Shown here: positions 1-64,000 of the stretch, piece by piece
How positions within the stretch are numbered: the stretch's first letter is position 1
How the letters are laid out: each line of letters opens with the position of its first letter
Assembly (NCBI RefSeq): GCF_005871085.1
Contig: NZ_VAUP01000035.1
Span: forward strand, 124,001 to 188,000
DNA length: 64,000 bases
Reading direction: 5' to 3'
Source: Xanthobacter autotrophicus
GTDB lineage: Bacteria > Pseudomonadota > Alphaproteobacteria > Rhizobiales > Xanthobacteraceae
The notes under the pieces: generated by a model
The model's input: the letters and a program-made list of their open reading frames with translations, nothing else
Told to the model about the DNA's origin: nothing
Database searches by the model: none
Made by a program: the position numbers and the translations under genes

Positions 1-306
1 TCCTACCTCTATTCCACCCTGAAAGTGCCGTGCCTGCCCGTCGCCCTCAATTCCGGGCTCTGCTGGCCGCGCCGGGCCTTCATCCTGCGGCCCGGCACCA
101 TCCTGGTGGAAGTGCTGGAGCCGATCCCCCCTGGCCTCAGCCGCGCCACCTTCATGGCGCGCCTGGAACACGACATCGAAACGGCCAGCGATCGCCTCCT
201 GCTGGAAGGGTTGAATGACCTGGGTACGGCAGCTCCCGCCGACATCCGGCGACCCGCCGGAACCACCGCTGATCCCCGTTTTCCACCGCCTGTGGAAAAC
301 TCTTGA
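1..306 (+). CDS. plsC: 1-acyl-sn-glycerol-3-phosphate acyltransferase, C-terminal part
   Basis: The gene enters from the left edge, so only about 101 C-terminal residues are present. They match the end of PlsC, which acylates lysophosphatidic acid to phosphatidic acid at the inner membrane. Seen: a VPCLPVALNSG strand, WPRR, then RPGTILVEVLEPIPPGL and an FMARLEHDIETASDRLL helix, the usual order at the end of this family. The HX4D and FPEG catalytic blocks lie outside the window. The last ~35 residues are a proline-rich, poorly conserved tail. A 9-bp inverted repeat overlaps the last codons. Confidence 0.8.
   Translation, partial: SYLYSTLKVPCLPVALNSGLCWPRRAFILRPGTILVEVLEPIPPGLSRATFMARLEHDIETASDRLLLEGLNDLGTAAPADIRRPAGTTADPRFPPPVENS
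278..300. repeat. 9-bp inverted repeat at the end of plsC
   Basis: GTTTTCCAC and GTGGAAAAC form perfect 9-bp arms around a 5-base loop (287-291), just before the plsC stop at 304. No T-tract follows, so it is a weak terminator at best. Each arm resembles a DnaA-box variant (TTTTCCAC), but one pair of sites is not enough to call an origin. Confidence 0.5.
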
Positions 307-322
307 TCGAGGCCCGGATATC

Positions 323-337
323 GTTCTAGTTTCGTTC
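323..337 (+). promoter_or_regulatory. LexA (SOS) box upstream of the 340-741 gene
   Basis: The sequence GTTCTAGTTTCGTTC is an exact GTTC-N7-GTTC direct repeat, the LexA operator described for Alphaproteobacteria. It ends two bases before the ATG at 340, so LexA bound here would block initiation or early elongation. A near-identical site (14 of 15 bases) lies upstream of the island integrase at 29,208. Confidence 0.7.
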
Positions 338-339
338 TC

Positions 340-741
340 ATGAACGCAACTGATTCGCTCCTCGTCCCCCTTGTGGATGCCGGCAACCTCAACGGTTTGA
401 AGCACGGCCTCGGCTCGCGCTACCGCTTTTGGCGCGACGAGAGCGGCGTGCGTCACGTGTTCTCCGTATATCCTGCCGACGCCGCGCCCGATTATCCCGA
501 CGCCCTGGCGGTGGTCACCCGGCGCACGCCGGCGGGCGCCATTGCCATGTGGGCCGGCCCTGCCGGCGAGGCCGCGCGGAACGCCGCGTTGCGCACCCAT
601 GGGGATGAGATCCACATCCACGTTTTCGGCGAGGAGGGCGCGCCCACCCTGCGCCGCCTCATGGACCGCGGCACCGTCCTTTCGGCCCCCCGCGCCACCG
701 GCTTGCCCCGCTGCCGCAACGACCGCCGCCACGCCGCCTGA
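340..741 (+). CDS. Hypothetical protein, probably SOS-controlled
   Basis: This encodes 133 residues of unrecognised family. It has no signal peptide or membrane segment. A compact first half (GLGSRYRFWRDESGVRHVFSVYP) is followed by VVTRRTPAGAIAMWAGPAG and HGDEIHIHVFGE, suggesting a small mixed alpha/beta cytoplasmic protein. The tail is arginine-rich. The ATG at 340 sits immediately behind a LexA-type box, which implies induction by DNA damage. There is no good Shine-Dalgarno sequence because the operator occupies that position, so the transcript may be nearly leaderless. Function unknown; the regulation is inferred from the operator alone. Confidence 0.55.
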   Translation: MNATDSLLVPLVDAGNLNGLKHGLGSRYRFWRDESGVRHVFSVYPADAAPDYPDALAVVTRRTPAGAIAMWAGPAGEAARNAALRTHGDEIHIHVFGEEGAPTLRRLMDRGTVLSAPRATGLPRCRNDRRHAA

Positions 742-846
742 GGACGAAAAGGGTGATCGCGTGGATCGGCCGTTCGTCAAGTAGGAATGGCGGCGGAAGG
801 AGTCTTTCGGATTAAGTCTGCTATTGCGACCGGGCACGGTGCGAGC

Positions 847-870
847 CCTCTCCCGCGCGCGCGGGAGAGG
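847..870. repeat. Perfect 24-bp GC palindrome in a dispersed intergenic repeat
   Basis: The 278-base gap between the 340-741 gene and the ChaC-like gene holds a perfect 24-bp palindrome: arms CCTCTCCC and GGGAGAGG around alternating GC. A similar cassette (gaccgggc, then ccctctcccgc, then gggagaggg) recurs at about 15,770-15,905. It looks like a dispersed REP-like intergenic element. Confidence 0.5.
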
Positions 871-1020
871 CAGGGTCAGGCCGAGGGTCGTTCTGCGCGA
901 CGCCACCAGCGAGGATTGGGGAGACGTTCCCCCCTCCCCGTCTGCGGGAGCGGGGCGACCGCCATCCGTTCAAGCTCGGCTGAACCCGGCAGCGCTTCAG
1001 CCGTCCGATGAAACCCGCCC

Positions 1021-1668
1021 TCAGGGCAGCGTGTCCTCTTCGTCGCCCGCCGGCAGCTCGGCCGGAGCGCCATGCCCACCCGCCAGATGGTGGACGATGA
1101 ACGACAGCGCCGCATCGCGAATGCCAAGGCCTTCCAGCGCCTTCACGGTGGCGACCACATAATCCGTGTTCGGCCCCGACTTGCCGTGGGAGCGCCGCAC
1201 CAGGTGGAGCTGGTCCTGCAACGTCAGCCCCCGCGCGTATTGGGGATGGGCGCGGTTCACCAGATAGGCCACGGCCGGCGCCTCGCGACCGGAGCCGTCC
1301 AGGAGGGAGACGCGGCGCGTCACCTCGCGATAGACGCCGGAAATCTGCTCCCGCTCGGTGAGATAGGCATGGGTCTGCGGCCAGTCCGCCGCCGCGACCC
1401 GATAGGCGATGCCACGGCAGGAGCCGCCCAGATCCAGCCCCAGCACGAGGCCCGGCTGTTCCGGTGTACCGCGATGGTGAAACGAATAGACACACAGGGT
1501 CCGGTGGGCGCCGGTGAGCCGAGCCTCGCACCGCTCGGCGAAGGCGAAGCCGGGATTCCACATGAGTGAGCCATAGGCGAACACCCAGACATCGCCAGAA
1601 TGGGGATCCAGCCCGCCCGCCGGCCGCGCCGCACTGCCGCCCCTGCCCGCCCCTTGCTCGTCCGCCAT
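1021..1668 (-). CDS. ChaC-like gamma-glutamylcyclotransferase
   Basis: This 215-residue protein has the hallmark VFAYGSLMWNPGF start of ChaC, followed by RRT-type segments, FHHRGTPEQPGLVLGLD, the catalytic-glutamate region (LTEREQISGVYREV) and a C-terminal GPNTDYV motif. The family releases 5-oxoproline from glutathione or gamma-glutamyl peptides in the cytoplasm. I chose the ATG at 1668; an upstream in-frame ATG at 1707 would add 13 residues, and neither has a strong Shine-Dalgarno. It stands alone. Confidence 0.75.
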   Translation of the reverse strand: MADEQGAGRGGSAARPAGGLDPHSGDVWVFAYGSLMWNPGFAFAERCEARLTGAHRTLCVYSFHHRGTPEQPGLVLGLDLGGSCRGIAYRVAAADWPQTHAYLTEREQISGVYREVTRRVSLLDGSGREAPAVAYLVNRAHPQYARGLTLQDQLHLVRRSHGKSGPNTDYVVATVKALEGLGIRDAALSFIVHHLAGGHGAPAELPAGDEEDTLP

Positions 1669-1937
1669 GGATGCGCCCGACGCTCCAGCCGTGTGGTTAA
1701 CGCGCATCCCGCGCGCGCCCGCCTGCGCTCCGCGCGACGCCCTCGGGCGTTGACAGAAGCGCCAGACCGTCGCCTAACAGCCAGCACCTGCCGCCGCAAG
1801 CATGCGCCCGGTCCGCCTTTGGGCGAAACCGGCAGAGCTCGCGGGCGTAAACCGAATTCCTGCCCACCCGTCGGAGCCTGTTCGCGCGGCCTGGACCCGC
1901 ACGACGGCCCCGGAGGCCGCCACTCCCAGGGACGTTC

Positions 1938-3002
1938 ATGACCGCCACCGACGCCCTTCCTCCTCGCCGCAAGCCATGGCTCGTCATCATTCCCCTGGCG
2001 CTCGTGGTGATCGTCGCCGTCATCTGGAGCGGCCTGTGGTTCTATGCGGCGAACCGCGCCCAGGGCGAGATTGATGCCTGGATCGGCCGGGAGGCCCAGC
2101 TCGGCCGTATCTGGGGCTGCTCCGACCGCACCCTCGGCGGGTTCCCGTTCCGCTTCGAACTGCGCTGCCAGAGCCCGACGCTGGAGACGCGCGGCGGCGA
2201 CGCCATGCGCTTCACCGCAGTCTCAACCCACGTGGTGGCGCAGGTGTGGGCGCCCAGCCACATCGTCGCCGAGTTCGCCGGCCCGGCACGGGTCGAGGAC
2301 CTCAACACCGGCAGCGCCTATGCGGCCAACTGGTCGCTGTTGCAGATGAGCGGCGTCGGCGACCTCACCGGGCGGCCGCAGCGCTTCTCGCTGCAGGCCC
2401 ACGACATGCGGATCGAGCAGCCGGGCTCCGCCGGCACGCAGCCGTTGTCCCTCGCCACGGCCCGCCTGTTCGAGTTCCATGCCCGCCGCGCGCCCGGCGC
2501 GGACGGCAAGCCCGATGGGGTGGACTATGCTTCCGGCATGCGCGACGGGCAGAGCGCGGTGCTCAATGCGCTCGGTGTCACCGGACCGGTGGACATGACC
2601 CTTCAGGGCACCGTCAGCGCTTCGGCGGACCTGCGCCCCATGCCGGTGACCCAGCGCCTGAGGGCGTGGGCGGCCGCCGGGGGAATGGCGACGCTGGAGC
2701 GCTTCGCGGTGACCTCGCCCAAGCTCGCAGTGACCTCCACCGGCGCCGTCTCGCTGGATCCGCAGGGGCGGCTCAACGGCAAGCTCGACCTCGGCTTCGC
2801 CGGCCTCAACGATCTGGTGAAGGGGCTCGACCGGGCCGGCGTGATCCCGCGCGAGGTCTCGCCCATCGTCGGCGCCCTCGCCATGGTGGGCAAGCAAGGC
2901 CCGGTGGAAGGACGCCAGGGCACCACCTTCGCGCTGAGCTTCGACGCCGGCACGCTCAAGCTCGCCGGCTTCCCGGTGGGCATCGTGCCGCCTCTGTTCT
3001 GA
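1938..3002 (+). CDS. DUF2125 domain protein, membrane-anchored
   Basis: The protein has 354 residues with one N-terminal membrane segment (residues ~14-36) and a long periplasmic part rich in beta-strand repeats. The order ANRAQGEIDAWIGREAQLGRIWGCSDRTLGGFPFRFELRC, then VVAQVWAPSHIVAEFAGPA, matches the DUF2125 family found across Alphaproteobacteria. Two cysteines flank the GGFPFRFEL motif and may pair. The biochemical role is unknown. The stop codon lies in the stem of a hairpin shared with the convergent phnM gene. Confidence 0.75.
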   Translation: MTATDALPPRRKPWLVIIPLALVVIVAVIWSGLWFYAANRAQGEIDAWIGREAQLGRIWGCSDRTLGGFPFRFELRCQSPTLETRGGDAMRFTAVSTHVVAQVWAPSHIVAEFAGPARVEDLNTGSAYAANWSLLQMSGVGDLTGRPQRFSLQAHDMRIEQPGSAGTQPLSLATARLFEFHARRAPGADGKPDGVDYASGMRDGQSAVLNALGVTGPVDMTLQGTVSASADLRPMPVTQRLRAWAAAGGMATLERFAVTSPKLAVTSTGAVSLDPQGRLNGKLDLGFAGLNDLVKGLDRAGVIPREVSPIVGALAMVGKQGPVEGRQGTTFALSFDAGTLKLAGFPVGIVPPLF

Positions 3003-3024
3003 ACCGCGCCCGAGCGGTTCAGAA
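2997..3024. terminator. Bidirectional hairpin holding two convergent stop codons
   Basis: Arms TTCTGAACCGC (2997-3007) and GCGGTTCAGAA (3014-3024) pair perfectly over 11 bp around a 6-base loop. The TGA of the DUF2125 gene lies in one arm and the TGA of phnM in the other. There is no strong T-tract either way, so it may act as a 3'-end stabiliser or weak terminator. Confidence 0.6.
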
Positions 3025-4152
3025 CACCCGCTCGCCCTCCACCATCACCTGACGCACCACGGGCGTCGTGTCCACGAGCCGGAAGCGCAGCAGGTCAGCC
3101 CGAAGCCCCGCGGCGAGCCGGCCGCGATCGGCCAGATCCGCCATTTCTGCCGGGTTGCGGGTGACGAGCGCCATGGCGCGCGGCAGCGTCAGGCCATCGG
3201 CGAGATGCAGCCGCACCGCCGCCTGGAGCAGGCTCGCCGGCACGTAGTCGGAGGCGAGGGCATCCACCAGCCCCTCCCCCGCCAGCGCCCCCATGGCGAC
3301 GCCGCCGGAGTGGGAGCCGCCGCGCACCACGTTCGGCGCGCCACCGATGGTGGCAAGTCCCGCCGCACGCGCCGCGACGGCAGCATCCCGGGTGGTGGGG
3401 AACTCGCTCACCATGCAGCCGGCCTCCTGGGCGAGCCGCACGTGATCCTCCGTGGTGTCGTCGTGGCTGGCGCGCACCATGCCGGTGGCCGCCAGCATCT
3501 CCACCAGCGGGGCGAAATTGCGCTCCACGTTGGAGCGGCCGCGCGCGGTGCGCTCGGCGATCTCGCGCTCGGCCTCGCCCGCATCCTTGCCGATGCCGAG
3601 GAGGAAGCCGCGCAGCACATCCACGTTGCGCCACTGCCGGGCGCCGGGCGTGTGGTCCATGAGGGAGGCGAAGGCCAGCGTGGACCGCGCCAGCGCCGGC
3701 TCCACCAGCGCCAGCAGGTCCGGATCCGTCATCTCGCAGCGCAGGTGGACGAGGTGGTGGGCGCGGAACAGGCCGGCGCCATCCTCCACGGCGTCGAGCA
3801 TCAGCTCGAACAGGTCCCGCCGCTCCGCCTTGGCCTGGTCGAAGCCGCCGGCGCAGATGGCGTCGAACACGGTGGTGATGCCGCTCGCCACCGTCTGCCC
3901 GTCATGGGCCAGCGCGGCGGCTCGCGCATCCGGCCAGAACACCTTGGGGCGCGGCACGAAATGGCCTTCCAGCGCATCGGTGTGCAGGTCGACGATGCCG
4001 GGGGCGATGAAGTCGCCGTCGCAGTCGATGGCGCTCGGCGCCTGAGCCCGGCCGGCATCCACGGCGGCGATGACGCCGTCGCGGACGGTGAGGGTGCCGT
4101 CGATCACCTCGTCGTCGAGGATCAGGCGGGCGTTGGTGTAGACGGTTTCCAT
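3019..4152 (-). CDS. phnM: Alpha-D-ribose 1-methylphosphonate 5-triphosphate diphosphatase
   Basis: The 377-residue product is PhnM, an amidohydrolase-fold enzyme that removes pyrophosphate from ribosyl-phosphonate triphosphate in the C-P lyase route. Seen: the metal motif DLHTDALEGH near residue 54, the HLRCE region, SHDDTTEDHV, NVVRGGSHSGGVAMG and SDYVPASLLQAA. Length is typical. The ATG at 4152 begins METVYTNARLIL, the usual start. No other phn gene is visible; it follows a membrane-protein gene by 74 bases and may share its transcript. Confidence 0.88.
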   Translation of the reverse strand: METVYTNARLILDDEVIDGTLTVRDGVIAAVDAGRAQAPSAIDCDGDFIAPGIVDLHTDALEGHFVPRPKVFWPDARAAALAHDGQTVASGITTVFDAICAGGFDQAKAERRDLFELMLDAVEDGAGLFRAHHLVHLRCEMTDPDLLALVEPALARSTLAFASLMDHTPGARQWRNVDVLRGFLLGIGKDAGEAEREIAERTARGRSNVERNFAPLVEMLAATGMVRASHDDTTEDHVRLAQEAGCMVSEFPTTRDAAVAARAAGLATIGGAPNVVRGGSHSGGVAMGALAGEGLVDALASDYVPASLLQAAVRLHLADGLTLPRAMALVTRNPAEMADLADRGRLAAGLRADLLRFRLVDTTPVVRQVMVEGERVF

Positions 4153-4226
4153 AGGGGGCTCTGTACCGGAAAGGGGCATGCCTTGCACCGGACCGTGACG
4201 GCCGGGTGACGGCACGCCCCTGCGGT

Positions 4227-5846
4227 TCAGGACGGCGGAGCGCTGGGCGGGACCACCTTGTAGAGCTGGAAGCGCTCGCCCTCGAACACCAGCTTCAGCC
4301 GGTCGCTGTCCGGGTTCGGCGCGCCGCGCTCGGTGAAGAGCACGTAGACATAGTCGAAATTCTGCGGCCACAGGTCCCAGTAGCGCGGGCCGTCGGCGCT
4401 CGGCTCCTCCTCGGTCACGAGCAGCTGCTCGATCTGGGGCGGGGTGCCGTCCTCGGTGTCCACATGGCTGCGGTAGGGCTCGTGCACGCGCAGGATCTGC
4501 TTGCCCTTCACCGCGAAGGCGGTGGTGACCAGCGACGACTTCTCGATCATGGCGAGGCAGGCGGCGTGGACGAGGCCGAGGTCGCGCGGGTCGTTGCCGC
4601 CGTTGATGTCGGCATAGGCGACGAGGATGCGGGAGCCGGGCTTGATCTGCTCCACCGACTGGCGGAACGCCACCGTCCACTGCGACAGACGATCCCACAC
4701 CACCTGAACCTCGCCCACCCGCACCGCCAGCAGCAGGATAAGCACCACGGCGAAGCCGCGCCGGGCCAGGCGATGGCGCAGGTCCGCCCGCAGCGCGGCG
4801 AGCACGAAGAAGGCGATGGCCACCGGCAGGCGCTGGTCCGCCATATAGCTCGCGAACACCACACGGGGCATGGCGAGATAGACCGCGCCAGCCACCAGAA
4901 GCAGCGGCAGCATCAGCGAATGCACATGGAGCAGGCGGTGCCGGGCGGCCCAGATGCCCGCTCCCACCACCACGGCGGTCAACAGGATGGCCACATAATC
5001 GAAATAGACGTTCACGACCATTTCGAGGCCTTCGACCTTGCCCTGTGGCTCCCAGATGTTCTCGCTGCTGAGGCCCCAGGTGGGGCTGGCGATCAACAGC
5101 GGGACAATGGGCAGGAAGGGCAGGCCCGCGGCCACGAAGGTAGCGAGCCGCGGGCCCAGCGGCCGGCCACGGCCCTGGCGAAGGCGATCCAACTCGAAGG
5201 CCAGCAGGCCGACGCCGTAGACCCCCGCAGCGAACAGGTGGCAGAAGAACAGCGCCACCACGAACACGGTGGAGACCATGAAGCGCCACGGCCACGGCCG
5301 GTCGCGCAGGAAGGCCCAGGCGGCGAGGGCGAACAGCGCCAGCCCGATGCCGAAATAATAATTCATTACCCCGATGAGGAAGATGGCGTTGTAGAGCAGC
5401 GGAAAGGCCACCAGAGGCAACGCCGACCACATGCCGAACAGCGCCCTGTTAAGCGTCAGCGTTCCGCCCGCGATGAGGGCGAAGCACAACAGGGTATAGA
5501 TCTCGCCGGCGGTATAGATGTCGGTGACGCGGTCGATGACCGGAACGATGAGGTCCATCATCACATTCGGAAGGATGGACCACTTGAGAAAATAGAAGCG
5601 CGCGATGTCGGGGTCGTGGGGCAGCTCGGCGATGACGTGCATGCGCGCGAGATGGTTCACATAGTCCGACAGGGGCGGCAGGGGGTGCGTCAGGATGGGC
5701 ACCGCCACCAGCGCGAAACAGGCGACGAACAGCAGGGCGATCCAGCGGCCGCGCAGATCATGGGGCAGGCGCGGCGGTGCGGCGCGGCCGGGGTGGCCGG
5801 GAGCGGGGTGGGGCATCAGCGGCGACGGTGACGAGGACGTGGTCAT
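4227..5846 (-). CDS. Polytopic membrane protein, GT-C-like
   Basis: This 539-residue protein has a proline-rich N-terminus, then about 10-12 hydrophobic segments, then a ~120-residue soluble C-terminal domain ending LYKVVPPSAPPS. The first loop PPLSDYVNHLARMHVI resembles the acidic first-loop motif of GT-C glycosyltransferases and related uncharacterised bacterial membrane proteins. The C-terminal part (VLFTERGAPNPD) has no recognisable catalytic motif. The start at 5846 (MTTSSSPSPL) was chosen because the upstream extension is not protein-like. Transcribed toward phnM. Function unknown. Confidence 0.65.
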   Translation of the reverse strand: MTTSSSPSPLMPHPAPGHPGRAAPPRLPHDLRGRWIALLFVACFALVAVPILTHPLPPLSDYVNHLARMHVIAELPHDPDIARFYFLKWSILPNVMMDLIVPVIDRVTDIYTAGEIYTLLCFALIAGGTLTLNRALFGMWSALPLVAFPLLYNAIFLIGVMNYYFGIGLALFALAAWAFLRDRPWPWRFMVSTVFVVALFFCHLFAAGVYGVGLLAFELDRLRQGRGRPLGPRLATFVAAGLPFLPIVPLLIASPTWGLSSENIWEPQGKVEGLEMVVNVYFDYVAILLTAVVVGAGIWAARHRLLHVHSLMLPLLLVAGAVYLAMPRVVFASYMADQRLPVAIAFFVLAALRADLRHRLARRGFAVVLILLLAVRVGEVQVVWDRLSQWTVAFRQSVEQIKPGSRILVAYADINGGNDPRDLGLVHAACLAMIEKSSLVTTAFAVKGKQILRVHEPYRSHVDTEDGTPPQIEQLLVTEEEPSADGPRYWDLWPQNFDYVYVLFTERGAPNPDSDRLKLVFEGERFQLYKVVPPSAPPS

Positions 5847-6444
5847 GTGGGCCGTGCGATCTCTGGCGAATGGCTGGAGGGGGAGGCAGCAGCGTCCTGA
5901 AGGCAGGCCCGCACCCGGGGTTGATTCGACACCTGCCCCCGTTTCGGGATGGATTTCATTTCCCGGATCAATGCCTTGTGGGCCGATCTGGTCGCAGCGT
6001 CCGCAATGCGAATGCCACGACCGGCCCCGAGAGCGCGATCCGGACAGGCGGCCCGGCAAAGCGCCCTCTCAATCCTGGATAGGGAACGCATCGTCCGATC
6101 AGCTCGCGATACGGGCCAATCGGCGCGTGCTCTGGCGCGCCGGGGCTGTTGACCTCCCGAATGTGTTGGGCCGGTGGCCGCTTCTGATCACCTTTCCGCG
6201 AGCAGCGAAAGACTGACGTTGCGGCAGTCAAGCGAAAGACCGGGTCGCGCGCCGCTCGCCGCCTTGCCCTTTCACGGCGCCGGGGAAACGGCTAGAACGG
6301 CGCCGCGCCGGTGCACGCCGGCTCTTGGGCATGCGCCGGCCGGCCTGCGTCGCAAGCTGATCGGGTCAGCGTTCCCTTTCTTAAATTTGGCGACGGATCA
6401 ACCGATCAGGCAGGTTCCGCCTGTTGGGTCCGGCGCCAAGGACC
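5847..6444. other. Divergent intergenic region, no gene seen
   Basis: About 600 bases separate the membrane-protein gene from argB. No convincing coding frame, RNA gene or long repeat was found. Promoters for both flanking genes are expected here, but no clear -35/-10 pair stands out. Confidence 0.4.
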
Positions 6445-7353
6445 ATGAGCGAGCCCGTCATGAACGAGCCCCTTTCCGCGTCGGTGTCGGAAGCCCAGTT
6501 GCAGGCCGAGGTTCTGGCCAAGGCGCTGCCCCACATGCAGCGCTACGACGACGCCATCGTCGTGGTGAAATACGGCGGCCACGCCATCAGCGGCGAGGAG
6601 GGTGCGCGCACCTTCGCGCAGGACATCGTTCTGCTCGAGCAGTCGGGCGTGAACCCGGTGGTGGTGCACGGCGGCGGCCCGCAGATCGGCGCCATGCTGG
6701 CAAAGCTCGGCATCAAGTCGGAATTCGCGGCCGGCCTGCGCATCACCGACAAGGCGACGGTCGAGATCGTCGAGATGGTGCTGGCCGGCTCCATCAACAA
6801 GCAGATCGTGGGCTTCATCAACGAGGCCGGCGGCAAGGCCATCGGCCTGTGCGGCAAGGACGGCAACATGGTCCGCGCCCGCAAGGCCAACCGCGTGGTG
6901 GTGGACAACGACCAGGTGGTGGACCTCGGCTTCGTGGGCGAGCCGGACACGGTGGACACCACCGTGCTCGACCAGATCCTCGGCCGCGAGCTGATCCCGG
7001 TGCTGGCCCCGGTGGCGGCGGCGGTGGACGGCGGCACCTACAATGTGAACGCCGATACCTTCGCCGGCGCCATCGCCGGCGCGCTGGGGGCCAAGCGCTT
7101 CCTGCTGCTCACCGACGTGCCCGGCGTGCTGGACAAGAACAAGCAGCTGCTGCCGAAGCTCACCATCGCCGAGGTCCGGGCTTTGATCGCCGACGGCACC
7201 ATTTCCGGCGGCATGATCCCGAAGGTGGAGACCTGCATCTACGCCCTGGAGGCGGGCGTGGAAGGCGTCGTCATCCTCGACGGCAAGGTGCCCCACGCGG
7301 TGCTGCTGGAGTTGCTCACCGACCACGGCGCGGGCACGCTGATCACCCGCTGA
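6445..7353 (+). CDS. argB: Acetylglutamate kinase
   Basis: This 302-residue protein phosphorylates N-acetylglutamate, the second step of arginine synthesis. Seen: KYGGHAI (residues ~42-48), [11 protein letters not shown] (~73-82), [28 protein letters not shown] and the C-terminal [10 protein letters not shown] motif. The long N-terminal helix ([20 protein letters not shown]) is typical of arginine-inhibited hexameric forms. The start is uncertain: ATG 6445 lies 2 bases after AAGGA, while ATG 6460 gives better spacing; a TTG at 6424 is less likely. It overlaps the convergent acetyltransferase gene by 11 bases. Confidence 0.93.
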
Positions 7354-7885
7354 AGCTGAGGTCCGCCTCCTCGGGCACGCCATCGGCGCCCCGCCCGAGG
7401 GGGCGTTGCATCAGTACCGTATCGATCCACCGGCCGAACTTCAGGCCGGTGGCGGGCAGGACGCCGATGTCGGCGAAGCCGCAGGCGCGGTGGAGGCCGA
7501 TGGAGCCTTCATTGGCACTGTCGCCGATCACCGCGACCATCTGGCGGAAGCCTGCGGCCTCGCACGTCGCAATGAGCGCCTCCAGCAGCGTGCGGCCGAT
7601 CCCACGCCCCTGCGCCGCCGGCGCCACATAGATGGAATTCTCCACGGTGTGGCGATAGGCGATGCGCGGACGGAACGCGCTGGCATAGGCATAGCCCAGC
7701 ACCACCCCGCCCTCTTCCATCACCAGATAGGGAAAGCCCGACTCCACCAATGCCGCATGGCGGCGCGTCATCTCGCTGACGCCGGGCGGTGTCAGCTCGA
7801 ACGAGGCGGTGCCGGTGCGCACGGCCTCGTCATAGATGGCGGCGATGGCGGGGATGTCGTCAGGTGTGGCGGGGCGGATGGTCAT
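7343..7885 (-). CDS. GNAT acetyltransferase, phosphinothricin/methionine sulfoximine type
   Basis: This 180-residue GNAT protein begins [31 protein letters not shown], typical of the Pat/Bar/MnaT group that N-acetylates phosphinothricin or methionine sulfoximine-like amino acids. The acetyl-CoA loop [10 protein letters not shown] lies at residues ~92-100, and a conserved [26 protein letters not shown] block follows. Cytoplasmic. It overlaps the 3' end of argB by 11 bases. The substrate cannot be settled from sequence. Confidence 0.8.
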
Positions 7886-7982
7886 GCCGGCCTTTTACGG
7901 CAGGTGGCCCGCCCCTGAAAAGGGCGGTCGCACCCGAGCCCGAAATGGAACGTCTTGCCCCCGAGACGCTTGATCTGCGATT

Positions 7983-8001
7983 ATCATACACGATATATCA
8001 T
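7983..8001. promoter_or_regulatory. Candidate GntR operator upstream of the GldA-like gene
   Basis: An AT-rich site, ATCATACACGATATATCAT, lies 47 bases before the dehydrogenase ATG in otherwise GC-rich DNA. It shares the GATATAT core with sites at 9186 and 15,683 that precede the other two units of this cluster. The palindromic octamer GATATATC sits at its centre. Confidence 0.5.
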
Positions 8002-8048
8002 GTTCGGACAGACGCCCACCGGGCGGGCCCCGGACATGGAGGGAGCAG

Positions 8049-9194
8049 ATGAAGGTGTTCGGCGCGCCGCGGCGCTATGTGCAGGGCAAGGGCGCGCTGG
8101 ATCATCTGGGTCCCGAGCTGGCGCGCCTCACCGACACCGCCGCGCTGGTCATCGATCCCTTCATCGACGATCTGTTCGGCGACCGCCTTCAGGCCTCATG
8201 CACCGCTGCGGGGGTGAACCTCGTCCGCCTGCGCTTCGGCGGGGAAAGCTCGCCCTCGGAGATCGACCGGCTGAGTGCGGCGCTGGGCGACACCCCACCT
8301 CCGCTGGTGGCGGCGGCGGGCGGCGGCAAGTGCATCGATGCGGGCAAGGCGCTGGCCAACCGCATCGGCGCCAAGGTCGCGACCATCCCCACCATCGCCT
8401 CCACCGACGCGCCCACCAGCCACAATTACGTGCTCTATGACGACGACCATCGCCTGCTGGCGGTGGAAAAGCTGCCCGCCAATCCTGATCTCGTGCTGGT
8501 GGACACCCAGGTGATCGCCGAGGCTCCGCGCCAGCTGTTCCTCGCCGGCATCGGCGACGCGGTGGTGAAGCTGTTCGAGGTGGAGCGCTGCGTGGCAGCC
8601 AAGGGCCGCAACGTGTTCGGTGCCGACCCCGCCTTCTCGGCCCTGATCCTTGCCCGTGGCTGCTACGACGTGCTGCGCGGTCATGCCCCGGCGGCGCTCG
8701 CCGCCGTGGACCGCAAGGAGGCCGACGACGCCCTCGACCTGGTGGTGGAGGCTACCGTGCTTATGAGCGGCCTCAGCTTCGAGAGCGGCGGCCTCTCCAT
8801 CGCCCATTCCATGACGCGGGGCCTCTCCGCCGTGCCGAAATATGCCCGCGCACTGCATGGGCTCGAAGTCGCCTACGGCGTGCTGGTGCAACTGGTGCTG
8901 GAAGGCCGCGACGCGGATTTCTTCGCCGATCTCCTCGGCTTCTACGACGCCATTGGCCTGCCCACGAGCCTTGTCGCCCTCGCCGGGGCGGCGCCCACAC
9001 ATGAGGAAGCGTCCACCATCGCCCGCCTCACCCTGTCGGCGCCCCACGCCCGGCACTTCCCCCGGGTGCTGGAAGAGGCGGAAGTGGTGCGCGCCATCCT
9101 CGCCATCGAGGCGGGACAGTTCGCGGACGTGACGCGGGAGACCGCACTTGCGGGGAGCATCATGCAGAGCTCCGCGCCGGCCATGACCATATGA
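8049..9194 (+). CDS. gldA: Glycerol dehydrogenase-like polyol dehydrogenase
   Basis: This 381-residue member of the iron-containing/GldA alcohol dehydrogenase family oxidises a secondary alcohol with NAD. Seen: the nucleotide loop GGGKCIDAGKA (residues ~91-101), IPTIASTDAPTS (~113-124), and metal ligands Asp170 (GIGDAVVK), His253 (IAHSMTRG) and His270 (ALHGLEVAYG), matching the GldA pattern. A strong GGAGGGAG-like site precedes the ATG. The neighbours (GntR regulator, ABC importer, SDR) suggest that the physiological substrate is an imported polyol rather than glycerol itself. The next operator site overlaps its stop codon. Confidence 0.82.
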   Translation: MKVFGAPRRYVQGKGALDHLGPELARLTDTAALVIDPFIDDLFGDRLQASCTAAGVNLVRLRFGGESSPSEIDRLSAALGDTPPPLVAAAGGGKCIDAGKALANRIGAKVATIPTIASTDAPTSHNYVLYDDDHRLLAVEKLPANPDLVLVDTQVIAEAPRQLFLAGIGDAVVKLFEVERCVAAKGRNVFGADPAFSALILARGCYDVLRGHAPAALAAVDRKEADDALDLVVEATVLMSGLSFESGGLSIAHSMTRGLSAVPKYARALHGLEVAYGVLVQLVLEGRDADFFADLLGFYDAIGLPTSLVALAGAAPTHEEASTIARLTLSAPHARHFPRVLEEAEVVRAILAIEAGQFADVTRETALAGSIMQSSAPAMTI

Positions 9195-9202
9195 TATATG
9201 GT
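9186..9202. promoter_or_regulatory. Palindromic operator before the GntR gene
   Basis: ACCATATGATATATGGT has perfect 7-bp arms around a 3-base centre. It overlaps the stop codon of the dehydrogenase (9192-9194) and ends about 33 bases before the regulator start, consistent with autoregulation. It shares TATGATATATG with the site at 15,683. Confidence 0.6.
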
Positions 9203-9234
9203 GCGATAAGGTCCCTTCAGAAGCATTGGATGCC

Positions 9235-9945
9235 ATGGCCGAGCTGCGGCAGATCGAGACGGAAAATCTTTCGGCCCGCGTCTACGGCCGCATCCGCCGG
9301 GCGCTGATCGACGGGCAGTTCGAGCCCGGCGAACGGCTGCGCATCTCCGCGCTGGCGGCTGATCTGGGCACCTCCATCACGCCGGTGCGCGAGGCCATCT
9401 TCCGCCTCGTGAGCGAGCAGGCCCTGGAGATGAAGGCCGCCACCGCCATCCATGTGCCGCTGCTCGACAGCGCGCGGCTGAAGGAAATCCAGCTCATCCG
9501 CATGGAGCTGGAGGGCGCCGCCGCCGCCCGCGCCGCCCAGCGCATCACCGACAAGCAGATCCGCAGGCTGGAGCAGATCCAGGACGAGTTCATCGAGGCC
9601 GCCGCCACCAACCCGAAGAAAGCGAGCCTGAAGAACCGTGATTTTCACTTCGCGCTGATCGAGATCGCCGAGCTGCCGCTGCTCGAATCCATCGTGGAGA
9701 ACATGTGGACCCTGATGGGGCCGCTGCTCAGCGTGTTCCACGCCACCCTGCCGCCGCGCCAGATCGCCGGCGAGGACCACCGCCATTACGACGTGCTGGA
9801 AGCCCTCAAGGCACGCGATCCGGAGCGGGCGCAGCATGCCATCCAGCAGGACATCGCCTGGGGCCTCGTCATGGCCGACTGGCTGGACGAGCAGGCCAAG
9901 GCCCCGCCCGGCAAGCGCAAGCTCGCCTCGCTCACCGCGGAGTGA
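9235..9945 (+). CDS. GntR-family transcriptional regulator with FCD domain
   Basis: This 236-residue protein has an N-terminal winged helix (residues ~5-70: ARVYGRIRRALIDGQFEPGERLRISALAADLGTSITPVREAI) and a C-terminal all-helical FCD ligand domain (~80-215), with metal-type residues in RDFHFALIE, the HATL region and the EDHRHYDVLEAL helix. It probably represses the dehydrogenase and importer operon through the GATATAT sites and responds to the imported compound. ATG 9235 was chosen; a TTG at 9226 is possible. Transcribed with the dehydrogenase. Confidence 0.85.
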   Translation: MAELRQIETENLSARVYGRIRRALIDGQFEPGERLRISALAADLGTSITPVREAIFRLVSEQALEMKAATAIHVPLLDSARLKEIQLIRMELEGAAAARAAQRITDKQIRRLEQIQDEFIEAAATNPKKASLKNRDFHFALIEIAELPLLESIVENMWTLMGPLLSVFHATLPPRQIAGEDHRHYDVLEALKARDPERAQHAIQQDIAWGLVMADWLDEQAKAPPGKRKLASLTAE

Positions 9946-9984
9946 GGGCGCAAACCGGAACCGCCGACATCCGTCTCGCACCCA

Positions 9985-10097
9985 CCGTCATCCTCCGGCT
10001 CGACCGGAGGATCCATGGTACGGCCGGGACGCGTCACCGCCTTCACACAGCGCGCGCACGGCGCGATGGATGCCCCGGTCAAGCCGGGGCATGACGG
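9985..10097. repeat. Dispersed inverted-repeat element (CCGTCAT ... ATGACGG)
   Basis: A 113-bp intergenic element begins CCGTCAT and ends ATGACGG. Inside are two hairpins, TCCTCCGG-CTCGA-CCGGAGGA and TGCCCCGG-TCAAG-CCGGGGCA, plus a GATCCATGG/GATGGATG pair. This layout is common as a repeated intergenic element in Hyphomicrobiales. It lies between the convergent GntR and SDR genes. Confidence 0.65.
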
Positions 10098-10127
10098 CAA
10101 GATGGCGCCTGCGCTGCGACCGCCCCC

Positions 10128-10832
10128 TCACGCAATGCCGAAGCCGCCATCCACCGGAATGATGGCCCCCGTCACATAGGCCGCCGCCGGGGACAGCAGG
10201 AAGCCCACCACCTGCGCCACGTCGGAGGGCTTGCCCCAGCGCTGCATGGGGATGCGCGCCATGATGGGCCCGGCCCGCTCGGGGTTCTGCAATGCGCCGG
10301 CGGACAGGCGGGTCTCGATCCAGCCCGGCGCCACCGCATTCACGCGGATGCCCTCGGCCGCGAATCCCACCGCATGGGAGCGGGTGAGCTGGAGGACGGC
10401 GCCCTTGCTGGCCGCATAGGCCGGATTCCGCCCCGAGCCGAAATAGCTCCACATGGAGGCGGTGTTCACCACCGCCCCGGCCGCCGCGCCCAGCGCCGCG
10501 CGGAAGGCCAGCGTTGTGATGTTGGAGCCGTTGAGGTTCACGTCGATGACCTTGGCGAAGCCCTCCGGCGTCAGCTCCCGGCCCTCGTGCAGGATGATGC
10601 CGGCGCAGTTCACCAGCGCCGACAGGCGCGGGAAGCCGGCGGCGAAGGTCGCCACCGCCTTGGCGTCGGTGACATCCAGTTCGGCGAAGCCGATGGCCGC
10701 CGGCAGGTCGTCATCTCGGTCGCGCCCGGCCGCCACCACGGTGTAGCCGTCGGCCAGCAGATGCTCGGCCACCGCGCGGCCGATTCCCGTGCCGCCGCCG
10801 GTGATGACGGCGACGCGCTCCAAAGCAGTCAT
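10128..10832 (-). CDS. SDR-family oxidoreductase
   Basis: This 234-residue classical short-chain dehydrogenase has the cofactor motif TGGGTGIGRAVAEHL (residues ~12-26), NCAGI (~81), catalytic Ser in NTASMWSYFG, YAASKGAV (Tyr-x-x-x-Lys) and PGWIETRL. It ends VDGGFGIA. It probably oxidises or reduces a carbonyl intermediate of the compound handled by this cluster. It is the last gene of the importer operon, with its ATG 30 bases after the upstream ATPase stop. The start at 10832 has a GGGAGA site. Confidence 0.85.
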   Translation of the reverse strand: MTALERVAVITGGGTGIGRAVAEHLLADGYTVVAAGRDRDDDLPAAIGFAELDVTDAKAVATFAAGFPRLSALVNCAGIILHEGRELTPEGFAKVIDVNLNGSNITTLAFRAALGAAAGAVVNTASMWSYFGSGRNPAYAASKGAVLQLTRSHAVGFAAEGIRVNAVAPGWIETRLSAGALQNPERAGPIMARIPMQRWGKPSDVAQVVGFLLSPAAAYVTGAIIPVDGGFGIA

Positions 10833-10861
10833 GTGGGTGTCTCCCGATGGGGCGGCGAGGC

Positions 10862-11618
10862 TCACAGCCCCAGATAGCTCGCCCTGAGATGATCGTTCGC
10901 GAGCAGGTCCGGCCCGGTGCCGGAGAGGGTGACAGCGCCATTCTCCAGCACATAGCCGTAGTCCGCCATCTCCAGCACCTGGAACACGTTCTGCTCGATG
11001 ATGAGGATGGTGAGGTTGCGCTCGCGGATGCGGGCGATGCTCTCGAACAGGCGGTCAACCATGATGGGGGCCAGACCGAGGGAGGGCTCGTCCAGCGCCA
11101 GCACCCGCGGCAGGGCCATGAGCGCGCGGCCCACCGCCACCATCTGCTGCTGGCCACCCGACAAAGTGGAGGCATTGAGCGCCTGCCGCTCCTTCAGGAT
11201 GGGGAAGAGGTCGAACACCTCTTCCAGCGTCTCCTCCCGCCGCGCCCGGGCGCGCGGGTTGGCGGCGCCCACCAGCAGATTCTCGCGGATGGACATGTCG
11301 AGGAACAACTGCTTGCCCTCCGGCGACTGCACGAAACCGCGCTCCACGATCCGATGGGGGGCAAGGCCGGAGAGCACCTCGCCACCGAGGCGGATCTCGC
11401 CCCGGCGCGGCCGGATGAGGCCAGAAATGGTGCGCAGGAGCGTGGACTTGCCGGCCCCGTTGGCGCCGATCAGCGCCACGATGGAGCCGGGCTTGAGCGC
11501 GATGTCGATGCCGCGCAGCACGTCCTGCTCGCCATAGCCGGACCACAGGTCCTTCACCTCCAAGGCGGGCGCCTCCCGTCCGCCCCGCTGGAGCGCGATA
11601 TTCTCAAGCCCGGGCCGT

Positions 11619-11638
<20 letters not shown>
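10862..11638 (-). CDS. LivF-type ABC transporter ATP-binding protein
   Basis: This 258-residue ATPase is of the branched-chain amino acid (HAAT) importer class. Seen: Walker A GANGAGKST (residues ~58-66), signature LSGGQQQM (~157), Walker B RVLALDEPSLGLAP and the H-loop region (IIEQNV, where glutamine replaces the usual histidine, as often in LivF). It has a 20-residue N-terminal extension. It overlaps the LivG-type gene by 20 bases. The substrate is inferred from context to be a polyol or other small carbon source. Confidence 0.88.
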
Positions 11639-12352
<714 letters not shown>

Positions 12353-12356
<4 letters not shown>

Positions 12357-13372
12357 CGTCCCTCGACCTCCTTGGGCGTCACGACGGTGACGGTGGTTTT
12401 TGGCGCGGGCGTGAGCCAGCGCTGGAGCGGGGCGATGATGCCTTTGGGGAAATACAGCACCGCCAGCATCAGCACGACGCCGTAAATGATGAGATGCAGC
12501 CCCAGCACGTGGCCGCCCAGGGTCGCGCGCACCATCTCGCCTACCGGATGCAGCACCAGGGCGCCCAGCGTCGGGCCGAGAATGGTGCCCTGCCCGCCCA
12601 CGATGGTCATCACTGCCATGTCGATGGACAGGTCGATGCCCATGTTCCGCTCCGGATTGATGTAGCGGAACAGCTGCGCGTAATAGGCCCCGCCCAGCCC
12701 GGTGAGGAAGGCAGAGAGCGCCAGCGCGGTCAGGCAGTAGCGGGTGGGATCGATGCCCAGCGCCTCGGCGCCGTCGCGGTTGCCGCGGATGGCTTTCAGG
12801 TAAAAGCCGAGCCGCGAGCGCTCCATGACATGGGTCGCCGCCATCACCCCCACCAGCATGGCGAGGATGATGAAGTAATAGGGCAGCTTGCCGTCGAACT
12901 GGAAGGCGAGGAGGCTGGTGCCCCCCACCGGCGGAACCGTGAGCCCCTGCGCGCCCTTCAGCGGGATGCCGAGGAACTCGTCCGTATTCTCCAGCCAGAT
13001 GCGCATGATCTCGGCGAAGGCGATGCTGGTGAGGGTGAAGTAGGGTCCCTTCAGCCGGAAGGTGGCATAGCCCACCGGAACCGAGATGGCCGCCGCCAGC
13101 ACGCCGCCGAGGATCATGCCGATCCAGGGCGACAGGCCGAGCCCGGTGAACAGCAGCACGCTGGCATAGCCGGCGATGCCGGAGAAGGCGGCGTGGCCCA
13201 GCGAGACCTGCCCCACATAGCCGCAGACGAAGTTCCACGACGAGGCCATGTAGGCGAAATAGAGCACCATGGCCGCCGAGTGGACCACATAGCTGTCGGC
13301 GACCACGAACGGCAGGATCAGAGCTGCCACGAACAGCGGCAGGCCCAGGATGAGGGTGAAGGAGGCGCGCAT
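12353..13372 (-). CDS. LivM-type ABC transporter permease
   Basis: This is a 339-residue inner-membrane permease with about 9-10 helices. Seen: the typical VVHSAAMVLYFAYMASSWNFVCGYVGQVSLGHAAFSGIAGY segment near the N-terminus, and GGQGTILGPTLGALVL near the C-terminus. The ATG at 13372 was chosen because GAGAAGG precedes it. A TTG at 13393, overlapping the upstream stop, would add 7 residues. It is translationally coupled to the LivG gene. Confidence 0.85.
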
Positions 13373-13389
13373 GGAGAACCCGTGCCTTC

Positions 13390-14274
13390 TCAAGCTCGAC
13401 CCATGAGGCCCGCGGGCCGCATGAGCAGGATCACGATGAACAGGCCGAAGGAGAAGATCGCCGCCGAGGTGGCGGTGACGAACTGGGCGGCCACCGATTC
13501 GAACACCCCGAGCAGCAGCCCGCCGAGGATCGAGCCCGGAATGGAGCCGATGCCGCCCAGCACCACCACCAGGAACGACTTGATGCCGAACGACAGGCCG
13601 ATGGTGGGGGTGATGGAGAAGAACGGCACCAGCAGCGCCCCGAACAGGCCCAGCACGGCGCAGCCGAGGCCGAAGGTGACGTTGTAGATCAGCGGCACGT
13701 TGATGCCGGACATGGCCGCCGCATCGCGGTTCTGCGCCGTGGCGCGGATGGCGCGGCCCATGTCCGAATGCTTCAGCCAGAACGACAAAGCGAAGGCCAC
13801 GAGGATCGCGGCGGCAAAGCCGATGAGCCGCGCGATGTTGATGGGCAGGCCGGCGACGAAGATCGACTCATAGGTGATGTCGGTGGTCACCGAGCGCACA
13901 TCCGGCCCGAACGCCATGAGCACGCTGTTGTCCACCACGAGGTAGACGCCGGCGGTGAGCAGCAGCGCGCTGGTCGGCTCCACCACCAGCGCCCGCTCTC
14001 GCCGGATGAGCGGAGAGATGACCACGCTCTGCACCGCATAACCGATACCGAACAGGAACGGCACGGTGACGAGGATGCTCACATAAGGATGCACCCCAAG
14101 GCTCGCCCAAAGAAGATACGAGCAATACATGGCCAGCATCAGGAACGAGCCGTGCGCGAAATTGATGACGCGCATGACGCCGAAGATGAGGCTGAGGCCG
14201 AGGGCGACGCCGCCGTAGATTCCGCCGAGCAATAGTCCGTTGATGACCGCAAAGGAAAGGGTCAAGGGATCCAT
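13390..14274 (-). CDS. LivH-type ABC transporter permease
   Basis: This 294-residue permease has about 8 helices. The N-terminal INGLLLGGIYGGVALGLSLIFGVMRVINFAHGSFLMLAMY block and the C-terminal FGIKSFLVVVLGGIGSIPGSILGGLLLGVFES motif are diagnostic for LivH. A strong GGAGGTGA lies 5 bases before ATG 14274. A hairpin separates it from the upstream binding-protein gene. Confidence 0.9.
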   Translation of the reverse strand: MDPLTLSFAVINGLLLGGIYGGVALGLSLIFGVMRVINFAHGSFLMLAMYCSYLLWASLGVHPYVSILVTVPFLFGIGYAVQSVVISPLIRRERALVVEPTSALLLTAGVYLVVDNSVLMAFGPDVRSVTTDITYESIFVAGLPINIARLIGFAAAILVAFALSFWLKHSDMGRAIRATAQNRDAAAMSGINVPLIYNVTFGLGCAVLGLFGALLVPFFSITPTIGLSFGIKSFLVVVLGGIGSIPGSILGGLLLGVFESVAAQFVTATSAAIFSFGLFIVILLMRPAGLMGRA

Positions 14275-14353
14275 GGGGTCACCTCCGTGGGGACGGCGCG
14301 CGGCACGCGGCGCCGTCCGGGATCGGGGACGGGGGATATGGGAGAAGGGAAAA

Positions 14354-14375
14354 GGGCGCCGGCTTCCCGGCGCCC
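14354..14375 (-). terminator. Attenuating hairpin between binding protein and permease
   Basis: Arms GGGCGCCGG and CCGGCGCCC (9 bp, 4-base loop) are followed, in the direction of transcription, by TTTTCCC. The position between binding-protein and permease genes is where importer operons often partly terminate or protect the upstream mRNA, so that the binding protein is made in excess. Confidence 0.65.
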
Positions 14376-14399
14376 GGAGCGCTGCGGGGGGGGCGGGCC

Positions 14400-15653
14400 T
14401 CAGCGGGCCGACCAGTCCGGCACCGGCCACACGGGCTTGGTGTCGGGAGCGCGGTTGGCGGAGGGCCAGATGGTGCGGCGCTCGCCGCCGATATTCTCGG
14501 AAATCACCCCGTGACCGAACGTGTTCTGGCCCTGCTCATCGAACTTGATGCGCTGGTAGCCCACGATCAGCGGCATGCCGGAGGTGATGTCGGTGGCCGC
14601 CAGCGCGTCGCGGATCTTCTCGCGGTCGGTGGAGGCGGCGCGCTCCAGCACGTCCTTGATGAGATAGACGTTGGAGATGCCCTGGGCGCCGTAGGAGTTG
14701 ATGTCGTAACCGGCCTGGGCCTTGAAGCGGGTGTTGGCATCCAACACGCGCGGGTCCTTGTCGGTCTTCAGGCGGTCGATCTGCCAGTCTTCCTGCACGA
14801 ACAGATAATCCACCGCCTTCTGCGGCACGGCCTTGTAGAAGGATGGGTCTTCCGAGCCGCCACCCACCGAGTGGATGCCGTAGGGAATATTGATCTTATT
14901 CTCGAAATACTGGCGGGTGAACAAAAGGTGGTCCGGCGTATAGGCCACCACGATGAGCGCCTCGGGCTTCGACGCGCGGATCTTCAGCAGTTGGGCGGTG
15001 AAGTCCACCTGGTTGGGCGGAAAGCTCTCGTCGAGAGAGATGGTGTAGCCGCGCTCCTTGGCGAACTTCTTGATGTTGGCGGCGTGAGAGCGGCCCCAGT
15101 CGGTGCCCTCGTAGAACAGGCCGATGCTTGAGGGACCCTTGCCGGTCTCCTTCTTCAGGAGATCCATGGCATCGAGTTGTTCGCGCGCGTCGTAGGTGGC
15201 CTTGTTGTTGGGGCGGAACACATATTTGAAGCCGCGCTCGGTGATCTCGTCCTTCACCGCGCCGGTGACGATCCACGGCGTCTTGTAGCGCTCGGCCACT
15301 TCCGAGGCGGGGAAGGTGACGGCGCTGTTATAGGCGCCCACCAGCAGCGAGACGTTCTCGCGCTGGATCAGGCGCTCGGTCTCGGAGGCGCCGATGTCGG
15401 GCTTGGACTGGCTATCGGCGAAGATCAGCTTCAGCTTGGCCCCACCGAGGGAGGCGATGCCGCCCGCCGCGTTGATCTGCTCGGCCGCCACCTGGGCGCC
15501 GAGCTTGGTCTGGTTGCCGATGGTGGCCGAGCCGCCGGACAGCGGCAGCACGAAACCTACCGTCACGTCCTGCGGCTGCGCCTGCGCTGGTGCAAGACCG
15601 ATGGCGGCCGCCGTCGCGAGCGCGAGCGTGCCACCCAGAATCTGCCGGATCAT
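14400..15653 (-). CDS. LivK-type periplasmic substrate-binding protein
   Basis: This 417-residue type I periplasmic binding protein has a clear signal peptide (ILGGTLALATAAAIGLAPAQAQ) cleaved near residue 25. The mature start is VTVGFVLPLSGGSATIGNQTKLGAQVAAEQINAAGGI, followed by LIFADSQSKPDIGASETERLI. It delivers the substrate to the LivH/M permeases. Amino acid binding residues are not obvious, so the ligand need not be an amino acid. The ATG at 15653 has GGGAGG just upstream. It is the first gene of a six-gene operon. Confidence 0.88.
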   Translation of the reverse strand: MIRQILGGTLALATAAAIGLAPAQAQPQDVTVGFVLPLSGGSATIGNQTKLGAQVAAEQINAAGGIASLGGAKLKLIFADSQSKPDIGASETERLIQRENVSLLVGAYNSAVTFPASEVAERYKTPWIVTGAVKDEITERGFKYVFRPNNKATYDAREQLDAMDLLKKETGKGPSSIGLFYEGTDWGRSHAANIKKFAKERGYTISLDESFPPNQVDFTAQLLKIRASKPEALIVVAYTPDHLLFTRQYFENKINIPYGIHSVGGGSEDPSFYKAVPQKAVDYLFVQEDWQIDRLKTDKDPRVLDANTRFKAQAGYDINSYGAQGISNVYLIKDVLERAASTDREKIRDALAATDITSGMPLIVGYQRIKFDEQGQNTFGHGVISENIGGERRTIWPSANRAPDTKPVWPVPDWSAR

Positions 15654-15682
15654 CTTCCCTCCCACGGGTCGTCTTATTAGTA

Positions 15683-15699
15683 TGTATGATATATGATGT
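15683..15699. promoter_or_regulatory. Candidate GntR operator/promoter of the importer operon
   Basis: The AT-rich stretch ATGTATGATATATGATG lies 30-46 bases upstream of the binding-protein ATG. It matches the operator at 9186 over TATGATATATG and shares GATATAT with the one at 7983. It probably lets the neighbouring GntR regulator control uptake. Confidence 0.5.
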
Positions 15700-15759
15700 T
15701 TAGTGTGAGGGGAGTCAAGCGGGGTTGTTCGGAGGGCTCCCCGGCTTTAAGTGCCGCTG

Positions 15760-15910
15760 TCGCGACCGGGCGCGATGGAAACCCTCTCCCGCTTGCGGGG
15801 GAGGGTAGGGTGGGGGCAACGGTGTTCTTCCTCGGTGCCGCCGGTGCCTCTTGGCGAGGGTCTGCCCCCTCCCCAACCCTCCCCCGCACGCGGGAGAGGG
15901 GGCCGACGGC
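15760..15910. repeat. GC-rich palindromic intergenic repeats
   Basis: This gap between the importer operon and recF contains no gene. It has two inverted-repeat units (CCCTCTCCCGCTTGCGGGGGAGGG near 15,782-15,807, mirrored by CCCTCCCCAACCCTCCCCCGC near 15,868-15,903), with flanks resembling the element at 840-960. Confidence 0.5.
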
Positions 15911-16020
15911 GCCTCGTTCCAAAATCGAGCTGCGATTGGCCGATGAGGCAGGAACGGCCGGCGCGCATTGCGCTGACGCTGCATGCGTCCGCGGATACAC
16001 CCTCGAAAGATGACCGCCCC

Positions 16021-17157
16021 TCAGGCCCGCCCAATCGTGCCCGGCGCCACTTCGAAGCGCTCGGCGCGGTCCAGCGCGACGAAGGCGGTGGGGTCGGCAC
16101 CCGTCATCCAGGCCTGCGCGCCGAGGCGGGCCAGGGCCTCGAACAGGCCGGTGCGGCGCGCCGAGTCGAGATAGGCCACCACATCATCCAGCAGCAAAAT
16201 AGGCGAGAACCCCTGCATGGAGGCCACCAGCCGCGCATGGGACAGGGTGAGGCCGATGAGCAGGGATTTCTGCTCGCCGGTGGAGCAGCGCGCGGCGGGC
16301 AATTGCTTCTCGCCATGGCTCACCGACAGATCGGTGAGGTGCGGCCCTTCCAGCGTGCGGCCCGCCGCCCGGTCGCGCGGACGGTTGTCGCGCAGGAGGA
16401 CGCGGTAGCGGTCCTCCACCTCCAGCGCCGGAAAATGGGCGATCAGCCGCTCCACCACCCCGTCGAGAGCCAGCTCGGCGAAGGGGAAGAGGGAGGCGTC
16501 GTCGCGGTGGGCGGCGATCTCGGCGCCAAGGCGGGCCACCGTCTCCAGCCGCGCTGCCGCCACCGCCACGGCCAACTCCGCCACCTCATGCTCTACCGCA
16601 TCGAGGAAGCGCGCCGAGCCGTTCTCCTCCAACAGCCGGTTGCGCGAGCGCAGCGCCCGTTCCAGGCCGTTGACCCGGGTGCCGTGGGCGCCATCCACCG
16701 CCAGCACCAGCCGGTCGAGATAGCGCCGCCGGTCGCCGGGGGGGCCGAGGAACAGGCCGTCCATCTCCGGCGTCAGCCACAGCACTTTCAGATGGTCGAG
16801 GAAGGCGTTGGCGGAGGGCACTCCCTCGCCGTCGATGCGGCAGCGTCGCACCCCGCCCTCCTGCGCCGGATCGTGGCCAGTGCCGAGACGGACCTCGCCC
16901 AGCGCGCCGTCAACCAGCGCGGAGACCGCCCACGGCACCTCGCCGGCGGCGCCCGGCGCGCGATGGCCCACATCGCCCAGCTGGGCACGGCGCAGCCCCC
17001 GGCCGGGGGAGAGGAAGGACAAGGCCTCCAGAATATTGGTCTTGCCCGCGCCGTTCGGACCGGTGAGCACCACCGGTCCGTCCTCAACCCTCACCTGCGC
17101 CGACGGATAGGACCGGAAGGCGGTGAGGGTGAGCTTGCGGATGGCGGCGTGGGGCAT
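16021..17157 (-). CDS. recF: DNA replication and repair protein RecF
   Basis: This 378-residue SMC-like ATPase loads RecA at gaps with RecO and RecR. Seen: Walker A GPNGAGKTNILEALSFLSPGRGLR (residues ~39 onward), the signature region STGEQKSLLIGLTLSHARL, and Walker B PILLLDDVVAYLD near the C-terminus. ATG 17157 begins MPHAAIRKLTLTAFRSY, the normal RecF start. It lies 92 bases after dnaN on the same strand. Confidence 0.93.
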   Translation of the reverse strand: MPHAAIRKLTLTAFRSYPSAQVRVEDGPVVLTGPNGAGKTNILEALSFLSPGRGLRRAQLGDVGHRAPGAAGEVPWAVSALVDGALGEVRLGTGHDPAQEGGVRRCRIDGEGVPSANAFLDHLKVLWLTPEMDGLFLGPPGDRRRYLDRLVLAVDGAHGTRVNGLERALRSRNRLLEENGSARFLDAVEHEVAELAVAVAAARLETVARLGAEIAAHRDDASLFPFAELALDGVVERLIAHFPALEVEDRYRVLLRDNRPRDRAAGRTLEGPHLTDLSVSHGEKQLPAARCSTGEQKSLLIGLTLSHARLVASMQGFSPILLLDDVVAYLDSARRTGLFEALARLGAQAWMTGADPTAFVALDRAERFEVAPGTIGRA

Positions 17158-17249
17158 GAACCTTTCGGCCGGTCTTCCGTCGGATGCGGCCGGTCCCGCG
17201 GGAACACAGTTCAGCGTGGCGTCGGTCGCCAACCTCACACCCGCCGTAC

Positions 17250-18371
17250 TCACACCCGCATGGGCATGAGCACGTAGAGCGCATCCGTCCGGGTGGAATC
17301 GCGCACCAGCGTGGGTGAGCCGGGGTCGGCCAGCTTCAGTTCAGCTGTGTCGCCTTCCAGCTGCGAGGTGATGTCCAGCAGGTAACGGGAGTTGAAGCCG
17401 ATATCGAGGGGCTCGGCGGTGTAGTCCACCTCCAGCTCCTCGGTGGCGCTGCCCGAATCGGGATTGGTGACGGAGAGCGTCATCTTGCCCTCGGCCAGCG
17501 ACAGCTTCACCGCGCGCCCGCGCTCGCTGGACACGGTGGAGACGCGGTCCACCGCGGCGGCGAACTCGTCCTTGTCCACGATCAGGGTCTTGTCGTTGCC
17601 CTGGGGAATCACCCTTCCATAATCGGGGAAGGTGCCGTCGATGAGCTTGGAGGTGAGCACGATGGAGCCCACCTGCACCCGGATCTTGGTGGTGGAGAGC
17701 GAGACGGTGGCCTCCGCCTCCTTGTCCTCCAGCAGCTTCTGGATCTCCGCCACGGTCTTGCGCGGCACGATGACGCCGGGCAGGCCGGCCGCGCCTGCCG
17801 GCGCCTCCAGCTCGGCCTGGGCGAGGCGGTGGCCGTCGGTGGCGACCGCCCGCAGCATCGACTTGCCGCCGGCGCCCTCGGTGACGTGGAGATAGATGCC
17901 GTTCAGGTAATAGCGCGTCTCCTCGGTGGAGATGGCGAACTGGGTCTTGTCCACCAGGCGCCGGAAGTCCGCGCCCTTCACCTTGAAGGTATGGGAGAAT
18001 TCGCCCGCCGCGAGGTCCGGAAAGTCGGCCTCGGGCAAAGTCTGGAGCGAGAATCGGGCGCGGGACGCCTTGACGGTGAGGGTGCCGCGCTCGCCGCCCG
18101 CCTCCAGTTGCACCTGCGCGCCCTCGGGCAGTTTGCGCACGATGTCGTAGAGCACATGGGCGGGCACGGTGGTGGCCCCCGCCTGGCCGGTCTCGGCCGG
18201 AACGATCTCCACCACCTCCAGGTCGAGGTCGGTGGCTTTCAGCTCCAGCCCGTTCTTGCCCGCCTTGATCAGCACGTTGGCGAGGATCGGAATGGTGTTG
18301 CGCCGCTCGACGACGCGGTGGACGTGGCTGAGCGATTTGAGAAGCTCGGCGCGCTCGACGGTGACCTTCAT
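17250..18371 (-). CDS. dnaN: DNA polymerase III beta clamp
   Basis: This 373-residue sliding clamp has three tandem clamp domains. It starts MKVTVERAELLKSLSHVHRVVERRNTIPILANVLIKA and ends ALYVLMPMRV, the conserved C-terminal hydrophobic-pocket strand. It encircles DNA and tethers Pol III and other clamp-binding proteins. Length is typical. It is preceded by a 423-base gap after dnaA, so it probably has its own promoter. Confidence 0.96.
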   Translation of the reverse strand: MKVTVERAELLKSLSHVHRVVERRNTIPILANVLIKAGKNGLELKATDLDLEVVEIVPAETGQAGATTVPAHVLYDIVRKLPEGAQVQLEAGGERGTLTVKASRARFSLQTLPEADFPDLAAGEFSHTFKVKGADFRRLVDKTQFAISTEETRYYLNGIYLHVTEGAGGKSMLRAVATDGHRLAQAELEAPAGAAGLPGVIVPRKTVAEIQKLLEDKEAEATVSLSTTKIRVQVGSIVLTSKLIDGTFPDYGRVIPQGNDKTLIVDKDEFAAAVDRVSTVSSERGRAVKLSLAEGKMTLSVTNPDSGSATEELEVDYTAEPLDIGFNSRYLLDITSQLEGDTAELKLADPGSPTLVRDSTRTDALYVLMPMRV

Positions 18372-18794
18372 GGTCCTGGCCCGTTCACTCTTCGCTCTGG
18401 AGCCGGCCTGCCACGGGCGCCTACGTCCCGCCGGTGGGTCCGCCTCGTCGTTCGGGGACGGCGCCCGCTCCGCCCTCCCCCGCTGTCGCGGGCAAGGTGG
18501 ATCGCGCGCCAAGTGGCGATTGCGCGGAACGCAGGAAGCGTCGCGCTGGCACCCGCCGGGAGACGGATGCCGGGCCGCAGACATTGCCGCCCAAGGCGCG
18601 CCAAGGCAAGGGCGACTGGCTTATTTTTGCTGTGTGGCGCCGCCCACGCCCCCAGGATCCACCGCAACCCGCACCCACACGGCTGAAGCAGCCGCTGGAG
18701 AGGCCCTGATCCGCCGGGGGCGGCACAAACGAAAACGGCGCCGTCAGGCGCCGGATTCGGGGGCCATGGGCCCGGTTGGTCGATGAAGACCCGC
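18372..18794. other. dnaA-dnaN intergenic region
   Basis: About 420 bases with the dnaA terminator at its dnaA end. No coding frame or RNA gene is evident. The dnaN promoter is expected here; the only AT-rich patch is near 18,621-18,633 (ttatttttgctgt). Confidence 0.4.
18736..18753 (-). terminator. Rho-independent terminator of dnaA
   Basis: On the minus strand, arms CGGCGCC and GGCGCCG (7 bp, 4-base loop) are followed by TTTTCGTTT. It begins about 40 bases after the dnaA stop. Confidence 0.75.
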
Positions 18795-20315
18795 TCAGGC
18801 TTCCAGGGCGAGGCGCTTGAGAACCTCGATTTCCTCGGCCAGCGCCCGGTCGGCGTTGACGAGGCCATCAATCTTGCGCACCGCGTGCAGCACGGTGGTG
18901 TGGTCGCGACCGCCGAAGCGCCGGCCGATTTCCGGCAGCGAGCGCAGCGTGAGGGTCTTGGCCAGATACATGGCGATCTGGCGCGGCTTCACCACGGTGG
19001 CGGTGCGGCGCTGGGACAGGAGGTCCGCGCGCGACACGTTATAGTGCTTGGCCACCACGCGCAGGATGTCGTCCACCCGCACCCGCTTGGGATCGGTGGG
19101 GCGGATGAGGTCCTTGACCGCATTTTCCGCCATCTCCAGCGTCACCGGCTCGCCGGTGAGCTGGTTGAAGGCCAGCAGCTTGTTGAGCGCGCCGTCGAGG
19201 TCGCGCCCGCTCTGGCCGACGCTGCGGGCCAGGAACTCCAGCACCGGCGCCGGCACGGCGAAGCCGGGGTGCTGCTCGGTCAGGGTCTGGTAGCGCGCCT
19301 TGAGGATCTCGAGGCGCAGATCTTCTTCCAGCGCGGCCAGTTCCACCACCAGACCGCCGGCGAGGCGCGAGCGCACCCGCTCGTCGAGATGCTCCAGTTC
19401 GCCGGGCAGACAGTCCGCCGCCACCACCACCTGCCGCCCGCCGTCGAGCAGGGCGTTGAGGGTGTGGCAAAATTCCTGCTGGAGATTGTTGCCCTTCAGG
19501 AACTGCAGGTCGTCGATCACCAGCGTGTCGATGGTGCGCAGGGCATCCTTGAAGGCGATGGCCGAATGGGTCTTCAGGGCGGCGACGAAGCCGTACATGA
19601 AGCGCTCGGCAGTGAGGTACGTGGTGCGCCGGCCGCCCACCGCGCCGGCCCGGGCGATGGCCTGCAACAGGTGCGTCTTGCCGAGGCCGACGGCCGCATG
19701 GAGATAGAGCGGGTTGAACACCGGGGCCGAGCCGGGAGCGCTCTCGGCCACCTGCTTGGCGGCGGCGAAGGCCAGTGAATTGGACTTGCCCACCACGAAG
19801 GTCTCGAAGGTGAGGCGGGCGTCGAGGGGAGAGCCGGAGGCCACGTCCCCCGCCGCCGCATCGGACAGGGCCGACGATGCAGCCCGCGACTCAGCGCCCC
19901 GCGCTTCGGCGCCGCGTCCGTCGGTGGACCGGGCATCGGAGGATCGGGCTTCGGCGGCCCGGCCGGCCTGCGACCGGCTATCGTCGGAGCGCAGGTCGGT
20001 GCGCTCGGACACCACTTCACGCACCGTGGCCGCCTTGAGCGCCACGGGACGGGCAAACGCATTGCGGACGGCAAGGTCCACCCGCCGCTTCGCGCCGCTC
20101 TCTTCCGCCCAGATGTCGGCGATGCGGGGCAGATAATTCTCTTGAATCCACGACTTGAGGAAGCGCGTGGGGACGGAGAGCAGAACCGCGTCGGCGGTCA
20201 GCTTGTCGAGATCCATGCGGGCGAACCAGCTGGTGAACTTCTCTTCGCCGATCTCTTCGCGCAGGCGCTGACGGACGCGCTCCCAAGGGGTCGTCGCGGT
20301 CGTCGCGCATTCCAT
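18795..20315 (-). CDS. dnaA: Chromosomal replication initiator DnaA
   Basis: This 506-residue AAA+ initiator has domain I ([24 protein letters not shown]) and a long linker of Ala/Arg/Ser/Asp repeats (residues ~95-150). The ATPase domain has Walker [12 protein letters not shown], Walker [10 protein letters not shown] and a sensor region. The C-terminal DNA-binding helix-turn-helix reads [24 protein letters not shown]. Start 20315 ([14 protein letters not shown]) has GGAGA at 8 bases; an upstream ATG at 20393 would add 26 residues. The linker is unusual in its near-tandem DAR/EAR/ESR units. Confidence 0.95.
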
Positions 20316-21404
20316 TCCGGCAGTCTCCGCAAGGGCTGGCTGAAACGCGTTCGATCCGGCGCGACGGGCGTCCGGCGCATGAGGTTTGAGCATGGAGCTC
20401 CGACCGCGTTCAACGCGGTTCCCTGGTTGGTGACGCAAAAGCCGTCCGCGCCCTTTCGGGCTGCGCGCACTTTCGCAAAATGAGAGCGGTGTTTTCAGGT
20501 GCGTCCGTGGGACGCGATCACGGCATCAGCGCAAATTCATGCGCGATCCTTGCCGGGAGAAGGGGGCGAGGCACAGATGAACTCGAGGCCGAGACTCCCG
20601 ACGATCGGAACGCAACGCGAGGCAGCCGGAAGGTGAGCTTGATGTGCCGCTGCATCCGCTGCCGCTTGTGTGCCAGAAGTCATAGCCGCCCCATTTCCGC
20701 CGACGAGACATCGGCGGCCGTTAGAATTAATCAGATTTTTGTTTGTTCTAAAACACGCTGAGAACTGGGACCAGACAATCACTCTCAGCATAGCTCGACG
20801 GAACGAAGGCTACACGCATTCACGGGACAGCAACCAAAGGGAGGGCGGTGAAAGAATACAGACACAGCTATCCCTCCTCATGCACGAAGAGCCGTGAAAA
20901 CTTCATTCTGTCGGTGAACCCCAGTGTCGCTCCCGGAGTGAGATTGAACATACACAGCCGCTTTGGGGGGTGCAACGCCTTTCCCCTGCCCCATGGGATA
21001 ACGGGTACAAGCCAGGCCGCCGCCGAGCCGCACCGCCGCTCGATATCAGCCGGCAAACCTCTGTCGCGACAGTGAGATTCCGGGCGGCGGCAGTGGCCGA
21101 CGGACGCGAAATATCGCCGCGCGGCGCGGTGTTTTCCTACCCCTGAAATGGGTCCGCTTTGGCGTCTTCCGGCCTTTAGCCGTTAAGCCTTTCACGCGGA
21201 TGTTGTTTTTCTGATCGGTCCGCGGCGGGGCCGACGCGCCCTCCACAGCCGGGCGGAAAGCAGGACTTGACGGTTGCCGAGAATCGGGATCACCACCGCC
21301 GGGAGATGAAGAACCCGGTACCTGCCACCTCTGGACTGCACCAAGCAAAAAGGCCCGGCTAAGCCGGGCCTTTACAGTAAGACAGCAATCTTGATTGATC
21401 TAAA
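20316..21404. other. dnaA-rpsT intergenic region, 1.1 kb
   Basis: No credible gene is seen in this stretch, which is more AT-rich than its surroundings at ~20,720-20,960. It must contain the dnaA promoter and the rpsT terminator. It is a logical place for oriC, but I found no clear cluster of TTATCCACA boxes; the nearest are weak (GTTATCCCA at 20,995-21,003 on the minus strand). Confidence 0.4.
21347..21371 (-). terminator. Rho-independent terminator of rpsT
   Basis: On the minus strand, AGGCCCGGC pairs with GCCGGGCCT around a short loop, followed by TTTTT. It lies 34 bases after the rpsT stop. Confidence 0.85.
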
Positions 21405-21671
21405 TCAAGCGCTGAGCTTCTTCACGCGGGCGGCAAGGCGCGAGACCTTGCGGGACGCGGTGTTCTTGTGCAGCACGCCCTTGGTGACGGCGCGCATGAT
21501 CTCAGGCTCCGCCGCCTGGAACGCCGCCGTGGCGGCGGTGGCATCACCGGCCGTGAGCGCGTCCTCGAGCTTGCGCAGGTAGGTGCGCACGCGGGAGCGG
21601 CGAGACCGGTTCACTTCGGTGCGGCGCTCGATCTTGCGCACCGCTTTCTTGGCGGAAGGCGTATTGGCCAT
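21405..21671 (-). CDS. rpsT: 30S ribosomal protein S20
   Basis: The 88-residue basic protein begins [39 protein letters not shown] and ends with [15 protein letters not shown], matching S20, which binds 16S rRNA near helix 44 and the 5' domain. Length is typical. It lies upstream of dnaA on the same strand, a common alphaproteobacterial neighbourhood, and has its own strong terminator. Confidence 0.96.
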
Positions 21672-21983
21672 CGGCCGTCCTTGCTGGTTCGCGCCCGGCT
21701 TTGCGGCCCGTATGGCCCCTCCGCGTCGCGCATGAATGGGTGAAAAGCCGGCGGCAAGACCGCCAGCGAAGTGCCGGGCTTATAGTGTCGCAGCGCGGCC
21801 GCGTCAACTCTTCAGTGCGCGCGGGCTCACCCGAGGGCGGCATCGCGGCGCCTTTACGGAGGGGTCCCGCATCGCGTATGTGCTCGACGCACTCTATATA
21901 GGAGCGGTGCGGGACCGTGGAAGCGGGCTCGCACATCCACCACGACAGGGGACCGGCGGGATGCCGGCGAGCGGGGGTTCGGC

Positions 21984-22970
21984 ATGAGCGATGTGACGGT
22001 GACCGATCGTCCTGTGAACGACAGCCTTGTGACCGTGTTCGGCGGCTCCGGCTTCCTCGGGCGGCACGTGGTGCGGGCGCTCGCCATGCGCGGCTATCGC
22101 GTGCGCGTGGCTGTGCGGCGGCCGGAGCTGGCAGGCTTCCTCCAGCCCCTCGGCTTCGTCGGCCAGATCCAGGTCAGCCAGGCCAACGTGCGCTATCCCG
22201 AGAGTGTCGCCCGCGCGGTGGACGGTGCCGAGGCGGTGGTGAACCTCGTGGGCGTGCTGGCCCAGTCCGGCCGCCAGAGCTTCGATGCGGTCCATGCCTT
22301 CGGCGCCCAGGCCATCGCCCAGGCTGCGGCCCGGGAAGATGCGCCGCTGGTGCATGTCTCCGCCATCGGCGCTGATGCCAATTCCCCCTCCGGCTATGGC
22401 CGCAGCAAGGCCGAAGGCGAAGCCGCCGTGCGCGCCGCCGTGCCGGACGCCATCATCCTGCGGCCATCCCTGGTGTTCGGCCAGGAAGACGAATTCTTCA
22501 ACCGCTTCGCCGCCATGTCGCGCCTCTCTCCGGTGCTGCCGCTGATCGGCGGCGGGGTGACGCGCTTCCAGCCGGTGTTCGTGGGCGACGTGGCTGCGGC
22601 CGTGCTCAGCGCGGTGGACGGCAAGGCCAAGGCCGCCACCACCTACGAACTGGGCGGACCGCAGGTGCGCACCTTCCGCGAACTCATGGAACTGATGCTG
22701 CGCGAGATCGGCCACAAGCGCCTGCTGGTGGATCTGCCGTTCGGCCTCGCCAACCTCGCCGCCCGCCTCACCCAGTGGGCGCCGGGCGCGCCGCTCACCA
22801 CCGACCAGGTGGCCATGTTGCGCGCGGACAATGTGGTTTCCGACGCCGCCAAGGCCGAGGGCCGCACCTTCGCCGGCCTCGACATCACCCCCACCGCGCT
22901 TGCAACCGTGCTGCCCACCTATCTCTGGCGCTTCCGCAAGGCCGGCCAGTTCACCCAAGTGGAGACGTGA
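21984..22970 (+). CDS. NDUFA9-like atypical SDR (NAD-binding) protein
   Basis: This 328-residue protein has an NAD(P)-binding Rossmann start, VTVFGGSGFLGRHVVRALAMRGYRVRVAVRRPE (residues ~12-45). It continues VVNLVGVLAQSG, HVSAIGADANSPSGYGRSKAEGEAAVR and PDAIILRPSLVFGQEDEFFNRFA, matching the atypical SDR group related to the complex I subunit NDUFA9. Alphaproteobacterial members are probably accessory to respiratory complex I or quinone metabolism, but the catalytic role is unproven. It stands alone 57 bases before trpF. Confidence 0.8.
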   Translation: MSDVTVTDRPVNDSLVTVFGGSGFLGRHVVRALAMRGYRVRVAVRRPELAGFLQPLGFVGQIQVSQANVRYPESVARAVDGAEAVVNLVGVLAQSGRQSFDAVHAFGAQAIAQAAAREDAPLVHVSAIGADANSPSGYGRSKAEGEAAVRAAVPDAIILRPSLVFGQEDEFFNRFAAMSRLSPVLPLIGGGVTRFQPVFVGDVAAAVLSAVDGKAKAATTYELGGPQVRTFRELMELMLREIGHKRLLVDLPFGLANLAARLTQWAPGAPLTTDQVAMLRADNVVSDAAKAEGRTFAGLDITPTALATVLPTYLWRFRKAGQFTQVET

Positions 22971-23027
22971 TCCCCATGCGCCGGGGCCGGGATCTGAGCC
23001 CAAAACGGCGCGCGCAAGGTTGAGACG

Positions 23028-23833
23028 ATGAGCGACGCAGCAAACCGCGACGCACCAAACCGCGCCCCAAGGAGCCACGACGGGCGGCACCTCGACGTGA
23101 AGATCTGCGGCATCAAGACCGCGGACGCCCTCGACGCGGCGCTGGATGCGGGCGCCGACCTGGTGGGCTTCGTCCATTTCGCCAAAAGCCCGCGCCACCT
23201 TTCCCTCACCGACGCCCCTCGCCTCGTGGCGCGGGTGGAAGGGCGGGCGCGCAAGGTGGCGCTGCTGGTGGACCCCGACGACGCCCTTTTGGCGCAGGTG
23301 GTGGCCGCCTTCGCCCCCGATCTCCTCCAGTTGCACGGCCACGAGAGCCCGGAGCGCGTCGCCGCCATCCGCGCCACCTTCGGCCTTCCGGTCATGAAGG
23401 CGCTGCCGGTGGGCCGGCGCGAGGACCTCGCGCCCCTGCCGGATTTCGCCGCCGTGGCCGACCTGATCCTGTTCGACGCCAAGCCCGATCCCGGCGCCCT
23501 ATTGCCCGGCGGCAACGGCCGTCCGTTCGACTGGCGGCTCGTCGCCGGCCTTGACGCCGCCCGTCCGCTCATGCTTTCCGGTGGCCTCACTGTCGACAAT
23601 GTGTCGCAGGCCCTTTCCGAGGTCCGGATGGACGGGGTGGACGTATCGTCTGGCGTGGAAGATGCCCCCGGCGTGAAGTCACCGGACAAGATCCGCGCCT
23701 TCGTCGCGGCGGTCCGGCGCACCGAGGCCCGCCTCCCGGAAGCCCGCCTGCCCGACCATCCGGCCGAAGCTGAACCGACCCGCGCGAAAACGGCGCTGGG
23801 GCCTGAAGATCTCTCATCGAAAGTGCGTGCGTC

Positions 23834-23837
<4 letters not shown>
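23028..23837 (+). CDS. trpF: Phosphoribosylanthranilate isomerase
   Basis: This (beta/alpha)8 barrel enzyme of tryptophan synthesis converts phosphoribosylanthranilate to CdRP. Seen: DVKICGI (residues ~23-29, catalytic Cys), [58 protein letters not shown] and [19 protein letters not shown]. At 269 residues it is longer than the usual ~205-225: there are ~20 extra residues at the start and a ~40-residue Ala/Arg/Pro tail after the barrel. Its stop overlaps the GTG start of trpB. Confidence 0.93.
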
Positions 23838-25051
<1,214 letters not shown>

Positions 25052-25053
25052 CC

Positions 25054-25407
25054 ATGAAGTCGTTCTCCACCGTTCTCGCCTTGAGTGTGGCCGTCGGCAT
25101 TGGTGCCGGTGTTGCGGGCTTTGCCGCGCCGGCAGCGGCGCAGACCGCCGCCCTCCAGTTGACCACCGGCAAGGTGGTCACCGATCCGGCGGGCGCCTTC
25201 ATCTCGGTCTCGGTGAAGAACGGCACAACGGCGCCGATCTCGGAGACTTACGTCGCCTGCGAGTTCTTCGCCGGCAACCGCGCGCTGGGCAAGTCGTCCA
25301 CCACCTTGTTCTCCATCGTACCCGGGGTGACGGGGAGTGATCAGGTGCGCCTGCTCGGCGGCACGTCGGCGAACCGCGCCACCTGCGCCATCACCGGCCA
25401 CAAATAA
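25054..25407 (+). CDS. Small secreted hypothetical protein inside the trp cluster
   Basis: This 117-residue protein has a clear signal peptide (ALSVAVGIGAGVAGFAAPAAAQ, cleavage near residue 30). The mature ~87-residue domain is beta-rich: GKVVTDPAGAFISVSVKNGTTAPISETYVACEFFAGNRALGKSSTTLFSIVPGVTG. That pattern (VSVKNGT, then YVACEFF) resembles small immunoglobulin-like FxLYD or DUF-type periplasmic domains. Two cysteines remain after cleavage and could form a disulfide. The ATG lies 2 bases after the trpB stop, so it is co-translated with it. Its link to tryptophan synthesis is unexplained. Confidence 0.7.
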   Translation: MKSFSTVLALSVAVGIGAGVAGFAAPAAAQTAALQLTTGKVVTDPAGAFISVSVKNGTTAPISETYVACEFFAGNRALGKSSTTLFSIVPGVTGSDQVRLLGGTSANRATCAITGHK

Positions 25408-25573
25408 GGCCATCGGCCTCGGTCGTTGACCGATGCCAAGTGGGTACGCTCAAGTCCCGCGCCGGCTTGGCCCGTGTCCCAAGAGCCAAGCTCACGGGCC
25501 ACAGGTTTAAGGCGCGCAGTCCCTCAGGACCTTTGTCCCGCGCCCTCGTCCGTTCTTTTATCCAGGCAGGCCC

Positions 25574-26413
25574 ATGACCACCCAGGTGACCACGCGCATC
25601 TCCACCCGTTTCGCCGCGCTGAAAGAGGAAGGCCGCCCCGGCCTCGTCACCTTCGTTACGGCGGGCGACCCGGACGGGGAGACTTCCCTCGCCATCCTCA
25701 AGGCGCTGCCCGGGGCCGGTGCGGACGTGATCGAGCTGGGCATTCCCTTCACCGATCCCATGGCCGACGGCCCGGCCATCCAGGCAGCGGGCCTGCGCGC
25801 CCTCAAGGCCGGCCAGACCCTGGCCAAGACCATCGAGATGGTCCGCGTCTTCCGCACCGAGGACACCACCACCCCGGTGGTGCTCATGGGCTATTTCAAT
25901 CCCATCTACGTCTATGGCGTGGACCGCTTCCTCACCGACGCCAGGGCGGCGGGCGTGGACGGCCTCATCGTGGTGGACCTGCCGCCGGAAGAGGACGATG
26001 AACTCTGCCTGCCGGCGCTCAACGCCGGGCTCGACTTCATCCGCCTCGCCACCCCCACCACCGACGACAAGCGCCTGCCGACCGTGCTCGAGCACACGGC
26101 GGGCTTCGTCTATTACGTCTCCATCACCGGCATCACCGGCTCGGCGACGCCGGACGCGGACCTGGTGGCCGCCGCCGTCGCCCGCATCAAGTCCCACACC
26201 GACCTGCCGGTGGCGGTAGGCTTCGGTGTGCGGACGCCGGAGCAGGCCAAGGCCATCGCCGCCGGTGCCGACGCGGTGGTGGTGGGTTCCGCCCTGGTGG
26301 AGGTGGTCCGCCGCACCCTCGATGCCGAGGGCCACGCCACCGCCAATACCCTGCCGGGGGTGGAAGCCCTGGTGAGCGAACTGGCCGAAGCGGTGCGTTC
26401 CATCAAGCGCTGA
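25574..26413 (+). CDS. trpA: Tryptophan synthase alpha chain
   Basis: This 279-residue (beta/alpha)8 enzyme cleaves indole-3-glycerol phosphate and channels indole to TrpB. Catalytic acids are at Glu54 ([11 protein letters not shown]) and Asp65 (MADGP). Also seen: the VLMGYFNPI loop, [11 protein letters not shown], and the phosphate-binding end [13 protein letters not shown] and VVVGSALV. The 166-base gap from the preceding gene suggests some independent expression. Confidence 0.96.
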
Positions 26414-26576
26414 AGCGCCTGCGCCACCGAAGCCGGGCGATGGAGGCACCTGAGTGGACGAATGTGCGGCCCGGCTTCGTCCTGCCGCACTTTCGCCGCG
26501 TCGCGCTTGCCATTACATGGAAGCATATTGGTGTGCGCCGCAGCGCGGCTGTCCGCCCGCCTTCCGGAGATCGCCC

Positions 26577-27470
26577 GTGAACTGGATTTCCAACGTCGTC
26601 CGCCCGAAGATCCGCGATTTCCTGGCGCGCCGCGAGGTCCCCGAGAACCTCTGGGTGAAGTGCCCCGAAACCGGGCAGATGGTGTTCCACAAGGACCTGG
26701 AGGCCAACCTCTACGTCATCCCCGCATCCGGCTACCATATGCGCATGGATGCGGTGAAGCGGCTGAAAGCCACCTTCGACGACGGCGCCTACGAAGAAGT
26801 GGCGCTGCCGGAGGTGGCCACCGACCCGCTGAAATTCCGCGACGAGCGCCGCTACATCGACCGCCTGAAGGATGCCCGCACCAAGACCGGCTACCAGGAT
26901 GCGGTGAAGGTGGCGACCGGCATGCTCACCGAGCTGCCCGTAACCATCGCCGTGCAGGATTTCGGCTTCATGGGCGGCTCGCTGGGCATGGCCGCCGGCG
27001 AGGCTGTGGTGAAGGGGCTCCAGACCGCCGCAGAGAAGGGCACGCCCTTCATCATGTTCGCGGCCTCGGGTGGCGCGCGCATGCAGGAGGGCATTCTGTC
27101 CCTCATGCAGATGCCGCGCACCACCGCCGCCATCCAGGAACTGCGCGAGACCAAGAAGCCCTACATCGTCGTGCTCACCAACCCCACCACGGGCGGGGTC
27201 ACAGCCTCCTACGCCATGCTGGGCGACATCCAGATCGCCGAGCCCGGCGCCCTCATCGGCTTCGCCGGCCCCCGCGTGATCGAGCAGACCATCCGCGAGA
27301 AGCTGCCCGACGGCTTCCAGCGCGCCGAATACCTGCACGAGCACGGCATGCTCGACATGGTGGTGCATCGCCACCAGATGCGAGACACGCTGGGGCGCCT
27401 GTGCCGCATGCTCATGAAGGCGCCGGCCCTGCCGCCCAAGGGTCGCCTGCCCCGCCCCGAAGCGGCCTGA
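26577..27470 (+). CDS. accD: Acetyl-CoA carboxylase carboxyltransferase subunit beta
   Basis: This 297-residue carboxyltransferase subunit transfers CO2 from biotin to acetyl-CoA together with AccA. Crotonase-fold motifs: [35 protein letters not shown], and [18 protein letters not shown] with [13 protein letters not shown]. The GTG start ([12 protein letters not shown]) has GGAGA 7 bases upstream. Oddity: the N-terminal zinc ribbon, normally four cysteines, keeps only Cys29 in [11 protein letters not shown]. This loss appears typical of the lineage from memory of rhizobial AccD proteins. Confidence 0.95.
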
Positions 27471-27521
27471 CGAGGACGCCCCAGCGGGCGCCGGCATCTT
27501 AATTGCCGCGCCCGCGCGAGA

Positions 27522-28871
27522 ATGACCATGGCCCTGCCCCGCCCCTTACCCTTTCCCCCGCCCGCCCGCGCCACCGACGAGATCCTTACTCGCCTCGCCG
27601 CGCTCCATCCCAAGAAGATCGACCTGTCCCTGGCGCGGATGGGCCGGCTGCTGGATGCCCTCGGCAATCCGGAACGGCGTCTGCCGCCCACGATCCATGT
27701 GGCCGGGACCAACGGCAAGGGCTCCACCATCGCCTTCATGCGTGCCATGCTGGAGGCGGCGGGCCAGCGGGTGCACGTCTACACCTCGCCCCATCTGGTG
27801 CGCTTCAACGAGCGCATCCGCCTCGGCGCGCCGGGGGGCGGCGTGCTGGTGTCCGACGAGGCCCTCGCCGAGGCCCTCGACCGGACCGAGACGGCCAATG
27901 CCGGCCAGCCCATCACCCTGTTCGAGATCACCACGGCGGCGGCCTTCCTGTTGTTCGCCGAGCATCCGGCCGACGTGCTGCTGCTGGAGGTGGGCCTCGG
28001 CGGCCGGCTCGACGCCACCAATCTGGTGGCCGAGCCGCTGGCGAGCGTGATCACCCCCGTCTCCATCGACCATGTGGATTTCCTCGGCACCTCGGTGGAG
28101 GCCATTGCCGGCGAGAAGGCGGGCATCATCAAGCCGCGCCGCCCGGTGGTGGTGGGCTCGCAGGTGCCGGAGGCGCTCGCCGTCATCGAGCGGGCGGCGG
28201 CGAAGAAGCTCGCGCCCTTGTTCGTGCGCGGCCAGCAATGGAACGTCAGCGAGGAAGCGGGCCGCCTCGTCTATGCCGACGAGGACGGGCTGCTCGATTT
28301 GCCGCGCCCGCGCCTCGTGGGGCCGCACCAGATCGACAATGCGGGCCTTGCGGTGGCGACGCTCAGGGCAGTGAAGCTGCCGGCGGCGCACGAGGCCGGC
28401 ATCCTCCAGGCCGACTGGCCGGCGCGGCTCCAGCGCCTGCCCTCGGGACCGCTGGTGGCGCGGGCGCCGGCGGGCGTGGAGGTGTGGCTCGACGGCGGGC
28501 ACAATGCCGCCGGTGGGGCCGCCCTCGCCCACGCTTTGTGCGAGCTGGAGGAGCGCTATTCGCGCCCGCTCGTGCTCATCCTCGGCATGCTGGGCACCAA
28601 GGATGTCACCGGCTTCCTCGCCCCCTTTGCCGGGCTGGTGCGGGAGGCCATCGCCGTGCCGGTGCCCGGCGAGCATGCCGGCCTCAAGCCCGAGGACGTG
28701 GCGGCCGCCGCCATGGGCCTCGGCATGTCGGCGCGGGTCGCCCGCGACGTGGGCAGCGCCCTCGACAGCATCACCCGCACCTCGCAGGTGCCGCCGCCCC
28801 GGGTGCTGATCTCCGGCTCCCTCTATCTCGCCGGGGCAGTGCTTGCCGCCAACGGCGCCGAGCCGGCCTGA
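27522..28871 (+). CDS. folC: Bifunctional folylpolyglutamate/dihydrofolate synthase
   Basis: This 449-residue Mur-ligase-fold enzyme adds glutamate to dihydropteroate and tetrahydrofolate. Seen: P-loop GTNGKGST (residues ~62-69), YTSPHLVRFNERIRL, FEITTAAAFLLF, LLEVGLGGRLDATN, and SIDHVDFLGTSVEAIAGEKAGIIK with the carbamylated-lysine type loop. The C-terminal domain follows (VWLDGGHNAAGG). The accD-folC order is common in Alphaproteobacteria. It is the last chromosomal gene before the island. Confidence 0.95.
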   Translation: MTMALPRPLPFPPPARATDEILTRLAALHPKKIDLSLARMGRLLDALGNPERRLPPTIHVAGTNGKGSTIAFMRAMLEAAGQRVHVYTSPHLVRFNERIRLGAPGGGVLVSDEALAEALDRTETANAGQPITLFEITTAAAFLLFAEHPADVLLLEVGLGGRLDATNLVAEPLASVITPVSIDHVDFLGTSVEAIAGEKAGIIKPRRPVVVGSQVPEALAVIERAAAKKLAPLFVRGQQWNVSEEAGRLVYADEDGLLDLPRPRLVGPHQIDNAGLAVATLRAVKLPAAHEAGILQADWPARLQRLPSGPLVARAPAGVEVWLDGGHNAAGGAALAHALCELEERYSRPLVLILGMLGTKDVTGFLAPFAGLVREAIAVPVPGEHAGLKPEDVAAAAMGLGMSARVARDVGSALDSITRTSQVPPPRVLISGSLYLAGAVLAANGAEPA

Positions 28872-28888
28872 CCGTCCCGCCTGAAACG

Positions 28889-28915
28889 GCCTTCGTCTCA
28901 CGCGAAGACGAAGGC
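28889..28915 (+). terminator. Hairpin after folC
   Basis: Perfect 10-bp arms GCCTTCGTCT and AGACGAAGGC with a 7-base loop lie 18 bases after the folC stop. It lacks a T-tract, so termination is possible but not certain. Confidence 0.5.
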
Positions 28916-29118
28916 GAAACCTGCTGGTGCCCCTTTCCGCCCTGCCCACCGCGTGCAGGCGGAAGCACGCGGGCGGGCGGCGGCGCGCGACCGAGAATGG
29001 TGCGCTCTGGCGGACCGATTTCGAACCCGCAGGGTTCGCAAGGCCGAATGGCCGCCGCCGACGTTTCGGCGCCCCCTCTGGAGCGAAGCGGCCGAAGGCC
29101 GCGCAGCGTGAAGAGAAG
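28916..29118. other. Non-coding chromosome left of the island
   Basis: About 200 GC-rich bases between folC and the attachment site. No gene was seen. Confidence 0.4.
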
Positions 29119-29136
29119 AAAATGGTGCGGGCGGTC
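29119..29136. repeat. Left attachment site (copy of the tRNA-Leu 3' end)
   Basis: AAAATGGTGCGGGCGGTC is identical to the 3' terminal bases of tRNA-Leu(CAA) plus adjoining As at 44,866. It is the displaced tRNA tail produced by site-specific integration. Confidence 0.85.
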
Positions 29137-29207
29137 TGCATCACATTGTAATATCAGCGTAAATCGCCATCTCTCAGGCGAAATCTATCCTGTTGACTCA
29201 GGATCTC

Positions 29208-29222
29208 GTTCTTGTTTCGTTC
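29208..29222 (+). promoter_or_regulatory. LexA (SOS) box upstream of the integrase
   Basis: GTTCTTGTTTCGTTC is an exact GTTC-N7-GTTC alphaproteobacterial LexA operator, 69 bases before the integrase ATG. It matches the box at 323 in 14 of 15 bases. It implies derepression of excision after DNA damage. Confidence 0.7.
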
Positions 29223-29265
29223 GCAATCATCCGCTATCGTCCGTGATCAACTCATCGCGGCTCAA

Positions 29266-29290
29266 AAGGTGGATTGGCGGGTGGATTGAA
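29266..29290 (+). repeat. Integrase arm-type direct repeats
   Basis: Tandem GGTGGATTG motifs (AAGGTGGATTGGC then GGGTGGATTGAAAT) lie just before the integrase ATG. A matching pair, AAGGTGGACACGG then GGGTGGATTGAAAT, lies at about 44,795-44,820, near the right end. They are probable integrase arm-binding sites. Confidence 0.55.
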
Positions 29291-30493
29291 ATGGGGCGCG
29301 GATTGAACCGTTTGTCGGCGATCGCCGTTCGATCAGCCGCCGCCGGGAAGCATGCCGACGGGGGCGGCCTTTGGCTCCACAAGCGGCTCGACGGCGGCGC
29401 CCAATGGTTCTTTCGCTTCACGGTGCACGGCCGGCGCCGGGAAATGGGGCTGGGGGCCGCAACCGACGTGTCATTGAGGGAGGCGCGAGAGGCGGCCGAC
29501 CGCGGGCGCGCCGTGGTGCGGCAGAGCCTCGACCCGATCAAGGAACGGGAACGTGAACGACGGGAGGCGGCGCGCACGCTGCACTATCTGAAGGACATCG
29601 CCCTCGACGCCTTCGAGAGCCGAAAGGCCGAACTGAAGGGCGACGGCAAGGCCGGCCGGTGGTTCACGCCACTCGAACTCCACGTCCTGCCGAAGCTTGG
29701 AAGCGTGCCCGTCGCCGACATTGACCAGAAGGACATCCGCGACACCCTGGCGCCCATCTGGCACGTCAAAGCCGAAACGGCACAAAAGGCCCTGAGCCGG
29801 CTCGGCCTCTGCCTAAAGCACGCCGCGGCGCTCGGTCTCGACGTGGACCTGCAGGCGACCGAAAAGGCGCGCGCCCTGCTCGGACAGCAGCGGCACAAGC
29901 CCGAGAACATCCCCGCCATGCCGTGGGGCGAGGTTCCGGGCTTCTACGCCAGCCTGAACGAAGGGACGGTGACGCACCTGGCGCTGCGCCTTCTCATCCT
30001 GACGGGCGTGCGATCCGGACCGCTGCGGTTCATCCGGGAAGACCAGATCGCCGGTGACGTCTGGACCATTCCCGGCGAGGCGATGAAGGGCCGGAAGGAC
30101 CGGACGCCCGATTTCCGGGTGCCCCTGACAGGCGCGGCGTTGGCGATCATCGAACAGGCGCGACCGCTCGCGCGCGGTGGCTACCTGCTCCCGAGCCAAC
30201 GCAAGGGCGTCATCTCGGACATGACGATGGGCCGCTTCATGGAGCGCGCTGGCCTTGAGGCGCGACCGCACGGCTTCCGCTCCAGCCTGCGGGATTGGAT
30301 CGCTGAAGCGACTGAAACGCCCCACGACGTCGCCGAGACAGTGCTCGGGCATACGGTCGGTGGCGCAGTCGAACGCGCCTATCGGCGGACGGACTTTCTC
30401 GACCAGCGCCGGGCCCTGATGGAGCGGTGGGCGCAGCACGTGACGAAGAGCAATGGAACGGCACACGAAGAACGAGGCGACGATGGCAGATAA
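29291..30493 (+). CDS. int: P4-type tyrosine integrase
   Basis: This 400-residue recombinase has the N-terminal arm-binding domain (DUF4102-like: HADGGGLWLHKRLDGGAQWFFRFTVHGRRREMGLGA), a core-binding region and a C-terminal catalytic domain. Catalytic residues: Arg241 (TGVRSGPLR), His327-x-x-Arg330 (HGFRSSLRDW), His354 (LGH) and nucleophile Tyr364 (ERAYRR). All are intact, so it should be active. It catalyses integration at the tRNA-Leu 3' end. An upstream LexA box suggests SOS control. It overlaps the next gene by 11 bases. Confidence 0.93.
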   Translation: MGRGLNRLSAIAVRSAAAGKHADGGGLWLHKRLDGGAQWFFRFTVHGRRREMGLGAATDVSLREAREAADRGRAVVRQSLDPIKERERERREAARTLHYLKDIALDAFESRKAELKGDGKAGRWFTPLELHVLPKLGSVPVADIDQKDIRDTLAPIWHVKAETAQKALSRLGLCLKHAAALGLDVDLQATEKARALLGQQRHKPENIPAMPWGEVPGFYASLNEGTVTHLALRLLILTGVRSGPLRFIREDQIAGDVWTIPGEAMKGRKDRTPDFRVPLTGAALAIIEQARPLARGGYLLPSQRKGVISDMTMGRFMERAGLEARPHGFRSSLRDWIAEATETPHDVAETVLGHTVGGAVERAYRRTDFLDQRRALMERWAQHVTKSNGTAHEERGDDGR

Positions 30494-31415
30494 GATTGAT
30501 CGCTTCAGCCTGGACCAGTTTCCGAAGATGCGGCTGGGCGGGCGGGAGTTTGTAAAGGTTTCGCCCCGCCGCATCCTCCTTACCGCAAGCGGGGAAGATC
30601 CTTCACAGGACCCGGAACAGGTCTGGATTGCCTACCCGCCGCCTGACGACCAACTGGAATTCCCCGGTCACCCCGAGCTGGAGGATATCGGCCCTTTCGT
30701 CACGTCGGGGATCGCGTCGCACGACGTAGACAGAGGGATAACCGAGTTTCGCCACGGTGAATGGCCGGGCGGGTTTACCGCAATGCAGATCAAGGATTTC
30801 GACGATCTGGATTTGTATTTCCAATGCATGGGGGTGCTTCATGCCCATGGCTGGGCAGATGGCGGGGCAGGACCTACCGCTGAGCTGTTAGCGCGACTTG
30901 CGAGCATCGTGGGAGGGGAGAAGATCAAGGCGTTGCACGCTAACGATCCCGAAAACGCCCATCTCGCGATCTTCGAGCTGGCGGCGGTTCATCTGACAAG
31001 CCCTCTAAGCCGCGTATGGTATGCAGCAAATATGCTTGCCCTCTATTATATTCATAATGACGATTTTCGTCTCGGAATATTGGTGAGCGAATATCGGATT
31101 AAGATGCGGTATGAGGTTTTCATGTTGAAACACATGGAGCTGACAGAGAAGAACAGAGAGAATGGCGCGAAGGGTGGTCAAGCCGACCGGAAGGCGGAAC
31201 GCCACCACACCCTGAATGAAATCGCCCAGCGCCGCTTCAGGGAGATTGCCTTCGCCTCGGACGGCGAGGGCGTTCGCCTCGCCATGCGCTGGGCCGCAGA
31301 GCATGACGCCAAAGCCGAGGTTCCACTATTCAGGTTTAACGGTAGACCCCTGAGCAAGAAGTGGTACGCCGAATGGCTCGCCGACTTCCGTCTCAAGGCG
31401 AGGAGGGTCAAGTAG
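30483..31415 (+). CDS. Island hypothetical protein, 310 residues
   Basis: No family is recognised. It is soluble, without a signal peptide or membrane segment. The first ~110 residues are acidic and beta-rich (ILLTASGEDPSQDPEQVWIAYPPPDDQLEFPGHPEL). The middle is helical (WYAANMLALYYIHNDDFRLGILVSEYRIKMRYEVFMLKHMEL), and the C-terminus is basic (NGAKGGQADRKAERHHTLNEIAQRRFREIAFASDGEG), a linker-helix style seen in phage DNA-binding proteins. The start at 30483 overlaps the integrase stop by 11 bases, so the two are coupled. The middle has lower GC than its neighbours. Confidence 0.6.
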   Translation: MADKIDRFSLDQFPKMRLGGREFVKVSPRRILLTASGEDPSQDPEQVWIAYPPPDDQLEFPGHPELEDIGPFVTSGIASHDVDRGITEFRHGEWPGGFTAMQIKDFDDLDLYFQCMGVLHAHGWADGGAGPTAELLARLASIVGGEKIKALHANDPENAHLAIFELAAVHLTSPLSRVWYAANMLALYYIHNDDFRLGILVSEYRIKMRYEVFMLKHMELTEKNRENGAKGGQADRKAERHHTLNEIAQRRFREIAFASDGEGVRLAMRWAAEHDAKAEVPLFRFNGRPLSKKWYAEWLADFRLKARRVK

Positions 31416-31437
31416 GATCAAGCACTTAGGCGAACTT

Positions 31438-31540
31438 GAACCACCGGTTCTTGCCATTTACGTGACCGAACCACCGGTTCGCTGAGGAACGTGGGTCGAA
31501 CCGGTGCTTCGAAACAAGATCGCGGGCGAACCATCGGTTA
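31438..31540. repeat. Four 13-bp palindromes at exact 30-bp spacing (iteron-like)
   Basis: GAACCACCGGTTC occurs at 31,438 and 31,468, GAACCGGTGCTTC at 31,498 and GAACCATCGGTTA at 31,528. Each is an inverted repeat (GAACC-N3-GGTTC in perfect copies) and successive copies start exactly 30 bases apart, separated by 17-base unrelated spacers. The array fills the gap before the AlpA gene. It is probably either a multi-site operator or the binding array of a replication initiator. Confidence 0.8.
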
Positions 31541-31595
31541 GCCTCTGAATTCATTGATAGTTTCACCTCGCATCACTCAACCGCGAGGCAAATCA

Positions 31596-31814
31596 ATGAA
31601 CCCTAACGATCACCTGCTTACTGCCCGCGAAGGCGCGGCGCTTCTCCACATCAGCGTGCCCACCTTCTGGCGGCGGGTGGCCGACGGCACCGTGCCGAAG
31701 CCGATCAAGATCGGTGCTCTTTCGCGCTGGTCGCAGGCCGAACTCGAAGCTGTGATCGAGCGCGCCAAATCCCGCCGTGTGCCCGTGGCGACCGAGGCCG
31801 CGTGCCAGGCGTGA
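31596..31814 (+). CDS. alpA: AlpA-family excisionase/transcription regulator
   Basis: This is a 72-residue MerR-like winged-helix protein: LLTAREGAALLHISVPTFWRRVADGTVPKPIKIGALSRWSQAELEAVIERAK. AlpA proteins activate integrase or replication genes on P4-like satellites and can act as recombination directionality factors. The ATG at 31596 has GAGG 8 bases upstream. The iteron array ends 55 bases before the start, so AlpA or a partner may bind it. It begins a tightly packed replication operon. Confidence 0.85.
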   Translation: MNPNDHLLTAREGAALLHISVPTFWRRVADGTVPKPIKIGALSRWSQAELEAVIERAKSRRVPVATEAACQA

Positions 31815-31850
31815 CCGGGCATCCGCTCCCCCTTCCCATGGAGACACGAC

Positions 31851-32303
31851 GTGACCGTCCTCGGCATTGATCCGGGCATCTCGGGCGCATGGGCGCTGCT
31901 GCACACCGACGGCACGCTCGCCGCGGGCGACCTGCCGGTGGCCGGCGGCCAGATCGATGCCGCCACGTTCTCGGCTTTGATCCGCAGCACCCGACCGGTG
32001 GCCGCGTTCGTGGAGGCGGTACACGCCATGCCCAAGCAGGGCGTCGCCTCCACCTTCAAGTTCGGCATGGCGCATGGGACCATCATCGGCGCCCTGTCCG
32101 CGCTGCAGGTGCCGACGAACCTCGTCGCGCCGACCTCATGGAAACGCCACTTCCGCCTCGATGCAGACAAGGAGAAGGCCCGCGCCCTCGCCTTGCGACT
32201 GTGGCCGGCCGCCGGGTGCTTCGCCCGCAAGAAGGACCATGGGCGCGCCGAAGCCGCCCTGATCGCCCGCTTCGGCTCCGAGGTGTGGGGAGGCGGGCGA
32301 TGA
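31851..32303 (+). CDS. RuvC-like phage Holliday-junction resolvase
   Basis: This 150-residue protein has an RNase H-like fold. MTVLGIDPGISGAWALLH gives the first catalytic Asp, AFVEAVHAMPKQGVASTFKFGMAHGTIIGAL gives the acidic Glu and the helical element, then APTSWKRHFRLDADKEKARALALRLWP and DHGRAEAALIARFG give the C-terminal Asp/Glu. This is the compact RuvC form common in phages. It starts with GTG at 31851 and its stop overlaps the next ATG (ATGA). Confidence 0.85.
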   Translation: MTVLGIDPGISGAWALLHTDGTLAAGDLPVAGGQIDAATFSALIRSTRPVAAFVEAVHAMPKQGVASTFKFGMAHGTIIGALSALQVPTNLVAPTSWKRHFRLDADKEKARALALRLWPAAGCFARKKDHGRAEAALIARFGSEVWGGGR

Positions 32304-32599
32304 TCGACTTCGACGGCATCAACGATGCCGCCCGCCCTGCTTTGCCCGCCCTGGTGGTGCGATGGCTCCCCGCTGGCCACCGCGAAGGCCGCGAGTGGGT
32401 AGCCCGCAATCCGCGCCGCGCCGACCGACATCCCGGCAGCTTCCGGGTGAACCTCACCACCGGGCGGTGGGCCGACTTCGCCACCGGTGACAAGGGCGGC
32501 GATCCGGTCTCGCTCGCCGCCTTCCTCTTCGACCTGTCGCAGACCGATGCCGCCCGGCGGATCGCCGATATGCTCGCACTGTCCGGAACGGTGAGATGA
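32300..32599 (+). CDS. Primase-type N-terminal domain protein
   Basis: The 99-residue protein carries GSFRVNLTTGRWADFATGDKGGDPVSLAAFLFDLSQTDAARRIADML. This is the segment that follows the zinc finger in phage/plasmid primases (the W-x-DFATGDKGGD motif), but without the cysteines of a CHC2 finger. It probably works with the following Toprim/DUF3987 protein as a split primase. Four-base overlaps link it to both neighbours. Confidence 0.7.
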   Translation: MIDFDGINDAARPALPALVVRWLPAGHREGREWVARNPRRADRHPGSFRVNLTTGRWADFATGDKGGDPVSLAAFLFDLSQTDAARRIADMLALSGTVR

Positions 32600-34773
32600 C
32601 GGAACACGCCGATCCCTTCGCTCCCCTCGGCGCCGACGAACTCGAAGCCGCGCCCGACCTGCCGGACAATGATCCATGGCGGCCGATCCTGCCCGTTCCG
32701 GAGGATGCGCCCAAGCTCACCACCGCGACCCTTTCGGCTTTCGCCCCGCCGGGCTACGCCTTCACGGCCGGCTGGCGCTATCGCGATGGCGAGGGCCGCT
32801 TCCTCGGCTGCATCGTCCGGTACGACCGGCCAGCGAACGGTGTGCCCGCTGACAAGCAGGTGCGGCCCGTCACCTTCTGCGAGGGGCCGGACGGCAAGCG
32901 CGGATGGCGATGCAAGGGCTTTCCTGAACCGCGCCCGCTCTATGGACTGGATCGCCTCGCCGCCCGCCCCGAGGCTCCCGTGCTGGTGGTGGAGGGCGAG
33001 AAGGTGGCCGACGCCGCCGGCAAGCTCTTCCCCGATCACGTCGTCATCACCTCGCCCGGCGGATCGAAAGCCGCGCGCAAAGCGGACTGGCGCCCACTCG
33101 CCGGGCGCCGTGTCGCCATATGGCCCGATTGCGATGCGCCCGGCGCGGCCTATGCCGCCGACGTTGCCGCGCTCGCCCACGCCGCCGGCGCCGTCTTTGC
33201 CGAGGTGGTGACGCTTCCCGACGGCCTGCCGCAGAAATGGGACCTTGCCGATGATCTTCCCGCGGGCATGGCATGGTCGCTGATCGAGGATGCGCTCGCC
33301 GCGGCCATGGCGGGGCCCGCCGGCCCGGCGCCGATCCTCTCCTCCCTGCCCGCCGTCCTGCCCTTCATCCCCGAACTGCTTCCGGCGGCGATCGGCGGCT
33401 ATGTGACGGACGTAGCGGATCGCCAGCAGGCGCCGCCGGACTTTGCCGCCGTGACGGCCCTGTGCGGCCTCGCCGCCGTGGTGGGCAACCGGGTGCGCAT
33501 CGCACCCAAGCAAAATGACGACTGGACCGTGGTGCCGAACCTGTGGGGCGCCATCATCGGCCGGCCGAGCGCCATGAAGACGCCGGCCATGCAATCTGCC
33601 CTCTCCCCCGTCTACGCCATTCAGGATCGCATGCGGGAGGCCTGGGAAGCCGAGCTGCGGGCCGATGCGGTGGCCGACACCTTGTCCGTGTTCGACGCCA
33701 AGGATGCCAAGAAGCGCGCCGAGAAGGCTCTGAAGGATGGCGACCGCGACGGCGCCCGCGCCATCCTCGAGGCGCAGGCGGGCGATGATGAGGAAGAGGA
33801 GAAGCCCTGTCCCCGGCTCATCGTCAACGACGCCACAGTGGAGAAGCTGGGCGAACTGCTGAACCAGAACCCGCGGGGCCTCCTGCTGATCCGTGACGAG
33901 CTGACGGGCTTCCTTGCCCGCATGGAGCGGGAGGAATTCCAGGGCGAGCGCGCCTTCTACCTTGAAGCCTTCAACGGCGACGGGCGGTTCATCTACGACC
34001 GCATCGGCCGGGGCACGGTGCGGATCGAGAACTGCACCTTGAGCCTCATCGGCGGAGTGCAGCCCTCGCGCATCGCCCCGATCGTTCGTGGCGCCATGAC
34101 GGGCGCCAGCAATGACGGCCTGATCCAGCGCCTGCAGCTCGCGGTCTGGCCGGACGATATCGGCCAATGGAAATGGACCGACCGCCATCCCGACCGGGAC
34201 GCGCGCGAGCGCTATCAGGCCGCCTTCGACGCTCTGGCGGGAAGCCTTCCCGGCACGACCGAGCATCCTCTCATCATGCGCTTTTCGGCTGCGGCGCAGG
34301 ACCTCTTCCGCCAGTGGATGGAAGAGATCCAGAGCGAGGCCCGTTCGGGCGTCCTGTCCTCCACCATGGAAAGCCACCTGCTGAAGATGCCGGCGACGGT
34401 GGCCAGCCTCGCCTTGCTGTTCGAGCTGATCGAAGGCGGCCGGTTCGAGGTGGGGGAGGACGCGATCCGTCGGGCGCTGGGCTGGGCCGACTACCTGCGC
34501 AGCCACGCGAGCCGCCTCTATGCCTCCGGCAACTCGGTGGTGGAGGACGGCGCCCGCCTGATCGTGGAGCGGCGGGCGCAGCTCCCCAGTCCGTTCACGG
34601 CGCGCGATGTCCATCAGAAGGCGTGGGCTGGTCTCTCTGACCGGGATGCGGTGAGTGCGGCAATCGACATGCTGGTGGGCACGAACCATTGCGCCGAGGT
34701 GGAGAAGCCGGCCGCCTCGAAAGGTGGCCGTCCGACCATCGCCTACGCCTGGCACCCGAGCCTCGGGAGGTGA
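32596..34773 (+). CDS. Toprim/DUF3987 primase-helicase-like protein
   Basis: This 725-residue protein has an N-terminal Toprim-like part (APVLVVEGEKVADAAGKLFPDHVVITSPGGSKA and GRRVAIWPDCDAPGAAYA, residues ~130-200) and a C-terminal DUF3987 ATPase-like part. The P-loop is unusual: IIGRPSAMKTPAM (~320), then LLLIRDELTGFLARME as Walker B, and SLIGGVQPSRI. Such proteins replicate satellites and integrative plasmids. A charged stretch (DDEEEEK) lies in between. Its ATG overlaps the preceding stop. It is the probable replicase of the island. Confidence 0.85.
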   Translation: MTEHADPFAPLGADELEAAPDLPDNDPWRPILPVPEDAPKLTTATLSAFAPPGYAFTAGWRYRDGEGRFLGCIVRYDRPANGVPADKQVRPVTFCEGPDGKRGWRCKGFPEPRPLYGLDRLAARPEAPVLVVEGEKVADAAGKLFPDHVVITSPGGSKAARKADWRPLAGRRVAIWPDCDAPGAAYAADVAALAHAAGAVFAEVVTLPDGLPQKWDLADDLPAGMAWSLIEDALAAAMAGPAGPAPILSSLPAVLPFIPELLPAAIGGYVTDVADRQQAPPDFAAVTALCGLAAVVGNRVRIAPKQNDDWTVVPNLWGAIIGRPSAMKTPAMQSALSPVYAIQDRMREAWEAELRADAVADTLSVFDAKDAKKRAEKALKDGDRDGARAILEAQAGDDEEEEKPCPRLIVNDATVEKLGELLNQNPRGLLLIRDELTGFLARMEREEFQGERAFYLEAFNGDGRFIYDRIGRGTVRIENCTLSLIGGVQPSRIAPIVRGAMTGASNDGLIQRLQLAVWPDDIGQWKWTDRHPDRDARERYQAAFDALAGSLPGTTEHPLIMRFSAAAQDLFRQWMEEIQSEARSGVLSSTMESHLLKMPATVASLALLFELIEGGRFEVGEDAIRRALGWADYLRSHASRLYASGNSVVEDGARLIVERRAQLPSPFTARDVHQKAWAGLSDRDAVSAAIDMLVGTNHCAEVEKPAASKGGRPTIAYAWHPSLGR

Positions 34774-34777
34774 GCCA

Positions 34778-35377
34778 ATGGGCAACTGGTACGACGGGCT
34801 GAAAAAATCTGAAAACGCCCACTGTCGAAACCCCCAAAACCCTCAAAACCCACCGGGATACAGTTTCGAGGGTTTTGAGGGTTCGCATTCTGAGCGAATG
34901 GCGAAATCCGCAAGCCCTGTTGAGCGGGTTTCGAGGGTTTCGAGGGTGCCCAGTCCGGCCGAAAGCGAAAACCGCGAACGGGTGCACCGACACCACGAGG
35001 GTGGTTTCGAGGGTTTTGAGGGTGCCGCCTCAGGGCGACTGGAGCGTTTTTCGTCCGGACCGACGCCTCCCCCGGCACCTGGGCGGAGCAGGGAGGCGAA
35101 GGAACGTCAGGCGTCGCCAAAAAATCTGCCCTGCGCCTCGGAGCCGACCTGTCAAAACCCTCAAAACCTTACCGGAGTGGGTTTTGAGGGTTTTGTCGGT
35201 TCGTCACCGGAGCGGATCACGCATTTTTCGCGCTTGGCCGGCTGGGATGCCGAGGACTGGCAGGCGGCCTTCGATGAGCGGGCCGCTGTCCTCGAATATG
35301 ACGCGGGCCTTCGCCGTGCCGACGCCGAGCGCATCGCCCGCGCCGAGGTGTTCAAGCCCGGTGGGCGAGCGTCATGA
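34778..35377 (+). CDS. Repeat-rich phage-type protein with FEGFEG motifs
   Basis: This 199-residue protein is of unknown function. It contains recurring units: NPQNPQNPPGYSFEGFEGSHSERM, VSRVSRVPSPAESE, GGFEGFEGAASGRLE and NPQNLTGVGFEGFVGSSPERIT. These are encoded by a GGGTTTTGAGGG-like repeat in both orientations. The C-terminal ~50 residues (FSRLAGWDAEDWQAAFDERAAVLEYDAGLRRADAERIARAEVF) form a conserved-looking helical domain found on phage proteins near replication genes. It starts 4 bases after the DUF3987 stop. The repeats may be a DNA element merely tolerated as protein. Confidence 0.7.
   Translation: MGNWYDGLKKSENAHCRNPQNPQNPPGYSFEGFEGSHSERMAKSASPVERVSRVSRVPSPAESENRERVHRHHEGGFEGFEGAASGRLERFSSGPTPPPAPGRSREAKERQASPKNLPCASEPTCQNPQNLTGVGFEGFVGSSPERITHFSRLAGWDAEDWQAAFDERAAVLEYDAGLRRADAERIARAEVFKPGGRAS
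34835..34883. repeat. Inverted pair of the GGGTTTTGAGGG repeat
   Basis: The minus-orientation copy (34,835-34,851) and the plus-orientation copy (34,870-34,883) share 14 complementary bases and could form a stem with an 18-base loop. Further plus-orientation copies lie at about 34,926-34,947 and 35,002-35,023, with two more in a second pair at 35,153-35,195. Confidence 0.7.
35153..35195. repeat. Perfect 16-bp inverted repeat, second copy pair
   Basis: CAAAACCCTCAAAACC (35,153-35,168) and GGTTTTGAGGGTTTTG (35,180-35,195) pair perfectly around an 11-base loop within the repeat-rich gene. Confidence 0.85.
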
Positions 35378-35457
35378 GCGCCAGGTGGAAACCCGCCGCC
35401 CCGCCGGCGCACCCCATCCGATCAGCTATCCCCCATCAGGAAAGAATGAGCCGATGA
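35374..35457 (+). CDS. Possible 27-residue micro-ORF
   Basis: ATG at 35,374 overlaps the preceding stop (ATGA) and its TGA overlaps the next ATG (ATGA). The product begins MSARWKPAAPPAHP. No family is recognised; the double overlap could be chance or a coupling device. Confidence 0.2.
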   Translation: MSARWKPAAPPAHPIRSAIPHQERMSR

Positions 35458-35651
35458 ACGACCGCACCAATCTTCATGTGGAACCCAATGCCGAGGGCAC
35501 CCACGACGTGATCGACGAAGAGGGCGAACCCATCGCCAAAGGCTTCAGCAGCAACGCGGCGGCATGGGACTGGATCGACCGGCATAGCCGCGAGGGGCGG
35601 GCCGACACCGACCGTCACCACCGCATCCGCCAGTCGCCCGGCTTTACCTGA
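35454..35651 (+). CDS. Small island hypothetical protein, 65 residues
   Basis: MNDRTNLHVEPNAEGTHDVIDEEGEPIAKGFSSNAAAWDWIDRHSREG and a basic C-terminus make a small soluble protein. The pattern VIDEEGEPIAKGFSSNAAAWDWIDRH resembles short phage and plasmid proteins with a beta-hairpin followed by a helix. No function is assignable. GGAAAG lies upstream. It lies between the repeat-rich gene and the HNH gene. Confidence 0.6.
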   Translation: MNDRTNLHVEPNAEGTHDVIDEEGEPIAKGFSSNAAAWDWIDRHSREGRADTDRHHRIRQSPGFT

Positions 35652-35741
35652 TGGGTACCTGATGAACCGGCACCCCGCCCCCGGCTCCGGGCTTCGCGGA
35701 AAGGAACCGATTTCACCAAGTTCGGAAGGAGAGACGAGACG

Positions 35742-36119
35742 ATGCCGTTCCATGCCCCCTACATCTGCGGCTGCGGGAAGAAGGTCCCGCACGGTGTGAA
35801 GTGCGAATGCGCGATCAAGCGCAAGCGGGACTATGATCGCTATTATGACGCCCGCCGACCGACCTCGAGCCAGCGCGGCTACACCGACAAGTGGCGCGCC
35901 GCCAGCAAGGCCTTCCTCGCCGAGCCTGGCCATCAGACCTGCGTGTCCTGCGGCAAGCCTGCCACGATGGTAGACCACCGCATCCCGGCCAAGGGCGACA
36001 TGGCCCTGTTCTGGGACAAGAGCAACTGGCAGCCCATGTGCGGCCGCTGCAACCGCTCGAAGAACGCCAGGCACGAAGGCGGCTTCGGCCACCCCGTCAG
36101 GACGCCAGGAGGACGGTGA
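35742..36119 (+). CDS. Phage HNH endonuclease
   Basis: This 125-residue HNH nuclease has zinc cysteines C67-x2-C70 and C100-x2-C103, the catalytic pair Asp78-His79 (MVDHRI), Asn95 (DKSNWQPMCGRCN) and Lys107. An N-terminal CGCG/CEC cluster may be a second metal site. In phages this gene usually precedes terminase and assists packaging. Here the downstream terminase is missing and the sequence becomes degenerate, so the gene marks the broken edge of the phage module. GGAGAG lies upstream of the ATG. Confidence 0.88.
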   Translation: MPFHAPYICGCGKKVPHGVKCECAIKRKRDYDRYYDARRPTSSQRGYTDKWRAASKAFLAEPGHQTCVSCGKPATMVDHRIPAKGDMALFWDKSNWQPMCGRCNRSKNARHEGGFGHPVRTPGGR

Positions 36120-36362
36120 GGCGGCTGCGGCCCCCCCCTACGGTGGGGGAGAGTGCCGCGACCGGCAACCGCCTGGCGAGGCCCTGAAGCCGTCGGCGGT
36201 ACCGACCGAGGGAGGGGGGTGGTTTCAGACTTTCCCCCTTCGCCGCAGGACCAGTGGGGCCCCTCCGCGCGAGATGGAGCCCAATTGGTGTTTTTTCCGT
36301 CGGGGGAATGACGCAACGCCGCCATTCTCGATCAGCTCGGGCCTGAAATAGGCCTTCAAGCC
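36120..36362. other. Degenerate stretch after the HNH gene
   Basis: This is where terminase would be expected. No coding frame holds up in either strand, and there is no RNA gene or repeat. It is the junction between the phage module and unrelated inserted DNA. Confidence 0.4.
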
Positions 36363-36857
36363 CGACTTCATCAGGCCGCCCGGCGCAACGAAAAGCTCTT
36401 TCCGCCGACTGCCGTTGCGATCAGGCCCCTGTGGGACAGGGCCGCCAGAATGGGGGCTACCGCCGCGGCACTGCTGCTCGCTATCGGCCTCGGCTTCCAG
36501 ATGCGCGGACCGCGCGCGCGCCGGTGCTGGTCGCCGTGCTGCTGTCCGGTGGCAACCGGCCGGCGGCGGTGGTCAACGCCTTCAGGGACGGCCTCGCCGA
36601 GCTGGTGCCGCTCGCCGCGCTGCGGGCGCCGGAGGGCAAGGCGCTTCAGGTCTGGACCCTGTGGGATCGGGAAGCGCGGTCCAGTGTCGGTGGGCCTGGT
36701 GGATGCCCTGCGCAGCCTCGACCTGCAACTCAAAGGCCTGCCCACGGCGGTGCCGGAGCAGCTCTTCGAGGTGACTCTCGAACCCGCCGGCGGCTCCCCC
36801 ACCGGCCGCCCCACCGGCCCCATCCTGATGAAAGGCACCGCCAGCCGCGCGCTGTGA
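36363..36857 (+). pseudogene. Anti-sigma factor (RskA family) remnant
   Basis: Three segments of an RskA-type anti-sigma factor appear in alternating frames. One is a membrane helix (ATAAALLLAIGLG, from about 36,453). A second is VAVLLSGGNRPAAVVNAFRDGLAELVPLAALRAPEGKALQVWTLWD, in another frame from ~36,520. The third is LVDALRSLDLQLKGLPTAVPEQLFEVTLEPAGGSPTGRPTGPILMKGTAS, back in the first frame. Two frameshifts (one in a CG run near 36,515, one near 36,675) and a missing N-terminal anti-sigma domain inactivate it. No sigma factor gene is adjacent. Confidence 0.75.
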
Positions 36858-37566
36858 GGCTCTGGCAGCGGAGCAGGTGGAGTTGACGCATCAGGCGGTT
36901 GGCCGGCTGGCGGCTGCGGCGATGGAGGCGTGGCTGGCGGAAGAGAGGGGGCGGGGCCGAACCGCCAAGGATCCTTGGCGGTTCGATGCAGCCCAACTTG
37001 TAAGGATCGGTTACGCGTTGACGCTGCCCCGCCTCACTTCCTCGATCAGATCGAGGGGTGATTTCCTCGGCGCGAGGTCACCACCCAGACCGATTGCGCT
37101 GCAATGGTTTGTGGCCGATTTACTCGCCACAGAGCACCACCCCACATAATACCATCTCCTCACAGCGATGCCGTTCGCCTAATGAGCGAGGCGGCGCAGG
37201 TGGTGCTGGTGGAAGAGGGCGGCTTAATGCGCCAGAAGCGGAACTTGACCAGCCCGCCGAAAGCCGACATTGGGTCACATCCTGGGAAGTAGACATCCTG
37301 GCTGAGGCATGCTCATCGCCCCACCCACCTTTCGGGCTATGGAACAAGGTCTTGATACCGCCATGACCCTCGCCGCCGTGGATCGGTTGGTCCGCCACGC
37401 CACGATCTTCGAATTGAATGTCAATTCAAGCGGTTGAAGTGCAGCGACAGTCAATATCAAAAACCTCTTGCGCGTCACAATCAACATCGCGAATATCGTG
37501 GTGGCTGCGACACCGGATTACCATCGTAATTGTCGCGGACCTCTCACACAGATTGACACGCTACAT
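36858..37566. other. Degenerate region before the AraC gene
   Basis: Short frames here (for example 36,877-37,149) have no recognisable domain. Composition falls from GC-rich to AT-richer around 37,100-37,560, marking entry into a foreign segment. The AraC promoter is probably within the last ~100 bases. Confidence 0.4.
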
Positions 37567-38439
37567 ATGAACGCCGATCCGCCACCTTCACAACGATGGT
37601 CACCGTTGTCGGCTCCGGTGACCATATTGTCATCGAGTTCTCGGTCCGGGTGGCGAGGCTTCGATTTCCAAGAGATCGCTGTTCCTGCCGAGGGCACGTT
37701 TAAGGAAGATGCATCAAGAACGTCCCTACCCTTGATGATTTCTCAGGTGAGTGGTCCGATAAAGGTCCGCTATGGCGGAATGAGGAAGCCGTTTTTTGAT
37801 TTTCCGACCGGCCCACAGCTTATATTGCCCTGGGACACGCCGTACGGGGCATGGCAAGGCGCCCAACGAGGAATTCATCTTTTTATTGATCAAGATGCGG
37901 TCGAGCGGTTAACGCATAAAGCTTTTCGACGCGATTCCTTCGAAAGGAAGAATGGCCTCGACCCAATCATTCATCATTTGATGAGCGCTATGCACATGGA
38001 TGTCGCAAGCGGACACCAAAGCGGACCATTACTGGGCGAAACGATTGTCACGGCGCTGCTACTGCGGCTCATCGCCGACACTCCTGTTAAATATGGTTCG
38101 CACCCAAGGACCGCCGGATCGCAGCGCGAATTTGGGAAATATCGTGAGTGGATCGATGCCCACTTGGCCAAGCCGTTCAGCCTGGAGGATCTCGCCGCCG
38201 ATATGGGCGTCAGCGTTCGGCAACTCCACCGCGAGGTTCTGCGGGCGACCGGAATGTCGCCCTACCGGTACATCCTGATGCAACGTACGGAGCGCGCGAG
38301 GCAATTGATCATCGCCGGTCAGCTGAGCCTGTCGGAGGTTGCGCTGGCGGTTGGCTTTTACGACCAGGCCCATATGTCCCACACTTTCCGGAAACTCCTC
38401 GGCGCGCCGCCGTCACATTTCAGCAACACGACAAAGTAA
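37567..38439 (+). CDS. AraC-family transcriptional regulator
   Basis: The 290-residue product has an N-terminal ligand/oligomerisation region and a C-terminal double helix-turn-helix (residues ~185-285). Helices: FSLEDLAADMGVSVRQLHREVLRATGMSPYRYILMQRTERARQLI and LSLSEVALAVGFYDQAHMSHTFRKLLGAPPSHF, the AraC signature. The ATG at 37567 (MNADPPPSQRW) was preferred to a TTG at 37468. Codon use is AT-richer than in surrounding genes, indicating transfer. It probably controls the GDSL autotransporter 121 bases downstream on the same strand. Confidence 0.85.
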   Translation: MNADPPPSQRWSPLSAPVTILSSSSRSGWRGFDFQEIAVPAEGTFKEDASRTSLPLMISQVSGPIKVRYGGMRKPFFDFPTGPQLILPWDTPYGAWQGAQRGIHLFIDQDAVERLTHKAFRRDSFERKNGLDPIIHHLMSAMHMDVASGHQSGPLLGETIVTALLLRLIADTPVKYGSHPRTAGSQREFGKYREWIDAHLAKPFSLEDLAADMGVSVRQLHREVLRATGMSPYRYILMQRTERARQLIIAGQLSLSEVALAVGFYDQAHMSHTFRKLLGAPPSHFSNTTK

Positions 38440-38560
38440 CTACTTTCCGCCGCGGACTACCTGGCAGGATTTTACAAATTCGGCAGGATCTTCAAAGACA
38501 GACGCTCACCCCGGAACCTAACAATACTCCCGCAAAAAATAATTTCGGGAGGACAACGCC

Positions 38561-40525
38561 ATGAAGAGCAGTTTCAAGCTTGGACTTGCTCTGACAACAA
38601 TGCTGGCAGGTGCAACGGCGGCTCAGGCCCAGACAGCTTATTATACGCGATATTTTGGCTTCGGCGATAGTCTGACCGACAACGGACGCATACCTAGGGA
38701 AGCCAATGGATACAGCCCATCGGGCAACTTAAACCTCGCATCGGGCGCCAACGTTTACGAAGGCGGCCGATGGGGTAATGCTCCCGTATTCTTCGAAGCC
38801 GTGCCAGGACTGATCGGCACGCCCTACAACGCCAACAATGACTTTGCCGTCGGTGGCGCTCGATCGGTTCATCAGGATCCCTCTCCCGCCTCTTCACCCG
38901 CTTTCGCCTGGGGGCTTCCGGATCAAATAGATCAGGCGACTTCGCGCGTGGGACGTTTCGGGCCGCGCGACCTGCTGAACATTTGGATCGGATATAACGA
39001 TATCACGCCAATCGCGACGGGCACAGCGCAGCAAAAAGCGCAAGCCGTCGCTGATATCGTCGGCAACACCGTCACCGCTATCAAGCGCCTCGCCACCGCA
39101 GGTGGGCGCGAGTTCGTTGTCTTCAACCAGAAGGCTGACCGCACCGGAGTGGCAGATTTAGGGGTGCTTCAACTGCCTTTGGCAGGAAATGATGTTGCCC
39201 GCGCGATCAATGCGGCCTTGCCCGATGCACTGACGCCCCTCTCCGCGGCTGGTTTGAATATTCATTACTTCGATGTCGCCACCTTGATCGACCGCATTCG
39301 CGCCAACCCGACTGCTTACGGGTTCGGGCCGGATGCGAACACACCATGCTTCTCTGTTCCCGCCTGTAAGCTCAATGGGACCGCCAACAACGGCGCCATC
39401 GAGAACCAGTACATCTCGCCGGATGGGATCCACAACACTGGACGGACCAACCAAATCATAGCGGCCTACCTGGCCAACCAATTGAATGCTCCGCTGACGA
39501 TCGGTCCACAAGGCGAGCTTGGCCAGAGCGCCGGCGTGGCGTTCTCATCGACCTTGATCGACTTCCTCAGTGCCGAGCGTCGCCGCAACATGGTGATGTC
39601 GGTGCCTGCCGCCTTCGCCGCCGATCTGCCCGCCCGCAAAGCCCCGCCAGTCACTATCCCGGTTCAGGTCGACAGTCCGCTTTCGATGTTTGCGCTGGGT
39701 ACCTACCTCAACGTTGACCGCACCGCCCAGACCCTGCAGGGTGGAGGCAGCATCGGCAATACGTTCAGTGCCGAGTTCGGCGGCTTCACTGCCGGCTTAC
39801 TGTATCAGGCCACGCCCAACCTCGTGCTCGGCGCAGCCTTCAACTACCTCAGCACCAGTGTCGATCTGGGCGGTCTAACCAATGGCCGGATCGACATGGA
39901 TAGCTTCCAGGGCGCCGGCTTTGCCTCGCTGTCATTCCCCAACTTCTTCGCCGACGTGGTCGGGACCTACGGCCGCAACAACTACGACCTCGAGCGGCCG
40001 GGGGTGATGAACGACCGCCTAACCGCCTCGCCGTCCGGCGACACGTTCACGGTCGCGGCCCGCACGGGGTACTTGTTCGACTTCGGCACCTTCAAGGCCG
40101 GTCCGGTCGGTGAAATGGCTTATGCCAACGTCAGCGTCGATGCCTACCGCGAGCGTGGTGACAGCCTACTGACCATCGGCACACAGCAGCAAAATCTGGA
40201 AGGCCTGACGGCTGGGGGTGGTGTCGAAATTCGGACCGTATTGCCGATCTTCGGCGGCACCGCCACCCCCTTCCTGGCCGTAACCGCCCAGCACGACTTC
40301 CTCGATGGCGTGCGCACGGTGACCTCTTATCAGACATACGCGCCCACGCTCCTGATCAGAACTCAAACGGGCAACCCTAGTGATGATCTGTATGGCCGCG
40401 TTGCAGGCGGTTTGGATCTCAGTTTCGGCAACGGACTGAGCGGGGTGCTGACTGGCTCGACCAGTTTTGCCCGATCTGGCGGTAACGACAGCACGCTCAG
40501 CGCCGGTGTCCGGTACCAGTTCTGA
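38561..40525 (+). CDS. GDSL esterase/lipase autotransporter (EstA-like)
   Basis: This 654-residue outer-membrane autotransporter has a signal peptide (residues 1-24, cut after AQAQ). The GDSL hydrolase passenger (~25-320) has Ser37 in FGFGDSLTDNG, Gly100 in FAVGGA, Asn146 in IGYND, and Asp288 and His291 in SPDGIHNT. A C-terminal beta-barrel (~370-654) ends in the required aromatic (YQF). All catalytic blocks are intact. GGGAGG lies upstream of the ATG. The nearest family is Pseudomonas EstA, a cell-surface esterase. It lies inside a transferred segment with its own AraC regulator. Confidence 0.9.
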   Translation: MKSSFKLGLALTTMLAGATAAQAQTAYYTRYFGFGDSLTDNGRIPREANGYSPSGNLNLASGANVYEGGRWGNAPVFFEAVPGLIGTPYNANNDFAVGGARSVHQDPSPASSPAFAWGLPDQIDQATSRVGRFGPRDLLNIWIGYNDITPIATGTAQQKAQAVADIVGNTVTAIKRLATAGGREFVVFNQKADRTGVADLGVLQLPLAGNDVARAINAALPDALTPLSAAGLNIHYFDVATLIDRIRANPTAYGFGPDANTPCFSVPACKLNGTANNGAIENQYISPDGIHNTGRTNQIIAAYLANQLNAPLTIGPQGELGQSAGVAFSSTLIDFLSAERRRNMVMSVPAAFAADLPARKAPPVTIPVQVDSPLSMFALGTYLNVDRTAQTLQGGGSIGNTFSAEFGGFTAGLLYQATPNLVLGAAFNYLSTSVDLGGLTNGRIDMDSFQGAGFASLSFPNFFADVVGTYGRNNYDLERPGVMNDRLTASPSGDTFTVAARTGYLFDFGTFKAGPVGEMAYANVSVDAYRERGDSLLTIGTQQQNLEGLTAGGGVEIRTVLPIFGGTATPFLAVTAQHDFLDGVRTVTSYQTYAPTLLIRTQTGNPSDDLYGRVAGGLDLSFGNGLSGVLTGSTSFARSGGNDSTLSAGVRYQF

Positions 40526-40860
40526 AACAGGCTTTCGCTTCCGCATCCCACCTCACGTCTTCGTTTGGGGCGCGCGGGGCGCATGCGTGGCCCGGTTTCA
40601 CGGCTGGGCTTCGCGTTGCAGCAGCTTGCAGACATCACTATATGCACGTGGACCTTCCAGATGGAGCGGCGTGCGTGTTGTCGGCTTTCGGTCATCTCTG
40701 CTCATTCGATGCGATTGCCCAACTGCTGGACGCGTCTTCGGGCCGAGACTAACGCAGCGCCTTCGCTTGAGGTGGCTGCATCGGAGCGTCTAGTTTCCCG
40801 TGGCGTAGAAGGCGAGCCATCTTGGCCCCTTGGCCCCGCCGCGTGCGGGGCCTTTTCGTT
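40526..40860. other. Intergenic stretch with a terminator
   Basis: There is no gene between the autotransporter and the truncated integrase. The only clear structure is the hairpin near its right end. Confidence 0.4.
40832..40856 (+). terminator. Rho-independent terminator
   Basis: GGCCCCGC and GCGGGGCC form an 8-bp stem with a 5-base loop, followed by TTTT. It lies about 300 bases after the autotransporter stop, next to the truncated integrase, and may come from an older integration site. Confidence 0.7.
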
Positions 40861-41245
40861 TCAGGCGGCGAGCCTCACCACATACCTTCCCCACGCCTCC
40901 AGCGCGGCTGTCTTCTCGGCGAGGTAGAGCGCCCGATTGTAGATGCCCGCCACGCCCGCCCGCGTGCCGCTCACGTGGTTGAGGATCGCCTCCACGATAT
41001 GCGGCTGCATCCCGAGGCCCAAGGGAGGGCTCTCATTCATCATGGTGGCGCCGGTGCGTCGCAGGTCGTGCAGCGTCCAGTGCGGCATGGGCTTGGCGGC
41101 CGGATCGGCCTTGAGCCGCGCCTTGTGCACTCGCTCTTCCAGCGTGCGCTTCGCCTTGGAGAGCCTGCGTCCCGAGAAGCCGGTCGCACAGGTCGATCAC
41201 ATAGGCTTCGTCGCTGCGGCTGCGTGATGCCATTTCCATCCCCAT
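40861..41245 (-). pseudogene. Truncated second integrase, fused to a foreign gene start
   Basis: The C-terminal ~100 residues of a tyrosine integrase remain: GRRLSKAKRTLEERV then PMPHWTLHDLRRTGATMMNE and HIVEAILNHVSGTRAGVAGIYNR, including catalytic His-x-x-Arg (HDLRR), a shifted His and Tyr. The upstream part is replaced, in a different frame, by MASRSRSDEAYVIDLCD, which resembles the start of an unrelated protein, so a deletion has joined two genes. The N-terminal and core-binding domains are missing, so it is not functional. It marks a second, older integration event. Confidence 0.75.
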
Positions 41246-41553
41246 CCGCCCTACAACGCCAGCGCAGCGGTGCCGAAGCCGAGCCCGTTCAAACTTGATG
41301 GAGACTTGACGGAATTCGGTCGTGATGCAGTGGCACGATGTCTCACAAAGCCTGTGCGCGCAATGCTTTGTGGTTGATGCAGTGGCTCGTCGGCATCCGG
41401 GGCCGTCAAGCAAGCTCCACGCCCATGGACGCCACCTCGAAGCCGAGCGCAGCCGTAGACTCTGCTCTGGGTTCCGATGCAACATATGCGGGCATCGGGC
41501 AATGGCATGGCGGGCGAGATGACGGAGAGCGCGGTTCGGGAAGGGCTGGTGCA
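41246..41553. other. Degenerate stretch
   Basis: About 300 bases between pseudogenes with no credible frame, RNA or repeat. Confidence 0.35.
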
Positions 41554-42363
41554 ATGGCGCTGAATTCACGTAGCGCGGCGCTTTCGGCCAAGGCTCGCGT
41601 GGCCCCGCAGATTGATGCCGACGACACCGCGGACCACGGTGGGCCCGAGGATCCCGACGTCATCGGCGGGTTGTTCTATCTCGAATATCGCGACGGCAAG
41701 GGGCAGGAGAGCGCTCGGGATATCGTCCTCAGGCGCGTGATCTAGCGCGCTGAAAAGCTGCAGGTCGCGGCCCATTGCCTCCTGCGGGACCAATACCGCT
41801 GCTTCATCGTCAGCAACTTCATCACCTTCGCGAACGGTCGGACGGGCGAGCTGATCGCCAACCCCCATCGGTTCCTCGAGGGGCTGGCACCCATCGGCGC
41901 AGAGCCGCCCTCCGGCCCCGCTCGCCGGCGAGACGACACAGGCTTCGCCCAGCCCAAGAAGCTGAACGTCGCCGCAATGCGGAAGGAACTCCGCGACCTG
42001 GTACGGCCGGCCGCGATACTCCTGATGGCAATGGCCAAGGCGGATGAGAGACTGACCAAGGAGGAAGTCGGCGTCATCGCCGATCTGGTTTGGCAGGGCG
42101 CGCGCACCACCCACGCCATTGCCCAAACCGAAATGCTCACGGCCATGGTGGAGGAAATGTGCGCCCTCCAGCCCACGCCGAACCTCATCACGCGAGCGCT
42201 CAACGCCACGCTGGACCGAGGTGCCTTTCCCGAGGATCTGCCATCCTGGCTATCCCGGATGGCCCGAGCGGACGGCGCAATCGTCCCGGAGGAGCACGCG
42301 ACCTATCGCGCGATCCTCACCACCCTTCGGCGATTGGTCGAGGCGCGGGTGGGGCGATCGTAA
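41554..42363 (+). pseudogene. WYL/TerB-like protein with an in-frame amber stop
   Basis: One frame runs 41,554-42,363 but is broken by TAG at 41,743-41,745. Before it: VIGGLFYLEYRDGKGQESARDIVLRRVI. After it: AEKLQVAAHCLLRDQYRCFIVSNFITFANGRTGELIANPHRFLEGLAP. Then comes a helical C-terminal domain, MRKELRDLVRPAAILLMAMAKADERLTKEEVGVIADLVWQGARTTHAI, ending ARADGAIVPEEHATYRAILTTLRRLVEA, which resembles TerB. The first part has WYL-like strand character. A single base change or a readthrough event could restore it; I favour recent inactivation. Confidence 0.65.
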
Positions 42364-42608
42364 GACACCAACCCCTGCGTAATGATCCGCTCAAGGAGGT
42401 AGTGGATTTGACCGCACCGAAGATCAGGATTTTGGCTCGGGCTGGGTGCCTCCTCAAGCCGCTGGCCGTGAGGCCGCAGTATGCCGCTGCCTGCTGTTGC
42501 GTCAGGCAACTCACTCCTGCATCCTTTTCGCGGTCGTAGACAACATCTCGACGTGCGCGAATGGCGCGCCTAGGTTGCGCATATCGCAAAAGCGTGTCGA
42601 GGAACGCC

Positions 42609-43115
42609 ATGAACCTGAAGGTAATTTCTGTTGCGGCTGCGATCGGCGCCATTGCGACGCCGGCGCTCCCAGATGAATGCGCGGGCCCAAAAACCAAGAC
42701 AAATCTTTGCGACATTGTTTCAAAGGCCGCAGCTTCTTTAGCTCCGAAATTGCCGATGCAACTCAGCCCAAGCGAGACCATGCAGGGCGTCAGGGCCGAT
42801 GGAGTCAAATTGTCGTTTGATCTTATCGTCAACAAAACAGATAAAGAATACAATGAAGAAAAAGAAAAAATGAAAGTTGATAAGAAATTATTGTACAATA
42901 TTTATAGGGCAAGGGTCATAATGTCAGTCTGTAGTGATCAGACATTGAATTATTTTATCGGAGAAGGCGGCCAAATAGAGCGAATATATATAAGCAGTGA
43001 TGGATTTCGTCTGGACGCTTTCACCGTAACTGCCTGCCCCAAGCCTGGCGTGTCGTTCAATCCGGATTCCCCTCCTTCTGATTCCGGTCGGTCTCCTCCG
43101 CCTGCATCGCGGTAA
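42609..43115 (+). CDS. Small exported hypothetical protein
   Basis: The 168-residue product has a signal peptide (LKVISVAAAIGAIATPALP) and no recognised domain. The middle is strongly charged and AT-rich in coding (TDKEYNEEKEKMKVDKKLLYNIYRARVIMSVCSD), and the C-terminus is Pro/Ser-rich. Four mature cysteines could pair. Unusual composition suggests recent acquisition. It lies between the WYL/TerB pseudogene and the XRE repressor. Function unknown. Confidence 0.6.
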   Translation: MNLKVISVAAAIGAIATPALPDECAGPKTKTNLCDIVSKAAASLAPKLPMQLSPSETMQGVRADGVKLSFDLIVNKTDKEYNEEKEKMKVDKKLLYNIYRARVIMSVCSDQTLNYFIGEGGQIERIYISSDGFRLDAFTVTACPKPGVSFNPDSPPSDSGRSPPPASR

Positions 43116-43148
43116 TTGAGAAGGACAAGTCCGACCCACCCATAGGGT

Positions 43149-43382
43149 TTAGGGGGTCCTTTCCTTCCTCAGCCTCACTCCCGGCCCCTCGCCGTTCTCG
43201 GCAACGAAGATGACGCCTGCGGCTTCGAGGGCCGCCCGCATCTTATCTACGCTGCTCACGCGGGCGTCCTGGCCCGCCTCGAAGCGGTTGACCGTATTGA
43301 CGCCGACGCCCGCCTTAGCGGCGAGTTCCTGCGTGCTCCAGTTGAGTGCGGCTCGGGCCATTCGGCATTGAACTGACTTCAT
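43149..43382 (-). CDS. XRE-family helix-turn-helix repressor
   Basis: The 77-residue protein is almost entirely an HTH_3 domain: VQCRMARAALNWSTQELAAKAGVGVNTVNRFEAGQDARVSSVDKMRAALEAAGVIFV. It is divergent from the 43,473 gene; the 90-base gap between them contains GGTGA/TCACC operator-like repeats. It probably represses itself and the neighbouring module. Confidence 0.85.
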   Translation of the reverse strand: MKSVQCRMARAALNWSTQELAAKAGVGVNTVNRFEAGQDARVSSVDKMRAALEAAGVIFVAENGEGPGVRLRKERTP

Positions 43383-43384
43383 AT

Positions 43385-43459
43385 GGTGAAAATATCACCG
43401 AATAGGGTTGACATCAAACCGGTGATGGATTGATGGTTAGTGGTGTGTTTATCACCACT
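43385..43459. promoter_or_regulatory. Operator region between XRE repressor and Tat-signal gene
   Basis: Three inverted-repeat signals share the half-site GGTGA/TCACC. The first is GGTGA-AAATA-TCACC (43,385-43,399). The second pair is ATCACCG (43,394-43,400) with CGGTGAT (43,420-43,426). The third is AGTGGTG-TGTTTAT-CACCACT (43,439-43,459), with 7-bp arms. The clustering between divergent genes fits cooperative XRE binding. Confidence 0.6.
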
Positions 43460-43472
43460 CGGAGCAACCTTA

Positions 43473-44204
43473 ATGCCAAAGCCCGCCGCGGCGGCAAACG
43501 CCACCACTTTGCCTGTCACCACCCGCCGGGCCTTCCTCAAAGCTGGCGGTGCGCTAGGTACCGTCGCCGCTCTGGCGATGCCCGTGGCCGTCCTGCCGAA
43601 GGTTGAGGCGGCAGCGGCCGGGAGCGCAGCTCTCACCTCGCTTTGGCCCGAACGCCTGCGCCTGAAGGCCGAAGCCGAGAAGTTGAAGGCCATCCACGAT
43701 GCCGCAAAGGCCCGCTACAACGCCCTCAAGCCGCCGCTGCCGAAGGAGGCGCGCGCCCATCCGGCTCTGTTCGGCTATGGCGTCGAGTGGCAGGAGACAC
43801 GGCAGGCGGACGGCTCGTGCATCATTTGGGGCGACGGCGCCGAGTGGCGCGAGATCGCCGCGAAGATCACGGGGGCAACGGCCGCGGCGTTCAAGGCGGG
43901 ATGCCTGCGGAGGGCGGAGGTGATGGACGCCTATAACCGCCACCTCTGCGACCTGTGGGAACAGTGCGGCCTCGAAGAGGCATGGGACGCCTGGGATGTG
44001 GCAGACACCGCCCTCACCGACATTGAACGGCGCATCCTCGCCCTGCCGGCGACTGACTTCAGCGTCGCCGCGCGCCAAAGCCAGATCCTGCGGCATTGGG
44101 GCTGCGGCGAAGACGACGAGCCGCTGACGGCCTTCTTCGAGCGGATCGAGCAAGCGGCCGCCCGGGCCGGCGATCGCGCCTTCGCCGTCGGGGAGACTGC
44201 CTGA
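43473..44204 (+). CDS. Tat-signal hypothetical protein of the island
   Basis: The 243-residue protein starts with a twin-arginine signal (TTRRAFLKAGGALGTVAALAMPVAV). The remainder is helical: RLRLKAEAEKLKAIHDAAKARYNALKPPLP then WQETRQADGSCIIWGDGAEWREIAAKITGATAAAFKAG, and later two Trp-rich helices. No enzymatic motif is seen. Similar Tat-signal proteins recur in Hyphomicrobiales prophage regions, but their function is not known. GGAG lies 8 bases before the ATG. The stop overlaps the next ATG (TGATG), and the XRE protein probably controls it. Confidence 0.65.
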   Translation: MPKPAAAANATTLPVTTRRAFLKAGGALGTVAALAMPVAVLPKVEAAAAGSAALTSLWPERLRLKAEAEKLKAIHDAAKARYNALKPPLPKEARAHPALFGYGVEWQETRQADGSCIIWGDGAEWREIAAKITGATAAAFKAGCLRRAEVMDAYNRHLCDLWEQCGLEEAWDAWDVADTALTDIERRILALPATDFSVAARQSQILRHWGCGEDDEPLTAFFERIEQAAARAGDRAFAVGETA

Positions 44205-44392
44205 TGCCCAAGCGCGCCACCGCGCCACGCGCCGCAGCGCCTCCGCGCACCGCCCTGTTCAACATCCACGACTGCATCTTTCTGGCGTTGGACATCCTGG
44301 ACAGCCCTTCACCATTCCCGGAGGAGGCCTGCGAGCTGCTGCGTGAGGCCTTGGCCGAAATGAAGGCCTTGCTGGATGGAAAGCGCCCATGA
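44204..44392 (+). CDS. Small island hypothetical protein, 62 residues
   Basis: This protein has a basic, Pro/Ala-rich N-terminus followed by a helical part (LFNIHDCIFLALDILDSPSPFPEEACELLREALAEMKALL). No family is recognised. It is coupled to both neighbours by overlapping start and stop codons, so it is probably a real member of a three-gene operon. Confidence 0.6.
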   Translation: MPKRATAPRAAAPPRTALFNIHDCIFLALDILDSPSPFPEEACELLREALAEMKALLDGKRP

Positions 44393-44685
44393 GCAGCGTC
44401 AGCCTCAAGGACGGCCGCGTCCTGCATGTGCCCGGCGCGCCGTTCATCCTCGACGCCGCGAGCGTCATCATGGCGCCGGCCGCGGGTGACTTGGCGGCCA
44501 TCGTTCCCCTCATCCGCGACGATCAATTGCTGCTGTTCGCCAAGCGGCTGGTGGACGGCGCCCGCAAGCGGCGCTTCTCCGAACGCCACCGGGATGTGAA
44601 CCGGGCGAAGCTGGAGCTGGCGCGCATGTGCATCGAGCGGGCGCTCGCCGAAGGACAACAGACCCCGACCGATGAACATGGGTGA
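44389..44685 (+). CDS. Small island hypothetical protein, 98 residues
   Basis: MSSVSLKDGRVLHVPGAPFILDAASVIMAPAAGDLAAIVPLIRDDQLLLFAKRLVDGARKRRFSERHRDVNRAKLELARMCIERAL shows a beta-rich start and a basic helical C-terminus. No family is recognised. It starts on an ATGA overlap. It is the last gene before the right attachment site. Confidence 0.6.
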   Translation: MSSVSLKDGRVLHVPGAPFILDAASVIMAPAAGDLAAIVPLIRDDQLLLFAKRLVDGARKRRFSERHRDVNRAKLELARMCIERALAEGQQTPTDEHG

Positions 44686-44865
44686 AATCCGCCAATTCGA
44701 GAGCGGTGCCAGGTCGATCGGCGCGGCTGGTTCGCACTTGGTACGCACCCCTACGCGCGAGGCGATAGCGGGGACGGTCCACCGAACGGCAAAAGGTGGA
44801 CACGGGGGTGGATTGAAATCGATGCACTACGGCCAATATATTGAAAATAAAGGTAAATTTCTGAA

Positions 44866-44883
44866 AAAATGGTGCGGGCGGTC
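44866..44883. repeat. Right attachment site inside the tRNA-Leu 3' end
   Basis: AAAATGGTGCGGGCGGTC, identical to the copy at 29,119. It comprises the CCA end and acceptor/T-arm 3' bases of tRNA-Leu plus four adjoining bases. Confidence 0.85.
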
Positions 44884-44956
44884 GGACTCGAACCGACATA
44901 TCCGTGAGGACGGCGGATTTTGAGTCCGCTGCGTCTACCAGTTCCGCCACGCCCGC
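44870..44956 (-). tRNA. tRNA-Leu(CAA)
   Basis: The 87-base gene folds as a class II tRNA. Acceptor arm GCGGGCG pairs with CGCCCGC, followed by encoded CCA. The anticodon stem GCGGA/TCCGC encloses loop CTCAAAA, giving anticodon CAA (reads UUG). It has the long variable arm of tRNA-Leu (around CCGTCCTCACGGAT) and the T-loop GGTTCGAGTCC. Its 3' end is the integration target of the island, and the intact copy is preserved. Confidence 0.95.
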
Positions 44957-45272
44957 ACATGGCCGCCGATTCTGGCCTCGGCGCTCCGCACCTGTGTGCA
45001 GTCAGCACCTTTCGAGCCGTCCTCGACCGCCTTGTCCTACCCTACCAGACCTTCGACTTCAAACGCCTCCACAGCCCTCCACGATCATGCGGCGCGGAAG
45101 GGCCATATCTCGCTTCAAGTCCAGCGTTCGCCGGGCTCACCACGCGCGACCGCCTGTCTGAGACAAGACGCCAACGTGGCAGTGCCAGCCGCTCGCGCTG
45201 CTATAGCGGCAAGGGGCCGGCGCGGCAACAGAGCGGCAAGGGGGGCGTTCACGCCCCGGGTCAAACTTCCGG
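44957..45272. other. Intergenic region upstream of the tRNA and after otsA
   Basis: About 315 bases with no gene. It should contain the tRNA promoter (minus strand). Confidence 0.4.
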
Positions 45273-46751
45273 TCAAACCCCTCGGGGCAGGAAGTCAGAG
45301 CGCCAGGCGCCGGGCAGGCGCACCACGCTGCGGATGGCGGCCCTTGGCAGGCTCACGCCGCGCCGTTCCACCGTCGCGGTCTCCGGCGCCAGCGCGGCGA
45401 GATAATCCGCCGCCCAGCGGTCGATGTCGCGCGCCTCCAGCACCTGCATCATCCGCGCGTAGCGCTCGCGCCGTTCGGCGAGCGGCATCTCCAGCGCCCG
45501 GCGCAGGGCGTTGGCCATGCCCTCGGTGTCGTGCGGGTTCACGATGAGCGCGCCCGTACCCATCTCCGCCGCCGCCCCGGCGAACTGGGACAGGATGAGC
45601 ACGCCGGGATCGGCGGGGTCCTGGGCCGCCACATATTCCTTGGCGACAAGGTTCATGCCGTCGCGCAGGGGCGTCACCATGGCCACGTGGGCGGCCCGGT
45701 AGAAGCCCGCCAGCGCCGAGCGCGAATAGGTGCGGTTCACATAGCGCAGCGGCGTCCAGGACACGTCGGAATAGGCGCCGTTGATCTGTCCGGCCTTGTG
45801 GGAGACGTAGCGGTCCATCTCCTGATATTCCGGCACGTCGGTCCGGCTCTTGGGCGTGATCTGCACGAAGGTGACCCGCTCGTGCCAGTCGGGCCGGGTT
45901 TTCAGGAAGTGCTCGTAGGCATCGAGCCGGTTGGGGATGCCCTTGGAATAGTCCAGCCGATCCACGCCGATGATGAGCTTCTTGCCCACCAGGCTGTCGC
46001 GGAACGATTTCACGAAGGCGGCGCGGCTGGCATGCCGCGCCCGCCGGGCGAAAGCCGCGGTCTCGATGCCCACCGGGAAGGTGCCGAGCTTGACCCGCCG
46101 CCCCCCGATGTCGACGCCGGTGCCGTCAGGCGTCATCTGGCCGCCGCGGGTCTCCAGATAATGGGCGAAATTGTCCCGGTCGCCCTCGGTCTGGAAGCCG
46201 ACGAGATCGTAATAGGCGAGCGCGCCCACGGTCTCGCCGTGCTGCGGCAGGGCCTGGACGATATCCGACGGCGGCATAGGAATGTGAAGGAAGAAGCCGA
46301 TGCGGTTCCTGTGGCCGCGCTCGCGCAGATATTTGGCGAGCGGCATCATGTGATAGTCATGGATCCACAGGATGTCGTCGGGGCGGATGATCTTTTCCAG
46401 GTGATCGGCGAACTTGCGGTTCACCCGGATGTAGCCGGACAGATCGGACCGGAAGAATTCGGAGAGATCTACCCGGTAGTGCAGCACCGGCCACAGCACC
46501 CGGTTGGCGAAGCCGTTGTAATATTCCTGATGGTCCTCGGCCTTCAGGTCCACCACCGCATAGGTGATGCCGGCCTTGCGTGTCACTTCCGGGATCTCGG
46601 ACGGCTCGGGACAGATGCGCCCGCTCCAGCCGAACCAGATCCCGCCCTTGTCCTTGAGGGCGGCATTGACCGCCACAGCCAGCCCGCCGGCGGTGACCCC
46701 CGAGCGCTGGGGGACCGCCACACGATTGGATACGACCACGATGCGAGACAC
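45273..46751 (-). CDS. otsA: Trehalose-6-phosphate synthase
   Basis: This 492-residue GT20 enzyme joins UDP-glucose and glucose-6-phosphate. Seen: VSNRVAVPQRSGVTAGGLAVAVNAAL at the N-terminus, IWIHDYHMMPLAKYLRE, FFLHIPMPPSDI, GVDRLDYSKGIPNRLDAYEHFL, VTPLRDGMNLVAKEYVAAQ and LILSQFAGAA. The GTG start at 46751 has GGAGGTGA 5 bases upstream. It follows otsB by 5 bases, forming the osmoprotectant pathway operon. Confidence 0.95.
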   Translation of the reverse strand: MSRIVVVSNRVAVPQRSGVTAGGLAVAVNAALKDKGGIWFGWSGRICPEPSEIPEVTRKAGITYAVVDLKAEDHQEYYNGFANRVLWPVLHYRVDLSEFFRSDLSGYIRVNRKFADHLEKIIRPDDILWIHDYHMMPLAKYLRERGHRNRIGFFLHIPMPPSDIVQALPQHGETVGALAYYDLVGFQTEGDRDNFAHYLETRGGQMTPDGTGVDIGGRRVKLGTFPVGIETAAFARRARHASRAAFVKSFRDSLVGKKLIIGVDRLDYSKGIPNRLDAYEHFLKTRPDWHERVTFVQITPKSRTDVPEYQEMDRYVSHKAGQINGAYSDVSWTPLRYVNRTYSRSALAGFYRAAHVAMVTPLRDGMNLVAKEYVAAQDPADPGVLILSQFAGAAAEMGTGALIVNPHDTEGMANALRRALEMPLAERRERYARMMQVLEARDIDRWAADYLAALAPETATVERRGVSLPRAAIRSVVRLPGAWRSDFLPRGV

Positions 46752-46756
46752 GAGGG

Positions 46757-47545
46757 TCACCTCCGTCGTTGCCGCGGCGCCGCCGCGAGGTGGGTGAGAA
46801 AGGCCCGGACCGACCGGGGATCGGCGAGCACCCCATGGGTGCCCGGCCGGGGCGTGCCGACCGCCAGCGCCAGACCACCGCGCGCGGTGACGGCGCTGAA
46901 ACCGGCCTCGTCGGTGATATCGTCGCCGATGAAGAGGGGAATGCGCCCGGCAAACGGGGCACGGCCCATGAAGTCGGCCACCGCCGTGCCCTTGTCGAGG
47001 CTCGCGGGCTTCACCTCGAACACGCAATGGCCGGGCATGAGGCGCACATCCTGCCGGGCGCCGAGGATGTCCAGAAGCGCGCGCTCGAGGCGCGGCGCGG
47101 CATCGGGGGCGGCGCGGTAGTGGACGGCGATGGCGGTGCCCTTGTCCTCGGCGAACACACCGTCAAATCCCTCCACCAGCGCCTTCACGGTACTGGTGAG
47201 CACGGCATCGAGGGGCGGCGCGGAGAGGATCTTGCCGTCGGGCGCAAGACGCATCTGGGCGCCGTGGCTGCCCGCCGCGGCGAAGCCGAACGGATGCAGC
47301 AGGAAGTCGAGGGATTGGATGGTGCGCCCGCTGACGAGCGCCAACGCCCCGTCCGCCTGCTCCGCCAGCGTGGCCAGGATCTGGGGAAGCTGCTCGGGAA
47401 TCCGCACCGCGTCGGGATGCTCCGCGATGTCGATCAGGCTGCCATCCACGTCGAGGAAGAAGGCGTGGGTATCGGTCCGCACCTGCGCGCACACCGCCGG
47501 AAACAGCGCTTCGGAGCCGGGCGCATCAGACGGTGTTCCAGACAT
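46757..47545 (-). CDS. otsB: Trehalose-6-phosphate phosphatase
   Basis: This 262-residue HAD-superfamily phosphatase releases trehalose. Motif I is HAFFLDVDGSLIDI (residues ~27-40), VSGRTIQSLD is motif II, a Lys-containing KGTA region follows, and GDDITDEAGFSAV is motif IV. The ATG at 47545 has GAGG nearby. It is first in the otsBA operon. Confidence 0.93.
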   Translation of the reverse strand: MSGTPSDAPGSEALFPAVCAQVRTDTHAFFLDVDGSLIDIAEHPDAVRIPEQLPQILATLAEQADGALALVSGRTIQSLDFLLHPFGFAAAGSHGAQMRLAPDGKILSAPPLDAVLTSTVKALVEGFDGVFAEDKGTAIAVHYRAAPDAAPRLERALLDILGARQDVRLMPGHCVFEVKPASLDKGTAVADFMGRAPFAGRIPLFIGDDITDEAGFSAVTARGGLALAVGTPRPGTHGVLADPRSVRAFLTHLAAAPRQRRR

Positions 47546-47867
47546 TTCACCTCGGGTCTCGGCTCGAGTCGCGGATGGGTGCAGCGCGGTCAGCACAAAC
47601 CACCTCCCTATCGGATTACAGTCTCCATAACGCCCGCGGCCTAGCCATGGTTCCCCCCCATCTTCGACGCAATGCCGCCATACCTGCGCAAACACCCGAG
47701 AAACAACGGAACCGGAACCTTCGCAGGGCGTTTGATCAAGGGCTCATGAGCGGGATGCGGTCGGATGATGTCCATCGGATTGGCGCATCCGCTCTCACAT
47801 CTCAAGACAGGAGCCCGCACTCGGATCGCGTCGAGATCCGGTGGGCGCGGGCTCAGGAGAATGGTCG
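47546..47867. other. Divergent promoter region otsB / small membrane gene
   Basis: About 320 bases without a convincing gene. It should hold the otsBA promoter and that of the gene at 47,868. Confidence 0.4.
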
Positions 47868-48302
47868 ATGCTGGGATGGCACAGGGAAACCACCGCTGAC
47901 AGGATCAGCCGGCGGATCGGGGCGCTGAAGGACGAACTGGATGACCTCCAGTCCGCCCTGTGGCCGAGGCCGGGCGGATTGCAGCGGATGGCGTCGGAGG
48001 CCCAGGACTGGATTTCCGAGCGGGCCGATGATCTGCAAAGCCATCTGCACAAAGCCCCCCTGTCCAAGGTGGGCCTGTCCAACATCCACCTGCCGCAGGT
48101 CCACCTGCCGGAGGTCCACCTGCCGGACCTGCGGCGGCACGTGGCCGCCCCGCCGCCCTCTGTGGCGGTGATTGTCGCTGCGGTGGCAGTGGGCGCCGGT
48201 GTGGGCTGCGTGCTATATGCCCTAGCGTCGGGAGGCAAACGCCGCCCGGCACCCTTCACGCCGAAGGGCGACCGCCGGTCGGCGTCGGGAGTGGAAAAGT
48301 GA
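47868..48302 (+). CDS. Single-span membrane protein with HLP pentapeptide repeats
   Basis: The 144-residue product starts with a cytoplasmic helical region (TTADRISRRIGALKDELDDLQSALW, then ASEAQDWISERADDLQSHL). A short tandem repeat IHLPQ-VHLPE-VHLPD follows (residues ~73-87), then one membrane segment (SVAVIVAAVAVGAGVGCVLYALA) and a basic tail. It resembles small envelope or DUF883-like proteins but is not assignable. AGGAGA lies 8 bases before ATG 47868. Confidence 0.6.
   Translation: MLGWHRETTADRISRRIGALKDELDDLQSALWPRPGGLQRMASEAQDWISERADDLQSHLHKAPLSKVGLSNIHLPQVHLPEVHLPDLRRHVAAPPPSVAVIVAAVAVGAGVGCVLYALASGGKRRPAPFTPKGDRRSASGVEK
48084..48128 (+). repeat. 15-bp tandem repeat, three copies
   Basis: Units atccacctgccgcag, gtccacctgccggag and gtccacctgccggac encode the pentapeptides IHLPQ, VHLPE and VHLPD in the small membrane protein gene. 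Confidence 0.8.
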
Positions 48303-48351
48303 TTTGGACCGAGACCCGGCCTGATGCCGGGATCAGGCAAGGGAGAACATG

Positions 48352-48621
48352 ATGAAAGCGGCTCTCATGGTGTGCGCGCTGGCGCTGGGGCTGGCGGGCT
48401 GCAGCGAATATTCGCGGCAGGACCGGGCCGTGGGCGGCGCGGTGATCGGCGGCGGCACGGGCGCACTCATCGGCGCTGCGGCGACGGGGTCGGGCACGGG
48501 CGCTCTGGTGGGCGGCCTGATCGGCGCCGGTACAGGTGCGATCATTGGCGCCGAGACGACCCCGCGGGCCTGCTGGGCGCGCGATTCCTACGGCAACCGC
48601 TACCGGGTGCAGTGCCCCTGA
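48352..48621 (+). CDS. Glycine-zipper lipoprotein
   Basis: The 89-residue lipoprotein has lipobox LGLAGC (lipid Cys at about residue 17). The glycine-zipper repeats (AVGGAVIGGGTGALIGAAATGSGTGALVGGLIGAGTGAIIGAE) insert into or oligomerise at membranes, and a short C-terminal CWARDSYGNRYRVQCP motif follows. This is like the 17-kDa/OsmB-type outer membrane proteins. ATG 48352 is preferred because GGGAGA sits 5 bases upstream. A strong terminator follows. Confidence 0.8.
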   Translation: MKAALMVCALALGLAGCSEYSRQDRAVGGAVIGGGTGALIGAAATGSGTGALVGGLIGAGTGAIIGAETTPRACWARDSYGNRYRVQCP

Positions 48622-48647
48622 GGGCACTGGCTCATCCGCATGATGAA

Positions 48648-48673
48648 GGGGCGCCCTCCGGCGCCCCTTTTTT
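48648..48673 (+). terminator. Rho-independent terminator
   Basis: GGGGCGCC and GGCGCCCC pair around CTCC, followed by six T residues. Confidence 0.92.
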
Positions 48674-48843
48674 GTCTGCGGACGCCCTGCGGTTGTGGAA
48701 GCCCAGACTGGATCAACGTCGGATCAACGGGGCATTTACCTTAAGCGGTCATAACAAGCGTACTCCAAGCAACTTCGGGCGGGCCCGCACCAGCGGACCC
48801 GCCCTTCCTTTGCGGACCTCGCCCTTGACGGGCCGGCCGGCGT

Positions 48844-49017
48844 TCAGGGCGCGCGTCCCCGCCGCATGAGGCCCGCCACGGCGGAAATCACGAACAGCAC
48901 AATCGCGACGAAGAAGATGATCTTCGCAATCTCGATGGCCGTGCCGGCGATGCCGCCGAAGCCGAGAACCGCCGCGATCAGCGCGACGACGAGAAATGTA
49001 ACCGCCCAACTCAGCAT
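48844..49017 (-). CDS. UPF0391/DUF1328 small membrane protein
   Basis: The 57-residue protein [54 protein letters not shown] has two hydrophobic helices, the UPF0391 (YtjA) pattern. Family members are often stress-induced; the role is unknown. ATG 49017 was chosen by the conserved MLSWA start. Confidence 0.9.
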
Positions 49018-49400
49018 TTCAGTTCTCCATGTCTGGCGAAATGGGTCTGACGAAATAGGTATCGCGAAATGGCTCCATCGCTTTCCATGCGCGAGGACAA
49101 CGCAGAATCCGGACAGATCCCGCCGCATCCTCGACTTGGCCCTGTCCTCGCCCGGTCTTCGCATGGCCGAAATCGTCGCAGTGTCTTCCTGTTTCAGTGA
49201 TACGGACCCCGTGTTGCGTCGATCACCTGATCCATCGAGCACTTGCGTCATCTCTTGTTTCGTCATGCCCTTGCTGATCCAACCGCACAGCTGTGCAGCA
49301 GGTTCCCGCCATGGCCCGAAAGTGAAGCCGCGGCCTGCTGGAACCAAAGGCCCGATGGTGCGTTTCAGGTCAGGCTGAGAGACATGAGTGGAGGAGCGGC
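49018..49400. other. Intergenic region
   Basis: About 380 bases with no supported gene. Divergent promoters are expected. Confidence 0.4.
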
Positions 49401-49694
49401 ATGAGCGAACCGCGAAACGCGCCGACGTCCGGCAGCTGGCCTGCCAGCGCGTCGCCCCATGGCTATGACCGCGCGGAGTTCCGTCCGGGCGAAAGCCGCA
49501 GGGATTATCCCCGCCGGCCCCGCGCGCCGGATGAGGAACAGCGCCTGCTGCGCGAGGCCGAAGCCGCCTTCGGCGGGACCGATCGCCGGCTCGACATCGA
49601 TATCGACCTCGCCGGCAGCGACGGCGAAGGCGATCGCGAGCCGGATGGCAACGAGCGGCCCTCGGAGCGGCCCTCGCGCCTCTATCGGGAATAA
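49401..49694 (+). CDS. Small acidic/basic hypothetical protein
   Basis: The 97-residue, probably disordered protein is rich in Arg, Glu, Asp and Pro ([56 protein letters not shown]). There is no signal or membrane segment. GGAGGAG lies 6 bases before the ATG, which supports translation. Function unknown. Confidence 0.55.
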
Positions 49695-49903
49695 AGGTGC
49701 GCCGGCTCCCTTTCCCGGCCCGCGGCGCTGCGGGCCGGACACGGTCACCAATCGAGTCAATTGTCATATTGCAACGCACGCGGGCGGATGTCAGATGTGG
49801 AAACCGCCCGCGTCTGTCCAGAAGAACCGCCATGCGAACGGCACGCCCTGAAGGCCCCCTCGATACCCCCATGACGACGCAGCATCAGAAAGAGGCCAGC
49901 GGC

Positions 49904-50143
49904 ATGCGAACGCCTCACCGTCGCGACATCTCCGCACGGCAGGACCTTTTGGGCCGTGAGCTGCGCCAGTTGTTCGACGACTACACGCAGGAAGACATGC
50001 CCGACGACCTGAAGAAGCTCGCCGAGCAGCTCCAGGCGGCATTCGAAGGACGTGGCGAAGACGAACCCGAGCCTGCGCCCAACGGCAGGGACAAGGCCGA
50101 GGAAGGCACCGCCAAGCCCGGGCCGGACGGCGCCGATCGCTAG
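49904..50143 (+). CDS. NepR-like anti-sigma factor candidate
   Basis: The 79-residue protein contains RQDLLGRELRQLFDDYTQEDMPDDLKKLAEQLQAAFEGRG, resembling the helical core of NepR (LR-x2-Y/F-DD-V/Y-x-E-x-P-D), which binds the ECF sigma factor EcfG in the general stress response. The tail is acidic and disordered. PhyR and EcfG genes are not adjacent, so this may be a paralogue. Start 49904 has AGAGG at 8 bases; in-frame ATGs at 49871 and 49832 are alternatives. Confidence 0.5.
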   Translation: MRTPHRRDISARQDLLGRELRQLFDDYTQEDMPDDLKKLAEQLQAAFEGRGEDEPEPAPNGRDKAEEGTAKPGPDGADR

Positions 50144-50825
50144 GAGCCCGTTCGAAAACCACCCCCCGGTGGGCGCCTGCATCCCCGCGCCGGCCGCCCG
50201 TGCAGGCGCGTTGCCATCATCGCGGCCGGTCTTGCCCGGCCTTCCCCGTGGCGAGGCCGGTACCGGTTCTCGCGGGCTACCCCCGCGGTTCGGCGGGAAT
50301 GCCCGGAACGCAGGTGTCCCGCTTTCCCCTCCCGCGTTCCGGCGGGAATGCCCGGAACGCAGGTGTCCCGCTTTCCCCTCCCGCGTTCCGGCTCACAGGA
50401 GCCGACCTGAAGGAGCGGACTTCGGGGACGGACCCGGGAATGACGGGGGATGATCGGGGTTATGCCCTTTTGAATGTCCAGACCGGCTCCACGGCCTGCT
50501 GATCCGCCATCCGGCATCGGCCTCAAACGCCTGGGCCGCGCGCTTCGACGAGGGCCGTTCAAGCGTCGGCAGGATCCGGCGGGTCGGGAACCCGGACGAT
50601 CCCGGCTTTCTTGCGCCGCTTTCTTGCTTCGGCCTGCCCCCCGCCCCCTCGCTCTCCCCTGAACCATCAGTGGAAAAGGGGCGAGAGCATGCGAAAAGCG
50701 GGCATGCCCCTCCTGTCCCAGCGTCATGGATCGCGCGGCGGCGCAGGCCCTGCATCACAGGTTTCAGGCCCATTTTTACCGTCGGCGCGCCGCGCCCTTA
50801 ACCCGTTCGCAACGCCGCCCCCGGC
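50144..50825. other. 680-base intergenic region with a tandem repeat
   Basis: No gene is seen. It contains a perfect tandem 49-bp duplication (50,292-50,389) and otherwise GC-rich non-coding sequence. Confidence 0.5.
50292..50389. repeat. 49-bp perfect tandem duplication
   Basis: A 49-bp unit (begins GGCGGGAATGCCCGGAACGC, ends CCCGCGTTCC) occurs twice head to tail with no mismatch, in non-coding DNA. The unit contains CGGAACGC and GCGTTCCG, which are complementary. Confidence 0.92.
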
Positions 50826-52058
50826 ATGGTGCGGCGCATGTCACGCGTCTCCTTGTGGTTCCTTTTTCCTGCGCTGCTCCTCGCGGGTGCGCTCACCGGC
50901 TGCCGTTTCGGGCTCGAAACGCGCGATCCCTGGCGCGTGGAAGCCGAGGAGCAATGCATCGCCCAGAAGGGCGTCATTCCCTCCGCCTTCATGGAGCCCA
51001 TCCCGGCCATCGACGGGCCGGGTATGTGCGGCATGGAGCATCCCTTCCGCGTCACCGCCCTCGCCGAGGGCAATGTGGTGCTGGAACCGGCGGGCAAGCT
51101 CGCCTGCCCGGTGATCCACCAGGTGGACATGTGGGTGCAGGACGTGGTGCAGCCCGCCGCACTGGCCTGGTTCGGCCAGCCGGTGGTCGCCATCAGCCAG
51201 ATGTCGGCCTATTCCTGCCGCGGCATGAACGGGCAGGCCGGCGCCAAGATTTCCGAGCACGCCTTCGGCAACGCTTTGGACGTGGGCGCCTTCCGCATCG
51301 CCGACGGGCGATGGGTGACCGTGAAGAACGGCTGGAAGGGCACCCAGGAAGAGCGCGGCTTCCTGCTGCAGGTGCAGGCCGGGGCCTGCGAGCGCTTCAC
51401 CACCGTGCTGGCGCCGGGCTCCAACGTCTTCCATTACGACCACATCCATGTGGACCTGATGCGCCACGAGAAGGGCCGCACCATCTGCAAGCCGGCGCCC
51501 CGGCCCATGCCGGCGCCGCTCATCGCCAAGGCCCCGCCGATGGGCGCGCCGCAGCCCGAGTTCGCGCCGGCCAGCGCCCCGGCGCAGGCGCCGTCCTACA
51601 CCCCGGCGGTCTACGCGCCGCAGCCGCAGGCCGCCCCGCCGCCGCCCGCGCCGGAACCGCAGCCCTCGTTCCTCTCCACCCTGTTCGGCCCGCGCCCGGC
51701 CCCCGCCCCGGTGGAGGAGCCGCCGCCACCGCCGCCCCCGGCCGCGACCCTGCAGCGGCCGGCCGCTGTCATCACCTCGTCGCCGCTGCCGCCGCCCCCC
51801 TCATCCTTGCCCCCATCTTCCTTGCCGCCGGCAGCCGTGTCCTCCGGCCGGGCGCCGCAGCCCTACCCCGCCGCGCAGCAGCCGCCGGCGCCACAGGGGA
51901 TGCCTCCCGGCTGGCAGGTGGGTCCGCAGGGCGTGCCCATGTCCTATGCGCCATCCAGCAACCCGGAGACCGGCTCGGTGAAGCGCAAATACTACACGGC
52001 GCCCATCCCCCAGGCCTCCACCCTCCCCCTGCCCAAGGCCAAGGCGGGAGAGGATTGA
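50826..52058 (+). CDS. Extensin-like lipoprotein with peptidase M15-type domain
   Basis: This 410-residue lipoprotein has lipobox LAGALTGC near residue 26. The extensin-like C domain (residues ~40-225) carries the metal-type residues SEHAFGNALDVGAF and HYDHIHVDLMRH, as in D-Ala-D-Ala carboxypeptidase-like M15 folds. After that comes a ~180-residue Pro/Ala/Gln-rich low-complexity tail, ending KRKYYTAPIPQASTLPLPKAKAGED. It is a likely periplasmic cell-wall enzyme or binding protein. The DUF429 gene starts 2 bases after its stop, so the two are probably co-transcribed. Confidence 0.8.
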   Translation: MVRRMSRVSLWFLFPALLLAGALTGCRFGLETRDPWRVEAEEQCIAQKGVIPSAFMEPIPAIDGPGMCGMEHPFRVTALAEGNVVLEPAGKLACPVIHQVDMWVQDVVQPAALAWFGQPVVAISQMSAYSCRGMNGQAGAKISEHAFGNALDVGAFRIADGRWVTVKNGWKGTQEERGFLLQVQAGACERFTTVLAPGSNVFHYDHIHVDLMRHEKGRTICKPAPRPMPAPLIAKAPPMGAPQPEFAPASAPAQAPSYTPAVYAPQPQAAPPPPAPEPQPSFLSTLFGPRPAPAPVEEPPPPPPPAATLQRPAAVITSSPLPPPPSSLPPSSLPPAAVSSGRAPQPYPAAQQPPAPQGMPPGWQVGPQGVPMSYAPSSNPETGSVKRKYYTAPIPQASTLPLPKAKAGED

Positions 52059-52059
52059 G

Positions 52060-52821
52060 GTGACGGCCGCCCCGCCGTTCGCCGGCATCGACGGATGTCG
52101 CGGCGGCTGGATCGTGGCGCGGTGGGATGGGGCGCAGGTGCTCACCCTCGCCCGTGTCACCCACGTCCACGAGTTGTTCGAGGCGCCCGACGCGCCCGAC
52201 ATCACAGCCATCGACATGCCCATCGGCCTGCCTGAACGGGTTGGCGCCGGCGGGCGCGCGCCGGAGCGGCTGGTGCGCCCGCTGCTGGGCATGCGGCAAT
52301 CCTCCGTCTTCTCGGTCCCGGCGCGGGCCGCCGTGATGGCCGGCGTGGGGCCGGGCGACGAGACCACCCGCTACCGTGCCGCCTGCGCCGCCGCCCTCGC
52401 CACCTCCGATCCGCCGCGGGCGGTGGCCAAGCAATGCTTCCACCTGTTCCCCAAGATGGCGGAGGTGGACCATCTGCTGCGCAGCCGACCGGAGCTGCGT
52501 CCCCGGCTCGTGGAATGCCACCCCGAAGTGGCCTTCTGGGCCATGAACGGACAGGTCGCCCTCGACCTGCCCAAGAAGGTGAAGAACCGGCCTTATCCGC
52601 CGGGGCTCGACCTTCGGCTTACGCTCTTGGGCGCATCGGGCGTGCCGATTGATCTGCTGAACGCGCAGACCGCCCGCGCGCTCGGCGCAGGGCTGGACGA
52701 CCTGATCGACGCCGCCGCCTGCGCGGTCACCGCCAAAAGAGTGGCCGAGGGCAAGGCCTTGCGCTTTCCCGACCCAGCGGAAGCCGACGCCTTCGGCCTG
52801 CCGGTGGCCATCGTCGCCTGA
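52060..52821 (+). CDS. DUF429 (predicted RNase H-like nuclease) protein
   Basis: This 253-residue protein has FAGIDGCRGGWIVARWDGA (first acidic residue), AIDMPIGLPERVGAGGRAPERLVRPLLGMRQSSVFSVPARAAV (second acid), VECHPEVAFWAMNG and a C-terminal LDDLIDAAACAVTAKR (Asp pair). It matches DUF429, predicted to be an RNase H-fold nuclease. Catalytic function is inferred. GTG at 52060 lies 2 bases after the upstream stop. Confidence 0.8.
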   Translation: MTAAPPFAGIDGCRGGWIVARWDGAQVLTLARVTHVHELFEAPDAPDITAIDMPIGLPERVGAGGRAPERLVRPLLGMRQSSVFSVPARAAVMAGVGPGDETTRYRAACAAALATSDPPRAVAKQCFHLFPKMAEVDHLLRSRPELRPRLVECHPEVAFWAMNGQVALDLPKKVKNRPYPPGLDLRLTLLGASGVPIDLLNAQTARALGAGLDDLIDAAACAVTAKRVAEGKALRFPDPAEADAFGLPVAIVA

Positions 52822-52909
52822 TAGAGGTTTTCTCTTAAGTCGAATTCCAGCCATAGGCTGCCTCTCGCTATGCGCGATGGGATGGGCTCATGACAGGGAC
52901 GGCCTCTCC

Positions 52910-54436
52910 ATGCCTCACGCGCGTATCCGCCTCTCTTCCCTCGCCGACAAGATCGTCTCCGCCGAGGAAGCGGCCGACCACATCCAGGACGGGATGATCG
53001 TGGGCATGAGCGGCTTCACCCGCGCGGGAGAGGCCAAGGCGGTGCCCATGGCGCTGGCCGCCCGCGCCAAGGTGGCCCATGCCGCCGGCCACCCCCTGAA
53101 GATCACGCTCATCACCGGCGCCTCGCTGGGCAACGACCTCGACAAGCAGATGGCGGAAGCCCACCTGCTGTCGCGCCGCATCCCGTTCCAGTCCGACCCC
53201 GCGCTGCGCAAGGCCATCAATGCCGGCGAGGTCATGTTCGTCGACCAGCACCTGTCGGAGACGGTGGAGCACCTGCGCACCAACCAGCTCGGCCCGGTGG
53301 ACGTGGCGGTGATCGAGGCGGTGGGCATCACCGCGCAGGGCGGCATCATCCCCACCACCTCGGTGGGCAATTCGGCCACCTTCGCCATCCTCGCCAAGAA
53401 GGTGATCGTCGAGATCAACCTGACCCAGCCCATGGAGCTGGAGGGGCTGCACGACATCTACATCCCCACCCGCCGGCCGTTCCGCGAGCCGATCCCGGTG
53501 GTGGCGCCGGAGAGCCGGGTGGGCCTGCCCTTCATTCCGATCCCGGCGGAGAAGATCGCCGCCATCGTCATCACCCAGAAGCTGGACAGCGCCTCCAACG
53601 TGCTGCCGCCGGACCACGAGACGGCGGCCATCGCCTCCCACCTCATGGAGTTCCTGAAGCACGAGGTGAAGATCGGCCGGCTCACCAACCGCCTGCAGCC
53701 GCTGCAGGCCGGCATCGGCACCATCGCCAATGCGGTGATGCACGGCTTCATCGAGAGCCCGTTCTCCGATCTCACCATGTATTCGGAGGTGCTGCAGGAC
53801 TCCACCTTCGACCTGTTCGACGCCGGCAAGCTGAACTTCGCCTCGGGCTCGTCCATCACCCTGTCCAAGACCAAGCACGACCAGGTGATGCCGCGCATCG
53901 CCGATTACAAGTCGCGGCTCATCCTGCGCCCGCAGGAGATTTCCAACCATCCGGAGATCATCCGCCGGCTCGGCCTCATCGGCATCAACACGGCGCTGGA
54001 ATTCGACATCTTCGGCAATGTGAACTCCACCCATGTGGGCGGCACCGGCATGATGAACGGCATCGGCGGCTCGGGGGATTTCGCCCGCAACGCCTATCTG
54101 TCGGTGTTCGTGACGAAATCCATCGCCAAGGGCGGCGCCCTGTCCTCGGTGGTGCCCATGGTGAGCCATGTGGACCACACCGAGCACGACGTGGACATCC
54201 TCGTCACCGAGCAGGGTCTTGCCGACCTGCGGGAACTCGCCCCCCGCGAGCGGGCGCGGGTGATCATCGACAAGTGCGTCCACCCGCTCTACCGCGACGC
54301 GCTGGACGACTATTTCGCGCGGGGATGTGCGCGGGGCGGCCACACCCCGCACATCATCGAGGAAGCCCTCTCCTGGCACGTGAAGGCGCGCGAGACCGGC
54401 TCCATGCTGCCCGAGCAGGAACTGAAGATCGCCTGA
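52910..54436 (+). CDS. Acetyl-CoA hydrolase / succinyl-CoA:acetate CoA-transferase
   Basis: This 508-residue class I CoA-transferase-fold protein has MSGFTRAGEAKAVPMAL, ITGASLGNDLDKQMAE, the QHLSETVEHL region and GITAQGGIIPTTSVGNS. The catalytic-glutamate zone is YSEVLQDSTFDLFDAGKLNFASGSSI, and GGTGMMNGIGGSGDFARNAYLSVF follows. It is the Ach1/Cat1/AarC type, balancing acetyl-CoA, succinyl-CoA and acetate. The start 52910 was chosen because MPHARIRLSSLADKIVSAEEAA is the conserved start. Confidence 0.9.
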   Translation: MPHARIRLSSLADKIVSAEEAADHIQDGMIVGMSGFTRAGEAKAVPMALAARAKVAHAAGHPLKITLITGASLGNDLDKQMAEAHLLSRRIPFQSDPALRKAINAGEVMFVDQHLSETVEHLRTNQLGPVDVAVIEAVGITAQGGIIPTTSVGNSATFAILAKKVIVEINLTQPMELEGLHDIYIPTRRPFREPIPVVAPESRVGLPFIPIPAEKIAAIVITQKLDSASNVLPPDHETAAIASHLMEFLKHEVKIGRLTNRLQPLQAGIGTIANAVMHGFIESPFSDLTMYSEVLQDSTFDLFDAGKLNFASGSSITLSKTKHDQVMPRIADYKSRLILRPQEISNHPEIIRRLGLIGINTALEFDIFGNVNSTHVGGTGMMNGIGGSGDFARNAYLSVFVTKSIAKGGALSSVVPMVSHVDHTEHDVDILVTEQGLADLRELAPRERARVIIDKCVHPLYRDALDDYFARGCARGGHTPHIIEEALSWHVKARETGSMLPEQELKIA

Positions 54437-54462
54437 ACGGGCGATCCCGCGACGGCGCCAGG

Positions 54463-54981
54463 CTATTTCAATCGGAAGAAGCGGGACGGGTGCTCGTCAC
54501 AGGGAAATTGCACCGCGGTCTGGTTGAGCCCCGTCGATCCGCCCGCGATGGTCAGGCACAGCCCGCTGTTGACGTTGACCAGCCGGAACAGGCCGCCGTC
54601 AAACGGCGCATAGAGCCAGCGGCGAGACGGGTGGTCGTCGCAGCTATACTGCACCGAAGGCGTATTGCGATCGCTGTTCCCGCCCGCGACCGTCAGGCAG
54701 AGATTGCTGTTCACGTTCCGTATTTTGACGATGTTGCCCTCGACCGGCTCGATGACCCAGGCCCGCGAGGGGTGCGTATCGCAGTGGTACTGAACGGTCT
54801 GCTCGTTCTGGTTCCCGGTCCCGCCGGCAGGGCTCAGGCACAGATTGCTGTTCGCATTGGCGATCTGGACCCGACCGGAGGGAGGTGGAGCGGCCCCGGC
54901 CGGAGCGATGAGCGCGGCCATGCAGATGACGATCGTACAAACGGAAGCGGCGCACCTGAAGGCGCCATGCCAGTTGAGCAT
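54463..54981 (-). CDS. Secreted ricin-type beta-trefoil protein
   Basis: The 172-residue protein has a signal peptide (ASVCTIVICMAALIAPAGAA) and then three tandem ~42-residue repeats. Each has the pattern NxNSxLCL...GG...QxxCDxHPSRxW (IANANSNLCLSPAGG, VNSNLCLTVAGG, VNSGLCLTIAGG), the three lobes of a ricin-B-type trefoil. One cysteine pair per repeat is likely disulfide-bonded. There is no attached enzyme, so it is probably an exported carbohydrate-binding protein. AAGGAAAGG precedes ATG 54981. Confidence 0.82.
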   Translation of the reverse strand: MLNWHGAFRCAASVCTIVICMAALIAPAGAAPPPSGRVQIANANSNLCLSPAGGTGNQNEQTVQYHCDTHPSRAWVIEPVEGNIVKIRNVNSNLCLTVAGGNSDRNTPSVQYSCDDHPSRRWLYAPFDGGLFRLVNVNSGLCLTIAGGSTGLNQTAVQFPCDEHPSRFFRLK

Positions 54982-55271
54982 TGTGCCTTTCCTTCTGCTC
55001 AGCCAAGAATGACCCCCATGGGTCTCTTCTAAATATGGCGACCGGCAAGGGCGCATCCGCCATTTGAGGGACGAGACGATCCCAATACCTTTAGTGAGGG
55101 AGAAGAGGTCCGGGTTTTTCTACCGCTCCTCGACGACCTCCTGCGCGCGGCGTGCAAGTCCCCGCCATGCCGCCCCTCCATACCCCTCATGCCGCCACCC
55201 GCGGCCTGCCGGCTGGCCCTTGGCGCCCATTGGTGATAGGCGAGCGGCAATCCCATCACCGGAGCCGCTCC

Positions 55272-56861
55272 ATGACCGCCGATATCCGTCCCGTGACCCG
55301 CGCCCTCCTCTCGGTGTCGGACAAGACGGGTCTCGTGCCGTTCGCGACCGCGCTGGTGGCCCACGGCGTTGAGCTGGTCTCCACCGGCGGCACCGCCAAG
55401 GCCATCGCCGACGCCGGCCTGCCGGTGAAGGACGTGTCCGACCTCACCGGCTTCCCGGAGATGATGGACGGCCGGGTGAAGACCCTGCATCCCAAGGTCC
55501 ACGGCGGCATCCTCGCCATCCGCGCCGATGCCGGCCACCAGGCGTCCCTCGCCGAGCACGCCATCTCCCCCATCGACCTCGTGGTGGTGAACCTCTATCC
55601 GTTCGAGGCCACCGTCGCCCGCAAGGCCGACTTTGAAGAGACCATCGAGAACATCGACATCGGCGGCCCCTCCATGATCCGCGGCGCTGCCAAGAACCAC
55701 AATGACGTGGCCGTGGTGGTGGAAGCGTCCGACTACGAGGCGGTGCTGAAAGAGATCGCCGAGCACGGCGGCACCACCCTGCCCCTGCGCCGCAAGCTGG
55801 CCCAGAAGGCCTATGCCCGCACCGCCGCCTATGACGCGGCCATCTCCAACTGGTTCGCCCGCGAGCTGAAGGAGGAGGCCCCCGCCTTCCGCGCCTTCGG
55901 CGGCAAGCTCATCGAGGCGCTGCGCTACGGCGAGAACCCGCACCAGTCCGCCGCCTTCTACGCCTCCGACGAGATCCGTCCCGGCGTCGCCACGGCGCGG
56001 CAGGTGCAGGGCAAGCAGCTCTCCTACAACAACATCAACGACACCGATGCCGCCTTCGAGGCGGTGGCCGAATTCCACCCCGCCCGCACCGCCGCGGTGG
56101 TGATCGTGAAGCACGCCAACCCCTGCGGCGTGGCCGAAGGCGCCTCGCTGGAGGAGGCCTATGCCAAGGCGCTGGCCTGCGATCCGGTGTCGGCCTTCGG
56201 CGGCATCATCGCCGTGAACCAGACGCTGGATGCCGCCTCCGCCCGCGCCATGGTGGAGATCTTCACCGAGGTGATCGTCGCCCCCGACGCCACCGAGGAG
56301 GCCATCGCCGTGGTGGCGTCCAAGAAGAACCTGCGCCTGCTGCTCACCGGCGGCCTGCCCGACCCGCGCGCCCCCGGCCTCACGGTGAAGACGGTGGCCG
56401 GCGGCCTGCTGGTGCAGGGCCGCGACAATGCCAGCGCCGACGACCTCGACCTGAAGGTGGTCACCAAGCGCGCGCCCACCGACCGCGAGCTGACCGACCT
56501 GCGCTTCGCCTTCCGCGTAGCCAAGCACGTGAAGTCCAACACCATCATCTATGCCAAGGACCTCGCCACCGTTGGCATCGGCGCCGGCCAGATGAGCCGG
56601 GTGGACTCAGCCCGCATCGCCGCCCGCAAGGCGCTGGACGCGGCCGAGGCTTTGGGGCTCAAGGAGCCGCTGACCAAGGGCTCGGTGGTGGCCTCCGACG
56701 CCTTCTTCCCCTTCGCCGACGGCCTGCTGGCGGCGGTGGAGGCGGGCGCCACGGCGGTGATCCAGCCCGGCGGCTCCATGCGCGACAACGAGGTGATCGC
56801 GGCGGCGGATGCGGCGGGCCTCGCCATGGTGTTCACCGGCGTGCGCCACTTCCGCCACTGA
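55272..56861 (+). CDS. purH: Bifunctional AICAR formyltransferase / IMP cyclohydrolase
   Basis: This 529-residue enzyme carries out the last two steps of IMP synthesis. The N-terminal IMPCHase has [18 protein letters not shown] and STGGTAKAI. The C-terminal AICARFT domain has [44 protein letters not shown] and [11 protein letters not shown] with [13 protein letters not shown]. The ATG at 55272 has GGAG 7 bases upstream. Typical length. It stands alone on the plus strand. Confidence 0.97.
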
Positions 56862-56880
56862 GGAGAAGGGGCGCCCGCCC

Positions 56881-57759
56881 CTAACCTTCCAGCAGCTTCT
56901 TCACCAGCAGGCGGTCCACATAATGCGGGCCGTCGAACACGAACACCTCGAAGCCCGCGTAGGCCCGAAGCTGGGGCAGCAGCTCGGCGGCCGTGGCGGC
57001 GCGCAGCAGGTCGCCGCCGGCGGGGCGGAAGGCCTCGGCGATCAGCTTGAAGCGCTCGCCGCCCAGTCGCTGCGTCAGCACCTGCGCATAGGCGCGCGCC
57101 GCCTCCGGACTGCGGCTATAGACCCCAACCCCGTCCTGGAAGAACAGGCCCACGTCCCTGGGCAGCCAGCCCTCGACCCAGTCGGCGAAGGCCTTGGCGC
57201 CCACGTTCGAATTGTCGTAGGCGCTCACCCACAGGGGCCGGGGAATGGGGGCGATCGCCGCCGCCATCTGGCTCACCCCGGTCCAGGTCGGGTCCGCCTC
57301 CACGGGGAAATAGAAGCCGGCGGGCGTGAACGGCAGGCTCTGCCGCGCGACCCGCGCCGACAATGCCCCGAGTGCCAGCACGTCGGCCCGCGCGTCCGGT
57401 TCCTTAAAGCGGCCGGCGAGGCCGGCGATGATGGACTGCGCCCACGGCTCGCGGGCGATGCGGGTCCAGTTGGGCGCATCGGCGATCAGCGGCAGGCCGA
57501 GGTCGGGCAGCGGCACGAAGGCGGTGCCATCGGCCACCAGCCATTGCACTAGCAGGCTGCGGGCGCCCAGCTCGTTCCAGTCACCGCGCGGGTCGAGCAG
57601 GCCGCCATGGACCTGCCAGACGATGCCCTCCATCAGGCGCGGCGCGCGACCGAGCCGCCGCACCGCCAGATCCAGCCCCACGACCCCGGCTCCGGCGAGC
57701 GCCGTGGCGCCGACGGCGAGCGCGGCGCGGCGGCTCAGCCCGGTCATGGCGTGCGCCAT
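56881..57759 (-). CDS. Tat-exported DUF4434-like glycan-locus protein
   Basis: This 292-residue protein has an N-terminal twin-arginine leader ([23 protein letters not shown]). The mature part begins [38 protein letters not shown], the (beta/alpha)-barrel opening of DUF4434, and continues [47 protein letters not shown]. Acidic residues in [11 protein letters not shown] and [10 protein letters not shown] are candidate catalytic positions. It is the last gene of the glycan operon, so it is probably a periplasmic hydrolase or partner acting on the exported polysaccharide. Confidence 0.65.
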
Positions 57760-57913
57760 CTGAGACCGGCGGCGCAGGAATTTGATTCATGGGCCGCTGG
57801 TACAAGCCCGCGCGGCGCATGAGCGTGCCCCTCTCGGCCTTGGTCAAAGACCGAGGCCGTTGGGATGACGCCGCCGGCCCCGGCTGGCCGACGAAACGAG
57901 CCCGCCCGCCCGC

Positions 57914-60043
57914 TCACAGGGCGGCGACAGCGAGCCGGCGCTCCTGCTCGCGCACCGTGGCCTCGATGGCCTCTTCCTTCACGATGCCGCAGCGCACGAG
58001 ATATTCGCCGATGCGCCCGTCCACGTCGGGGCGGTAATGCTCCATGGCCGCCTCGAACGCCTCGCGCTGCATCAGGCCCTTTTCCAGCAGCAGCTCGCCC
58101 AGCAGAGGCGGCGCCCGGTGACCCTCGATGCCGGGGGTGACGCCGCGCAGCAAGCGCAGGCCGCCGTTGATCTCGCTCTCGCGGGCGATACGCTGGACCG
58201 GCAGGTCGCCCACCGCCTCGCGCACCTCCTCGCGGGCCTTCTCGCCGAGGGGGGATGAGACCGCCACCACCAGGCGCCCGGTCTCGTCACGGCCCACGGG
58301 CAGCAGGCGCCGGCGCACCATCAGGTCGAGGGGCAGCAGATCGTGGAACTGGCGCACCATCTGCTCGGTCACATGGGTGCGCTGCAGGCCCGACTGGAAG
58401 GCGATGGCCTCCGCCAGCGTCTCCTCGTCCAGCCAGCCCCGGGAGACGAGGATGCGGCCGAGGGGCTGCTGGCGCTCGTCCTGCACGGCCAGCGCGGCAT
58501 CCACATGCTCCGGCAGCACCGCCTGCCAGGTCAGCAGCAGTTCGCCCAGCCGCTGGCGCTGCTGGCCCAGCTCCGCCTGGTCGGGAAAATCATGCATCGT
58601 CTTGTCCCAGACGATGCGGCGACCGAACAGGGCGTTGGCAAGGAACAGCCGCCACGCCCGCACGGTGGCTGCGAAATTGACAAAATTGCCCATCACCACC
58701 CGCGGCACGGACATGAGCCCCTGCTCCCAGCCATAGACGCGGGCGACGAAATAGAAGCGCTGGATCAGCCGCAGGGCGAAGGCCACCGCATTGGCGGTGA
58801 GCACCGCCAGCAGCCATCCTTCCGTGGCGAAGATGGAGGGATAGCGGGCCGGCAGCCAGCCCAGCTTCTCGGCGGCGAGGAAGATAAGGAAGTGCGCCGC
58901 CACCACATAGGCCAGCACCGCCACGATGGAGGTGATGATGCCCTTGCGGTCGCGGAACAGGAAATACTTGGTGGCAAGGCTGCCGCGCCAGCCCATGGAA
59001 CCCCAGCCCTGGAAGGCGATGCCCAGCCCCCAGCGCGCCTTCTGCCGGTAGGAGGTGCGGAAGGTGTCGGGGAAGAATTCGCGCACGCACAGGGGCATGC
59101 GGATGACGCGCTCGATCTGCGGTCCGAAGCCGAAGAAGGTGTCGCGCGTCACCCGGTAGTCCACCGGCAGGCGGGCGATGATGGACTGCATGCGCGCCTC
59201 GGCGAGGCGCGCGCTGATGTCATAATCCTCGGTGAGGCTGCCGGTGTTGAAGACCTCCCCGTTCCCGCCGGAGAGAAGATGCAGCATGGCCTTGCGCGAG
59301 AAGCAGGTACCCACCCCGGCGGAGGGCACCGAGCCGGCGATGCTCTCGCGCACCACCAGGTCCTTGGCGTGCCACTCGGCGAACTCGTCCATATAGATGC
59401 CGGCCACCAGCTCCGACCAGTGGCGCTCCAGCGACAGCACCGGGATCTGGATCAGGTCCTTGCGCGGCAGCAGATAGTTGAAGAAGCGCAGCTCGAGGGG
59501 GTGCAGCACGTCCTCGGCGTCGTGCAGGACGAGGCCGGCGAACTCGGTGCCGGTCATCTCCTCGTGCTGGAAGATGGCGCGCACCACGGCGTTGAGGCAG
59601 TCGGCCTTGTTGGTAGGACCGGGGTTCTTCACCTCCACCCGCACCAGCTGCTTGTAGCGCCGGCGCATGCGCTCCACCTCGGCGATGGTGTCGGGATCGT
59701 TGGGGTAGGTGCCCACGAAGATCACGTAGCGCCGGTAGTCGAGCACGCTCACCATGTTCTCGATCATGGCCGCGATCACGCCGGATTCGAGCCAGGCGGG
59801 AATCATGATGGCGAGCGGCTGCTCGTCCCGCTGGTAGAGGGCGGCGGGGGTGAGCGGGCGGATGAACGGCTCGATGACGAAGCGGCGGTAGATCCGCCGC
59901 CCCCAGTACCAGGCATCGACGAACAGGTCGTCGATGGAGGAGATCAGGATGATCACCGCCACCACCGCCGCGGCGTATTCCACCACGCGGACGTAATCGG
60001 CCAGGAGGAATGGCCAATAAAGGGACAGTCCGTCGACGGTCAT
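57914..60043 (-). CDS. NfrB-like membrane glycosyltransferase with C-terminal MshEN domains
   Basis: This 709-residue protein has N-terminal membrane helices and a GT2 catalytic domain with IMIPAWLESG, NKADCLN, DAEDVLHP (DxD, ~175-178), TEDYD (~271-275) and QKARW (~334-338). Three more membrane helices follow. The C-terminal ~220 residues carry MshEN-type repeats: RLGELLLTWQAV, PLGRILVSRGWLDEETLAEAIAFQ, then LLGELLLEKGLMQREAFEAAMEHY and RIGEYLVRCGIVKEEAIEATV. MshEN modules bind cyclic di-GMP in NfrB and MshE. It resembles E. coli NfrB, which polymerises ManNAc; its substrate here is inferred from adjacent wecB. Confidence 0.8.
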   Translation of the reverse strand: MTVDGLSLYWPFLLADYVRVVEYAAAVVAVIILISSIDDLFVDAWYWGRRIYRRFVIEPFIRPLTPAALYQRDEQPLAIMIPAWLESGVIAAMIENMVSVLDYRRYVIFVGTYPNDPDTIAEVERMRRRYKQLVRVEVKNPGPTNKADCLNAVVRAIFQHEEMTGTEFAGLVLHDAEDVLHPLELRFFNYLLPRKDLIQIPVLSLERHWSELVAGIYMDEFAEWHAKDLVVRESIAGSVPSAGVGTCFSRKAMLHLLSGGNGEVFNTGSLTEDYDISARLAEARMQSIIARLPVDYRVTRDTFFGFGPQIERVIRMPLCVREFFPDTFRTSYRQKARWGLGIAFQGWGSMGWRGSLATKYFLFRDRKGIITSIVAVLAYVVAAHFLIFLAAEKLGWLPARYPSIFATEGWLLAVLTANAVAFALRLIQRFYFVARVYGWEQGLMSVPRVVMGNFVNFAATVRAWRLFLANALFGRRIVWDKTMHDFPDQAELGQQRQRLGELLLTWQAVLPEHVDAALAVQDERQQPLGRILVSRGWLDEETLAEAIAFQSGLQRTHVTEQMVRQFHDLLPLDLMVRRRLLPVGRDETGRLVVAVSSPLGEKAREEVREAVGDLPVQRIARESEINGGLRLLRGVTPGIEGHRAPPLLGELLLEKGLMQREAFEAAMEHYRPDVDGRIGEYLVRCGIVKEEAIEATVREQERRLAVAAL

Positions 60044-60062
60044 GGCGGTGATCCTTCCTGCG

Positions 60063-62369
60063 TCAGTTGCCGCGACGACGCACGTAGGAAGCGCGGATCA
60101 GCAGCAGGAAGAACAAAGCGGCGGCGCCGATGCCCAGCGGCAGGCCCCAGTCCGACGATTTCTGCCACAGCCGCTGGAGGGTGCCGGCCGGGCCGTCGGT
60201 GTCGGCGACCCGCACCGTGCCGGGCGCGGCGCCCGAGGCGGACAGCTCGGTGAGGGTGCCGTCCACCCCCACCAGGGCCACGTCGCCGCGGGAGAGGCGC
60301 ACCGGCTTCTCCGGCGTCATCGCCACCGGGCCGATGCTCTGCCAGACGATGCCGCGGGCGTCGTCCGCGCGCAGGGCCTGCACCAGCGCCACGTTTTTCA
60401 GCCCGGAGATGTCGAGCAGGCGCGCCTTGTCGTCGGTGCCGACGATGAGCCGGTCGCCTTCCACCCGGGCCTTGGGCGTGATGCCCTGCACCGGCACGTC
60501 GAGGGCAAGGAACGCCCCGGCGGCGCGGAAGGAGGCACCGGGACCGGCCACCTCGAAGCTGCTGGAGCGGGCCGGGACGCCGGCCGCCGCCGCCGCCCGC
60601 ACCACGCGGGGCAGGCTCGCCTTGGCGCTGGCGAGATAGGCCTCGGGCACCACGAGACGGCCGCCGGAGGCCATGGCCGCGATCACCCCGAGGAAATCGC
60701 CGCCGGGGGCAGCGCCGCCCAGCTCGAAATGGCTGGTGGGCAGCACCGAGACCGGGAACGCCTGCGGCGTCTCGCGGCAACGGTCGCTCACCGGCTGGCG
60801 CTGGAAGGTCACGCGCAGCACGTTGCGGGCTGCCAGGGCATAGGGCGGCACGGCGGCGGTGAGATGCTCGGGATGGCCGGTGGCATCCAGCCGCTTGGCG
60901 GCCAGCAGCACGTCGTTGAGGAACACCGCCACCACCGGCTCGGAGGTGGAGGCGCCGGGGGCAGCGGCCACGTCGAGGTTGAGCCGGCTCGGCAGGGAAT
61001 GACCGCCGGTGACGGCGGCGAGATCGAAGCTGACCACGAAGTCGCCACGGGCCAGCACGTCGAGGTTGCCCTCGGCCGGGCCGAGGCTGGCGAGGGAAAC
61101 CGCCGATGGCTTCTGCGGCGCCGCATCCACCGCGCGAATGGTCACCGCGCCGGAAGCGAGGGAGGTGCGCCAGAAGCTGTCGAACAGCGCCGTCGCCTTG
61201 CCGCCGGCCGCGCCGCCCACCGCGATCACCGGTCGCCCGGCGAGGGACTGCAGGCTCACCTCGTCCGCCGCCACGGTGGCCGCGCCGAGGCTGGCCGCCT
61301 TGGTGCGCCACTCGGTGAAGGCGGCCGAGGCCGGGCCGAGGCGGGCGCCGAGGGCGTCGAGCGCGCTCTTGATGGAGGTGAGGAGGCCGGCGTCGGCCAC
61401 AGCCACGTCGGCGCCCAGCGGCGAGCCCGGCAGCACGAGGAGGGCGCCGAGATCCGCCGCGTCCTTGATACGATATGTGCCGATACCGACGAAGTTCGAG
61501 AACGGCGCCACCGCCCGGAGCGAAGCGGGAACGTCGAGGCCGGAGAGGTCTACCTCGTCGCCGATGGCGGGCAGGGTCTTCACCACCAGGCGCTTTCCGG
61601 CGGCTTCAAGGGCAAGGCCCAGCCGCCAGGCGGTGTCATAGGTGTCCTTGGTGAGGGTGCCCCCCGCCACCAGCAGGCTGCCCGATCCGGGCATGCCGCT
61701 CCAGGCGGTGGCGAGGTCGCGCACGGCGCCTGCCTCGTAGGAATAGGTGAAGCGGCTTTTCGGGCTGATTTTCAAGACGTTGCCGATGCCACGCTCGTCC
61801 GCGCACAGATATTCGCCGATCACCGACGACCAGGCGGTACCCAGGCGCACGAAGCCGGTGGGGCGCGGCTTGCCGTCCACCGCGATGGTCGCGGAGGCGC
61901 TGCCGCTATCGCCTTCCAGCCGGCGGGAATAGACCGGGGTTCCGTCCACCGAGAGCACCAGGGTGGTGCGCCCGCCGTCGCCGCGCAAATACGCGCCGTC
62001 GAGGGCAATGGCCGCATCGCTCAGCGGCACGCCGGCCGGCACGGGAAGATAAAGGTCGCGGCGCGCATCCATGCCCTGGAGCACCACCGGCCCGTCGATG
62101 CCGAGATCGGACAGGGTGTAGGAGCGCGTCACCCGCGTGTCCGCCGCCCGCTCCTGAATGGCGGAGACGATCGGGTCCGCCGTCTGCGCCATGGCGGGAG
62201 CCGCGCCGAGCAGGCCGGCCAAAAGACCGGGGAGAAGGCCGGCCGGCAGCAGCACCGCCGCGAGCCGGGCAGCGAGTGGGCGGGCCGCCCCTCGGCCAGC
62301 CACGGCGCGGCCCAGCGCCGAAGGGACGGCGAGCGGGGGAGCTGGCGCGAAAGCGGAATGGTGTCTCAT
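60063..62369 (-). CDS. BcsB-like periplasmic protein of the glycan secretion system
   Basis: This 768-residue protein has an N-terminal signal/anchor, then a large periplasmic region with BcsB features. These are LGIDGPVVLQGMDARRDLYLPVPAGVPLSDAAI, repeated beta-rich carbohydrate-binding segments and VVAVFLNDVLLAAKRLDATG. There is also an AAVPPYALAARNVLRVTFQRQPVSDRCRETPQAF block, typical of BcsB. It ends with a single C-terminal membrane helix (GLPLGIGAAALFFLLLIRASYVRRRGN). BcsB guides cellulose through the periplasm and activates BcsA; here it would partner the NfrB-like transferase instead. It lies 1 base after wecB. Confidence 0.75.
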   Translation of the reverse strand: MRHHSAFAPAPPLAVPSALGRAVAGRGAARPLAARLAAVLLPAGLLPGLLAGLLGAAPAMAQTADPIVSAIQERAADTRVTRSYTLSDLGIDGPVVLQGMDARRDLYLPVPAGVPLSDAAIALDGAYLRGDGGRTTLVLSVDGTPVYSRRLEGDSGSASATIAVDGKPRPTGFVRLGTAWSSVIGEYLCADERGIGNVLKISPKSRFTYSYEAGAVRDLATAWSGMPGSGSLLVAGGTLTKDTYDTAWRLGLALEAAGKRLVVKTLPAIGDEVDLSGLDVPASLRAVAPFSNFVGIGTYRIKDAADLGALLVLPGSPLGADVAVADAGLLTSIKSALDALGARLGPASAAFTEWRTKAASLGAATVAADEVSLQSLAGRPVIAVGGAAGGKATALFDSFWRTSLASGAVTIRAVDAAPQKPSAVSLASLGPAEGNLDVLARGDFVVSFDLAAVTGGHSLPSRLNLDVAAAPGASTSEPVVAVFLNDVLLAAKRLDATGHPEHLTAAVPPYALAARNVLRVTFQRQPVSDRCRETPQAFPVSVLPTSHFELGGAAPGGDFLGVIAAMASGGRLVVPEAYLASAKASLPRVVRAAAAAGVPARSSSFEVAGPGASFRAAGAFLALDVPVQGITPKARVEGDRLIVGTDDKARLLDISGLKNVALVQALRADDARGIVWQSIGPVAMTPEKPVRLSRGDVALVGVDGTLTELSASGAAPGTVRVADTDGPAGTLQRLWQKSSDWGLPLGIGAAALFFLLLIRASYVRRRGN

Positions 62370-62370
62370 G

Positions 62371-63585
62371 TCAGTCTCTCACGAGCATGGCGGCGAGGCC
62401 GGCCGGACGCCGGGGCGCAGGCACAGCGGAGGGGAAGGCGGGGGCTACGGAAAGCGGTGAGAATTCCTCCACCGGCCGTCCGCACAGGCAGTCGAGGATG
62501 CGGCGGCACGCCTGCCCGTCGCCATAGGGATTGATGCGGCCGCTATAGGCGACATAGGCGTCGGGATCATCCAGCAGCCGCGTGACGGCGGTGACGATGG
62601 CGGCGCGGGCGGTGCCAACCAGCTCCACCGTGCCCGCCTCCACCGCCTCCGGCCGCTCGGTCACCTCGCGCATGACCAGCACCGGCTTGCCCAGCGCCGG
62701 CGCCTCCTCCTGCACGCCACCGGAATCAGTGAGGACCAGGTGGGCGCGCTGCAGCAGCCGCTGGAACGGCAGGTAATCGAGGGGCGGCACCAGATGGATG
62801 TTGGCCCGTCCGGCCAGTTCCTCGGTGACAGGGCCGCGCACATTGGGGTTGAGGTGCACCGGATAGACGATCTCCACGTCGGACCGCCCGGCGATCTCAG
62901 CCAGCGCCGCGCAGATGGAGCGGAAGCCGTCGCCGAAATTCTCGCGGCGGTGGCCGGTGACGAGAAGGATGCGCTTAGCGGGATCAAGCGCCGGCAGCGC
63001 CCGGTCGAGGGCGGCGGCCAGCGCCGGGTCGTCATCGATGCGCGCCTGGGTCGCCTGAAGGGCGTCGATCACCGTGTTGCCGGTGACCACCACCCGGCCG
63101 GCGAGCCGCTCGGCGGCCAGGTTTTGCCCGGCGCCAGCGGTGGGCGCGAAAAGAAAGTCGGCGACCAGATCCACCACCCGGCGGTTCATCTCCTCCGGGA
63201 AGGGCTGGGTCAGATCATAGGTGCGCAGGCCCGCTTCCACATGGCCCACCGGGATGCGGCGATGGAAGGCGGCCAGCGCCGCCGCCATGGCGGTGGTGGT
63301 GTCGCCATGCACCAGCACGCGGTCGGGCTGAACCTGCGCCAGCACATGATCGAGGCCGGTGAGCGCACTGGCGGCAAGGCCGCTGAGCCCCTGATTGTGC
63401 GCCATGAGGGAAAGGTCGAATTCGGGGCGGATGTCGAACAGGCGCAGCACCGGGTCCAGCATTTCGCGGTGCTGGCCGGTGACGCAGACCATCGATGCGA
63501 TCCCCGGCGCCCCCGCGAGGGTGCGGACCAGCGGCGCCATCTTGATGGCCTCCGGCCGCGTGCCGAAGATCGACAGAATTTTCAA
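62371..63585 (-). CDS. wecB: UDP-N-acetylglucosamine 2-epimerase (non-hydrolysing)
   Basis: This 404-residue GT-B-fold epimerase converts UDP-GlcNAc to UDP-ManNAc. Seen: LSIFGTRPEAIKMAPLV, CVTGQHREMLD, VHGDTTTAMAAALAAF, GHVEAGLRTYDLTQPFPEEMNR, LLVTGHRRENFGDGF, LPFQRLLQRAHLVLTDSGGVQEEAPALGKPVLVMREVTERPEAVEAGTVELVG, and a final Pro-rich tail. I chose the TTG at 63585 (reads MKILSIFGTRPEA) because family members start there and GGGGA lies 6 bases upstream; an ATG at 63630 is the longer option. It is first in the glycan operon. Confidence 0.9.
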   Translation of the reverse strand: MKILSIFGTRPEAIKMAPLVRTLAGAPGIASMVCVTGQHREMLDPVLRLFDIRPEFDLSLMAHNQGLSGLAASALTGLDHVLAQVQPDRVLVHGDTTTAMAAALAAFHRRIPVGHVEAGLRTYDLTQPFPEEMNRRVVDLVADFLFAPTAGAGQNLAAERLAGRVVVTGNTVIDALQATQARIDDDPALAAALDRALPALDPAKRILLVTGHRRENFGDGFRSICAALAEIAGRSDVEIVYPVHLNPNVRGPVTEELAGRANIHLVPPLDYLPFQRLLQRAHLVLTDSGGVQEEAPALGKPVLVMREVTERPEAVEAGTVELVGTARAAIVTAVTRLLDDPDAYVAYSGRINPYGDGQACRRILDCLCGRPVEEFSPLSVAPAFPSAVPAPRRPAGLAAMLVRD

Positions 63586-63863
63586 GCGCGTCCCCGGTGA
63601 TTCGATTTTTTGACGGTCGCACGAACCCATACTGTCAAGATCAAGTTTTTAGCACTGCCGCCACATGAAACGCAATTTACCGTCGGATTGGCGCCGACGG
63701 GTCGGGCGAGGAAAGGTGCGGGGGGTATCGTGAGACCGCAGATCGCCCCGCCCTCCTGCTCACGCACTGTGAACCCGGAAGGTTGAGCGACACTTAAGCC
63801 CAAATTCTTTATTTCGCAAAATGCGAAATCATTGGCTGGCGCGGCGTCTCCGCACCAGTCCCC
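63586..63863. other. Promoter region of the glycan operon
   Basis: About 280 bases with no gene; it lies between wecB and the truncated thioredoxin-family gene, and contains an AT-rich stretch near 63,790-63,830 (aattctttatttcgcaaaatgcg). Confidence 0.4.
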
Positions 63864-64000
63864 TCAGCGCACCGGTGCCGAGGCCTTCGAGGGCGAGAGC
63901 GCGGCGCGCACCAGGGCCTCGGCGTCTGGCCCCCCCCAGTTGGCCGGTCCGGCGAGGAAGCCCATCTCACAGCCGTCGCGGTCCACGATGAGCGTCGTGG
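63864..64000 (-). CDS. TlpA/thioredoxin-family protein, C-terminal fragment
   Basis: The gene runs off the right edge, leaving about 45 C-terminal residues: TTLIVDRDGCEMGFLAGPANWGGPDAEALVRAAL. The cis-Pro-type TTLIVDRDG strand followed by LAGPANW is typical of TlpA-like periplasmic disulfide proteins. The CxxC motif is outside the window. Confidence 0.6.
   Translation of the reverse strand, partial: TTLIVDRDGCEMGFLAGPANWGGPDAEALVRAALSPSKASAPVR

Follow-up and report, generated by a model that had tools for sequence, protein, structure and literature searches.

Tandem 9-bp iterons after a DUF3987 primase-helicase gene of Xanthobacter autotrophicus: a candidate replication origin of an integrated element

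The island, its primase-helicase and the repeat cluster

The window, that is the whole 64-kb stretch of Xanthobacter autotrophicus DNA analysed here, contains approximately 15.8 kb enclosed by 18-bp direct repeats (Table 1). The genes follow in the order integrase (the start codon of which was picked by eye), a 320-aa ORF without a match, AlpA-like HTH, RuvC-like resolvase, primase-helicase, an ORF holding the repeats described below, a small ORF and HNH. Int and AlpA-like genes (AlpA by PHROG, just under the Pfam cut-off) were thus found together with a defined attachment site, as in a PICI. Among the ORFs scanned to the right of 36.4 kb no phage structural family was matched. This gene content, the bounding repeats and the lack of matched structural genes point to an integrated island, possibly a satellite. 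Positions 37468-40525, inside the repeat-bounded element, encode an AraC-type regulator and a GDSL-lipase autotransporter, probably cargo.

Table 1. Position of the island's features in the window
Feature	Position	Strand	Remarks
18-bp direct repeat, left end of element (att-like)	29119-29136		identical to 44866-44883
Tyrosine integrase gene	29291-30493	+	PF22022, PF13356, PF00589 on part from 29396; phrog_1
AlpA/excisionase-like HTH gene	31554-31814	+	phrog_66 5.7e-08; PF12728 26.5 bits, just under cut-off 27
RuvC-like Holliday junction resolvase gene	31851-32303	+	phrog_1770 7.2e-32
Primase-helicase gene	32596-34773	+	PF13148 8.5e-87; DUF6371 below cut-off
C-terminal winged-helix domain, residues ~646-725, proposed to bind iterons	34531-34770	+	predicted models
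Codons 673-676 (His-Gln-Lys-Ala)	34612-34623	+	673, 674 and 676 covary with iteron bases
199-aa ORF holding the iterons	34778-35377	+	directly after primase-helicase gene
Iteron pair A	34831-34848	-	units TTTTGGGGG, TTTTGAGGG
Iteron pair B	34864-34881	+	gap to pair A 15 nt
Iteron pair C	34929-34946	+	9-bp unit resolution
Iteron pair D	35005-35022	+	9-bp unit resolution
Iteron pair E	35149-35166	-	units TTTTGACAG, TTTTGAGGG
Iteron pair F	35182-35199	+	units TTTTGAGGG, TTTTGTCGG; gap to pair E 15 nt
HNH endonuclease gene	35742-36119	+	PF01844; phrog_144
Right 18-bp repeat	44866-44883		overlaps 3' end of tRNA-Leu(caa) at 44870-44956 (-)

The primase-helicase consists of a primase-like N-terminal part (matches to phrog_6088 and phrog_239), a DUF3987 (YfjI-type) AAA+ core (residues 278-643) and a predicted C-terminal winged helix. 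DUF3987 proteins carry the annotation "domain of unknown function". In sequence searches against solved structures all hits were weak and fell on unrelated proteins (best E 0.029 and 0.055). Residues 244-725 were modelled with a pLDDT of 89 and a pTM of 0.85, and the best match of the core model was the MCM AAA+ structure 6mii_B (Z 19.3, rmsd 3.6, 271 residues), so that the core is predicted to have an MCM-type AAA+ fold. The C-terminal 100 residues were modelled as a winged helix (pLDDT 81) with the order helix-strand-helix-helix-strand-strand; many winged helices tied as matches at Z ~8, with Foldseek E values of 0.015 or worse. In an excerpt of PMC5862659 DUF3987 is predicted to be a helicase, and origin recognition is suggested as perhaps the role of the winged helix in such fusions.

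The pattern GGGTTTTGAGGG, with at most one mismatch, had eight matches in the window, all inside 34831-35190, against a mean of 0.16 and a maximum of 2 in 100 dinucleotide shuffles. A 15-base form of the motif (at most two mismatches) was found at ten places in the whole genome, eight of them being this cluster; its backward control pattern gave five matches. The cluster (34831-35199) resolves into six blocks, each of two tandem 9-bp units TTTYG-NNN-G, with NNN being AGG, and the first full tandem pair lies 58 bp past the primase-helicase stop codon. The six copies of the preliminary description, two reverse and four forward, are therefore present, far above chance. Both inverted block pairs are separated by 15 nt, and the two stems that had been described were recovered: a perfect 16-bp stem (35153-35168 with 35180-35195), read off the sequence directly, and a 14-bp stem (34838-34851 with 34870-34883) from the repeat listing. 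Multiple short, uniform repeats thus adjoin the putative initiator gene, as in an iteron origin. A G-quadruplex was rejected because iteron variants such as TTTTGTCAG have no G-runs.

Related loci and the reading of the repeats as DNA or protein

A search of the genome collection with the inverted pattern gave 56 stretches. Five of these, from Thiodictyon, Aureimonas, Zavarzinia, a Bathymodiolus symbiont and Sphaerotilus, had 9-bp tandems, and in all five the gene ending just upstream encodes a DUF3987 relative, with 38-60% identity in the aligned part. In the other 51 no DUF3987 relative was found by tblastn at E 1e-3 within the stretches of up to 8 kb. Nocardioides sp. ChNu-153 accounted for 13 of the 56 (L029, L034, L036, L043, L047, L048, L050, L058, L060, L069, L071, L074 and L077); its inverted GAGGGTTT-type pairs, without 9-bp tandems, occur on many scaffolds and are perhaps REP-like. 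The plain tandem pattern, rarer and less specific than the inverted one, was found in 3 of 296 genomes of the window's family and in nine viral stretches, one of which (L016) had a DUF3987 relative; the tandem pattern by itself is not diagnostic.

Some other arrangements were seen in passing. A viral contig of 4.4 kb that lacks a DUF3987 relative has eleven tandem copies of CCCTCAAAA (L020:2073-2173). At L018:2418-2656, in a contig also without DUF3987, the same 9-bp pairs lie within an apparent long inverted repeat, judged by eye, that could be the end of a transposon. At L009:1501-1620 iteron pairs in opposite mutual orientation directly follow a gene without a Pfam or primase tblastn match.

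The first protein search gave no relatives. Further protein searches found them in 12 of 385, 15 of 398 and 7 of 297 genomes, in viral contigs (15 loci in one search; the best 80 of 142 were taken in another) and in plasmids. The 130 ORF hits obtained by protein and motif were reduced to 81 non-redundant loci by leaving out four fragments, loci with less than 200 nt downstream and duplicates; related elements among them are not fully independent of each other. Among the 59 loci with the C-terminal domain and a score of at least 220, group cut-offs that were chosen after the locus table had been viewed, 49 had a 9-bp tandem and 43 also an inverted copy, within 300 bp of the primase stop codon. 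With the five motif-only loci and the window removed, tandem and inverted copy were present at 37 of 53 non-redundant DUF3987 loci, Zavarzinia being kept because the protein searches found it too. Repeats were found at two of nine loci with the domain and a score below 220, at one of 13 without the domain and, with no score cut, at 45 of 68 with it; the rate was lower (7 of 13) in loci fetched later.

In control windows of the 59 loci, 5 of 1449 had a tandem and an inverted copy (151 had the tandem alone), as did 1 of 1180 shuffled sequences. Other repeat periods from 6 to 15 were found at no more than one of the 59 loci, and period 18 (twice 9) at four. Sixteen of the 59 lacked the repeats as defined; visual inspection showed weaker or displaced repeats in some of them and no repeats in others. 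Four of the five control hits fell in loci with such a downstream region (L131, L154, L156 and L158), so the repeats may lie elsewhere in these. No such repeat was found at E. coli YfjI (CP4-57).

The reading of the repeats as FEGFEG in one orientation and NPQNPQN in the other, given in the preliminary description, holds in part: the window repeats read as FEG, VSR or NPQ, the block at 34929 being VSRVSRV and the last block FEGFVG. In relatives they read as PSK/FEG (Zavarzinia), FKTLKTP/VLKVLRV (Aureimonas) or TLKTLN/FEG (Thiodictyon), and in the Bathymodiolus symbiont they lie between genes. In 48 elements the forward tandem pairs fell in frames 0, 1 and 2 of the longest covering ORF, which need not be a real gene, 7, 19 and 30 times, and the reverse pairs 8, 17 and 19 times. 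Seventeen pairs had no covering ORF of 30 aa, and 8 of the 48 elements had no ORF of at least 30 aa over any pair. This agrees with the earlier suggestion that selection acts on the element as DNA and that its presence in coding sequence is tolerated. That suggestion was to fall if homologues kept the amino acids and lost the DNA repeats; the relatives show the opposite.

Selection for the protein-level repeats (FEGFEG, NPQNPQ) is accordingly contradicted by the use of other frames elsewhere and by the eight elements without a covering ORF, and has hardly any probability left, even though the reading frame is open and its ends are partly shared: an MGRW-like N-terminus and an ERAA[IV]LEYD-like C-terminal part are found again in some relatives. 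Searched against Pfam, the window ORF gave nothing at E 0.1; against PHROG there was one weak match (0.0012), against phage proteins one chance match (E 8) and against plasmids none. A small ORF could accommodate an origin, since the 9-bp unit spans three codons and TTTTGAGGG keeps five of the six frames open.

Covariation of repeat bases with primase residues

In other elements NNN is TCA, TCG, GGG, GCA, AAG, TAG or ATG. The units of one element agree at 2.37 of the three bases, compared with 1.21 between elements; as a mean over elements the agreement was 2.46, against at most 1.49 when units were shuffled among the 48 elements.

The bases were compared with the primase residues in a table of 50 elements with a clear call, 44 of them not conditioned on the motif; the table leaves out 31 of 81 loci with the C-terminal domain (68 from the first set and 13 fetched later) in which no call reached 9/10. 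When residue 674 is R, N2 is C in 29 of 29 elements, against 2 of 21 with other residues (Fisher 6.9e-12, or 2.0e-9 without the six conditioned rows). Residue Q goes with AGG (8), AAG (2) or TAG (2) in 12 of 12; six of these rows were selected by motif and so are necessarily AGG, and the remaining six are AGG, AAG or TAG. K was found with GGG (3) and TAG (1), V with TAG, ATG and TCG, I with TCG and L with GAG. Of the left-out loci with weaker calls, L110, L130 and L167 agree (all R with NCN), and L136 (R) and L120 (Q) are exceptions to the rule. The three members of one clade (L211-L213) appear by eye to have a 10-bp unit.

A scan of 495 alignment columns, columns with more than ten gaps being left out, ranked 674 first for N1, N2 and N3 (z 10.6, 16.4 and 15.8). 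Residue 673 was second for N1 and N2 (z 9.8 and 6.1), and 676 was second for N3 (z 5.6) and first for the ninth base (z 5.3); all other columns were at 5.4 or below for any base. In the modelled HTH, residues 673 and 674 sit where the second helix ends, whereas recognition usually falls to the third helix.

A quick tree built only from the helicase core shows 13 changes for each of the two traits. Six independent pairs on supported branches changed in the same direction in a mean of 5.9 of 6 cases over 200 pairings and in the opposite direction in 0.0 (median p 0.03). After thinning to less than 60, 50 and 45% core identity, p was 1.5e-6, 2.8e-4 and 0.011 (n 31, 23 and 14). The residue rule had been written down before the later loci were read. 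The held-out prediction of GGG for K failed in its single case (L219, where TAG tied with TCG). TCG was also found in two further held-out elements, which have V or I and for which no prediction was made. A search made after the rule was written gave R with NCN in two of two cases and Q with TAG in one of one. The closest specificity switches separate relatives that are 82-89% identical in the core; given a protein-DNA code with such natural switches, a change of replicon origin specificity becomes directly testable.

Because the repeat sequence and a few enzyme residues change together, the repeats look like sites for the element's own replication enzyme. It is very probable, judged from sequence, that they are the iteron origin of a DUF3987 initiator, bound by the C-terminal winged helix of the primase. 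An origin or a packaging signal had been proposed earlier. The site after the initiator gene and the covariation favour the origin, and no support was found for packaging. An island-like element could be a satellite with a packaging (pac/cos) or transfer signal; such a signal is nevertheless extremely improbable, as the repeats covary with the primase and no scanned ORF of the element had a terminase or capsid family as its best match. The HNH protein has a lower-ranked match to phrog_4581, terminase small subunit (E 1.2e-11).

In 35 of 81 loci a forward pair comes after a reverse pair, with gaps of 4-6 bp (16 loci), 15-16 bp (14), 24-26 bp (3) and 46 or 80 bp. These cluster near 5+10.5n bp (~5, 15 and 25), giving a Rayleigh R of 0.93 at 10.5 bp (p 9e-14 if the loci are independent, 9e-12 for the 30 unconditioned), a statistic that shared ancestry of spacings could inflate and with a broad peak (0.86-0.88 at 9.5, 10 and 11 bp). 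The inverted pairs are able to form hairpins, which would speak for an RNA hairpin, a terminator or a transcription operator after the primase gene; a terminator, however, leaves unexplained the tandem 9-bp units, the phased pair spacing and the covariation with the primase C-terminal domain, and explanations of this kind were considered decidedly improbable. The iteron sites may have an additional operator role.

Eleven of 50 loci have additional tandems of the element's own unit beyond the main cluster, in ten of them at a distance of 1.5-7 kb from the primase stop codon and in one 90 bp before it; as the DNA searched per locus was short, 11 is a lower bound. The reversed unit gave 0 of 50. 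The second site of Zavarzinia has six pairs at 74-bp spacing. The ten distant sites are what a control region would have, and the primase might bind the iterons for copy-number control, incompatibility or handcuffing and not as a start site. This is unlikely, though less so than an operator or terminator, since the main cluster occupies the position of the PICI, SaPI and SCCmec origins as these are described in excerpts of the papers cited below.

A proposed origin and its relation to known systems

In the origin reading, the iterons would be the replication origin of the 15.8-kb integrated mobile element. The primase-helicase encoded upstream would bind them via its C-terminal winged helix, residues 673, 674 and 676 reading the variable bases of each 9-bp unit. 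The two orientations may set MCM-like AAA+ helicase complexes facing oppositely, and the opposed complexes would melt the DNA and start replication after excision.

In phage lambda, ori consists of iterons within the initiator gene itself, bound by the initiator. The window iterons are likewise inside a coding gene, although in the next one. Phage P4 has a primase-helicase with a C-terminal origin-binding domain and short iterons at two distant sites, ori1 and crr; its protein family and unit are different from those of the window.

The following comparisons refer to excerpts of the papers cited. The PICI and SaPI origins (EcCICFT073, SaPIbov1) lie directly 3' of the primase/initiator gene and have iteron sets (PMC6092414). 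The window iterons are also directly 3' of a primase gene, in an island with int and alpA as in Gram-negative PICI, but they have a 9-bp tandem unit, pairs inverted a few bp apart, a position inside an ORF and a DUF3987-type initiator. The two iteron sets of PICI surround an AT-rich stretch, whereas no separate AT-rich stretch was seen between iteron sets in the window. SaPI Rep, apparently two hexamers, and SCCmec Cch2, the helicase of which is likened to MCM, recognise iterons just downstream of their own genes by a C-terminal domain (PMC7581432). Cch2 resembles the window protein in being an MCM-like helicase with a C-terminal domain that binds direct repeats downstream of its own gene, as the domain of the window protein would; it differs in its helicase family and its 5-nt AAGTG iterons, and no covariation code is described for it in the excerpt. 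The PICMI satellites of Vibrionaceae have int, alpA and a primase defined by DUF3987/DUF5906 models, deletion of which lowers copy number (PMC10803314). The window island shares int, alpA and a DUF3987 primase with these; compared by description, PICMI115 differs in being 6.1 kb long and in sitting beside fis (PMC10803314). The text of that paper does not contain the word 'iteron', and a literature search found no paper combining DUF3987 and iteron.

Given the PICI, SaPI and SCCmec parallels, this kind of origin is already known; new are the family to which the initiator belongs, a layout of inverted 9-bp tandems within an ORF, and a code that can be read. DUF3987 gains a likely role as an origin-specific initiator, and origins become findable from sequence. 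A wider proposal, with about even prospects of proving right, is that DUF3987 primase-helicases make up a large class of self-contained initiators that has gone unrecognised. Origin identity would be set by two or three residues at one edge of the winged helix, specificity would be switched by changing these residues and all iteron copies, 10.5-bp phasing would place the opposed complexes on one helix face, and distant second sites would regulate copy number. If this is true, compatibility groups of mobile elements would be readable, and perhaps rewritable, from sequence.

GCTTGCGCGCG follows more distant DUF3987 genes at L112, L115 and L116, one of them a second copy in the genome of the window itself. 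At L115 it belongs to a long inverted repeat. These loci may represent another type of origin. On the Bartonella plasmid pBT01, which also carries repC, iteron-like copies appear by eye to flank an AT-rich intergenic stretch after a YfjI-family gene (L113:4184-4400).
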